Of a stretch of 64,000 nucleotides of DNA, positions 1 to 64,000 are shown one piece after another. The first letter of the stretch is position 1. Each line of letters starts with the position of its first letter. Below the pieces are notes generated by a model. The model was not told the origin of the DNA. It did not search any database and worked only from the letters and a program-made list of their open reading frames with translations. The position numbers were made by a program, and so were the translations under genes. This DNA comes from Candidatus Altimarinota bacterium (lineage in GTDB: Bacteria > Patescibacteriota > Gracilibacteria > UBA4473), in NCBI GenBank assembly GCA_018608565.1, contig JABAZT010000028.1, positions 1 through 64,000 on the forward strand, given 5' to 3'.

Positions 1-120
1 TACGAATACATCCCCTTCATATTTTTTTATATCCAAAATTTTTCGAACTGGAAAGACTTGATCCATAAAAATGCTTTTTCTTATGACTGATTCGCACTAT
101 AGTATTTATAAGTTTATACT

Positions 121-2055
121 ATGAAATTACAAAACCTACTCCCCTCTTTGCAAGAACTATATTTAGATATCCCATCTAAAGATCTCCTTGAAACCAAAAC
201 GGCTGTAGATCTCTGTCTTCAAGTATTACCTGAGAATAAAATACTAGCCCTGGAAGACCAGCTATCAATCCTTATGCCATTCAAACCAAGTCTATCTTGT
301 GTATTGATAGCCTTACTCAAAAAACTTCCTTCGGACCAAATCCCCTCTAAAACTTCTCCGGAGATTCTTTCACTTATAAATAATGCCAATCAACTAAACT
401 CGATAAAATTTAAAAACTCGAAAAATAACAATGAAGAGGTTAAAAAAATACTCGTCACTATTTCAAAAGATATTAGGGTTTTATTAGTCCACCTCACGGA
501 AATAATCCTGCAACTACGCGCCACTGAACCCAATACTGAGTCTGCTGAAAAATTAGCACAATTTGGACTAGATATTTATAGCCCCATCGCGGAGAAACTC
601 GATCTATATGTCTGTAAAGCTGAAATCGAAGATCTGAGTTTTCGCCTTAAATCTCCAGAGACATACAAAACCCTGACCAAGGAAATTGAAACACTTTCTG
701 CTGAACAGGATAAAATAATTCTTGATGGTATTAGCCTTATTGAAAACTTATTTCTTGAAAAGAAAACCCCATACATACGAACAGAAGGGCGAAAAAAAAA
801 TGTTTATTCGGTGTACCAAAAGATGAAACGGAAAAATTTTTCTACCGCCAAAGAAGTATTTGATTTGTTTGCTATCCGAATAATCACAAATACCCCAGAA
901 GAGTGTTATCAAATACTAGGAATTCTTCATGCCTCATTTCGTCCTATCTCAAATCGTTTTAAAGACTATATCGCGGTTCCAAAACCAAATGGATACCAAA
1001 GTCTTCATACCACGCTTTTTGGACTTGGAACTAATCCCAATCCAACAGAAATACAGATACAAACAAAAACTATGTATCAGCAGGCTAAGTACGGAGCTTC
1101 TGCTCATTGGGCATATAAAAAAAATAGATCTTCAAACTTCAGTAAAGATTTTTTGAAAAAAAACCTATGGACTGATCCAACTAATTTTGAGGATGAAAAT
1201 CAGAGTAAAGAATCTATTTTTGATGAGCTTACCAGTAAAGTCAAAAATGAACGAATACATGTCTTTACCCCAAAAGGAGATATTATAAATCTTCCACAAA
1301 AATCGACCCCTATTGATTTTGCTTTTGCCATACACTCTGATATAGGATGCTCTGTCACGAATGCAAAAGTTAATGGGGTTATTCGACCACTGCACTATGA
1401 ACTTCAAGCAGGAGACATTGTGGAAGTTATCACAAAAAAAGGAAGAACCCCAAATCCACTTTGGCTTAATTTTGTAAAATCTCATAGCGCTCGAAGTAAA
1501 ATTAGAAATTTTATTAATGCGGAAAGAAAAGAAGATTCAATTGTGGATGAACCTATAAATTCCCCTCTCCCTCAAAAGAATCCGATAAGACCAAAATCAA
1601 AATATATAGATCAAACACAAAATACCTCTCGACTTGCAAGTGTTATGATCGGAGGAGAAAGAGATAGTCCCTATAAAATTGCGCAATGTTGCACTCCTAA
1701 AAATGGACAAAAAATTATCGCTTATAATTCGAGAGGACTTGAGTTCATGATTCATAAGCAAGACTGTAAAACTATAGCCAACCTAGAGCCTGAAAGATTT
1801 ATGGATGCAACATTTATAAACGTAACCACGATTCACATAACATCCCAAGACCGAATAGGACTTCTCAAAGAAATAATTGAGACTATCAGTAATTCGAACC
1901 TCAATATCACTCAAACAAAACTCGCCTATAATGATAATACAACGACTACGAGTATTGAAGTCGAATACATAGATAAAAAACTAGTTATGACGGCCTTAGC
2001 CGAATTGATAAAAATACCAAATATACTAAGTGCCCAAGAAACTACTTGGAGTTAA
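121..2055 (+). CDS. relA: RelA/SpoT-family (p)ppGpp synthetase (synthetase, TGS and ACT regions; HD hydrolase region degenerate)
   Basis: Synthetase motifs RFKDYIAVPKPNGYQSLHT and EIQIQTKTMYQQAKYGASAHWAYK; TGS-like HVFTPKGDIINLPQKSTPIDFAFAIHSDIG; C-terminal ACT-like segment. Confidence 0.93.
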   Translation: MKLQNLLPSLQELYLDIPSKDLLETKTAVDLCLQVLPENKILALEDQLSILMPFKPSLSCVLIALLKKLPSDQIPSKTSPEILSLINNANQLNSIKFKNSKNNNEEVKKILVTISKDIRVLLVHLTEIILQLRATEPNTESAEKLAQFGLDIYSPIAEKLDLYVCKAEIEDLSFRLKSPETYKTLTKEIETLSAEQDKIILDGISLIENLFLEKKTPYIRTEGRKKNVYSVYQKMKRKNFSTAKEVFDLFAIRIITNTPEECYQILGILHASFRPISNRFKDYIAVPKPNGYQSLHTTLFGLGTNPNPTEIQIQTKTMYQQAKYGASAHWAYKKNRSSNFSKDFLKKNLWTDPTNFEDENQSKESIFDELTSKVKNERIHVFTPKGDIINLPQKSTPIDFAFAIHSDIGCSVTNAKVNGVIRPLHYELQAGDIVEVITKKGRTPNPLWLNFVKSHSARSKIRNFINAERKEDSIVDEPINSPLPQKNPIRPKSKYIDQTQNTSRLASVMIGGERDSPYKIAQCCTPKNGQKIIAYNSRGLEFMIHKQDCKTIANLEPERFMDATFINVTTIHITSQDRIGLLKEIIETISNSNLNITQTKLAYNDNTTTTSIEVEYIDKKLVMTALAELIKIPNILSAQETTWS

Positions 2056-2803
2056 ATTCTTCGATAATATTGAATTCAAAATCTGTAACCCCTATCCATC
2101 CTTGATCTAGAAGCCAAGACTCAAGTTTCTTTTGATGTCCTGTCCACATCAATATTGAAAATAAAATAATCAAAACTCCTATTCCTCTCTTTAACACCCC
2201 AGTATCTGAGGCAATATTATTGATTATCACAAATATTTTTCTTCCAAGATAGGCAATAGTCAAAAGAACCACCCCAATCCCTAATAGATACAAACTCAAA
2301 TATCCAATTCCAAGTAATAAATTTTGAGGAATAATAACTCCCAAAATCAAAAAATAAGTTGGACTACAACTTATGAAAACTGGTCCTAACACAACTCCAA
2401 GTATTACAAGCCCTACAACATTCTTATTGGGAAGATGTTTGTGTAACAAACTTATAGATTGAGATTGAAATACTGTTTTTGATAGTATTTTTCCCCAAAA
2501 AGATGGAAATATTAGCACTAAACCAAAACAAAATAAAATAATGGTTGAAAACAATTGCAGAATATTTTGATCAATTTTTAGGGTATCAATCAAAAACTTG
2601 ATCCCAACCGTCAAACATAAAACTGAAACTAAAAACGAACTAATTACTACTAGTGGACTCCACCATTTCCTTCCTACAACTGCTCCTCCCAGTATAGCTG
2701 GAAGCAGCGGAAGTATGCATGGGGCTAATATAGTTAGTATTCCTGCAACAAATGCCAATACCGCTAAACTCATTGCTTGGTAAGGTATACTACGAGTCCG
2801 CAC
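2042..2803 (-). CDS. CcdA/DsbD-like cytochrome c biogenesis/thiol-disulfide transmembrane protein
   Basis: Multi-TM protein with AGILTILAPCILPLLPAILGG and GPVFISCSPTYFLILG, the CcdA Cys/Pro pattern. Confidence 0.85.
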   Translation of the reverse strand: MRTRSIPYQAMSLAVLAFVAGILTILAPCILPLLPAILGGAVVGRKWWSPLVVISSFLVSVLCLTVGIKFLIDTLKIDQNILQLFSTIILFCFGLVLIFPSFWGKILSKTVFQSQSISLLHKHLPNKNVVGLVILGVVLGPVFISCSPTYFLILGVIIPQNLLLGIGYLSLYLLGIGVVLLTIAYLGRKIFVIINNIASDTGVLKRGIGVLIILFSILMWTGHQKKLESWLLDQGWIGVTDFEFNIIEEFNSK

Positions 2804-2839
2804 TTTGCAAACATTGGATGTAGCCTAAGATGAGATGGC

Positions 2840-2866
2840 ATGTGATGTATAAAAAATAAATCACAT
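2840..2866. promoter_or_regulatory. Inverted repeat ATGTGAT-N13-ATCACAT between divergent ccdA-like and crp-like genes; candidate operator
   Basis: Perfect 7-bp arms read directly in the sequence. Confidence 0.4.
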
Positions 2867-2907
2867 AAATATGAGTAAAATCTTAAAATTAATTAAAAAC
2901 ATAAAAC

Positions 2908-3564
2908 ATGAGTAACCTATTTTTTTGTATCCAAGATGTAAGTCTCTATGAAGGAGTAGATGAGAAGAGCCTCGAAGAAGTGGCACGACTCGCGGCTGAA
3001 TCGGTCTTAGATAAAGACAAGCTCCTCTACTCTCCTAATGAGCCCGCCGAATATATCTACGTCATCAAAGAAGGGGAAATTGAAATCTACCGAATCGAAG
3101 ATGGGAAAAAAATAGTCCTCGATACCCTCTATCCGGGTGATGTATTTGGAGATTTCGGAACACAACAGACCAAACACTTCGCGGTTACAAAGCGAAAAAC
3201 CTACGTCTGCAAAACCCCAAAAGATAAATTTATAAAAGTATTAGAAAAGAATCCGAGCCTTACACTCAAGCTGATTGAATCTCTGGCTGACAAGAACCTT
3301 TACTACGAAGATCGTCTTGCGCTTCAATCTCGTCCTGCAAAAGAAAGAGTCTATGAGGAACTCAAATTTCTTCGATCTAAGAGTCATAAAAATATTTTTG
3401 GAAAGATCTTCAAAATCCCTCTGAGAATATCTCATCAACGACTCGCTGAAAAAGTCGGGCTCAATCGAGTTACGGTTACAAAATTAATTGGAGAGCTTAA
3501 AATAGAAAACAGAATCTCTGTTGATCCAAATACAAATGAGATTAAGATTTTGGATGAGTCTTAA
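2908..3564 (+). CDS. Crp/Fnr-family transcriptional regulator
   Basis: cNMP-binding fold (EYIYVIKEGEIEIYRIEDGKKIVLDTLYPGDVFGDFG) and C-terminal HTH (ISHQRLAEKVGLNRVTVTKLIGELK). Confidence 0.92.
   Translation: MSNLFFCIQDVSLYEGVDEKSLEEVARLAAESVLDKDKLLYSPNEPAEYIYVIKEGEIEIYRIEDGKKIVLDTLYPGDVFGDFGTQQTKHFAVTKRKTYVCKTPKDKFIKVLEKNPSLTLKLIESLADKNLYYEDRLALQSRPAKERVYEELKFLRSKSHKNIFGKIFKIPLRISHQRLAEKVGLNRVTVTKLIGELKIENRISVDPNTNEIKILDES
3467..3555. repeat. 89-bp direct repeat copy 1 (3' end of crp-like CDS)
   Basis: Same sequence as 4017..4105 with two mismatches seen by eye. Confidence 0.95.
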
Positions 3565-3569
3565 AAGGC

Positions 3570-3950
3570 TCAAACAGAAACCTCAAGAATAATTTCTTTT
3601 CCTGCCTGCATACGTTGAAATTGAATATCTAAGATCTCCCCCCAAGCAGGAGACGAACGACGAATATTATCAATAAAATATTTAAAATCACTCAAGAGCG
3701 AGGTCTCTGGCGCTTCCACTCTGACTATTGCTTGTAGACAAGATTGTATCCTAGCTCCTATCTCACGAGAAGCCTGTGTAGCATGTAAACAACACATACA
3801 CGAACCAAGCTCTCCAATACTTTTATGTTCATTTACAAATTCAGCCACTATCTCTTCAAATTTCGTCTCATATAATTTATTCAACCCCTGAGCACTACCT
3901 CTAAAATCCACACTTGAATCTACCATAGGAACTGGGGTAATTATTTTCAT
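3570..3950 (-). CDS. Hypothetical protein (126 aa)
   Basis: Uninterrupted ORF between flanking genes; no family recognised. Confidence 0.65.
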   Translation of the reverse strand: MKIITPVPMVDSSVDFRGSAQGLNKLYETKFEEIVAEFVNEHKSIGELGSCMCCLHATQASREIGARIQSCLQAIVRVEAPETSLLSDFKYFIDNIRRSSPAWGEILDIQFQRMQAGKEIILEVSV

Positions 3951-4016
3951 AAAAAATATTCACAAAATAATAAAAGTCAAATGCCAGGGGCTGATAAAGA
4001 GATCTTGGACCTATCT

Positions 4017-4105
4017 GAGTTACGGCTACAAAATTAATTGGAGAGCTTAAAATAGAAAACAGAATCTCTGTTGATCCAAATACAAATGAGATTAAGATCT
4101 TGGAT
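4017..4105 (+). pseudogene. Truncated duplicate of the C-terminal end of the Crp-like gene
   Basis: Translates to VTATKLIGELKIENRISVDPNTNEIKILD, nearly identical to the C-terminus of the 2908..3564 product; 550 bp downstream, upstream part missing. Confidence 0.85.
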
Positions 4106-4107
4106 TT

Positions 4108-4470
4108 TCAAGAAAGCTTATCTTCAACTCGCTTAACAAACGAATCTGCAAAAAAATTGGCAGGATTCGTTTCAAACCGTATAAAATTTAAAAGAACTGC
4201 ATACTCACTTTGTGCTCCGGCAACAGGAAGAGGTTCTGCATTTACGAGTGCATCTCGCGCCTCGACTTCCGTACCAAACTTTCCTACAAAATCTGACATT
4301 GCAGCAGCTGTCTCCCGTAACCGCTGTGCCCCCACAGTTCGCCTCTTATTATTATGATCATTTCCGGCACCAACAGTTTCAGCTAAATCATCAAGCTTTA
4401 AGGCTGCCTGTTGTAATGCCGTATCAAATCCGGTAATATCCTTTGGATGCTGCTCTGAAGAATCTGACAT
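4108..4470 (-). CDS. Hypothetical protein (about 120 aa, start at MSDSSEQ)
   Basis: ORF; internal start chosen because the upstream part overlaps the divergent hydrolase gene. Confidence 0.55.
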   Translation of the reverse strand: MSDSSEQHPKDITGFDTALQQAALKLDDLAETVGAGNDHNNKRRTVGAQRLRETAAAMSDFVGKFGTEVEARDALVNAEPLPVAGAQSEYAVLLNFIRFETNPANFFADSFVKRVEDKLS

Positions 4471-4527
4471 AGTTTTTTGGAAAGTTATATCAACTACATC
4501 ATCCCTACTATCCCAAAAAAGTCCACC

Positions 4528-5292
4528 ATGGAATACTCTCACCAAACTCTCGGCTCAAAAGAAGCAAAAAACATCCTCATCTTCCTCCATGGATGGGGCG
4601 GTTCAAAACAAAGTTTCGAATCATTGTCGAACAAAATAATTGATCAAGGAAAAGACCTACAAATCATCTTGCTGGATCTACCAGGTTTTGGTGATGCAGA
4701 TATGCCAGCAGAAGATGGATGGACTACGCATGACTATCAATCTTGGTTTGAAGGATTTCTTAGCAATGAACTTAAACTCTCAAAAAATAAAAATATTCAC
4801 TTATATGGACACTCCTTTGGTTGCCGAATTATAATCAGACATCTGCTCAAGAATCCCTCATTTCCTGGGAAAATTTTTCTCACCGGAGCTGCTGGAATCA
4901 AATGGCCACCGAGTTTCAAGACTCGTTGTACAAAATTATTGAACAAAGTATTTACTCCATTCAAATACCTTCTTCCTGAAAAAATTAAAAAGAAGATTCT
5001 TCGACGACTTGGGGCTGGAGATTGGGCAGATATTGATCCTGCGCTCAAGAATACGTTTCAAAAGACCCTGAAAGAGGAAGATCTTCGTATTCACCTCTCT
5101 AAGATCTATCAGGACTGCTATATCATCTGGGGGAAAAAGGACTCTTATACGCCCTACAAATCAGCTGAAGTTTTTCATCGTGCACTGCATCACTCAAAGC
5201 TAAAAATCTTCCCTCATGGAAAACACGGGATTCACCATACGCATACTGATGAAATAGCTGAAATAGTTGTGGATTTTGTATCAAAAAAATAA
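4528..5292 (+). CDS. Alpha/beta hydrolase
   Basis: ILIFLHGWGGSKQSF oxyanion region, nucleophile elbow LYGHSFGCRI, C-terminal HGKHGIHH; start at MEYSHQ. Confidence 0.88.
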   Translation: MEYSHQTLGSKEAKNILIFLHGWGGSKQSFESLSNKIIDQGKDLQIILLDLPGFGDADMPAEDGWTTHDYQSWFEGFLSNELKLSKNKNIHLYGHSFGCRIIIRHLLKNPSFPGKIFLTGAAGIKWPPSFKTRCTKLLNKVFTPFKYLLPEKIKKKILRRLGAGDWADIDPALKNTFQKTLKEEDLRIHLSKIYQDCYIIWGKKDSYTPYKSAEVFHRALHHSKLKIFPHGKHGIHHTHTDEIAEIVVDFVSKK

Positions 5293-5697
5293 AGAGTTTA
5301 CATACAACCTCTTCATCTTTCTATCTCTGCAACTCTCTAACTCCTTATCAAATTTGTAACAAAAACATATTTTTTACGTTTAACAAACTACATCTCAAAA
5401 CCAACCTGCGACTCGCTCGCAATTATTACCCCAATTACAATGTTTTATACATTCAATCCTAATCAAGTCTCAGGACTCTCAACCCCGTAACGCTCGTGGA
5501 CCAACCTCCGTAGATTTTCTGCACGTGGACCACCAGCTGGTCTACGATTTTTTGCGTTTATATAAAAAAACACCAAAGAACTCTTTAATTACTTTTAATC
5601 ACTTCAACATGAATTCTGACTCAAAACCAACTTCTAATCTACAAATAGGAAAAACACTAACAAAACCCCCGCTAATATGCTATAATAACTTAATACA

Positions 5698-7473
5698 ATG
5701 AAAAAAATGAACCCAACAAAACAAACTATTATTTACTTTGCCCAACAAGCAAAAAAATATCCAAAGAGATTAATCGCAATTATACTGTTTTCCCTCATGG
5801 CATCTACCATTGGGCATGCACTATACCCAATTGCGTTTAAAGAAATTATTGATGTCGTCTCTCAATTTACTGGGGCTGACAAGACACTTCTTAATGAAAA
5901 ATTAATCGAATTAGTCACAGTCCTTGGAATATTATTCATAGTGGAAATTATCTGCTGGAGATGTGGTGGATATAATAATGATTTCTTCCAAAGTGCTGTA
6001 AAAAAGAATATTGGTGATGATTGCTATTATCGTCTTCACAAGCACTCTATAAGCTTCTTTTCTAATAATTTCATTGGATCGCTTGTCACAAAGACCAAAC
6101 GACTCATAGGAAGTTTTGATCGAGTCCTCAATATACTGTTCTGGGATATACTTCCGACTCTTGTTGTATTTGTGGCCTCCACATTCATCCTCTTTAGGAT
6201 CAACACGCTCTTTGGAACACTCCTCCTGACCTGGAGTGTTATCTTTATTGCTATCTCTCTCAAACTCTGTCTCTGGAAAATGAAATTTGATCTTGATGCT
6301 GCTAACAAAAGCTCGGTTCTAACCGGAAATTATGCGGACGGACTTTCAAATTTTTTCCCGGTAAAAATATTTGCGCATCAAAAATACGAACAAAAACGGT
6401 TTGAAAATTCAAGTGAGACCCTACGAAAAGCTGATAAAAAAGCTTGGAATTATTCTAATCATATAGAGATATTTAACGCCTTTGCGATGATTATCTTAGA
6501 AATTGGATTTCTGTATCTTTGTATAAAATTTTGGCAAAAAGATCTCTTAACCATTGGTGAAATTGTCTTAATCGAATCCCTTCTTCTTTCTCTAACGAGA
6601 AAGCTCTGGAACCTAGGAAACAATATTAAAGATATTATTACATCGCTTGCCGATGCCAATGAAATGACCCAGCTACTCAATACCCCATTTGAGATTAAAG
6701 ATTCTCAAAATCCAGAAACTTCTAGAATCTCTAAAGGACATATTCAAATCGAGGACTTGATCTTCAAATATGAAGACAATGATCCTGTGTTCCAAGACTT
6801 CAATCTCGACATAAAACCAGGCGAAAAAGTCGGACTCGTTGGAGAGTCTGGATCTGGTAAATCGACGCTGACGAAAATCCTCTTCCGGTTTAATGATATC
6901 AACCAAGGAAGAGTCTCCATCGACGGACAAGACATTACTAAACTCAAACAGGAAGATCTAAGAAAAAACCTATCATTCGTTCCTCAGGAACCAATTCTTT
7001 TCCACCGAAGCCTTGAAGAAAATATCCGATATGGAGATCTCGATGCAACTAAAGAAGAAGTTATTGAAGCGGCCAGAAAAGCGCACGCCCATGACTTCAT
7101 CATCAAAACAAGCGAAGGTTACGACACACTCGTGGGAGAACGAGGAATCAAACTCTCTGGAGGAGAAAAACAAAGAATCGCAATAGCTAGAGCTATGCTC
7201 AAGAAAGCCCCAATCTTGATTCTCGATGAAGCGACTTCTGCACTCGACTCGATCGCGGAGACCCATATCCAGGAAGCGCTGGAAACACTGATGAAAGATT
7301 GTACAACAATTGTGATCGCACATCGTCTCTCCACGCTCAGGAAGATGGATCGTATCATTGTTCTTGACCAAGGACAGATCATCGAACAAGGTTCTCACAA
7401 AGAACTGGTCAAACATGACGGAAAATACAATGAGCTCTGGTCTCACCAAGTAGGTGGATTTATCTCGGAGTAG
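5698..7473 (+). CDS. ABC transporter, fused permease and ATP-binding protein
   Basis: Walker A GESGSGKST, signature LSGGEKQR, Walker B ILILDEATSALD, N-terminal TM region. Confidence 0.97.
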   Translation: MKKMNPTKQTIIYFAQQAKKYPKRLIAIILFSLMASTIGHALYPIAFKEIIDVVSQFTGADKTLLNEKLIELVTVLGILFIVEIICWRCGGYNNDFFQSAVKKNIGDDCYYRLHKHSISFFSNNFIGSLVTKTKRLIGSFDRVLNILFWDILPTLVVFVASTFILFRINTLFGTLLLTWSVIFIAISLKLCLWKMKFDLDAANKSSVLTGNYADGLSNFFPVKIFAHQKYEQKRFENSSETLRKADKKAWNYSNHIEIFNAFAMIILEIGFLYLCIKFWQKDLLTIGEIVLIESLLLSLTRKLWNLGNNIKDIITSLADANEMTQLLNTPFEIKDSQNPETSRISKGHIQIEDLIFKYEDNDPVFQDFNLDIKPGEKVGLVGESGSGKSTLTKILFRFNDINQGRVSIDGQDITKLKQEDLRKNLSFVPQEPILFHRSLEENIRYGDLDATKEEVIEAARKAHAHDFIIKTSEGYDTLVGERGIKLSGGEKQRIAIARAMLKKAPILILDEATSALDSIAETHIQEALETLMKDCTTIVIAHRLSTLRKMDRIIVLDQGQIIEQGSHKELVKHDGKYNELWSHQVGGFISE

Positions 7474-7487
7474 AATCCAATCAAAAG

Positions 7488-7510
7488 GCTCCCCTCCGAT
7501 TAAGGGGAGC
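7488..7510. terminator. Hairpin GCTCCCCT/AGGGGAGC between convergent genes; possible terminator or repeat element
   Basis: 8-bp perfect stem, no long T tract. Confidence 0.5.
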
Positions 7511-7537
7511 TACTTACTAAGAAACTAGAATCCAACA

Positions 7538-8614
7538 TCAAACTAATACTGGAAAAAGCGCAGCTTTAATTTGCTGAGGTGCATTAAGCTCTAATACCCC
7601 TCTAATCTGTATATCACTCAAACCTCTATCTGAAAGTGAATCCCCGATCTTATAGAAATCCCCTGCACTCTCTACCCCAATCATCTCGAATGACGCCACA
7701 CCACAATAATCATCGCCAATACAAACCTGATCTACTCCTCCATCCTGAATAATTTTATCAATACATTCGGCGATTTCATCTATCTCAGAGAAAAATGGGA
7801 ACGTTACACACGAACCAATAGTCCCTCCTTTTTTTATCAAACGTTTTTTTTCTTTTTCCCCCAGAGCTCGTTCGGATTCACCCCCACGCCAATATTTCTC
7901 TGTCGTTCCATGGCTATAAAACACTAAATGCCCACATCCCAAAACCTCTGCGATATCCATTATATCTCGACGTGTATTTTTTCCAGAATGAGCCAGATCT
8001 ATAATTAGGTTATTCTCAAATAAATATTCGGCCGCATTCCTTCCTAATGAGGTTAATCCACTTGAATTAGCCAATGGGGAATCTGAGTCATACTGAAATC
8101 CAAATAACTTCACTCCAGCCCTTACTAATCTTATCAAATCAGTCATTGATCCTATAAGATGAGCGCCTCCCTCAAGCCCCATCACAAAACTACCAGTTTC
8201 CTCCATATCCGCTTCACAATTTACGAGTGTTACCCCATCCCTGATCCCCATTTCTCTATAATGATCGATTAACTCAAACATCTTCTCTCTCCGAATTACG
8301 TTGGTGTTCGGTTTTTTCGGTTTTGAAAACGCCTCCTCATCAAAAACAGAAACTACCAGACTCCGGTATCTAATAGCTATTGCCCGTGCCACGATCGTAA
8401 TATAGTTTTCCCAAGACAGATTATGTATATCGCCAAACTCTTCAGCAACCTGCTCAATACTAACCCCAAACTGCTCAAGACGATATATTACTGATCGAAT
8501 ACGAGGATCGTATCGACTCAGATCTTCTCGTAACTCCCCTATTTTCATTTTTGGTACAAATGGGTCTCCGTGTAGTGATGAATAGAGTGGAGATGGTTTT
8601 ATAATCATAATCAA
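7538..8614 (-). CDS. Membrane dipeptidase, peptidase family M19
   Basis: Pattern DSPLANSSGLTSLGRNAAEYLFENNLIIDLAHSGKNTRRDIMDIA... FYSHGT... VDQVCIGDDYCGV; Shine-Dalgarno-like AAAGGAGA upstream. Confidence 0.85.
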   Translation of the reverse strand: MIMIIKPSPLYSSLHGDPFVPKMKIGELREDLSRYDPRIRSVIYRLEQFGVSIEQVAEEFGDIHNLSWENYITIVARAIAIRYRSLVVSVFDEEAFSKPKKPNTNVIRREKMFELIDHYREMGIRDGVTLVNCEADMEETGSFVMGLEGGAHLIGSMTDLIRLVRAGVKLFGFQYDSDSPLANSSGLTSLGRNAAEYLFENNLIIDLAHSGKNTRRDIMDIAEVLGCGHLVFYSHGTTEKYWRGGESERALGEKEKKRLIKKGGTIGSCVTFPFFSEIDEIAECIDKIIQDGGVDQVCIGDDYCGVASFEMIGVESAGDFYKIGDSLSDRGLSDIQIRGVLELNAPQQIKAALFPVLV

Positions 8615-8718
8615 TCTCCTTTATTACGATAAAGTAATACAAATCAGATCAAAGTAAATAAATAAGTTTTAATACGAAATCTGAAAAAATAATTATAGAT
8701 TATTTTTGCCGCTTCCTC

Positions 8719-9222
8719 TCACTTTTTCTCAAACCGCCAAAACCCTATTACTCCGCTGAGAAAAAAGAACGTATTAGCCAACATTCCTACATACGTCCAA
8801 ATCATAATATCATAGATAAGCCACCCAAGTGTTCCACAGATCACCAATATCCGCATCAATCGATCTGTAGCCACAAAACTAGAAAAAATAATAAAGAGTG
8901 AAGAAATAAGTGCTAACACACTCACATACCAAAGCTCCCACGTATACCAAGCCACGAGGACATTGAGTACTACGAAAAGCCAAAGAATCCATCGTGCCTT
9001 AGAAAAAATAGCCACCACAAAACGAAGTGATCCGGTCATCGACATCAATGCCGCGACTATCGCTCCCAATAACCAAAAATGTGCAGCCCAGAACAAGTTA
9101 CACAATGCATACGCCACAAGCATCTGCCATCGATGCTTAAATTGTGGTCCACATATCGCAATTACGGCGCCTATGGCTCCAAGGATTTGAGACAATAGAT
9201 ATGGATCAATTTCAAAGTTCAT
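8719..9222 (-). CDS. YgjV-like inner membrane protein
   Basis: Small multi-TM protein with QILGAIGAVIAICGPQFKHRWQMLVAYALCNLFWAAHFWLLGA; start at MNFEIDP. Confidence 0.7.
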   Translation of the reverse strand: MNFEIDPYLLSQILGAIGAVIAICGPQFKHRWQMLVAYALCNLFWAAHFWLLGAIVAALMSMTGSLRFVVAIFSKARWILWLFVVLNVLVAWYTWELWYVSVLALISSLFIIFSSFVATDRLMRILVICGTLGWLIYDIMIWTYVGMLANTFFFLSGVIGFWRFEKK

Positions 9223-9312
9223 TACTTGATTATACCACAACAATACTTCAGTCAAAACCCCAAGAACAAAACCTATTCTATTTTTATAAAAAACGTATAG
9301 TCGATCTCGACT

Positions 9313-10908
9313 ATGGCACCATTACTTTTCATCGGACTTATTGGACTCTTGCTTGCACTCTCGGTGCGAACCCTTCTCTGGCATCTACAAAACTGGCAGA
9401 TCCGAGAATATAGACTTGATCGGATGTTCTCCTACCTGAGAACCAAACAAGGATTCTGGGGACTTTTTACACTTTGGTTTAAGCCAGGATTTCTTCCTCG
9501 ACCAAAACGAAGTGGTAGAATTATACTTATAGTCCTCATCACACTAGGACTTTTTTGTAGCATCACCTTTATTTTTATACACATCATCGAGTTTATACTT
9601 ACGTTCAATAGCCATATTGATAATCCAAAAAACTGCATCCAAGATATTTCACTTCCCGGATGCCAATTACTCACCAACTCAGACCTCTTTAATCTAAAGA
9701 ATAGTCTCCTAATAGCACTCACAATTGCACTACTTATCAACGAACGTCTCATCTGGATCTTTACGACTATTGGAGTTTTTCTTTCTGCTATCCCTGTAAA
9801 ATTCCAAAGAAAAAGAATCTTTGCCCATGCGAAACAGATCATCGATAATGCCCCCTCAAATATAACTAAAATTGGAATCTCTGGATCGTATGGAAAGTCC
9901 TCTACCAAAGAAATACTCTATCACCTACTTACTTCCGAATATGGAAAAGAGGCTGTTCTCTACAATGCTGAAAACAATAATAACGAACTCGCTATTGCTC
10001 GACTAATAATAGCCAATAAGGATTTCTTTAACTCAAAACAATCTAAAGTTTTCCTCTTTGAAACTGGCGCCTACAAACGTGGAGAAATCAAACAAATCAC
10101 CGACGTTGTACGACCTGAGATAGGTATACTAACAGGACTCAACGAACAACACATCGAGCTCTTCGGCTCTATCCGAAATATTCAACTCGCTGAATTTGAG
10201 CTTGCCGAAAGCTGTACAAAAAAAGTGTTCTTTAATGCTGACAGTGATCTTGCAGCTGAAATATTCGCTGATAAAGAAATCGAAGCCGTAAAAATCCCCA
10301 TCACCAAAACTGCGGCTCAAAATATAGAATCATCTGATCATGAGACTCTTTTTGATGTCTATGGTGAGCGATTTATGATTCCATGGCCTGGAGAATTTTT
10401 TGTCCAAAATGCACTCCTGGGGATAGAAACCGCACGAGAACTAGGTATCAGCCCTAAAAAACTGAAAGAATATCTTTCAAATATTGCTCCTCACAAGAGG
10501 GCTCTTCACTCAAAAACACTTACTATCTCAAACAATTCTATAAAAGTTTTATTTGATCTTTATTCTCAAAATCCAGATGGAACGCTTCGAGCGATTGATC
10601 ATCTCGCCCAATCTGAAGGACAAAAAATATTCATCGGAATGCCACTCCTAGAGCTTGGCACATATTCAAAACCAATTCATGAACAAATTTTTAGATCACT
10701 AAAAGATCTCAACGCCACGGTCTACTGGCTTAAAAAAGATCATCACAAGCTTGGGACTAAAATACTGGGAGAAAAATTTCACCTCATTAATCCCCGAAAA
10801 CCAAAAGACGTAACTAAAATTCAAGAACTATTAACTATCAACCATAAACCATCAGCCATCCTCCTCGAAGGTCGAATTCCTCAAAATATTCTAAATCTCT
10901 TCAAATAA
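9313..10908 (+). CDS. Mur ligase family protein, MurF-like, with N-terminal transmembrane segments
   Basis: P-loop GISGSYGKSSTKE, NAENNNNELAIARL, Mur ligase central/C-terminal organisation. Confidence 0.85.
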   Translation: MAPLLFIGLIGLLLALSVRTLLWHLQNWQIREYRLDRMFSYLRTKQGFWGLFTLWFKPGFLPRPKRSGRIILIVLITLGLFCSITFIFIHIIEFILTFNSHIDNPKNCIQDISLPGCQLLTNSDLFNLKNSLLIALTIALLINERLIWIFTTIGVFLSAIPVKFQRKRIFAHAKQIIDNAPSNITKIGISGSYGKSSTKEILYHLLTSEYGKEAVLYNAENNNNELAIARLIIANKDFFNSKQSKVFLFETGAYKRGEIKQITDVVRPEIGILTGLNEQHIELFGSIRNIQLAEFELAESCTKKVFFNADSDLAAEIFADKEIEAVKIPITKTAAQNIESSDHETLFDVYGERFMIPWPGEFFVQNALLGIETARELGISPKKLKEYLSNIAPHKRALHSKTLTISNNSIKVLFDLYSQNPDGTLRAIDHLAQSEGQKIFIGMPLLELGTYSKPIHEQIFRSLKDLNATVYWLKKDHHKLGTKILGEKFHLINPRKPKDVTKIQELLTINHKPSAILLEGRIPQNILNLFK

Positions 10909-12095
10909 TGAAGAAGCTTCTTTCAAACCAAATCTCTCCCAACTTACTTTTATCAGATGCACTCTATCTCTGGGGACGACTTCCATTCATCTGGAGAAAG
11001 AAACAATTGGATTTTTCATCTGAGCTTCAAACCGAAAATTACCTTCTGACAAATTCGGCTAGAACGGCACTAGCGCTTATTATCCAACATATGAAAATTT
11101 CTAAGCATAAAACGATTGGAATTCCTGCATTTTGTTGCTCGGTTATGGCGACGCCGTTTCTTACGGCTGGATATCAGATCCAATGGCTTGATACAGATAA
11201 AAACGGACTGATCGATCCATCTGAAGTAACGAAATATACTAATACCCTCGGAGCCGTCCTCATTCCTCATATATTTGGACAACTTGCACCCGTCTCTGAA
11301 ATCGTAGACATCTGTAAATCTGCTGAAATTATAACGATCGAGGATTGCGCGCATCACATCCCTCCTTGTCAAAGGGTGCCTGGGGGGGATTTACTCACAG
11401 ACTATCGTATATATTCATTTGGACGAGAAAAAGTCCTCTCTTGCGTCTCTGGTGGTGCACTTGTATGGAACAACAAATCAATCTTAATTTCTCCCCTTGT
11501 TAAGGGGGAGGCAGAGGGGGTTTTGTCTAGACCAAAAACAACCTGGACTCTCGCTCATATGCTTCAACCCCTCATCTATTCACTCGCTCTTCCTTGGTGG
11601 TATCAAGGTGGGAAAATTATTCCGAGCGTTGCACAGAAACTCAAACTACTCCCAAAAGCCGTTACTCCATCTGAGAAAAAAGGAGTCGAAGATTTTCCAC
11701 AATCTACGCTCCCCTACCCCCTCCAAAAACTCCTCAAACGGCAATGGAGAAAACATACAAAAACTTTTTCTCATAGACAAGAAATAGCAAAATCATGGAA
11801 CGAAAAATTATCCAAAATTTATCCACAATCAGAAATAATAATTCCTCCAAATTCTCTGCGAGTAATTTTAAAACTCCCTAACCTCTCAAAGAAAGATGAG
11901 TTGATGCAATACTACAAACAAAAAGGCCTGCTACTCAATGACTGGGATGGAGTGCCAATTAGTCCTCCTGGATTAAATTTAGAGAAATTTGGATACAGTC
12001 TTGGACAGTGCCCAAACGCAGAACAATACGCCCAATCACAGATTACATTTCCGACGAGTATGAGGGTTAAAGAGAAATATTTGAAGAAACTATAA
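10908..12095 (+). CDS. DegT/DnrJ/EryC1/StrS-family aminotransferase
   Basis: LTNSARTALALIIQ, GAVLIPHIFGQLAPVSEI, TIEDCAHH, YSFGREKVLSCVSGGALV. Confidence 0.85.
   Translation: MKKLLSNQISPNLLLSDALYLWGRLPFIWRKKQLDFSSELQTENYLLTNSARTALALIIQHMKISKHKTIGIPAFCCSVMATPFLTAGYQIQWLDTDKNGLIDPSEVTKYTNTLGAVLIPHIFGQLAPVSEIVDICKSAEIITIEDCAHHIPPCQRVPGGDLLTDYRIYSFGREKVLSCVSGGALVWNNKSILISPLVKGEAEGVLSRPKTTWTLAHMLQPLIYSLALPWWYQGGKIIPSVAQKLKLLPKAVTPSEKKGVEDFPQSTLPYPLQKLLKRQWRKHTKTFSHRQEIAKSWNEKLSKIYPQSEIIIPPNSLRVILKLPNLSKKDELMQYYKQKGLLLNDWDGVPISPPGLNLEKFGYSLGQCPNAEQYAQSQITFPTSMRVKEKYLKKL
11360..11392. repeat. GC-rich palindrome-like element in frame within the DegT-family CDS (element A)
   Basis: ccctccttgtcaaagggtgcctgggggggat, compositionally distinct from the surrounding gene. 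Confidence 0.55.
11489..11524. repeat. GC-rich palindromic element in frame within the DegT-family CDS (element B)
   Basis: ttctccccttgttaagggggaggcagagggggtttt with stem CTCCCCTT/AAGGGG(G)AG; encodes ISPLVKGEAEGVL. Confidence 0.75.
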
Positions 12096-12758
12096 TTCTT
12101 TTACCATCAAGAGACTTGGTGCTTTGTCTGGTGAGACACCCGTCACTATATCTAAAACTTTATACCCAGCACCTAGAAATAACTCTGCTGAATAAGATCC
12201 AGTCCATGCATGAGTATAAATAGTTGTATGTTTACTTTTTTTTGCTTGAATCTCCCAATGAGACAAAAGATGATTCCCACCCCCCTGAACCGAAGAGAAA
12301 ACAAGCGGAATATATCCTGAATTATCAAGATCATGAATTTCAACTTCGGGAGAAAAATCCTCAACCTTATCAATAAAGTGTTCCAACATCGAGTAAGCAA
12401 TAACCCCATTAACATGCCCTTCGGATTCTAGAGTAAGAGCGTTACTTGAACTACAAACTTGGAAAACTACTTCTGAAAAACCTTTCTGCATTGCATAAAG
12501 GGCATTTAATCGTGGCCCCCTTTTTTGAAACAAGTCATCTGACTTAGTAAGTATACTAAACTTATCAGACAACTCAGTAGTCCCTGACTCTCCATTAACT
12601 TTAATTTTTCTCAATAGATCCTTCAAACGTTGATTTCTATTAAAATAGAGAGGAATTTCCTCCGGATTCCCCTCTCCACCAAAAAATTCTTCTATCTGTC
12701 TATTTAAACCATCTTTATCTCTTTCCTCATATGGTCTAATTTCAAAATTATATCCCAT
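12090..12758 (-). CDS. GNAT-like acetyltransferase (putative)
   Basis: YNFEIRPYEERDKDGL N-terminus and GSYSAELFLGAGYKVLD late motif resemble GNAT. Confidence 0.5.
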   Translation of the reverse strand: MGYNFEIRPYEERDKDGLNRQIEEFFGGEGNPEEIPLYFNRNQRLKDLLRKIKVNGESGTTELSDKFSILTKSDDLFQKRGPRLNALYAMQKGFSEVVFQVCSSSNALTLESEGHVNGVIAYSMLEHFIDKVEDFSPEVEIHDLDNSGYIPLVFSSVQGGGNHLLSHWEIQAKKSKHTTIYTHAWTGSYSAELFLGAGYKVLDIVTGVSPDKAPSLLMVKEL

Positions 12759-12804
12759 ACACCACTAATAACTCTCCTGCTCAAAAAGTCAATTAGCATT
12801 AGGC

Positions 12805-14142
12805 TTACTTACTAAACTCCTGATAAAATGCCTTTACGGTCTCAATCCCTTTGAAAAACCCATCCACACTCAAATGCTCATCTGGCGCATGAATTGCATC
12901 TGACTCAAGTCCAAACCCAAGTAATATGACCGGCAAACCTAATTCTTCTTCAAAATACGAAACAATTGGAATACTTCCCCCGGTTCTCACTGGAGAAGGA
13001 ACTTTCCCATACCCAGACTCTATGGCTTTAGATGCTGCACGAAATCCAGGACTATCTAGATCTGTAACCCAAGGCTTACTCACACCACAATATCTCAAAT
13101 TGTATTCCACCGACTTTGGCATTTTTTGTTTTACATAATCATTGATCAAATTTTGTGTTCTAAATGGATCTTGTCCCTTTGCCAACCGAAAACTAAATTT
13201 AGCCTCTGCACTTGATGGAATAACGGTTTTCGTCCCCTCCTCCATATATCCCCCGACAATTCCATGCACATCAAATGATGGCCAATAGCCTGTTTTCTCC
13301 AAGAAACTGACTCTTGGATCTCCCAAGAAATCTATCTCCCCTATATCACTCCCAAATGCCTCAATATCAAATGGAATCTGTGATATCTGCACACTTTCCT
13401 GAAGACTCACCATATCCAGATCATCATAAAACCCTGGAATCAAAATCCGTCCGTCCTCTCCCTGCATTCCTCCTAAAAATTGATTTAGAATATTGAGTGG
13501 GTTTATAACCGCGCCCCCATAAACCCCTGAATGCATATCTCGCTTGGCCCCCTTTACCAGTAACTGGAAATAGGCGATTCCTCGCATCCCTACATCAATA
13601 GTTGGGTCTTCATAGCTCAACATACCCGTATCGGATATCAAGCATATATCAGCACTCAGCATGTCCTTGTATTCATCACAGAAAATCTCCAAATTTCCAG
13701 CATAGGCTTCTTCTTCTCCCTCAATAACAAATTTCACATTACAGCACAGCGAGTTTTCCTCTATCATTTCCTCCACCGCCTTCATCTGGATAAAGGCCTG
13801 CCCCTTGTCATCACTCGCTCCACGCGCATAAACCTTCCCATTTCGAATCTCAGGCTCAAAGGCTGGATTTGTCCATTCGTTTGCTGGATCTGCCGGCTGC
13901 ACATCATAGTGCCCGTAGACAAGAATCGTTGGAAGTTTTGGATCAATTATTTTTTCGGCATATACGATAGGATTTCCAGCGGTTTTATAAGCTTTTACTT
14001 TATCTAACCCAATTGAGTTAAAATATCCTTCCACCCAATCAGCACCAGCCACACAAGCTGAAAAATACTTTGGATCAGTGCTTATTGATGGAATAGCTAA
14101 AAATTCAAATAATTGTTCGAGTGTTTTTTCTTTATTTTTCAT
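12805..14142 (-). CDS. M20-family dipeptidase
   Basis: VYGHYDVQPADPANEW, YARGASDDKGQ, VIEGEEEAYAGN, MHSGVYGGAV, VRTGGSIPIV. Confidence 0.93.
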   Translation of the reverse strand: MKNKEKTLEQLFEFLAIPSISTDPKYFSACVAGADWVEGYFNSIGLDKVKAYKTAGNPIVYAEKIIDPKLPTILVYGHYDVQPADPANEWTNPAFEPEIRNGKVYARGASDDKGQAFIQMKAVEEMIEENSLCCNVKFVIEGEEEAYAGNLEIFCDEYKDMLSADICLISDTGMLSYEDPTIDVGMRGIAYFQLLVKGAKRDMHSGVYGGAVINPLNILNQFLGGMQGEDGRILIPGFYDDLDMVSLQESVQISQIPFDIEAFGSDIGEIDFLGDPRVSFLEKTGYWPSFDVHGIVGGYMEEGTKTVIPSSAEAKFSFRLAKGQDPFRTQNLINDYVKQKMPKSVEYNLRYCGVSKPWVTDLDSPGFRAASKAIESGYGKVPSPVRTGGSIPIVSYFEEELGLPVILLGFGLESDAIHAPDEHLSVDGFFKGIETVKAFYQEFSK

Positions 14143-14179
14143 TGATTTGATTCTCCTCTCAAAATAAAGTTCGTCAATA

Positions 14180-14788
14180 CTAATCCAGAGTCAACTCTAA
14201 CATCTGAGCTCCTTCAAATGAAGAAACATCTGAATATCTCCTCAATACAGAATCCCTAGAATCTCTATAGGTAACAGACTTAAATCCAATTTTTTTCATC
14301 AAGTCCGACGAATAAGATCCCCCCCAGACGACTACGTATATTTTTTTTATTCCTCGATCTTTTGCGATTCCTATTCGCTCCATGGTCAATTTTGTTCCAA
14401 TCCCACAACGATTATACTCCTCTGCTGGATCCCTTATGGCAATTGTAAGAAACATGCTGGGAACTACTAAATCAACTCCATCCGCTCGATACCTTGACAC
14501 CATTTCATCCTCCAAATCATCAAGGATATTAAATCCTGATACTCCTAAAAGCTCATCATTGAATGTTAAAACTAATCCTTCATCCGAGAAATTAGGACTT
14601 ACAATCCTCGTTACCTGCTCTACAAATGAAGTTTTTATAAATGCTAAATTTAATTCTGCTTGTTTTCGATCTACTCCATTATATATTGGAAACTTATCTG
14701 GATCATCAAATGTATTATAAATAATGTCCAACAAGTCATCAAAATCTGTTTCTATTGGCGGTCTAATATCAACACTCATCAACGACAC
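14180..14788 (-). CDS. GNAT-family acetyltransferase
   Basis: RDPAEEYNRCGIGTKLTMERIGIAKDRGIKKIYVVVWGGSYSSDLMKKIGFKSV. Confidence 0.75.
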   Translation of the reverse strand: MSLMSVDIRPPIETDFDDLLDIIYNTFDDPDKFPIYNGVDRKQAELNLAFIKTSFVEQVTRIVSPNFSDEGLVLTFNDELLGVSGFNILDDLEDEMVSRYRADGVDLVVPSMFLTIAIRDPAEEYNRCGIGTKLTMERIGIAKDRGIKKIYVVVWGGSYSSDLMKKIGFKSVTYRDSRDSVLRRYSDVSSFEGAQMLELTLD

Positions 14789-14859
14789 AATAAAATATTA
14801 CAGAATAATTGCAATTATTTTGAATTCTGTTTTTGTACCCAATACATAAAGTGGGAACT

Positions 14860-15918
14860 ATGAAAGTAGAAATAAAACAAATCACCGCCTCAGAACTTCA
14901 AACTTTTTATAAAAATTTTGAAAACGAAAAAACTTTTCTTCAATCAGGAACTTATGGTCAGTGGCGAGAATCCATCGGTGAAACTATTTTTTACTATGGG
15001 GTTTTTGAGGATCAGAAACTAATCGGAACGGCGTTGTTTCAGAAAATAAAATCAAGGTTCAAAACCTATCTACATTGTCCTCATGGACCACTGATCGGAC
15101 TACATAGACATAACCCACAAGCCAAAGACACCATCTGGGAAATGTTCCTATCAGCCTATAAGAAACTAGGGAAAACTGAAAAATGTGACCTAATTCGGAT
15201 ATCTCCTATTCAAAGAGAAATACTGATTCAAAATCAAGATAAACCAATCATAAACCCGCTCAAGAAGACACTTCATAAATGCAGATTTACCCCAGCTGCA
15301 ACACATCTAATAAATCCTGAATTGACTTGGGTATTGGATATTGATCGTCCTCTAGAAGATGTTCTCAAGACGATGAAAAAATCAACAAGATACGAGATCA
15401 ACCGAATTGAAAAATGTGGCATAAAAGTTTCTCATGGAAATGCTGATACTGATCTCGATGTATTTTGGGAACTCCATAGCGAAACGGTAAAACGGCAGGG
15501 ATTTGTTCCATTCCCTCGATCACAGACAGAAAAACAACTAAAAGCTTTTGGAGATAACTGTTTTATTTTCAATGCCGAAATTGAACAAAAAAATTACTCA
15601 AGCTCGATCATCATATTTGACGACAATGCTGGATACTATCATCAAGGTGCTTCCACCTACTGCAAGCTCCCCTGCTCTCATGCAACACTTTGGGAAGCTA
15701 TTAAATTTGCTCAGGAACGAGGATGCAAAGAATTTAATTTTTGGGGCGTTTCTCCTGAAGAAAATAAAAAACATCCGTGGCATGGACTCTCTAAGTTCAA
15801 ACGAGGATTTGGTGGTGTCGAAAGAGAATATATCCACGTCCATGATTTTGAGATAACACCTAAGGCCAAACTTAATCGACTCATCGAATGGCATCGAAAG
15901 CGAAAACGGAAATATTAA
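14860..15918 (+). CDS. FemAB-like peptidoglycan-bridge aminoacyltransferase (lipid II transferase family)
   Basis: FemAB/FemX pattern: MKKSTRYEINRIEKCGIKVSHG, YYHQGAS, LWEAIKFAQERGCKEFNFWGV, FKRGFGG. Confidence 0.88.
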   Translation: MKVEIKQITASELQTFYKNFENEKTFLQSGTYGQWRESIGETIFYYGVFEDQKLIGTALFQKIKSRFKTYLHCPHGPLIGLHRHNPQAKDTIWEMFLSAYKKLGKTEKCDLIRISPIQREILIQNQDKPIINPLKKTLHKCRFTPAATHLINPELTWVLDIDRPLEDVLKTMKKSTRYEINRIEKCGIKVSHGNADTDLDVFWELHSETVKRQGFVPFPRSQTEKQLKAFGDNCFIFNAEIEQKNYSSSIIIFDDNAGYYHQGASTYCKLPCSHATLWEAIKFAQERGCKEFNFWGVSPEENKKHPWHGLSKFKRGFGGVEREYIHVHDFEITPKAKLNRLIEWHRKRKRKY

Positions 15919-16511
15919 AGATCCCTGCCCTCTATCCAGGTAGTTATCAAGTATGCTGCATACTCGGGTAAAAAACTAAGATCAGTTGATCTAGCCCAAA
16001 CGTGACTTTCTGCAGGAGATTCATACGGACCAGCTACCCCCAAATCAATAAGTCGATCCCAAACCGCGACTGCATTCATTCTTTCTCCAGCCTCTGAAGG
16101 CTCTGTTTTAGTAATAAACTTAGATTTTGGAAAACTCAGAAGAGGGTATACATACGTAGCGATCCCAACTCCAACACCACGAATTGCAGAATCTAATCCC
16201 ACAGCTGAATCAATCTCCAAATACCCAGACCTAAGTGGAAAAATATCCCATATCTTTCGTCTTCCATCACCGTCCTCCGAATCTAAAGGTCGAATAAATA
16301 CAGAACCTTCATTATCACTATTCGGCTCAATTTTTACCTGAGCCAGGCGCTCCACTCCAATAACCCGTTCTAAAAAAAATCCAATTGCTGCCACAAGTTC
16401 TTCATGTAGTTCCTCTTTTAACTCAAACTGTTCATTGGCTTTTACTCGAAATCCAGGATGATTATCCCAAAATACTTCAGCCAACTGTCTTCTTCCAAGT
16501 CTATCGCACAT
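15915..16511 (-). CDS. Hypothetical protein (198 aa)
   Basis: Long uninterrupted ORF. Confidence 0.65.
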   Translation of the reverse strand: MCDRLGRRQLAEVFWDNHPGFRVKANEQFELKEELHEELVAAIGFFLERVIGVERLAQVKIEPNSDNEGSVFIRPLDSEDGDGRRKIWDIFPLRSGYLEIDSAVGLDSAIRGVGVGIATYVYPLLSFPKSKFITKTEPSEAGERMNAVAVWDRLIDLGVAGPYESPAESHVWARSTDLSFLPEYAAYLITTWIEGRDL

Positions 16512-16612
16512 AAGTATAAAATAGCCACTAATTATGAATTGTAAAGTTTCATAAAAAACAAAAAAGACTAGGTTCTTAAATGCGTAACTGCTTAGATTCT
16601 AAATTATCCCCT

Positions 16613-16915
16613 ATGCCAAAAGTAACTATCAAAAACTCCCAAGGAGACGACCAAGGAACATTTACGGCTGATCCGACCCAATCGGTTGGAACTCACGCTC
16701 AAGAAGAAGGAATCGCTATCCCCTTCTCTTGTGGTGTTGGAGCTTGTCGAACGTGTGTCGCTACGGTTAATACCGGAATGGAACATCTCGACCAAGAAGC
16801 CGTAGGCCCAAAACATATCGAAACCGAAGACAATGAAATCCTCACTTGTATCTGTGGAGTCAAACCAGACGCCCCAAAAGGTTGTTGTATCGAAATACAA
16901 GCCGAGAATTTATAG
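16613..16915 (+). CDS. 2Fe-2S ferredoxin
   Basis: IPFSCGVGACRTCVATVNTG... CICGVKP plant-type 2Fe-2S Cys pattern. Confidence 0.93.
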   Translation: MPKVTIKNSQGDDQGTFTADPTQSVGTHAQEEGIAIPFSCGVGACRTCVATVNTGMEHLDQEAVGPKHIETEDNEILTCICGVKPDAPKGCCIEIQAENL

Positions 16916-16923
16916 TAATATTC

Positions 16924-18819
16924 TTAGGTCACAGTCCCTTCTGAATCCTTTTTGACCCAATGGGATTTTCCTTTTTTTGCTAAGGCTAATTCTGCAAGCT
17001 TCAACTGTCCAGGACTAAAGTTTTCCTGGGCTTTTGATTGTGTAATCTTAATAGCTGCCGTAGTTCCCTTGTCTTTAAGCATATCCATACCACTCTCAAA
17101 TACTTGTGAAGCGGCTGCCCATTTGAGTGCGCCTTCCCCTGCGGCTCGGACTATGCTTTTTTGGACATAGGTTTCCCCTATATCGGTGGCTCCTTTCTTG
17201 GCTTTTTTCTGACTAAATCCAACTAACATTTGAGCTGCCTCTTTTTCTGTTAATTCCACCACCTCCGTCTTCGCTCCCTGTTTTATAGTGAGCTGCACGG
17301 TTCCGTCTTCTAGTGCTTTTTTGACGATAGTGGTTCCCTGAGTGGCGGCTTTTCCTGCTGATTTTGCAGCGGTACTGATTGCTTTTAGACTTGCTTGCTT
17401 TGCCACTCGTCTCATGAGAAAGGCTGCCGCCATCTTCCACCCCCATCTTCCAGCAATTTTGATCGCCGTTGCAACCGCGACGGATAGCCCTCCAGTGATA
17501 AATCCTCCTGCAATCCCTATAACCATAGGAATGTCTAGTGCGAGACTCACTCCTAGATCTGAGGCCTTAATCCAAAGAGGATCTCCGTTATTTTTTTTGA
17601 GCCGACGGAGAGCTCCGGGTGTCCCAAGAACAAAATCCTCTACTCCTGAATTGGCGATATTATCTTTGAGTCCGTCAAAATTTTTCTCTTCAATAAGTCC
17701 CCAAACGGCTTTTCGTCCAAGCTCCACAAAAGCAAACCTACCAGTTCTCCGAAGCTCCAACCCCTTGGCATGACCTGAACGCACTTGCTCACGAAATTGT
17801 GCCTGATATTTTGGACCTAATTCTTTAATCTCTTTTAAATGTTTTTGTACTTCTTGATTGAGATTTGCTATTTGTTTGGTCCCATCGCCTCCATTTGCAA
17901 ATGCAGCAGCTACATTAGTCAGTTTTTTCCCCTCCATGGCCGTGTTTATACCTCTGACGGCGGATTGTAGTTTGGCTGCGTGTGCAGGATTATCTCGTAT
18001 GAGATCTTCATAGGCTTGCTTACTTCGCTCTGCAGTTTGCTCTGCCTTATCTACATTTTCTCTGACAAATTCCTCTGTGTTTTCATAATGTTCGTGCACT
18101 TCCTCCGAAATCTCTGCCGTCTCTATGTATATCGCCACAGAGTTATGAAGATTTGGGTACTCAGCTAATAGATACGATCTAATCGCCCAAGCTTTTCCAT
18201 ATTCAAATAATCCTTCTTCCCCCTCTAGTATCTCCTCAACGGTATTAATTCGATAGTTTCCACTATCTGTTGGCTCTTCTTGGTAGTATTTGAGCGCTAT
18301 TTCCTCAATACGACCATGTATCGCTGATAATTCTACCTCTGCTCCTGCACCTTCATATTTTGATCCAATAAATGGGATCTTACTCATGTTTTTCCCTAGA
18401 TTCATAATCTCGCTATAGGCCCGATATGCCTCATCTTCCATCGCCAGAATTTCATCGACTCGTTCGACTGCTTTTGGATTCTTTCGTAGGATACGCTTCA
18501 TCTCACGAGCGGCACGAGTGATACTATATTTTGGATTTTCCTTGATATGAAGGATTTGTTGATTTAGCTGAGCCACTGTTTTATTTCGTTCGCTCGCTGT
18601 TTCAATATGTTTGTTGGATCTTGTGGTTTGATGTGCCAGCATGTCCCCCACTCTCACATCGTTGGCAAGTGCCTCAAATGCTTCAATAATCTCAGCCCGT
18701 ACTTCTTCTTTTTCTTCTGGAGTTTCTGCTGTCAATGCCGCAAGCTCCCCCTGAGCATCACCCAGAACATCTGTTCCATGAGTCAGTAGATTTTCGGCGG
18801 ACTGAGTATTGAGTACCAT
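16924..18819 (-). CDS. Hypothetical large protein, helical N-terminal part and Gly/Ala-rich hydrophobic C-terminal segment
   Basis: 631-aa ORF; hydrophobic segment LALDIPMVIGIAGGFITGGLSVAVATAIKIAG. Confidence 0.8.
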   Translation of the reverse strand: MVLNTQSAENLLTHGTDVLGDAQGELAALTAETPEEKEEVRAEIIEAFEALANDVRVGDMLAHQTTRSNKHIETASERNKTVAQLNQQILHIKENPKYSITRAAREMKRILRKNPKAVERVDEILAMEDEAYRAYSEIMNLGKNMSKIPFIGSKYEGAGAEVELSAIHGRIEEIALKYYQEEPTDSGNYRINTVEEILEGEEGLFEYGKAWAIRSYLLAEYPNLHNSVAIYIETAEISEEVHEHYENTEEFVRENVDKAEQTAERSKQAYEDLIRDNPAHAAKLQSAVRGINTAMEGKKLTNVAAAFANGGDGTKQIANLNQEVQKHLKEIKELGPKYQAQFREQVRSGHAKGLELRRTGRFAFVELGRKAVWGLIEEKNFDGLKDNIANSGVEDFVLGTPGALRRLKKNNGDPLWIKASDLGVSLALDIPMVIGIAGGFITGGLSVAVATAIKIAGRWGWKMAAAFLMRRVAKQASLKAISTAAKSAGKAATQGTTIVKKALEDGTVQLTIKQGAKTEVVELTEKEAAQMLVGFSQKKAKKGATDIGETYVQKSIVRAAGEGALKWAAASQVFESGMDMLKDKGTTAAIKITQSKAQENFSPGQLKLAELALAKKGKSHWVKKDSEGTVT

Positions 18820-18829
18820 TTTGTTTTAT

Positions 18830-19027
18830 TTATTCAATATTGTTTAACTCTTCATCAAATTGCTTTTCGAAGACTTCGAATTCTCGTCTTTCGTGATGAG
18901 TAATTTTTTTGTTCAATCTTTTTACTTCTTCTTCCGTCTTAATTCGACCACCAAACATACCCCGCCTTCCGCTCCCTCGACGAGAGCTGGACCAAAATCC
19001 CGAACGGCGATTTCTTGATCGTGGCAT
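18830..19027 (-). CDS. Small RG-rich basic protein with acidic helical tail
   Basis: MPRSRNRRSGFWSSSRRGSGRRGMFGGRIKTEEE..., packed between two co-directional long ORFs. Confidence 0.65.
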   Translation of the reverse strand: MPRSRNRRSGFWSSSRRGSGRRGMFGGRIKTEEEVKRLNKKITHHERREFEVFEKQFDEELNNIE

Positions 19028-19029
19028 AA

Positions 19030-22000
19030 CTAGGTGTTTATGTTTTTCATAAAGTCTTCTGGAGTAAGGCTCTGTTGTTCTGTTTTACCTTTTATCGTAG
19101 CTACGATTTTCTTATCTTCCCACCGAACAATCGTAAACTTCTCTGCTATTATGGCTTCCCCGAGCTTATTTAGACTCGGTTGATTAAATACAAAACTGGA
19201 CTTATTAGACACAGAGGTTAAGTCCTTAAATCCTTTTACCAGATCTCCTTCCGCCGTTAATAATTTGGCATCCTTCAATGTATCTACCCCTATCTCATCT
19301 TTTCTAATCCAGCCATCTGTATCTAGTTTTGTAATTGATGCTTCAACTTTGTTGTTAAATTTCAGTTCTTCTTCTGCTAAAAATCTCGATACATTGCTCA
19401 TCTTTGTTTTTAAAGCTTCGAGTGTTGTAACTGGATTGGATATTGCGCCCTTCATCAGGTTAACTCCAACAAATTCTTTCGTGTCATCTGTTTTCTCTAC
19501 TACTACATCTGTTATTTTTTTTGTGCTAATCATATGTCCTAACCCTTTTATGTCAGGCTCTGACAATCCCCCGCCCTTCCAAAAAGAATCTTCAATTTTC
19601 AGTAATTTTTCAAATACAGGATTTAAAGTCCCATCATCATTAGAAAGACCGTTTTCTTTAATTACTTTTGAATTAAGATCCCCTTCGAATTTATCACTAA
19701 ATTCACTCAAATTCCCAGAAATTTCTAGAAGTAAGGCTTCCTCTACTTCTCTCTTTTGTGCCTCAACATCTAACTTCATTTCGTCCTTGAGCGCTTCTAC
19801 TGTCTGATCCGTGATCTTTCCTTCTATTTCATAGGACTTAGCAGTGGCACCTTCTCCTACCGTAAAGATCATAACCGTTTTTCCATCTTTTTCCTGTGAA
19901 CTGATCTTATTGGTTTCCTTTAATAGCGTTGTAATTGTCTCAAGTGAGGTGGTTGGATCAATATTCGTCCGAACTTTTTCTTGTCCCAGAATCTGAGATT
20001 GAAATTCATTCATCGCCTCTATTGTTCCAAAATTACTCGTTAAAAATGTTTGTCTTTTGGTCTGTAGTGCTTTTTGAGCGGTTTCAGCTGCCTCTGGTGA
20101 AACTGGAGCAGGCTCCGTGAATGCTGGTGGGGGCGTTACTCCTGGCGTCGTACCAGGAACTGGTGTGGGAGCCTGTACTGGACCTGTGCCTGGAACAGGA
20201 ACCACTGTCTTTTCATAGTCTACCTCATTAAGAACAAACCCCGCCCAATCCCCTTTTTCCGCAATTTCTTTCGCCCTCACTATTCTATCATTCTTTTCCT
20301 TTTTCTCTGCTGCGCTGTCTTCCCTTACTTTTTTCTGTTCTTCACTTTCAGAAAGTCCATTTCCTTCTAAAAATAAATCTTTGGCTGACTTATCAGTTCC
20401 TGCCTCATCCCCAAGACTTATCCCCAATCCTTCTAGAAACTCAAGCAATGCATGAATCGCTCGTTCAAATTCAGCTCCATCGCCTTTTTGTAATTCTTCT
20501 TTTCGCTTTACTCCATCAAACCAATCATCCCATATCTCCGTTACATCAACTCTATTTGGATCAAATCCTGGACTTGCCGGATCTAAGGCTGGATCATCTG
20601 AATAGGTAGGAACTGCCGCCTTTGTATCGATTAGATACTGAGAAAAGTCTTCCGCATACTCTCCTCCACGGAACGAGTATGCCCATTTTGGAATTCCATC
20701 CTCCATAGCCCTTCGATAGAGTAGTGCTTGTTTTAGTGCTGCAACTTCAGAACTTGGACTATCCATTCCTCCATGGCTTTCAATCTCATCATTGAGCTGT
20801 TTTTTTGTATATGACTTATATTCATCCTTCACTTCGAGACGAGTATTCCCCATCATCTGAGTTTCTAGATTTTCTGAGTTTTTATCGAAATACTCAAGTG
20901 CCGCATTCTCGATCATATCGCTGGCTTTTGTTTTAAGATCTGAGGTATCAAGATTTTGTAATACTTTTACCTGACTTGCATTCAACAGGGCACTCAACTG
21001 TGGTGGAAATGGCAGCGCTGCCTCTCCGCCCATTATTCCTCCTAAAAAATCATCTAGTACTATTACATTAGGACCTGTTTTGGTCTTGTTTTGCTTCGCC
21101 TCATTTTTGGTTTTTTGATCTTTGGCTCTATTTTCATCGAGCCAGGCTTCGTATTCTGTTACCAAAGCTGTACCCAACCTTCCCGCTGCTAATTCTATTA
21201 AATCTGTTGATTCATAAATCTCTGATCGAGTAAAACTAAACCCTGAAACTTGACCTAGATCAATAGATCCGCCTGATTCTTGTTCTTTTGACTCTGGTAC
21301 TTGAGGGGCTGGCATATGGCCACCCAAAATATCTGCTTGTGTATTTACTGGAATATCCGCAATATTGAAGATTCGTACTACATCCTCTGGGTCTAATAAT
21401 CCAGATTCTATATTTCCCTGCACGGTTTCCTTGATGGCACCAATATTTTCTGTTGTTGGCGTGGCTTTATACATAGTTAATAATCGCCCCAACTCTCTCT
21501 TCATGTCTGCTATATCTCTATCTACGGCTGTATTCAATCTCTCTGTAAAAGCCCTTCGCTCTGGCTCTTGTGCTCCTGGTGCAGGAATTACCTCTCCATA
21601 TTCCCTTGCGACTACGGCCAATTTCTGATTAAAAACTTCACTTAGTTTTGATATAACCTGTTCTCCATTTGTAATTGTCGAATCCACTTTAAGTGCTTCA
21701 ACCCAGTCTTTTATTATATCTTTTCCTCCAATCTTACTATAGAGAGCCTCACTTGGACCTAGTAGATTCCCTTTGTATTTAATCCCTCCCAAACTGTCTA
21801 CTATATCTGTAGTAGGAATATCCGAATCATCTTGTGCGATAAGACGAATCCAGTCCATTTTTTTAATCTCATCTGATTCATTTTTATAGCTTTCTTCAAA
21901 CTGACTCAGTCTCTCTGATTGTTTTTGATTGAGACCGTAGGATTCCTCACCTTCATTCTCTACCACAGCAGGATCTCCATCCACTGTAGTCGTATCTAGA

Positions 22001-22554
22001 CCTAACTCTGAGGCAATTGTATTATAAATTTTTTCTGTGGTTTTCCCACTTTTGAGTTGCGCCATAAGATAATCATCTATTTTCCCAAATTTTGGATGTT
22101 TTTCACTAATCCATTTTGTATAATCATCCCCAAAATCAGCCTTAAGCTTATCAGCTAGTGTGAGTAACTCTGTTTTTTGCCTCTCTGAAAGTTCTGGAGC
22201 TTCTGGTGCTATTGTTTCTGCTGGCATGAGCTTATCAGCCCAATATTCTGCTTCTTCTCTGGTAAATTGGGCGGAAAGCATATATTTTTTGAGTAATTTC
22301 TTGTCTACATCCCCTTCAGCTACTAGTGACTGAATACTTTTTTCTATGGAATCCGTCATTCCTCGAACTGCATCTGGACTTGAATATATTTGAAGCTCAT
22401 CAACACTTAACCTATTTGTTTCGCCTGCCAACACTTCGTCAGAAAGAGAATCCAAATATTTTGATATTTCACCTCCAACTTCACGATCAAGAGTCTCTCG
22501 GTCGGAAATCAAAGCTGTTACTTCATCCTGATGATTTTCTGGAATTTCACTCAT
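19030..22554 (-). CDS. Hypothetical 1174-aa protein with Pro/Thr-rich linker and apparent C-terminal repeats
   Basis: Uninterrupted ORF; linker VPVPGTGPVQAPTPVPGTTPGVTPPPAFTEPAPVSP. Confidence 0.85.
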   Translation of the reverse strand: MSEIPENHQDEVTALISDRETLDREVGGEISKYLDSLSDEVLAGETNRLSVDELQIYSSPDAVRGMTDSIEKSIQSLVAEGDVDKKLLKKYMLSAQFTREEAEYWADKLMPAETIAPEAPELSERQKTELLTLADKLKADFGDDYTKWISEKHPKFGKIDDYLMAQLKSGKTTEKIYNTIASELGLDTTTVDGDPAVVENEGEESYGLNQKQSERLSQFEESYKNESDEIKKMDWIRLIAQDDSDIPTTDIVDSLGGIKYKGNLLGPSEALYSKIGGKDIIKDWVEALKVDSTITNGEQVISKLSEVFNQKLAVVAREYGEVIPAPGAQEPERRAFTERLNTAVDRDIADMKRELGRLLTMYKATPTTENIGAIKETVQGNIESGLLDPEDVVRIFNIADIPVNTQADILGGHMPAPQVPESKEQESGGSIDLGQVSGFSFTRSEIYESTDLIELAAGRLGTALVTEYEAWLDENRAKDQKTKNEAKQNKTKTGPNVIVLDDFLGGIMGGEAALPFPPQLSALLNASQVKVLQNLDTSDLKTKASDMIENAALEYFDKNSENLETQMMGNTRLEVKDEYKSYTKKQLNDEIESHGGMDSPSSEVAALKQALLYRRAMEDGIPKWAYSFRGGEYAEDFSQYLIDTKAAVPTYSDDPALDPASPGFDPNRVDVTEIWDDWFDGVKRKEELQKGDGAEFERAIHALLEFLEGLGISLGDEAGTDKSAKDLFLEGNGLSESEEQKKVREDSAAEKKEKNDRIVRAKEIAEKGDWAGFVLNEVDYEKTVVPVPGTGPVQAPTPVPGTTPGVTPPPAFTEPAPVSPEAAETAQKALQTKRQTFLTSNFGTIEAMNEFQSQILGQEKVRTNIDPTTSLETITTLLKETNKISSQEKDGKTVMIFTVGEGATAKSYEIEGKITDQTVEALKDEMKLDVEAQKREVEEALLLEISGNLSEFSDKFEGDLNSKVIKENGLSNDDGTLNPVFEKLLKIEDSFWKGGGLSEPDIKGLGHMISTKKITDVVVEKTDDTKEFVGVNLMKGAISNPVTTLEALKTKMSNVSRFLAEEELKFNNKVEASITKLDTDGWIRKDEIGVDTLKDAKLLTAEGDLVKGFKDLTSVSNKSSFVFNQPSLNKLGEAIIAEKFTIVRWEDKKIVATIKGKTEQQSLTPEDFMKNINT

Positions 22555-22718
22555 GATATTTTTTTATGCTTACTAAGTAAGGTTTGTAGTCGTGCAAACT
22601 TCATCAATAAAGATTTTTGTGAATCTCTTTTTTGTTTTTGAGCTTCTTTGAGACGAACCTGCAAACGTGCAAATTTCATCAAATCGTCTTTTTGTTTTTG
22701 AATTTTAGCTTCAGACAT
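22551..22718 (-). CDS. Small helical protein (55 aa) overlapping the 1174-aa CDS by ATGA; not in the supplied ORF track
   Basis: MSEAKIQKQKDDLMKFARLQVRLKEAQKQKRDSQKSLLMKFARLQTLLSKHKKIS; internal duplication around LMKFARLQ. Confidence 0.7.
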   Translation of the reverse strand: MSEAKIQKQKDDLMKFARLQVRLKEAQKQKRDSQKSLLMKFARLQTLLSKHKKIS

Positions 22719-22725
22719 CACGTGA

Positions 22726-24888
<2,163 letters not shown>

Positions 24889-24950
24889 AAAAATTTCTTG
24901 CCCTCTACGTCCCTTTTACTACCATCTGTTGGCTATAATATTTACAGTTT

Positions 24951-27083
24951 ATGAAAAATAGTGTTTTACGATCGTTTGCATTCGTAGTGCTTATCGCACT
25001 TATCGCAGGTCTCTATAGTCTCCCGAGCGGAACGCTTGGAGATAATTGGCTTGGAAATAAATTGGATGAAGCCAAGGTTTCTCTTGGACTTGATCTCGTA
25101 GGAGGAACAGAGTTGGACTACAAGGTCGACCTCACGGAAGCAAGAGCTCTCAACAGTGATGATGATCCACAAAATGATGTAAGTCTTGACTGGATTGCTG
25201 AATCAGTACGAGATAGCTTGGAAGAACGAGTTAATCCGGCTGGAGTTGGTGAAATTGTCGTAAAGCGATCAAGAGTCGATAGCGAAGAGCATATTCTTAT
25301 ACAGATGCCCCCTTCTTCTAATGTTGCTGCTGCAAAAAGAGACGCTGAACGAGATAATCGGCTTGAGTTCTTCGAACAAGATCCATCTAAAGAGGTTGAG
25401 GCACGAAATATGATCGCGAGTTATCTTGATACTATAGATAGTAACAACTTTGAATCTGAAGGAGCTCGTCTTGCTGATGAAGATGATCTGGTAAGCTATG
25501 AAAAGGTATCTGCAAAATTTAGAGATGAATACACTGATGGACCACTCGCAGAAAAACTTTTTGTGGCAAACCAAGGAGATGTACTGCCTGAAGTAGTAGA
25601 AACGACAATCGTTCCATCAATTTCTTTTGATGACGATGGAAACCAAACTATTGAGGGAAGATTTGCTCAAGTACTCGCGCTCGTAAAAATAACGGAGAAA
25701 TCTGCACAAACACGAGATAAAACAACACAAGCTGAAGCTCAAGCACGACACATACTTCTTGCATATCAAGGAGCTACTCGGGCAGGAGAAGATGTTCCAT
25801 ATGTTGATGCTGCAGCTGCAAAAACAAAAGCAGAAGAACTACTACAACAACTTAAAGATGGTGGTGACTTCGCGGCTCTCGCTACAGAATTTTCAACCGG
25901 TCCAAGCGCTACATCTGGTGGCGATCTAGGAACCTTCAATCCAGGAAGTATGATTGGCGCCTTTAATGATGAAGTATTTGGAACTGACACTGAAGATTAC
26001 ACGACACTAGAGCCTATAACCGAAAACTATCTAGTACCAAGTGTTGTTGAAACAGACTTCGGATTTCACATCATTGAAATTCTTGGACGAACGCCAGAAA
26101 AAACTGAATCAATTGAAGAACCACTTGTTGGTTACGAAATGATTACTTGGGATCGAGATGAATTTGGATGGATAGAAACAGAGCTTAATGGTTCACATCT
26201 TGAAGCCGCAGCTCCAAGCTATGATCAACAGGTCGGAACTCCAGTTGTTGCATTGCGATTTACGGCCGAAGGAGGAGATCTTTTTGCTGAAATGACAGAA
26301 CGAATTGCCGCTCGAAGATGTGATGGTGGGCCTTGTTCTCTTGGAGCCAAAGTAGGAGGAGAGTGGGTTTCTAGAGCAACTGTTCGACAAAAAATTGTAG
26401 GACGAGATTCAATTATTTCTGGAAGCTTTACCTTTGAACAAGTAAAAGAACTCGCTAGTGGTCTTAATCTAGGAGCTATTGCCGCACCAGTTCAACTGAG
26501 CGGACAAACGACCATCCAAGCACAACTAGGAGAGACTCAGCTCAAACAAAGTCTTCGAGCTGCTGGATTTGGTCTTGGAGCTACAATACTCTTCATGCTA
26601 TTCATGTACCGATTAGCGGGAGTTGTTGCTGGAGTTGCACTACTGATCTATGCAGGAATTTTCTTTATGATTCTCAAAACGTGGCCTACTAGTTTTGGTG
26701 GTCCAATTGTTCTTTCTCTCTCAGGAGTTGCAGGAATGGCACTTTCTATCGGTCTAGCGGTTGATGGAAACATCCTTATCTTCGAACGAATGAAGGAAGA
26801 AGTAAAACGTGGACAACCACTCACAAAAGCAATTGAACTCGGATTTAGCCGAGCATGGAATGCGATCCGTGACTCAAACATTACGACGCTTATTACTTGT
26901 ATGATTCTCTTTGTTATGGGAAGCTCTGTTATTCAGGGATTCGCTATCATGCTTATTGTTGGAACACTCCTCTCTATGTTAAGTGCTATTTTCATCTCTC
27001 GTGCATTACTACGATTCCTTGTAAGTTTTCCATCACTACAAAAACCAAGTCTCTTTGCTTGTTCTAAATCTAAGAAGAAATAA
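24951..27083 (+). CDS. secD: SecD translocase subunit with inserted parvulin-type PPIase domain
   Basis: SecD: LGLDLVGGTELDYKVD, GIAAPVQLSGQTTIQ, SIGLAVDGNILIFERMKEE; insert: QARHILLAYQ...FAALATEFSTGPSATSGGDLGTFNPGSMIGAFNDEVF...VVETDFGFHIIEILGR. Confidence 0.95.
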   Translation: MKNSVLRSFAFVVLIALIAGLYSLPSGTLGDNWLGNKLDEAKVSLGLDLVGGTELDYKVDLTEARALNSDDDPQNDVSLDWIAESVRDSLEERVNPAGVGEIVVKRSRVDSEEHILIQMPPSSNVAAAKRDAERDNRLEFFEQDPSKEVEARNMIASYLDTIDSNNFESEGARLADEDDLVSYEKVSAKFRDEYTDGPLAEKLFVANQGDVLPEVVETTIVPSISFDDDGNQTIEGRFAQVLALVKITEKSAQTRDKTTQAEAQARHILLAYQGATRAGEDVPYVDAAAAKTKAEELLQQLKDGGDFAALATEFSTGPSATSGGDLGTFNPGSMIGAFNDEVFGTDTEDYTTLEPITENYLVPSVVETDFGFHIIEILGRTPEKTESIEEPLVGYEMITWDRDEFGWIETELNGSHLEAAAPSYDQQVGTPVVALRFTAEGGDLFAEMTERIAARRCDGGPCSLGAKVGGEWVSRATVRQKIVGRDSIISGSFTFEQVKELASGLNLGAIAAPVQLSGQTTIQAQLGETQLKQSLRAAGFGLGATILFMLFMYRLAGVVAGVALLIYAGIFFMILKTWPTSFGGPIVLSLSGVAGMALSIGLAVDGNILIFERMKEEVKRGQPLTKAIELGFSRAWNAIRDSNITTLITCMILFVMGSSVIQGFAIMLIVGTLLSMLSAIFISRALLRFLVSFPSLQKPSLFACSKSKKK

Positions 27084-27115
27084 TTAGTCATCTATAACTA
27101 CAAAACTTATCAATC

Positions 27116-28042
27116 ATGAATATCACAAAATCTCGACGAATCTGGTTTGGTCTCTCAGGAGGACTTGTAATCCTAAGTCTTGCACTTGTCTTTATCTTCA
27201 ACCTAAATCTTGGGCTTGATTTTACAGGAGGGGCTCGATGGGATATTCAATTTACTCAGACAGCTGAAGAAAATGAATCTGTAACTGTGAGTAATCAAGA
27301 ATTAAAATCATTTTTTGACTCAAGAGCTGAACTTGATCAAGGAGTTCAAATCCAACAATCGGATGATGGGACGTACCTTGTTACGATTCAAGATCTAGAG
27401 GACAAACAAATACAAGCTATTTCTGAAGCTCTTACTGAAGAAGTTGGTTCTTTTGAACAAACTTCCTACCGAAAAGTTGATGCTACGATTGGAGCTAGCT
27501 TTAAACGGAAAGCCTTTCAGGCCATTATTTTTGCACTGGTTGGAATCATTCTCTTTGTTGCTTATGCCTTTAGAAAAATTCCTGCAGCAATCAACCCTTG
27601 GCGATTTGGGGCGGTAGCTATTATTGCGCTCTTTCATGATATTATCATCGTACTGGGAATCTTTGTTGTACTTGGAGCTCTAACTGGGGCTGAGCTTGAT
27701 CTTCCATTTGTAACCGCACTACTAGCGACGTTAGGGTTCTCGGTAAATGATACCATTGTTATCCTTGATAGAGTGCGAGAGAACATTCGAGCGCAAAAAG
27801 CACACGAAACATTTGAAGACACTATTGAGAAATCCGTTCAACAAACACTTCACCGATCTATCAATACTTCTATATCTACGCTACTTCCACTTCTTGGACT
27901 GCTGTTCTTTGGAGCTAACTCTGTATTTTACTTTGTATTAGCACTTACCATCGGAATTGTTATTGGAACGTATAGTTCTATCTTCCTTGCCGCTCCATTA
28001 TTGGCTGAATGGAAAAATATTGCCGATAAACGAGAAGCATAA
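27116..28042 (+). CDS. secF: SecF translocase subunit
   Basis: LGLDFTGGARWDI, TLGFSVNDTIVILDRVREN, downstream of secD. Confidence 0.96.
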   Translation: MNITKSRRIWFGLSGGLVILSLALVFIFNLNLGLDFTGGARWDIQFTQTAEENESVTVSNQELKSFFDSRAELDQGVQIQQSDDGTYLVTIQDLEDKQIQAISEALTEEVGSFEQTSYRKVDATIGASFKRKAFQAIIFALVGIILFVAYAFRKIPAAINPWRFGAVAIIALFHDIIIVLGIFVVLGALTGAELDLPFVTALLATLGFSVNDTIVILDRVRENIRAQKAHETFEDTIEKSVQQTLHRSINTSISTLLPLLGLLFFGANSVFYFVLALTIGIVIGTYSSIFLAAPLLAEWKNIADKREA

Positions 28043-28068
28043 ATCTAAGCTCTTAACGCTCCCCTCCT

Positions 28069-28776
28069 ATGAAATGGATCCTCACGTACTGGAAAAATCC
28101 TCGAGAGACTATGCGTAGTTTTTCTGAAAAATATGCGAATAAAAAACGAGCTATTCTTACGATCTATAGTATTGCCCTGGGAATTAGTTCTATTTCAAGC
28201 GTTGTAGATGCCTACACTAACCCAGATCTTTATCTTGGGTCTCTAGGACTTCCAGTTCCCCTTCTCTTGCTTGGACTTTTCGTAGTTATTTTTGGACTAG
28301 GATTATTGGCTTGGTGGATTTGGAGTTATATTGTTACGTTTATAGCCAACAAGATCTTCAAACTTTCGACTACTTCATACGCGGTAAGACAATCTGAAAC
28401 CCTTAGTGTTGCAGCTCCACTTCCTTTGTTTATTGGACTAGGACTTATTATGATGGGCTTCTTGTTTTTTGTCCCTTTGGTTGGAATGCTTATGATTCCA
28501 GTCTTTATTGTGATTGGTATATGGAGTACTATTTGTAAATATAAATGTCTTGGAGAAATGATGGGCTGTGGCGCGTGGAAAGCTTTTTTTGTTAGTGCAT
28601 TACCAATCATACTCATTATGATCCTTACAACGGTTGCGCTGGCTTTTTTCAATATGGGTACTTATAGTAACTATCTAGATAAAGCTTATGAAGCAGAACA
28701 AGCCGCTCTCTCAAATAATATAGAAATAGATACTTCCAATCTCAATATTGATACGGATGTCAAAATCGTTGAATAA
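28069..28776 (+). CDS. YIP1-like multi-TM protein
   Basis: TYWKNPRETMRSF N-terminus followed by several TM segments. Confidence 0.6.
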   Translation: MKWILTYWKNPRETMRSFSEKYANKKRAILTIYSIALGISSISSVVDAYTNPDLYLGSLGLPVPLLLLGLFVVIFGLGLLAWWIWSYIVTFIANKIFKLSTTSYAVRQSETLSVAAPLPLFIGLGLIMMGFLFFVPLVGMLMIPVFIVIGIWSTICKYKCLGEMMGCGAWKAFFVSALPIILIMILTTVALAFFNMGTYSNYLDKAYEAEQAALSNNIEIDTSNLNIDTDVKIVE

Positions 28777-28990
28777 GCTCTCTTCCCCCTTGTTAGTATT
28801 GACCGCATGCGCAACACTGAATAGCTGTTCGTCTTTACGCGAATTAGCCCCAAAACCCACACAGAAAATACCTGATCCTATCTTACCATCAAGTCATATG
28901 GAAGTTTTACATCCAAAAGAGGGTGATCTTTTATCTATAACTGTTGTTAAATTTACTGATTCGATCAAACCTCTTATTTCTTCTGATTAA
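28757..28990 (+). CDS. Small putative lipoprotein
   Basis: Hydrophobic N-terminus SPLLVLTACATLNSC, short ORF overlapping the upstream gene end. Confidence 0.4.
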   Translation: MSKSLNKLSSPLLVLTACATLNSCSSLRELAPKPTQKIPDPILPSSHMEVLHPKEGDLLSITVVKFTDSIKPLISSD

Positions 28991-28992
28991 AT

Positions 28993-29664
28993 ATGAAACG
29001 ATTATCGACGCTTATACTGCTTTATGCGTTAATAAGCTTTCTAGTACTTTATTTCCTACAAAATGATCCTGATATTTTTATTCTTTGGGTTATCGGAGCA
29101 AAATGGCTTCTTTTTGTTATTATTCCGGCCCTCTACCTCTCAAGACAAAAAAAACTTTCTTTTTTAGATAGAAAAAAACTAGACAAGACCTCACTCAAAC
29201 GAGCTTTATCAATCTGTGTGATATTATTTGCAGTTGTTTGGGGTGGATATCTTATACTACAGCAGTTTATCGACCTACAGTCTATTGCGGATGATCTACA
29301 AAAAGATATCGGAATGACCCCGGAACGATTTGTCCCTATGAGTTTTTATATCACCTTTGGTAATTCTTTTGTGGAAGAGTTTTTCTTTAGAGGTGTTTTG
29401 TATCTATTCCTTGGATCTTTGATAGCGCCTCGAATTGCATTTTGGATCTCGGCGTTATTCTTCGCAGGATATCATGTCGTAATTTTTGATGGATGGTTTA
29501 CTCCCCTCGTTCTCACTGTTTCACTTGTAGGGCTCACACTTGGCGGAGTCTTCTTCAATCTTCTTAACCGAAAATCACAGACTATTTACCCTGGATGGAT
29601 TGCTCATGCTGGAGCGGATATAGCCATAATGATCGTGGGATATAAGATGTTTGGATTTTTCTAG
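28993..29664 (+). CDS. CPBP-family intramembrane metalloprotease
   Basis: SFVEEFFFRGVL, FFAGYHVVIF, PGWIAHAGADI. Confidence 0.88.
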   Translation: MKRLSTLILLYALISFLVLYFLQNDPDIFILWVIGAKWLLFVIIPALYLSRQKKLSFLDRKKLDKTSLKRALSICVILFAVVWGGYLILQQFIDLQSIADDLQKDIGMTPERFVPMSFYITFGNSFVEEFFFRGVLYLFLGSLIAPRIAFWISALFFAGYHVVIFDGWFTPLVLTVSLVGLTLGGVFFNLLNRKSQTIYPGWIAHAGADIAIMIVGYKMFGFF

Positions 29665-29702
29665 TAATTTTTCATAGAATATTAAAAATATAAATACTCA
29701 AT

Positions 29703-30347
29703 ATGAAAAACAAGCTATTGCTCCTCTTCGGTCTATGGACAAACCCCAAAAGCACTACTAAAAAAATTATCCGAAAAAAAGTGTCTGAATGGAAACTCAT
29801 TTTGGTGATTTTTTTATTCTTCATATTGATGATGCTTCCTCAAGTACTCCTAAACACTAAATCTAATACACTTAATGATCCAATACTCTGGATTTCAATC
29901 CTCGTCTCGTTCTTGCTCTCTATTGGGATGTTTTACCTTGAAATATGGATCATTGACCTACTAAGTCACTATCTATGTAAGGCTAAGCCAAATTATAAAA
30001 AAGCTCGTATCGCCGCAACACTTACTCTCTTCCCAATTACAATTGCCATGGCTTTAGGGCTTGTGTTGTTATTTATTCCATTCTTTTGGGGAATATTTCT
30101 ATTTTTGATTTTAATGATATTGAGCTCTGTGGTAGTTTTTGGAATCTTATCGATTGGATTTGGCTTAAAATCTAGCTGGCAGGCTTTTGGAATGGTAATG
30201 ATAGTAAAGATTATTTTTGCTCTTATGACTCTAACGGTGATCTATTTTATCTATCAAGATGATATCAACTACTATCTTGATCAGATCAATTTCTACAATC
30301 CCTATAACACCGAAGATGCACACTTTGTTCCAGATGAGTTGAAGTAG
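29703..30347 (+). CDS. YIP1-like multi-TM protein
   Basis: Multi-TM; N-terminal LWTNPKSTTKKI similar to the 28069..28776 product. Confidence 0.55.
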   Translation: MKNKLLLLFGLWTNPKSTTKKIIRKKVSEWKLILVIFLFFILMMLPQVLLNTKSNTLNDPILWISILVSFLLSIGMFYLEIWIIDLLSHYLCKAKPNYKKARIAATLTLFPITIAMALGLVLLFIPFFWGIFLFLILMILSSVVVFGILSIGFGLKSSWQAFGMVMIVKIIFALMTLTVIYFIYQDDINYYLDQINFYNPYNTEDAHFVPDELK

Positions 30348-30415
30348 TATTTAAAGATTTTATTTTCTCGATAATCTTCTTACAATCGACTCACCTATAA
30401 ACGATTGACTCTTTC

Positions 30416-33367
30416 ATGATAGACTCCTTTCGAATCACCCTCCGAGATACTGTAAAAGATGCAAGAGGTAATACTTTTGGAGCTAAGGCTCAAAAAAAAG
30501 GATACAAGGTCACAGAAATACGCACTGCAGAGTGTTATCTTGTGAATAAAAATATTGATCAAGAAGTGCAAAATTCTGTTTCTAAAATGCTGGAAAACCC
30601 AGTATTTGAATCTTCTGTATTAGATAGCTCAAATGCACCAGCAGACTTTGACTACGCCGTAGAAATTGGATTTTTGCCTGGAGTGACTGATAATCTCGGG
30701 GCAACGGTTCGGGAAGCTATCGAAGATCTGACGAAACAAGATTTTGACTATCCAAGTGAAAATGTGTTTTCTTCTACACTTCTTTATATTTCTGGAGATA
30801 TTAGTGAGGAGGAAGCCAAAGAGGTTGGATTGCTGTTTGCTAATGACTTGATCCAACGAATTTCAGTCAAAACCAAGGATCAATTTATCGCTGATGAAGG
30901 CATGGATATTATTATCCCTGAAGTAAAACTCGATCAGGCTCCGAGTGTTGATCAAGTGGATCTGGAGGTATCATATGATGAACTTAAAGTTCTCGGAAAG
31001 AAAGGAATCAAAAATACAAATGGAACATACAGAGGACCACTTGCATTGAGCGTTATACAACTGCATGAAATACGAGAACATTTTAGAAATCTTGGAAGAA
31101 ATCCTTTTGATATCGAGCTTGAGTCTATTGCTCAGACTTGGTCAGAACATTGTAAACATACGATATTTGCAAATGCTATAGATGAAATTAGTGACGGTCT
31201 CTATAAGGGATTGATCAAGAAAGCGACGAATGATATTCGAGCGAATAAAGGTGATGATGATTTTTGTGTTTCTGTGTTCAAGGACAACAGTGGAGGAATT
31301 ATTTTTGATGAAAATTATGTGGTGACGGATAAAGCTGAAACGCATAATAGTCCTTCGGCATTGGATCCTTTTGGTGGAGCGATTACCGGAATCGTTGGGG
31401 TAAATCGAGATTGTCTCGGATATGGTCTAGGAGCAAAACCAAGCCTCAATCGATATGGTTTCTGTTGTGGTGATCCAAGAGAAGAACTAGACCTCTATCG
31501 TCAAAAAAATAAAGAAAATCCAATTATCCAACCTCGAGGAATTCTCGACGGCGTCGTAGGTGGTATAAATAGTGGAGGAAACGAATCTGGAATCCCCTGC
31601 CCTCAGGGGTTTGTATATTTTGATAAAAGATTTAGTGGGAAACCACTTGTTTTCGCAGGAACGGTTGGAATTATCCCTAAAGAAATTCAAGGACACGATA
31701 GCTCTGAGAAAAAAGCTAATCCTGGAGATCTTGCGATTGTCGCAGGAGGACGTGTTGGTTTGGACGGAGTGCATGGGGCGACTTTTAGTAGTGAAGCCCT
31801 CGACAGTGGGAGTCCTGCTACGGCAGTACAAATCGGAGACCCAATCACACAGAAAAAAATGTCGGATGCCATAATCAGAGAAGCACGAGAACTCTATAGC
31901 GCGGTAACGGATAATGGAGCAGGGGGAATTTCTTGTTCTATTCCTGAGATGGCAGAGAGCTCAGGATGTGGGTGTAGAGTTGATCTAGAAAAAGTCCCTC
32001 TCAAATATCCAAACCTTTCTCCTTGGGAAATCTGGATCAGTGAATCTCAGGAACGGATGACGTTTTCAGTTCCACCAGAAAACGTAGACACTATGATCAA
32101 ATTATTTGAACAACGAGGTGTGGAAGCTGTTGTCGTTGGAGAGTTTACTGATGATGGCCAATGTCGAGTCGATTTCAATGGTGAGACAATCATGGATATT
32201 GATATTGAGTTTATGCAGGATGGATGGCCACGACAACATCTGAAAACGGCTGAAGTCGAAGCTAAAGAATTAGATGTTGGAAGTGAAAAAGAATTGTTCT
32301 CTGAACCGAAAAATTATACCGCGACGCTAAATGAATTGCTCTCTCGACCGAATATCTGTTCGTATGAATTCATCTCAAAACAGTATGATCACAATGTGCA
32401 GTCTAACTCTGTCACCAAGCCCCTCCAAGGACCTGGTCGAGTTAATACCTCTGCGGTGGTGAGTAAGCCAGTACTCGAATCAAATAAAGGAGTTGTGACC
32501 TCTCAAGGAATCAATCCACGATATAGTGATATTGATTGTTATCATATGGCCGCCGCTAGTATCGATGATGCCGTTGCGGCCGCGGTAGCAACAGGAGCCA
32601 ATGTCGATTATCTAGCGATCATGGATAACTTTTGCTGGTGTTCATCTGATGATCCCGCACGACTGGGGCAACTCAAGAAAGCCGTACAGGCCTGTTATGA
32701 TGTCGCGGTAAAATACGGAACGCCGTATATCTCTGGGAAGGATTCGATGTATAATGACTTCAAGGGATTTGATAGTAAAAATAACCCAGTCCATGTAGCT
32801 ATTCCGCCAACACTTCTCGTTTCTGGACTTGGAGTTATTCCTGATGTGAGTAAAGCCGTTACTCTGGATTTTAAAATCCCTGGAGATCTGATCTATATCA
32901 TAGGAGAAACAAAAGAAGAACTGGGAGGATCTGAATATTTTGATCATCAAGGACATATTGGGATTTCGGTTCCACAGGTTGATACTGATATCGCGCTTGA
33001 TCGATATAGAAAGATGTATCAGGCTAACCAAGATCGACTCCTGGCTTCCAGTATACATGTAGATCGTGGAGGAATTGCTGTCTCTCTTGCGAAAGCTGCG
33101 ATTGCTGGTCAGGCTGGTATAGATGTAAATATTGAAGCAGACGACAGAACTGATTTTCATCTTTTCTCGGAATCAAAGTCTCGATTTATTGTTTCGATCA
33201 ATCCTGATAATAAAGAGAAATTTGAAGCCCTTTTTCCTGAATCTATCAATATTGGATCAGTCTCAGACTCAGACAACCTAAGTATTCAATCGAACAATGA
33301 ACAAATAATTAGTTCACAAATAAAAGATCTCACAGATAGCTATAAAGTAACGTTTAAAGATTATTAA
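30416..33367 (+). CDS. purL: Phosphoribosylformylglycinamidine synthase, large subunit (PurL)
   Basis: QTWSEHCKHTIF, DKAETHNSPSALDPFGGAITGIVGVNRD, GISCSIPEMAESSGCG, followed by purQ. Confidence 0.95.
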   Translation: MIDSFRITLRDTVKDARGNTFGAKAQKKGYKVTEIRTAECYLVNKNIDQEVQNSVSKMLENPVFESSVLDSSNAPADFDYAVEIGFLPGVTDNLGATVREAIEDLTKQDFDYPSENVFSSTLLYISGDISEEEAKEVGLLFANDLIQRISVKTKDQFIADEGMDIIIPEVKLDQAPSVDQVDLEVSYDELKVLGKKGIKNTNGTYRGPLALSVIQLHEIREHFRNLGRNPFDIELESIAQTWSEHCKHTIFANAIDEISDGLYKGLIKKATNDIRANKGDDDFCVSVFKDNSGGIIFDENYVVTDKAETHNSPSALDPFGGAITGIVGVNRDCLGYGLGAKPSLNRYGFCCGDPREELDLYRQKNKENPIIQPRGILDGVVGGINSGGNESGIPCPQGFVYFDKRFSGKPLVFAGTVGIIPKEIQGHDSSEKKANPGDLAIVAGGRVGLDGVHGATFSSEALDSGSPATAVQIGDPITQKKMSDAIIREARELYSAVTDNGAGGISCSIPEMAESSGCGCRVDLEKVPLKYPNLSPWEIWISESQERMTFSVPPENVDTMIKLFEQRGVEAVVVGEFTDDGQCRVDFNGETIMDIDIEFMQDGWPRQHLKTAEVEAKELDVGSEKELFSEPKNYTATLNELLSRPNICSYEFISKQYDHNVQSNSVTKPLQGPGRVNTSAVVSKPVLESNKGVVTSQGINPRYSDIDCYHMAAASIDDAVAAAVATGANVDYLAIMDNFCWCSSDDPARLGQLKKAVQACYDVAVKYGTPYISGKDSMYNDFKGFDSKNNPVHVAIPPTLLVSGLGVIPDVSKAVTLDFKIPGDLIYIIGETKEELGGSEYFDHQGHIGISVPQVDTDIALDRYRKMYQANQDRLLASSIHVDRGGIAVSLAKAAIAGQAGIDVNIEADDRTDFHLFSESKSRFIVSINPDNKEKFEALFPESINIGSVSDSDNLSIQSNNEQIISSQIKDLTDSYKVTFKDY

Positions 33368-33368
33368 T

Positions 33369-34163
33369 ATGACGCCCAAAACCCTCATCCTCTCCGGTTA
33401 CGGATTCAACACCGAAAATGAAACTAAGTTTTGTTTCGATCATGTAGGTGTTGACTCTGATATTGTTCATATCAATGATCTCATCTCTGGAGAAAAGAAA
33501 CTTGATGACTATCAGATGCTCTTTATCTCTGGAGGATTTAGCTATGGAGATCATACCGGAGCCGGAAAAGGAATGGCCAATAAAGTCCTCAATAATTTGA
33601 GAGATGACGTTATGAGCTTTGTATCACGAGATACTCTCACCCTCGGTGTTTGTAATGGATTTCAGGTTCTTACCGCCCTCGGACTCGCGCCGGCCCTAGG
33701 AGAAGCCTATGGAGAACGACAATGCGCATTACTCAAGAATGATTCAAACCGATACCAATGTCACTGGACAAACCTCAAGATACAATCTGAAAAATGTGTT
33801 TTCACTAAAGGAATGGACACCCTCTATTGTCCTATTGCTCATGGAGAAGGAAATTTTTATGCAGAGGATGATATTCTGGATCAGATTGAAGCGAATGACC
33901 AAGTGGCGTTTAGCTATACAGAAAATCTAAATGATCCCCTCCTCCCAACAAACCCAAATGGAGCCTCACGTGATATCGCAGGTATTTGTGATGGATCTGG
34001 TCGTGTTATGGGAATGATGCCTCATCCTGAACGAGCCATCTGGTTTCATCAGCGGCCTGATTTTGGGAAACTGAAAGAAGAATACCTCCGAGCTGGCAAA
34101 GAACTCCCTGAATTTGGAGATGGAATTAAATTATTTGAGAATATGGCAAGGTATTTTAACTAA
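33369..34163 (+). CDS. purQ: Phosphoribosylformylglycinamidine synthase, glutaminase subunit (PurQ)
   Basis: SGGFSYGDHTGAGKGMANK, LGVCNGFQVLTALG, IAHGEGNF, MMPHPERA. Confidence 0.95.
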   Translation: MTPKTLILSGYGFNTENETKFCFDHVGVDSDIVHINDLISGEKKLDDYQMLFISGGFSYGDHTGAGKGMANKVLNNLRDDVMSFVSRDTLTLGVCNGFQVLTALGLAPALGEAYGERQCALLKNDSNRYQCHWTNLKIQSEKCVFTKGMDTLYCPIAHGEGNFYAEDDILDQIEANDQVAFSYTENLNDPLLPTNPNGASRDIAGICDGSGRVMGMMPHPERAIWFHQRPDFGKLKEEYLRAGKELPEFGDGIKLFENMARYFN

Positions 34164-34164
34164 A

Positions 34165-34398
34165 TCACTCTAACTCTAAATCTTCAACACTGTTAGGATC
34201 TTGATTTAATATCTTGTTTTTCTTGTGCGCTAATACTACAAATTCAGCTGCATCTCTCACTACTTTTGACCAATCAGCCCTTTCTTCACCAATAACACTC
34301 GACGTAGCCAATATCCCTCCAACGGCAATCCACAATAAATTTCCTTTTCGATTTTCTATGTCAGGAAAATAGTCTTTTTTTTCTTCTACTTCTTTCAT
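34165..34398 (-). CDS. Hypothetical small protein with one hydrophobic segment
   Basis: 77-aa ORF. Confidence 0.45.
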   Translation of the reverse strand: MKEVEEKKDYFPDIENRKGNLLWIAVGGILATSSVIGEERADWSKVVRDAAEFVVLAHKKNKILNQDPNSVEDLELE

Positions 34399-34736
34399 TT
34401 AAATATCTATATAACTTCTTAATTAATTTTATCAATGATACTACATTCAGGTCTATTAATACGAATATTCAGTATTAAATTTTATAGATGAATCGATCTA
34501 AGCTCATTAAAAAGAGATAATTCGACACTACTAAAGTGCCAATAATGGATTGTCAGTTTTTTATTTTTGAGAAATAGTACTTAGTTAAGAATATTTTTAA
34601 CCTATAAGAGATTAAATTTATACATTTTACTGTTTATTTGACTGGAGAATCAAATTTATAGACAATGGATCTATAGTTTATTTCTCTCTTGGCTGAAGAG
34701 TAGTGTTGGTTTTAATTTTTATCCTAAAAAGTTTTT

Positions 34737-35690
34737 ATGGGACTTACTATCGAAGAACAGAAATACAAACCTCAAGTACAGGATCGTTTTAATGAACTTA
34801 TTTCCTTGTCCCCAGAAATAAGAGGTCGATACTTAGCTATTGGAGGAATCTACTGTGACATGACAACATTAGATATCCCACTGCCTATTATAACCGGAAG
34901 CATTGCTGCCTTTACTCATGGAGTAAAATGTATTCCTGATGATATTGATCTTAAATTTAAGGAACTAACCCAGGATTCTTGGGAAATTCTTAGAAATTTA
35001 TTTTTAGACTGGTATTCTCTTGGTCTTATTAATCTCCCAGCAGGAGCTAGTGCCGAACACTTTTTTCCATTACATCCTGACTGGCTTGATACTTCTAATT
35101 TTGCTGATACTGCATTTGAGCTAAATTTTACTTGGAACCAGAGTCTCAATGGGGAAAATATAGAAATCCCCATAGACATACATATTCGTAACCCCAATGA
35201 CTCAACTGGACTTATTCAGGATGGAGAAAAACGAGACAAATATCATGTTATTTGGAGTGATGGAGCGAAGTCTGCATTTGTACCTATCGATGACAAAGAA
35301 TCACTTGAAATCATCTACCTTGGACAAGCGAGCCTTGCTCATAACAAATTACTCAAAACACCAAATATAAAATATAGTAATGACCTGTACTGCAAAAGAG
35401 TTGAAAAGCTCAGAAGTCGTTGGAACAAGCTTTTTCAACTTATTGAAATTGATTGTAATAAAACAGGAGAATTATTTTCTGACAGAATAGAATCGGTACT
35501 AGAAGGACTTTGGTCTTCTATCAGTAATCCTGCCATCATAGAAAATGAGATACGTGAAATCTTATTTAATGTTATCGAACCAGAATACCTAGATTCTGGC
35601 TTCACGACCCCTCTCAGTGACCTCAAAAACTGGTCCAAGAACCCTCACCATGGCCTTCCTCCTGAGTTTCTTCTCAACAAATCACAGTAA
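34737..35690 (+). CDS. Nucleotidyltransferase-like protein (paralog 1)
   Basis: ITGSIAAFTHGVKCIPDDIDLKF and IPIDIHIRNPND motifs, shared with the next gene. Confidence 0.55.
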   Translation: MGLTIEEQKYKPQVQDRFNELISLSPEIRGRYLAIGGIYCDMTTLDIPLPIITGSIAAFTHGVKCIPDDIDLKFKELTQDSWEILRNLFLDWYSLGLINLPAGASAEHFFPLHPDWLDTSNFADTAFELNFTWNQSLNGENIEIPIDIHIRNPNDSTGLIQDGEKRDKYHVIWSDGAKSAFVPIDDKESLEIIYLGQASLAHNKLLKTPNIKYSNDLYCKRVEKLRSRWNKLFQLIEIDCNKTGELFSDRIESVLEGLWSSISNPAIIENEIREILFNVIEPEYLDSGFTTPLSDLKNWSKNPHHGLPPEFLLNKSQ

Positions 35691-35768
35691 TATCATACCC
35701 CGACTAACAACTCATGCACTTAAAAAACTAAAACTAGTAAAAGTCTACTAAGTGTGCTATAATAGTCT

Positions 35769-36698
35769 ATGGTTTTAGATTATGACACCGTCATTAATAC
35801 CCTGCGAAGCCCTGAACAACTGCGCTTAGACTTGTTAAAGAAAGAAAATCCAGCACTTTGTGATTCCCTCAAGGGAATTTTTAGTATTCTTCCTAAAGGA
35901 AAAGGACTTGTTACCGCTGGTGTTGCCGCCTATACCCAAGATGTTGATTCGAAACCTGATGACATAGATATACAGCTTACTACACTTTCCCAAGAAGAAT
36001 GGGAATCTTTTAGAAGTGAACTGATTAATCTTGTACAAAATGGAACCATTCCGCTCTTTGTTGATGAAAAAAATAGATCTACTATTTCAGCCGAAGAATT
36101 ATTTCCACTTAGTATGGATATACTTCCTCAATCACTTAGAGGTGATTCTTCCTTTGAATTATCATTTCTGTGGGGTGAAACTCCGATAGATATTCATATT
36201 CAGAATCCACGTGATCCTACGACGATGATTGAAGAATCTTTTAAAAAAGAAATTCATCATGTATCTATAGATGAAATAGATATCCCAATCGCTGACAAAA
36301 AAGCCATAGGAGGAGTATATACTTTTATGATGATGATGGTTACCTCTGATGAAATTCCTCTAGATATTCAAGAAAAATCACTAAAAAAGAGACTCTACTC
36401 AATATCACAGATGGCTCCGAATAATAAAGCTGGGTTTATAAAATTTCTCAAACAAGGACAAATATTTGCCATTACTTCACTGACAGAACTCAATAAAACT
36501 GAAGCAAATGGAGCTCAAATGATTAATCAGATGATTACAGAACTACAAAGTCTTTCTAACGAGAGATTTATTGAATTTCGAAACAAAGTAGAAAGAGGCA
36601 CTATCAGTCGTACGGAAATTATGAACCCAGCACAAACTGAAACAGATGATACGATTATTGATGTGAGCTTTTCTGTGAGCCAAGAAATTGCTGCCTAG
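35769..36698 (+). CDS. Nucleotidyltransferase-like protein (paralog 2)
   Basis: VTAGVAAYTQDVDSKPDDIDIQL, EELFPLSMDI, FELSFLWGETPIDIHIQNPRDPT; TATAAT 5 nt upstream of ATG. Confidence 0.55.
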   Translation: MVLDYDTVINTLRSPEQLRLDLLKKENPALCDSLKGIFSILPKGKGLVTAGVAAYTQDVDSKPDDIDIQLTTLSQEEWESFRSELINLVQNGTIPLFVDEKNRSTISAEELFPLSMDILPQSLRGDSSFELSFLWGETPIDIHIQNPRDPTTMIEESFKKEIHHVSIDEIDIPIADKKAIGGVYTFMMMMVTSDEIPLDIQEKSLKKRLYSISQMAPNNKAGFIKFLKQGQIFAITSLTELNKTEANGAQMINQMITELQSLSNERFIEFRNKVERGTISRTEIMNPAQTETDDTIIDVSFSVSQEIAA

Positions 36699-36787
36699 AT
36701 ATAATAACTTTCAAAAGAGTATTGATAAATTCAAACTATCTCCCTTAAATTCTTAGCACAACCATACTAAGAATTAATTTTACTTTC

Positions 36788-37876
36788 ATGATAGAAACTT
36801 ATAATCGGGTCATGAATACTACTTATGCAGATTCTGGAGTTGATATTGAAAAAGGCGATGAAGCTTCTTCTACCGCTTATAGTCATGCACTCAATACCTT
36901 CAGCAGTCGAAGTGGAATGATCGGAGAACCGGTCAAACTCGAAGGTGGATACTCTGGATTGATGGATTTTGGAGATTTTTATCTTGTACAAAATGATGAT
37001 GGAGTTGGCTCAAAATCAGAAGTAGCCATAAGAGTTGGCAAATATGACACCCTCGGATATGACCTCCTGGCTATGGTCTCTGATGATGCTGTCTGTGTAG
37101 GAGCCGAAACAGTCTCGATCAATAACACTATAGATACTGAAAAGGTAGATAATGATATAACTGACAAACTCCTAGGGGGACTTTCCAATGCTTGCTCAGA
37201 ACAAAAAATAATTATCTCTGGAGGAGAAATTGCCGAACTCCCAGGATTAGTCAATGGATTTACCTGGAATAGCTCTGCGGTAGGAATAGTGGCTAAAGAC
37301 AAAGTCCTGACCAATGAAAAGATAGCGGTCGGAGATAGTGTCGTCACGCTGAAAAGTGGAGTCGTCAGATCTAATGGACTTAGCCTCGTTCGAAAAATTC
37401 TCAAGGATCAGTTTGGTGAAAACTGGCACACAGCCGAATGGAAAGATGGAACTACCTGGGGAGAGACCATCCTCACTCCGTCTGTGATCTATGCTAACGC
37501 CGTCCTAGATATGATCGGACGATATGGACAAGAATCGAAAGCTCAGGTTCATGGAGTTTCTCACATTACTGGAGGAGGAATGCACAACCCACGAAGAATA
37601 CTCAAACGAAATAACCTAGGAGTTAACCTAGACAATCTCTGGGCTCCACACGAAGCCGTTCTAGATCTAATGAAGTTGGGGAATGTCTCTGACGAAGAAG
37701 CCTACAAGGTCTGGAATATGGGAAATGGAATGATGGTGATCACTCCAGAACCAGATAAAGTTATAGAAATCGCGAAGGCAAATGGAATCGAAGCACAAAT
37801 TGCTGGATCTGTTATCAAAGAGCCTGAAATACGGTTTGTAAGTCAGGCTCTAGGAAATGATGTGATTGTGTTTTAA
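36788..37876 (+). CDS. purM: Phosphoribosylformylglycinamidine cyclo-ligase (PurM)
   Basis: TYADSGVDIEKGDEAS, NDDGVGSKSEVAIRVGKYDTLGYDLLAM, HITGGGMHNPRRILK. Confidence 0.93.
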   Translation: MIETYNRVMNTTYADSGVDIEKGDEASSTAYSHALNTFSSRSGMIGEPVKLEGGYSGLMDFGDFYLVQNDDGVGSKSEVAIRVGKYDTLGYDLLAMVSDDAVCVGAETVSINNTIDTEKVDNDITDKLLGGLSNACSEQKIIISGGEIAELPGLVNGFTWNSSAVGIVAKDKVLTNEKIAVGDSVVTLKSGVVRSNGLSLVRKILKDQFGENWHTAEWKDGTTWGETILTPSVIYANAVLDMIGRYGQESKAQVHGVSHITGGGMHNPRRILKRNNLGVNLDNLWAPHEAVLDLMKLGNVSDEEAYKVWNMGNGMMVITPEPDKVIEIAKANGIEAQIAGSVIKEPEIRFVSQALGNDVIVF

Positions 37877-37933
37877 AGACAGTAATCCTTTTAAACCTCT
37901 ACACTTTATTGAATTCTCCCGGTCATTGTTTGG

Positions 37934-38545
37934 TTACCTGATATACAGCTCATCTTCCTTTTTCAGCCCCTCGTATACGACCCTCAAAGACTCCTTCCCA
38001 TTTCTGATTCGAGTTTTTACTGTTCCCAATGGCACCCCTAACACCTCCGCTATTTGCTTATTTGTCTTACCTCTTAAAAAGCTAAGTCTCAAGGGCTCTG
38101 CTTGTAAGGGATCTATAAGCTCCAAGGCTCTTTGCACAAGAACCGTATTATCATTCGCTTCTAATTCAACTCCTGGCCTTGGTATATCCAGAGGACGTAC
38201 CCCTTCGGTATGTAATCTATCAAGTCCCTTAACCTGACGCCCCCTTTCCCGAAAGACATCAATAGTCCGTTTCTGAAGACTTCCAAACATCCAAGACCTT
38301 GCAATTCCTTTTTCTGGATCAAATTGTACAGCTCCCAATCGTAGCCAATAATCCCAAGTTTTGATTATTAGATCATGTGCATCATCTCTATCCTTCAAAA
38401 TCACAGTTGCATATTTTAACAACTCCGGATAATACTTATTCCACAGTTCTGCCTGTGCCTCCAAATCACCTTCCCCCATTTTCACCAATAATACTCCATC
38501 CTCATCTGGAAGCTCTTTTCCTGAATTCTCTGAATCAACTGTCAT
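37934..38545 (-). CDS. ECF-type sigma-70 family factor
   Basis: Region 2-like YYPELLKYATVILKDRDDAHDLIIKTW and region 4 GKTNKQIAEVLGVPLGTVKTRIRNGKESLR. Confidence 0.88.
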   Translation of the reverse strand: MTVDSENSGKELPDEDGVLLVKMGEGDLEAQAELWNKYYPELLKYATVILKDRDDAHDLIIKTWDYWLRLGAVQFDPEKGIARSWMFGSLQKRTIDVFRERGRQVKGLDRLHTEGVRPLDIPRPGVELEANDNTVLVQRALELIDPLQAEPLRLSFLRGKTNKQIAEVLGVPLGTVKTRIRNGKESLRVVYEGLKKEDELYIR

Positions 38546-38658
38546 AATAATATTTGGATTGAAAAATATCTACCAGCTCCTTTTTTAATACTATTATTTC
38601 TTTTGTCAACCACCTCTAAATACACATAAAAATTTAATTTTTGCTGCAGATACAAAAT

Positions 38659-38709
38659 TGGCCTGCCGTGGCTTCGAATATATTTCGAGAGCACAAATCG
38701 GTCAGGCCA
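38659..38709. ncRNA. Candidate structured element (nested hairpins) in intergenic region
   Basis: TGGCCTG-CCG pairs with CGGTCAGGCCA (one bulge); internal TCGAA-tatat-TTCGA; T-rich tract shortly downstream on +. Confidence 0.4.
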
Positions 38710-38892
38710 GCTGGAACTTTTTATTTATCTGGAAACTTTCGTCAAATTTTTTTTGAAATAAAATTATAGAGCCCTCTCCCATCGATACTTCCTCTCGATA
38801 CAAACACTAGTTAAATACCTATCTAGATGAGATATTTGATTTTTTTGTATTAATATTGATTTTTATCAATAAATAAAATAAATTCCTGTCAC

Positions 38893-39948
38893 ATGCAAAT
38901 CCCAAAAGAAACTATAATTCTACTTGAAAACGATAGTGTTTGCACTAAACCAAGATCAATCCGGACCAATAATCAATCATCAGATATTCTAGGGAAAGCT
39001 CTACTCGCTATTTCGAGTGAAGTACTACCGATCCCTAGTCACTCAAAACTAGAACCAGGTTCACGATATAAGAGCCTAAAACAGCCTGAGATAAAACTTT
39101 CAGATATCTCTTTTGAAGTTATGCGACGACTTCTCACAGGAGATGCTCCTGTCAAAATTCTAAAGACAGAAATTACCACAAGAATACGAATTTTTACCTA
39201 TTCAGGACAAGAACTTGATAGAGATCTTTTACTAAAAAGTATTGAAGAACAATGCATGTCTAGTCAGTCTTCCTCTTTAGATGTAAATCAATGGATCCTA
39301 GAAACGCCGACTGAAGACCTAAAGGGCAGCGGATTCTCCGACTGGAAAAAAGAATTATCGTTTTCGTTTGATGGAATTGATACCGCTCTCCTCGAAGGAG
39401 TAACTAATTATAAAGAAATTTATACGTATTTTGAAATGCATGTTGAAGAGAATGGTGTAGATCCAGAAATCATAAATCAAGAATTTGCTGTGATGACACT
39501 CGCCAAACGATGGTGGATCGAATTATATGAATCTGAAAAAATAGATTTTAAAACTATGATCAGCGTCCCCGGACTTCCCCTCCACAACCGTGGAAAGGAG
39601 TCTCTTATGAACTCATCTCCAAATCTATCTTCGGCTCAAAAAGTAGATTTATTAGCAAATTCTGTCGGACAGAGAGCGGGTATGCTCGTCAAAGAATATG
39701 GCTGTAAAATGGGCTCCTATAACTTTCTCAAAAAAATAGCACTTATTCCCGGACAATTTCCTGCCTTTTACCTCAGCTACGCAATAGAAGCCGACCATAT
39801 AACGGAAAGACAATTTCGAGACATTTTTAATCAAACAAGATCTCAATTTAGTGACTTTGAACTTGATATGGTTCTCCGTTACGCGGAAAACAAGAATTGG
39901 ATAAATTCTGTGATAGGCAAGAAATTGAGAGAGGAAAGAAATCTTTAA
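38893..39948 (+). CDS. Hypothetical protein (351 aa)
   Basis: Long uninterrupted ORF, no family recognised. Confidence 0.7.
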   Translation: MQIPKETIILLENDSVCTKPRSIRTNNQSSDILGKALLAISSEVLPIPSHSKLEPGSRYKSLKQPEIKLSDISFEVMRRLLTGDAPVKILKTEITTRIRIFTYSGQELDRDLLLKSIEEQCMSSQSSSLDVNQWILETPTEDLKGSGFSDWKKELSFSFDGIDTALLEGVTNYKEIYTYFEMHVEENGVDPEIINQEFAVMTLAKRWWIELYESEKIDFKTMISVPGLPLHNRGKESLMNSSPNLSSAQKVDLLANSVGQRAGMLVKEYGCKMGSYNFLKKIALIPGQFPAFYLSYAIEADHITERQFRDIFNQTRSQFSDFELDMVLRYAENKNWINSVIGKKLREERNL

Positions 39949-39981
39949 TTTTTCTTACTAAGACTATAAGATTCTTATGCA

Positions 39982-40713
39982 ATGAAAATTCAACTCACCA
40001 ACGACTGGAAAGAGCTACTTCGAGATGAATTGGAACAGCCTTATTTCCTAGAACTCAGAGAAAAACTTACCAGAGAAATAGAATCAGGAATACAGATTTT
40101 TCCTTATCCCCAATATATTTTTGAGGCTTTCAACCAATGTTCTCTCTCAAATACCAAAGTCGTCATACTGGGACAAGATCCCTATCACTCCCTCAGTCCG
40201 ATTCAAGAGCCCCTTCCCTCTCCCAAAGGGCGAGGGACTTCAATGATTCCTCATGCGCATGGCATGAGCTTTAGTATTCCAAGAGAGTCAACCAAGATCC
40301 CTCCAAGTCTGAAGAATATCTACAAAGAACTTGCTGCTGATCTCGGCCATACAATCCCCTCTCATGGGAATCTTCAGTCCTGGGCCGAACAAGGCGTTTT
40401 GTTGCTCAACGCTTCACTCACCGTCCAAGCCCATCAAGCTAATAGTCATAAAAACTATGGATGGCATACCTTCACTGATCACGTGATAGAAAAAATTTCA
40501 AATCACAAAGAACATGTGGTTTTTATTTGCTGGGGTGCTTTTGCACAGGGAAAGATCCCGCTCATCGATGAGACGAAACATTTGATTATAAAATCTCCTC
40601 ACCCATCCCCATTTTCAGCTCACAACGGATTTTTTGGCTCTAAACCTTTTAGCAAAACCAACTCATGGCTAAAGAAACAAGAACTACCAGAAATTGCCTG
40701 GGAGGTAAAGTAG
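39982..40713 (+). CDS. ung: Uracil-DNA glycosylase family 1 with in-frame insertion after the catalytic motif
   Basis: VVILGQDPYH...HAHGMSFSIP, LLLNASLTVQAHQANSH, SPHPSPFSAHNGFFGSKPFSKTN. Confidence 0.95.
   Translation: MKIQLTNDWKELLRDELEQPYFLELREKLTREIESGIQIFPYPQYIFEAFNQCSLSNTKVVILGQDPYHSLSPIQEPLPSPKGRGTSMIPHAHGMSFSIPRESTKIPPSLKNIYKELAADLGHTIPSHGNLQSWAEQGVLLLNASLTVQAHQANSHKNYGWHTFTDHVIEKISNHKEHVVFICWGAFAQGKIPLIDETKHLIIKSPHPSPFSAHNGFFGSKPFSKTNSWLKKQELPEIAWEVK
40189..40251. repeat. GC-rich palindrome-like element inserted in ung
   Basis: Encodes SLSPIQEPLPSPKGRGTSMIP where family 1 UDGs normally have GPGQA. Confidence 0.75.
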
Positions 40714-40726
40714 CTGATGAGAATGG

Positions 40727-40758
40727 TTGATAGTTAATAGTTAATAGTTAATAGTTAG
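40727..40758. repeat. Short tandem heptanucleotide repeat (TTAATAG, about 4 units)
   Basis: ttgatagttaatagttaatagttaatagttag. Confidence 0.9.
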
Positions 40759-40763
40759 GATGA

Positions 40764-42128
40764 ATGAAAACCTACGAAACTTTTATTTTTGAAGACTTTC
40801 GTTTTGATCCCGATACAGGAGCTCTTTCTTTGAGATATTCTTTGGATGAAGAATTATATTTTGAGGAACAATGGAATTTCCCAATATCACCCCCTAGCCC
40901 CCTCTTAAATCAAGAGGAAGAATCTCTCGCTGCTTTTAAAAATCAACTACAATCCGCAATCCAAGGACTCTGGATCATGTGTGGAATCTCCTATTACAAG
41001 GCACATCTTCCCAAAAACATATTGATCAAAAATATTGTTCTATCAAAATCTCAGGCTGTGTTTTTTGATAAAATATATTTACACGGATTGGGAGAGTTTT
41101 TTTATGAAAATAAAATTGATCCGAGGGGGCTTATTAACTTTCCGTATGAAAAGAAAGAGAGAAATGTGGAAGATAATTCTTTCAGCCCCTCAGTCTCTCA
41201 ATCTCTCAATCTCTCTGGAACTCTTATTCCCGTTGGTGGAGGAAAAGATTCATTAACGACGATTGAACTCATAAAAAAATCTGAAAATCTTGAAATTTTA
41301 CCGCTTAGCACTTGGGCTGTTGGGCATGGTGATATGTTTGGGCCGATGCTCGAGAAGATTGACCTCCCTCATCTTCAAGTAACCCGAAAAATCTGTCCAA
41401 ACCTGATAACTGAGAATAAAAAAGGGGGCCTAAATGGTCATATACCTATTTCGTCTATCTTGGCTTTTTCTAGTGTTGTGACGGCGCTCCTCAACGGAAA
41501 GAAATATATCCCTCTCTCCAATGAATCCTCTGCCAATGAAGCGAATGTTGAAATGTATGGCATGGAGATAAATCATCAATACAGCAAGACTCTTGAATTT
41601 GAGCAAAATTTCCAAGGATATGTAAAAGAAAATATTTCAGAAGAAGTCGAATACTTCTCTTTCTTACGGCCTTTGAAAGAAATCCATATTGCACAAATTT
41701 TTTGTTCAATATGCTTTGATACATACAGGGACTGCTTTTCTTCGTGTAATAGAAATTTCAAGATAGAATCTTCTACGACTGATCGTAATATGAGATGGTG
41801 TGGTCAGTGCTCTAAGTGTGCTTTTGTGGCGTGTATCTTTGCTCCGTTTCTTGATCGAAAGCAGATGCATAATCTATTTGGATGTGAAATTTTTAAACAA
41901 AAGGAGATTTTGAAATTTGTCCCTGAACTTCTTGGACAGACGGAACACAAGCCTTTTGAATGTGTCGGAGAGTATGATGAAGTCCAGTATGGGATCAATG
42001 CGGCGGTTGATTCTGAAAATTGGCCCGAACTAGAATGTTTTAAAAACACTATCAATCTTGATCTCGCCCTCAACAACCATTCTATGCCTGAACTCTTTTA
42101 TACAATTCTAAACAATAGCATGGACTGA
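40764..42128 (+). CDS. murL: MurL-like UDP-MurNAc-L-Ala-L-Glu epimerase
   Basis: LIPVGGGKDSLTTIELIK, PLSNESSANEANVEMYGMEINHQYSKTLEFE, MRWCGQCSKCAFVACIFAPFL; adjacent to a MurD-like gene. Confidence 0.75.
   Translation: MKTYETFIFEDFRFDPDTGALSLRYSLDEELYFEEQWNFPISPPSPLLNQEEESLAAFKNQLQSAIQGLWIMCGISYYKAHLPKNILIKNIVLSKSQAVFFDKIYLHGLGEFFYENKIDPRGLINFPYEKKERNVEDNSFSPSVSQSLNLSGTLIPVGGGKDSLTTIELIKKSENLEILPLSTWAVGHGDMFGPMLEKIDLPHLQVTRKICPNLITENKKGGLNGHIPISSILAFSSVVTALLNGKKYIPLSNESSANEANVEMYGMEINHQYSKTLEFEQNFQGYVKENISEEVEYFSFLRPLKEIHIAQIFCSICFDTYRDCFSSCNRNFKIESSTTDRNMRWCGQCSKCAFVACIFAPFLDRKQMHNLFGCEIFKQKEILKFVPELLGQTEHKPFECVGEYDEVQYGINAAVDSENWPELECFKNTINLDLALNNHSMPELFYTILNNSMD
40889..40920. repeat. GC-rich palindrome-like element in frame within the murL-like CDS
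   Basis: accccctagccccctcttaaatcaagaggaag, encoding SPPSPLLNQEEE. Confidence 0.65.
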
Positions 42129-42155
42129 TATGAAAATTTCATTATAATAAACACA

Positions 42156-43418
42156 ATGAGATTATCCCAACTGCAATCAGCTTCCAGAGTATTAATCTAT
42201 GGATATGGGGTTGAGGGACAGTCTACCGAGAAATTTTTGAAAGCGCATCAACTCAAAAATTTTGAAATACATGATGATAAAAATGAAGCGTATAACTCTA
42301 AGAAAGATTTGGCTGACTATGACATAATTATAATCTCTGCTGGAATTAACCGACTTACGGTTATTCCGGAAGCCTTGTTAGATCGATGCACCTCCAATAC
42401 TGAGATGTTTTTTCATAATCTATCTCCTGCTAATCGTCGTAAAACAATTGGAATAACGGGAACTAAGGGTAAATCCATGACGGCAAAGTTTGCCTATGAA
42501 CTCTTACAAAATAATGATAAAAAGGTGGCTATTGCTGGAAATTATGGAAATGGATTGTTAGATTTTCTAGATCAAATGGATGATCTAGAGTTTATCGTGA
42601 TGGAATTATCAAGTTTTCAACTGGCCTACCTCAATCGTTCTGTCCATATTGCGATGTGTACCAATTTATTTGAAGATCATCTCGACTGGCACGGAAACAA
42701 AGCCAACTACCATGCTCACAAAGCAAATCTCTGGAAATATCAGACCGAGGCCGATTTTCTCTATATTCCGTATCGGTACTGCAAAGATCCTTCGTTTGAA
42801 ACTGATGGAGAAAAAGTTGTTTGTGGATCACTCTATCACCAGTTTTTTGAAGATGAAGAGAGTATCTGGCATGCCCAACACTATCTACAAAATTTTGGCC
42901 TTGTGCACGAATTACATAAACGAATGGATTTGGGTGAACATGCATTTAAACAAACAGCAAAAGAACTCAAACCACTTCCTCATAGAATGTCTTTCTCTGG
43001 AGAAATTAATGGCGTAAAGTTTTATGACAATGCCATTGCAACTAATCCACATGCGACCACGGCTGATATTGCCTTTCTCCAATCTCGACTTGGATCTATT
43101 ATTATGGGGGGATCTGATAGAGGGATTGACTTGAAACCAGTCTTTGATGCGATGGTCAAAAATCATGTCCGATGCCATGTTATCGTTCAGGAATCAGACT
43201 CAAGTGATAAGATCATTAAAACACTCGAAGCATTTCCTCATCTCCCCTACTCTAAAGCGAAAGATATGAAAGAGGCGATCAAAATTGCTATAAAAGAAAC
43301 CCCTCCAAATAAAGTTTGTGTTCTTTCTCCTGCCTGTGCTAGCTGGGATCGATATAGTGGCTATGGAGAAAAAGGAGACGAATTTACAACTATTGTACAA
43401 GCAAATATAAAACCTTGA
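42156..43418 (+). CDS. murD: MurD-like UDP-N-acetylmuramoyl-L-alanine glutamate ligase (MurD2 candidate)
   Basis: GITGTKGKSMTAKFAYELL P-loop, MELSSFQLAYL, MGGSDRGIDL, SPACASWDRYSGYGEKGDEF. Confidence 0.9.
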   Translation: MRLSQLQSASRVLIYGYGVEGQSTEKFLKAHQLKNFEIHDDKNEAYNSKKDLADYDIIIISAGINRLTVIPEALLDRCTSNTEMFFHNLSPANRRKTIGITGTKGKSMTAKFAYELLQNNDKKVAIAGNYGNGLLDFLDQMDDLEFIVMELSSFQLAYLNRSVHIAMCTNLFEDHLDWHGNKANYHAHKANLWKYQTEADFLYIPYRYCKDPSFETDGEKVVCGSLYHQFFEDEESIWHAQHYLQNFGLVHELHKRMDLGEHAFKQTAKELKPLPHRMSFSGEINGVKFYDNAIATNPHATTADIAFLQSRLGSIIMGGSDRGIDLKPVFDAMVKNHVRCHVIVQESDSSDKIIKTLEAFPHLPYSKAKDMKEAIKIAIKETPPNKVCVLSPACASWDRYSGYGEKGDEFTTIVQANIKP

Positions 43419-43474
43419 TCTTTTGCATCTCCCAAAAAATCTCTACACTCTGTAAGCTACATAAAAATAAACAT

Positions 43475-45784
43475 ATGTCAGAAACGCTTCAAGAGTTTTA
43501 CGAACGTCACAAAGACTTTGCCTTCTCTTATATTTTATATGTCTTTGGTGGAAACCAAAGGGAGGCCTGCCGTGTCTTAAAACAAGTATTTATTGAGTTT
43601 TTTGAAGAAGCTGAATCAAACTCAAAAAACATGACGGATGACTATCTCAAGTCACTTCTACGAAGGAGAACTCGTACCTATGAAAAAAAATATCGAAAAG
43701 AAATTCAAGCCAAGCCACCAGCTGCCACCTACAACACACGACTACTAGAAACCGTCGGAGGTCTTCCTCAGCTACAACAAGACTGTATTATTTTTAAATA
43801 CCTCTATCGACTTACCCCAAAACAAATTTCCAAAATATTGGATAAAACAGAGATGAGTATTCGACAGAACATTAGTAGAGGAACCAAGAAAATTCTCACT
43901 GAAATGGAGGATAACACACACACAAGTAGAACATTTCAGCTCCCGCTGGCTCAAGTTCCAGCTAGAATAGATCAAATTATAAAGCTTAAATTTCGACAGC
44001 CCCAATTCTCTTTTGGTGACTGGGGGATGTTTTATAAAAAATTGAAAGACCCTTGGACTACTTTTTGCCATCAGATTGCTCGAATGACACACTCTAAATG
44101 GGTTATTTTAGGAATTCTTATATTAGGAGTTACCAGTGTTCTAAAAGTTCCAGATATTGTCTACTCCAGTGATCTTGTAGGACCAAAAAACCCACTCTAC
44201 ACCTGGAAACGAAGTATGGAGAATACACGTCTTGCGTCATTTCAAAATCCTGCAAATCGTTCTCGATACTATCTAGTCCTATCAAACAGAAGGATCAAGG
44301 AAGCCTATGGACTTAGTCGTACTCCTTCTCTTATTAGTTTGGTTTGGCAGGAGTCTTTTGCTAATACAGATTTCGTACTCCAAAACTCTACTACTTTGAC
44401 ACCAAAGAATAATCTTGTGGCAGGACTTTTGGCTGAAGGTTCGTATTATCTAGGGCAATCAATACTAGAGGTAAATCTTATTGAAAGTCCTCATACAAGC
44501 TTTTCAATCTTAAAAGAAATTGACTCCAATCTAAAACAACACCAAATCTTGGTTCGGCATATCAAGAATATTAGTAGTGCCCCTGAATTGGTTGAAACCA
44601 GTACCAATATTCAAACAATACAGACACAACAACTCTCTACGATATCGACAAACCAGGCACTTATAACTGATTCGATTGCTACCGGAAAAACACCTCAACT
44701 TGTGGCAGCTCAAACAATGAAAGTTGTTTTCAGTGGAAATCCAGGAAAAAACAAGATTATAAAAGAAACCCTAGAGAAACATAATAAAATGAGAGCTGAT
44801 GCTCCACCATACACAGAGACAGGAAACTACGAAGCTATTGAGTCATTTAAAGAAATTGTTTTGGATGTTCGAATTCCAATCTCTGAAGTTGAACTCACTC
44901 CACTCCCAATAGCCCCTTCTAGTGGTACATCTGTGTTAATGGAATCAAAACCACCAGTCCCGAATGTGCCAACTGAAACAAATGAAAAAACTACAACAGA
45001 AGAAGCTCGATCAAAACTAAATGATCAATTCACCGATCCATTAGAAGAAGTCATATCAGATCCATCAGAACCTATAGAAGAAGCTTCCCCTCTTGTTCCC
45101 GAAACCGAGAATATCATCCCTGTAATTGATATTCCTAAATCAGAGAACCCTTCTGCCATTGATGCAGAAGTTGAAAATCTTGAAAATACATTTGAAGCGC
45201 TTCAAGATGCCAAACAAGATATTCCCCCAATCATAACTGACTCTCCTGAAACAGATTCTCAAATAATTGAAGAGCCTATTGCTCCCGAAACAATTGCCGA
45301 AGAAATATCACCTCCTGCGGTAGAAGAAACGGCCAACACAGAATTGATCGAATCTACTGAACCTGAAACGGTTATCCCGGCTGAAACAATAGCACCGCTA
45401 TCTACTCAGGAAGAAACAGCACCGCCTGCTACTCCAGATACTACTGAGGAGTTGATTGAATCTACTGAACCCGTCGCACCTCCGACAACTACAACCCCAC
45501 CCCCGACGCCCGTAGTTGAAATACCTAAGCCTGAAACAGAGACCGAAATAAAAACAGAAAATAACACAGAGCCAAATGTCCTAGAAGAAACACCTCCTAG
45601 CGAAATAACGCCGGACACTGAAAATGAAATTCCTTCAGAAGAAGCCGCTACTCCAAAACCGACATCACTACAACCAGAAAAGGTAAAAGCGATGGAACAA
45701 CTTTTTGGAAGTAAGGCGGAAAAAAAACCAGACCCAACGGGAATCCCAATCGAAACAACTATCACCGAAAAAGAAATTCAATAA
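43475..45784 (+). CDS. Fusion: ECF sigma-like N-terminus, TM helix, DUF5667-like segment, long Pro/Glu/Thr-rich tail
   Basis: Region-4-like LPQLQQDCIIFKYLYRLTPKQISKILDKTEMSIRQNISRGTKKIL; TM WVILGILILGVTSVL; VGPKNPLYTWKRSMENTRLASFQNPANRSRYYLVLSNRRIKEAYGL. Confidence 0.75.
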   Translation: MSETLQEFYERHKDFAFSYILYVFGGNQREACRVLKQVFIEFFEEAESNSKNMTDDYLKSLLRRRTRTYEKKYRKEIQAKPPAATYNTRLLETVGGLPQLQQDCIIFKYLYRLTPKQISKILDKTEMSIRQNISRGTKKILTEMEDNTHTSRTFQLPLAQVPARIDQIIKLKFRQPQFSFGDWGMFYKKLKDPWTTFCHQIARMTHSKWVILGILILGVTSVLKVPDIVYSSDLVGPKNPLYTWKRSMENTRLASFQNPANRSRYYLVLSNRRIKEAYGLSRTPSLISLVWQESFANTDFVLQNSTTLTPKNNLVAGLLAEGSYYLGQSILEVNLIESPHTSFSILKEIDSNLKQHQILVRHIKNISSAPELVETSTNIQTIQTQQLSTISTNQALITDSIATGKTPQLVAAQTMKVVFSGNPGKNKIIKETLEKHNKMRADAPPYTETGNYEAIESFKEIVLDVRIPISEVELTPLPIAPSSGTSVLMESKPPVPNVPTETNEKTTTEEARSKLNDQFTDPLEEVISDPSEPIEEASPLVPETENIIPVIDIPKSENPSAIDAEVENLENTFEALQDAKQDIPPIITDSPETDSQIIEEPIAPETIAEEISPPAVEETANTELIESTEPETVIPAETIAPLSTQEETAPPATPDTTEELIESTEPVAPPTTTTPPPTPVVEIPKPETETEIKTENNTEPNVLEETPPSEITPDTENEIPSEEAATPKPTSLQPEKVKAMEQLFGSKAEKKPDPTGIPIETTITEKEIQ

Positions 45785-45799
45785 TTTTATAGAAAACGA

Positions 45800-47281
45800 A
45801 TGAGCCTTCAGAAGATTCAACTCCATAACTCACTCACCAATAAAAAAGAAGTATTTAGTCCTCTCATCCCAGAAAAAGTTTCACTTTATTCTTGTGGACC
45901 TACGGTCTATGACTATGCCCATATTGGGAATTTTCGTTCATTCCTGATGAGTGATCTGCTTACTCGTGTGCTTACTATGGCTGGATATGAGGTTACGAAA
46001 GTCATGAATATAACTGATGTAGGACATCTGACTGGTGATGATATGGCGGATGCTGATGGCGAAGACAAAATCGCTAAAAAAGCACTCAAAGAGAAGAAAG
46101 ATGCGTTTGCGGTCGCAAAAATGTTTGAGGACGCTTTTGTCGAAGATGAGGCTAAACTCAAAATACAAGCTCCAGACCATCGTCCACGAGCCACCGACTA
46201 CATCCCGGAACAGATTGAGCTCTGCAATATATTGATCGACAAAGGTCATGCCTATATGATCAACGGATCGGTTTATTTTCGAACTAAGTCTTTTCCTACC
46301 TATGGAAAACTCTCCAACAATAAGCTAGAAGATCTCGATGCTGGAAATCGAGTAGAGATTAATACCGAAAAAGAAGATCCACTTGATTTTGCTCTCTGGA
46401 AAGCCGCTGATGCAAAACATCTCATGCAATGGGACTATCACACCGCCGAGAAGCTCACCCCCGACACAGATCAACCAGATACGGTTAGCCCTGGTTTTCC
46501 AGGATGGCATATCGAATGTTCTGCTATGAGCCAAAAACTTCTTGGTGATCGATTTGATATTCATACTGGAGGTGAAGACAATGTTTTTCCGCATCATGAG
46601 TGTGAAATTGCTCAAAATGAATGCTCTTGTGGTCATCAATCGGTGAACTATTGGCTCCATGCCAAACACCTTCTGGTAGAAGGAGAAAAAATGTCTAAAT
46701 CGAAAGGAAATTTTTATACGGTTCGAGACTTGTTTGACAAAGGATGGAATGGAAACGAGATCCGTTATCTTTTGATTTCGGCACACTATAGAACGGCTCT
46801 TAATTTTAGCTTACAGGGTCTTGAAATGGCTCGTAACTCTATCGCACGAATCACAGAAGCTCGACGAATTTTTAATCAAATAAACGAGGACAAAGAAGAA
46901 AACTCTAATGATGACTGGATACAGACTCATCGTAATAAATATCAATCAGCACTCTGTGACGATCTAAATACTGCCGATGCTCTTGGAGCTGTATTTGAGC
47001 TTATCAATGAAGGTCTCAAACGAAGAGAAACTAATACGCTTAGTAGTTCTGAGGCTTTAGAATTGATCACTTTTTTGGATACAAAGTTCAATGCTATTTT
47101 TGAAGTTCTCGAAACAGAGGAAACCGTAATCCCTGAGGAAGTTATCAATCTCATGGATCAACGAGCACAAGCACGAATAGACAAAGATTATGCTGCCTCA
47201 GATAGCATACGAGATCAAATCAAAGATCTAGGGTATGAAGTTCTAGATGAATCTGGCGGGCAGAGCGTCCGAAAGATATAA
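45800..47281 (+). CDS. cysS: Cysteinyl-tRNA synthetase
   Basis: YSCGPTVYDYAHIGNFRSFL, GWHIECSAMS, HTGGEDNVFPHHECEIAQ, KMSKSKGNF. Confidence 0.97.
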   Translation: MSLQKIQLHNSLTNKKEVFSPLIPEKVSLYSCGPTVYDYAHIGNFRSFLMSDLLTRVLTMAGYEVTKVMNITDVGHLTGDDMADADGEDKIAKKALKEKKDAFAVAKMFEDAFVEDEAKLKIQAPDHRPRATDYIPEQIELCNILIDKGHAYMINGSVYFRTKSFPTYGKLSNNKLEDLDAGNRVEINTEKEDPLDFALWKAADAKHLMQWDYHTAEKLTPDTDQPDTVSPGFPGWHIECSAMSQKLLGDRFDIHTGGEDNVFPHHECEIAQNECSCGHQSVNYWLHAKHLLVEGEKMSKSKGNFYTVRDLFDKGWNGNEIRYLLISAHYRTALNFSLQGLEMARNSIARITEARRIFNQINEDKEENSNDDWIQTHRNKYQSALCDDLNTADALGAVFELINEGLKRRETNTLSSSEALELITFLDTKFNAIFEVLETEETVIPEEVINLMDQRAQARIDKDYAASDSIRDQIKDLGYEVLDESGGQSVRKI

Positions 47282-47300
47282 TATATTTCCTTCAAATAAT

Positions 47301-47528
47301 ATGGCTGAAACACTAGGATCGACACTCGAAAGTAGTACCGGAACTGAATTACTCAAGAAAACAGTTCACCTTACTGCACTTGCTGCAGGACTTGCTCTTG
47401 GGCTTGATTATGGTCTTGATGTTGCTGCTGGTATGGAAGGCGTGTTGGGCAAAATAGGCGCTACACTTGGCTGGACTGCGGCAGGAGGAATTATTGGTAA
47501 TGCTATTGGTAAAACTGCAACAAAATAA
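47301..47528 (+). CDS. Small Gly/Ala-rich hydrophobic protein
   Basis: MAETLGSTLESSTG...LAAGLALGLDYGLDVAAG...LGWTAAGGIIGNAIGKTATK. Confidence 0.55.
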   Translation: MAETLGSTLESSTGTELLKKTVHLTALAAGLALGLDYGLDVAAGMEGVLGKIGATLGWTAAGGIIGNAIGKTATK

Positions 47529-47584
47529 ATCTTAGACTTGATTTAATTTTGATGGTGATTAGGATCTGTCAGCTCTTTTGTGTC

Positions 47585-47661
47585 GCAGGTGTAGCTCAGC
47601 TGGATAGAGCATCGGTCTTCGGAACCGAGGGCCATAGGTTCGAATCCTATCACCTGTACCA
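47585..47661 (+). tRNA. tRNA-Arg (anticodon TCG), CCA encoded
   Basis: Acceptor GCAGGTG/CACCTGT, anticodon arm TCGGT-CTTCGGA-ACCGA, T arm ATAGG-TTCGAAT-CCTAT, 3' ACCA. Confidence 0.95.
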
Positions 47662-47680
47662 TTCAGAACATTATAAAATG

Positions 47681-47702
47681 CCTCCCTTGTGGAGGTTTTT
47701 TT
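47681..47702 (+). terminator. Intrinsic terminator downstream of tRNA-Arg
   Basis: CCTCC-cttgt-GGAGG followed by a T tract. Confidence 0.9.
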
Positions 47703-47724
47703 AGATACCTATAAAAAAGGCTGA

Positions 47725-48645
47725 TCAAACAGATTTAAGTGGACAAGAACCGTATAGCTCTGATAATTTTTTGGCCGAAAGTTCTAATTTATTCATTTCT
47801 TCTTCCGAAAGATCAAGTTTGGGAACTTGTATAATCCCATCTTTCCCAATGACGGCAGGAACCCCTATTGGAGTATGCCGAAGTTCTTTGTGATCGGTAT
47901 GAGGATACACCGTTGAAACTGGTAATATTTCATGCGTATTATGGATAATCGCATTCAAAATTTTGGTGGTAGCCCCACTAATTCCAAAATAAGTAGCCCC
48001 TTTCCCTGCAATTATTTCATACGCTGCTGTTTTAACAGATTCTTCAATTTCTTCTTTTTTATCCGATCCTAGCTCTTCACATGGCTTAACCGTTGACCAA
48101 GCCACAAATTCACTATCTCCATGCTCCCCTAGCACATATCCATGCACATTCTTTATATTTACGTCAAAATGTTCGGCAATCCGCCAACGAAGCCGAGCTG
48201 AGTCAAGTAGTGTCCCGGTTCCAATAATTCTTTCCTGAGGGATGTTGAAAATCTGGTAGGCTAGGTGGGTCAAAATATCTACAGGATTGGTTACCAATAG
48301 TATAATAGCCGAAGATTTAATTGGGTTTAGCTTGTCGGCAATACTTTTTAGGATCTTAGAGTTTTTATTGAGCAGATCACATCGAGTTTCCCCCGGAGCT
48401 TGATTGGCTCCCGCAGTAATGACTACAATATCCATTTCTACAATTCTTGGATCATTGAAATCAATTCCTTGTATTTGCGTATGCTGAGAAAACAACAACG
48501 TGTCCTTAAGATCTAAAACCTGAGCCTTCTCCAATTCCTGATTGATATCAAGAAGAAAAAATTCAGCTCCCACCTCTTTGGTAATCCCATGATGAATAAT
48601 ATGAGCTCCAACATTCCCAGCGCCAATAACAAGAACTTTTTTCAT
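47725..48645 (-). CDS. ldh: L-lactate dehydrogenase
   Basis: VIGAGNVGAHI, ITAGANQAPGETRCDLLNKN, VTNPVDILTH, GTGTLLDSARLR, HGYVLGEHGDSEF. Confidence 0.9.
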   Translation of the reverse strand: MKKVLVIGAGNVGAHIIHHGITKEVGAEFFLLDINQELEKAQVLDLKDTLLFSQHTQIQGIDFNDPRIVEMDIVVITAGANQAPGETRCDLLNKNSKILKSIADKLNPIKSSAIILLVTNPVDILTHLAYQIFNIPQERIIGTGTLLDSARLRWRIAEHFDVNIKNVHGYVLGEHGDSEFVAWSTVKPCEELGSDKKEEIEESVKTAAYEIIAGKGATYFGISGATTKILNAIIHNTHEILPVSTVYPHTDHKELRHTPIGVPAVIGKDGIIQVPKLDLSEEEMNKLELSAKKLSELYGSCPLKSV

Positions 48646-48688
48646 AAGAAACGGAAAATAAATTAGAAAGAGAAACTATCAAAAAAAC

Positions 48689-49939
48689 TTATCCAAACAT
48701 CAACAATTCAGGCTTGAAGATAAGTAATCCTCCAAGAATAAGCATTAATATTCCACCAATTATATGAGAATATCGTGCATACTTTGTATCAATATTTGCA
48801 TAGCGCAGTGTCGTCATAGCGATCCCAAACACTACCAAATCGTCCAACATAAAGATCAAAATATAAAATGCTAAGTAGGCATAATATTGCCACGTTTCCA
48901 AATTACTCAAAATCATAATTTCATTAAACACGACCGGCAATCCAGCACTACAAACTGCTTCTACTACATTAACAGCAAAGGCTAAAAGGATTATTCCCCC
49001 AAGTGCAATCCAAAGGTTCGGGTGCTGAGCAAATTGTTTGAGTCGAGCAAATACTTTTTGTTTATTTCCTCCATGAGACACCTTGCACTGCCCTGTTGGA
49101 TTTGTTGCTGCATCGTAGAGATACCATCCCCCAGCTCCGAGTGCTAGGAGTCCTATTGCGAGCCGAATCCAAAACACAAACCCAAGCAGCAATAGTACAT
49201 TGAGCCAGGCGGTCATAATCAAAAAATAGACGAATCCAGAGGCTAGAATAAACGTGGAACCGAGAATCCACATACGCTTTCGGTCTTTCATTCCGAGTAA
49301 CAAACTAATCAAAAATACCAACACCCACATCGCACAAGGATTAAATCCATCTAACAACGCAATAACAAATGTCAAAACTGGTAGTGACACATACTTTGTC
49401 TGAATTGTTCCAAAGAGTGGTAAATCAATCGTTTCTGGTATTTTTTTAGTATCTTCATTGGTACTACTGCGTTCCTTCCCCTTTTCTACCATTTTTACTT
49501 CGACTTCTTCCTTTTTAAACATTCCATCTCCTTCCTTCGTCACGCTACTTTTGAGCACTTCAATCTCTTCTCCTGCCAAAACTCGCCCTACTGCCTCTCT
49601 CACTTTTTTCCCCGTAGTTTCTCCACTCAAAAATCCTGAAATTGTTGTTTCTCCAACAATGGTAAATGGAGTCCCTGGAATTTTTTGGTCTAATATTTTT
49701 TCAAGTGAATGAAGTAATTTTAAATTTTCACGATTTTTTGTTAGTTCATAATCATAAATTTTTATTAGAACTTCTTTTGCTAACTCCCCTAAGAACTCTA
49801 TCTCTGCAGCACAGTGTGGACATCCATGTGCATGAAAAAAATATACATGAGCCGCATTTTCAACCTCTTGTGCCTGAAGGGTGGAGGAAGGCACTAATAT
49901 TGCCAAGAGTAACACGAAATGTAAGAATATCTTTTTCAT
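48689..49939 (-). CDS. Thioredoxin/glutaredoxin-like domain fused to a polytopic CcdA/DsbD-like membrane domain
   Basis: FFHAHGCPHCAAEIEFL...IPGTPFTIVGETTISGF then TM region with DGFNPCAMWVLVFLISLLLG. Confidence 0.85.
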   Translation of the reverse strand: MKKIFLHFVLLLAILVPSSTLQAQEVENAAHVYFFHAHGCPHCAAEIEFLGELAKEVLIKIYDYELTKNRENLKLLHSLEKILDQKIPGTPFTIVGETTISGFLSGETTGKKVREAVGRVLAGEEIEVLKSSVTKEGDGMFKKEEVEVKMVEKGKERSSTNEDTKKIPETIDLPLFGTIQTKYVSLPVLTFVIALLDGFNPCAMWVLVFLISLLLGMKDRKRMWILGSTFILASGFVYFLIMTAWLNVLLLLGFVFWIRLAIGLLALGAGGWYLYDAATNPTGQCKVSHGGNKQKVFARLKQFAQHPNLWIALGGIILLAFAVNVVEAVCSAGLPVVFNEIMILSNLETWQYYAYLAFYILIFMLDDLVVFGIAMTTLRYANIDTKYARYSHIIGGILMLILGGLLIFKPELLMFG

Positions 49940-49989
49940 TACCCGAATTATGTCATAAATATGACTCACTGGAAAATGAACTACTAGTC

Positions 49990-50005
49990 ATTCGGCATAC
50001 CGAAT
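49990..50005. promoter_or_regulatory. Inverted repeat ATTCGG-CATA-CCGAAT upstream of pflB, candidate operator
   Basis: Perfect 6-bp arms in a divergent intergenic region. Confidence 0.4.
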
Positions 50006-50050
50006 TAATAAGACATGTTTTGCTAGATTAGATATTTTTTATTAACTTAA

Positions 50051-64000: not shown

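Follow-up and report, generated by a model that had tools for sequence, protein, structure and literature searches.

A parvulin-type PPIase domain within the P1 region of SecD in Gracilibacteria and other Patescibacteria

How extracytoplasmic chaperones meet the chains leaving SecYEG is an open question. In SecDF the P1 head binds emerging chains and is moved by proton flow. The locus described here lies in the window, i.e., the whole stretch of 64,000 nucleotides that was analysed (contig JABAZT010000028.1 of the gracilibacterial assembly GCA_018608565.1). The original prediction had placed a parvulin-type PPIase domain inside the P1 region of a SecD and had suspected a second, decayed parvulin in front of it. 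The features of the locus are collected in Table 1.

Table 1. Features of the secDF locus, with positions in the window.
Feature	Position	Strand	Basis
SecD-parvulin fusion, 710 aa: TM1, P1 with inserted parvulins, TM domain	24951..27083	+	ORF; TIGR01129; AlphaFold2 mean pLDDT 90
First part of P1: Sec_GG motif (residues 43-60), SecD_1st (86-143)	25077..25379	+	Pfam, expected order
Putative degenerate first parvulin copy, residues ~138-259, without catalytic residues	25362..25727	+	Iterated HMM, hhalign, homologous copies
Intact parvulin (PPIase) domain, residues 256-379	25716..26087	+	PF13616, PF00639, hhalign, pocket residues, AlphaFold2
P1 head subdomain of SecD, residues 410-512	26178..26486	+	PF22599 (SecDF_P1_head), 7e-16
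SecD membrane domain, residues 518-690	26502..27020	+	PF02355 (SecD_SecF_C), 4.5e-14
secF, 308 aa, 32 bases 3' of secD	27116..28042	+	TIGR00966, 1.2e-79, above cut-off

The fused gene is a single uninterrupted frame with no stop or frameshift, and it matches the SecD model TIGR01129 above the cut-off (1.6e-84, 284.4 bits vs 244.4). The Sec_GG and SecD_1st matches are both below their Pfam cut-offs, yet they stand in the expected order, and the first part of P1 ends in the strand RLEFFE, directly before the insertion. The P1 head and the SecD/SecF C-terminal TM domain then follow in the order expected of a SecD. The motor aspartate is kept, as D605 aligns with D340 of Thermus SecDF (alignment to 3aqp) and is more than 90% conserved. 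Because of this match and the adjacent secF, the motor looks intact. Downstream of secDF, two Yip1-domain membrane proteins (28069-28776 and 29703-30347) flank a Rce1-like (CAAX) protease according to Pfam. On the other side, a convergent, acidic-rich ORF of 1174 aa (19030-22554, minus strand) lies upstream of ligA.

The parvulin is located in an insert of about 260 aa between SecD_1st and the P1 head. When aligned with Thermus SecDF, only residues 38-124 and 412-699 of the fused SecD are covered, so that 287 residues (125-411) stand against 62 (98-159) in the Thermus protein. The insertion point was set by unfused patescibacterial SecDs, in which the motif LEF(K/R)E leads over a short linker to W..TxLtG. 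An AlphaFold2 model of the whole fused SecD, built from a 40-sequence family alignment (pTM 0.61), has its best structural match in SecDF structures (5yhf, E 6.3e-18). In this model the parvulin is flanked by two long strands (239-259 and 384-401), which may pair into a stalk.

Both parvulin models match this part of the frame far above their gathering cut-offs: PF13616 (Rotamase_3) with E 6.4e-22 (78.7 bits vs 22.5) and PF00639 (Rotamase, residues 267-377) with E 8.7e-18 (65.5 bits vs 21.7). By hhalign, the SecD parvulin matches free parvulins of other phyla at 1.1e-43. Compared with E. coli PpiC the pocket is complete, since the dual histidines H267 and H373 correspond to PpiC H8 and H84, and the hydrophobic residues M334, F338 and F370 to M57, F61 and F81. 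A Cys or Asp at the C40/C113 position, which is common although not universal in parvulins, is absent and Gly317 is found there instead. As Gly occupies the Cys40 position in 4 of 12 free parvulins aligned as well, this is no bar to parvulin membership. At residues 262-381 the AlphaFold2 model has the parvulin succession of elements (strand, three helices, strand, helix and two strands; b-a-a-a-b-a-b-b). Domain search and structure prediction agree, and the predicted position of the domain (25735-26100) matches the one found. From its pocket residues, the domain is expected to have PPIase activity.

The suspicion of a second parvulin upstream held for homology but not for the fold. An iterated family profile gives a partial parvulin match at residues 146-219 of the window SecD (E=0.01) and strong matches at the equivalent site in relatives (G027 6e-17, G029 5e-19, G043 ~1e-15). 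These relatives' matches fed the iteration itself, and two non-circular tests were therefore added. In SecDs of the ABY1 type, a profile made from free parvulins alone detects the upstream copy with values mostly of 1e-5 to 1e-11; in G043 and G052 the value is 1e-4. In addition, Pfam's own model finds two parvulins per SecD frame in sister SecDs (e.g., G166 2.9e-13 and G211 5.7e-12). The upstream stretch of the window family, compared with free parvulins by hhalign, gives a P value of 2.7e-5 and a probability of 74%. When the stretch was excised and modelled alone (pLDDT 84), no PDB match at E<1 was obtained; the first strand is missing from this excised model. In place, the degenerate copy may be completed by the SecD strand RLEFFE (138-143), which would take the role of parvulin strand b1. 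None of the catalytic residues is present in the upstream copy, where the positions read E, T, L and gaps. Because relatives have recognisable tandem copies at this site, the stretch is most likely a decayed first parvulin. Judged by these sequence comparisons, the insert of the window SecD descends from a tandem parvulin pair, of which the first copy has decayed in its lineage.

The fusion is widespread in Gracilibacteria. In a sample of 380 genomes across the phylum, parvulin and P1 head were found in one frame in 35 of 37 Gracilibacteria; outside the class the number is 32 of about 343 Patescibacteria. Both counts were read off the match table of that sample. Within a set of 60 relatives, nearly every genome of the window family has a parvulin in its SecD frame, and the same was seen in many families of the class. 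Among the matches listed from a collection of 85k species, carriers are Gracilibacteria, Peregrinibacteria and the Uhr-, Magasanik-, Falkow-, Buchanan- and Kerfeldbacteria; these last five belong to the group known as ABY1. The fusion was rejected as a general feature of bacterial SecD, as a small set of 12 genomes from other phyla did not contain it. An apparent case outside the phylum, the 'Lysobacteraceae' MAG OTbin.42 (L130, JAACEG010000012.1), was rejected also: its SecD-parvulin fusion is of the ABY1 type and its genome has 0.7 Mb, and the Lysobacteraceae label is probably wrong.

The pocket is conserved together with the fusion across a class, as was seen in the survey of SecD homologs that had been proposed with the prediction, and the interpretation as a parvulin is thereby supported. 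The complete H-M-F-F/Y-H set is present in 29 of 36 gracilibacterial SecD parvulins and in 11 of 19 of the ABY1 type. The catalytic residues are lost in the SecD parvulins of G043 and G052, several lineages retain degenerate SecD copies only, and families with recoded TGA have no recognisable copy in SecD or relics only. SecD frames range from about 560 to more than 1000 aa, the longest being single-chain SecDFs, and insert length and copy number vary widely. Most single-copy ABY1-type SecD parvulins (L126 (G420), L105, L107, L108 and L100) have no first strand upstream, and an ARHILI/SHILI-like strand lies just downstream; from their sequences these are possibly circularly permuted or strand-borrowing domains. 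In one gracilibacterial family (L015, L012 and L072, from G025, G046 and G037) the P1 head has an extra insert in which hydrophobic stretches occur, e.g., WWQLIGYIVALAAGIAFI; this insert is followed by a segment whose DTNGDGVIN motif resembles a calcium-binding loop.

With respect to the origin of the fusion, a tree of the SecD core places Gracilibacteria on one side of a branch (97/90), while among ABY1-type SecDs fused and unfused forms are interspersed. The parvulin tree is poorly resolved, its 107 columns being too few to decide whether the fusion arose once, and does not group the two sets of fused domains together. Since the insertion site and the tandem layout are shared, one origin with losses, or transfer, would be more likely than two identical insertions.

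The window genome (98.9% complete) has no other parvulin, so that the SecD copy is its sole one. The same holds more widely, as in 13 of the 14 sampled Gracilibacteria having a PF00639 match all such matches are in the SecD frame. Free parvulin proteins occur in other Patescibacteria, where most of the frames have about 230-480 aa, and some ABY1-type genomes have both free and SecD-fused parvulins. Four other apparently exported PPIases are encoded in the window genome, two FKBPs and two cyclophilins; judged by eye, both FKBPs and one cyclophilin have lipoprotein-type signals and the other cyclophilin is membrane-anchored. SecD therefore bears the only parvulin of this genome, not its only extracytoplasmic PPIase, and the supply of PPIase alone would not require a fusion.

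Parvulins of this type are found outside SecD as well. Three Gracilibacteria encode lipoproteins of 467-473 aa without TM segments that consist of a SecD P1 base and two parvulins (L221:750-2168 (G227), L222 (G343) and L070 (G031)). The P1 head is recognisable in L221 and L222, and none was detected in L070. These proteins imply that the SecD-parvulin ectodomain can be deployed on its own. A genome of the same family as the window (G013) has two free parvulins of 225 and 362 aa (L080, G013:C3, and L081, G013:C8), of which the 225-aa protein is likely a lipoprotein. Their domains group with the SecD-borne parvulins of the window family in the parvulin tree (SH-aLRT 97).

What could a parvulin do within P1? 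SurA of E. coli binds the holo-translocon in the vicinity of SecDF; low-resolution EM together with AlphaFold models (E. coli/Thermus) places both of its parvulin domains, P1 and P2, on the SecDF P1 head (PMC9987972). PpiD contacts SecD and has been suggested to take up substrate and hand it over to SecD/F; the functional importance of its parvulin domain has been questioned (PMC9643414). Against this background the fusion appears to hard-wire an association that is transient elsewhere. We consider it probable that the frame encodes a working SecD with a parvulin built into its extracytoplasmic P1, between P1 base and P1 head, and that this parvulin, tethered to the translocase, serves as a foldase that acts in cis on chains leaving SecYEG. 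A chain leaving SecYEG would be handled by the P1 head and bound by the attached parvulin, which would catalyse the cis/trans change at prolines, keep the chain unfolded, or both. The P1 movement driven by proton flow would then carry substrate and catalyst together. Such a fusion would be a permanent, in cis version of the binding of SurA and PpiD to SecDF in E. coli, and of the role that PrsA has as a separate lipoprotein in Firmicutes. More tentatively, and somewhat short of what we would call probable, the Sec motor itself may have become the parvulin foldase of Gracilibacteria: proton-driven movement of P1 would bring a catalytically active isomerase repeatedly to the chain as it emerges, so that a single polypeptide would link the force of translocation to catalysed folding and take the place of every free parvulin.

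A point against a foldase is the loss of catalytic residues (G043, G052) or of the whole domain (families with recoded TGA) in some relatives, so that SecD does not depend on catalysis in every lineage. The parvulin might instead be a holdase only, which takes hold of the emerging chain and, like a ratchet, hands it on to the P1 head; isomerisation would then be incidental, as is suspected for PpiD. The doubts about the parvulin of PpiD and its proposed handing of substrate to SecD/F (PMC9643414) agree with such a role, and tandem copies with one decayed, like the loss of catalytic residues in G043 and G052, fit binding. However, the catalytic set is complete in most gracilibacterial copies despite large divergence, whereas copy 1 of the same proteins has lost it. 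The pocket of copy 2 seems to be maintained by selection, and we regard a pure holdase as unlikely.

The wide variation in insert length and copy number, and the lineages with degenerate copies only, might rather suggest that the insert serves to lengthen P1, as a structural spacer or a docking arm, be it for a monoderm envelope or a partner protein, with the parvulin fold being kept for stability only. This we judge very improbable, as the catalytic residues are conserved and the domain recurs in two further settings, a lipoprotein module and a small free lipoprotein that nests among the SecD copies. An assembly chimera or a frameshift joining two neighbouring genes has next to no probability: nothing in its support was found, the frame is open throughout with SecD sequence on both sides, and it was rejected since the architecture recurs in dozens of independent genomes and named MAGs. 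The translocase-tethered foldase remains the reading that we prefer.

In dozens of lineages the contact between parvulin and P1 is made covalent, at the point where base and head of P1 join, which gives independent support to the model in which SecDF recruits parvulins. A fused SecD also offers a single-chain, stoichiometric system for testing the coupling of P1 movement and isomerisation. For the reading of proteostasis in Patescibacteria it should be considered that automated pipelines may annotate the parvulin of SecD as a PrsA or PpiC protein of its own. The architecture is relevant to research on protein export as well as on Patescibacteria. No report of a SecD-parvulin fusion was found in the literature searched, whose coverage mostly left out subscription papers. 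We conclude that SecD-parvulin is a real and conserved domain architecture, apparently undescribed, and that it is a variant of SecD and no new kind of system.

This is seen best in comparison with known systems. Like other SecD and SecDF proteins (TIGR01129; Thermus 3aqp and 5yhf), the fused SecD has TM1, P1 base and head, an RND-type TM domain with the conserved Asp, and an adjacent secF; unlike Thermus SecDF, it carries two parvulin-type units between a P1 base strand and the P1 head. P1 is enlarged in E. coli SecD too (615 aa), but there the extra sequence precedes SecD_1st and has no parvulin match in a Pfam scan. The two were rejected as equivalent because the site is different. PrsA, the foldase lipoprotein of Gram-positive bacteria, likewise has an extracytoplasmic parvulin tied to secretion; it is a free lipoprotein, whereas the window genome is without any free parvulin. 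The periplasmic chaperone SurA also has two parvulin units and, as described above, was modelled on the P1 head (PMC9987972). However, SurA is soluble and separate, while the parvulins studied here are covalently part of SecD, in which no SurA N-terminal chaperone domain was seen. With membrane-anchored PpiD, the fused SecD shares a parvulin that is fixed to the Sec translocon and touches SecD. PpiD, in contrast, is a separate protein with a parvulin that lacks the catalytic residues (-DILVL at the pocket columns in E. coli), whereas the SecD copy retains them.
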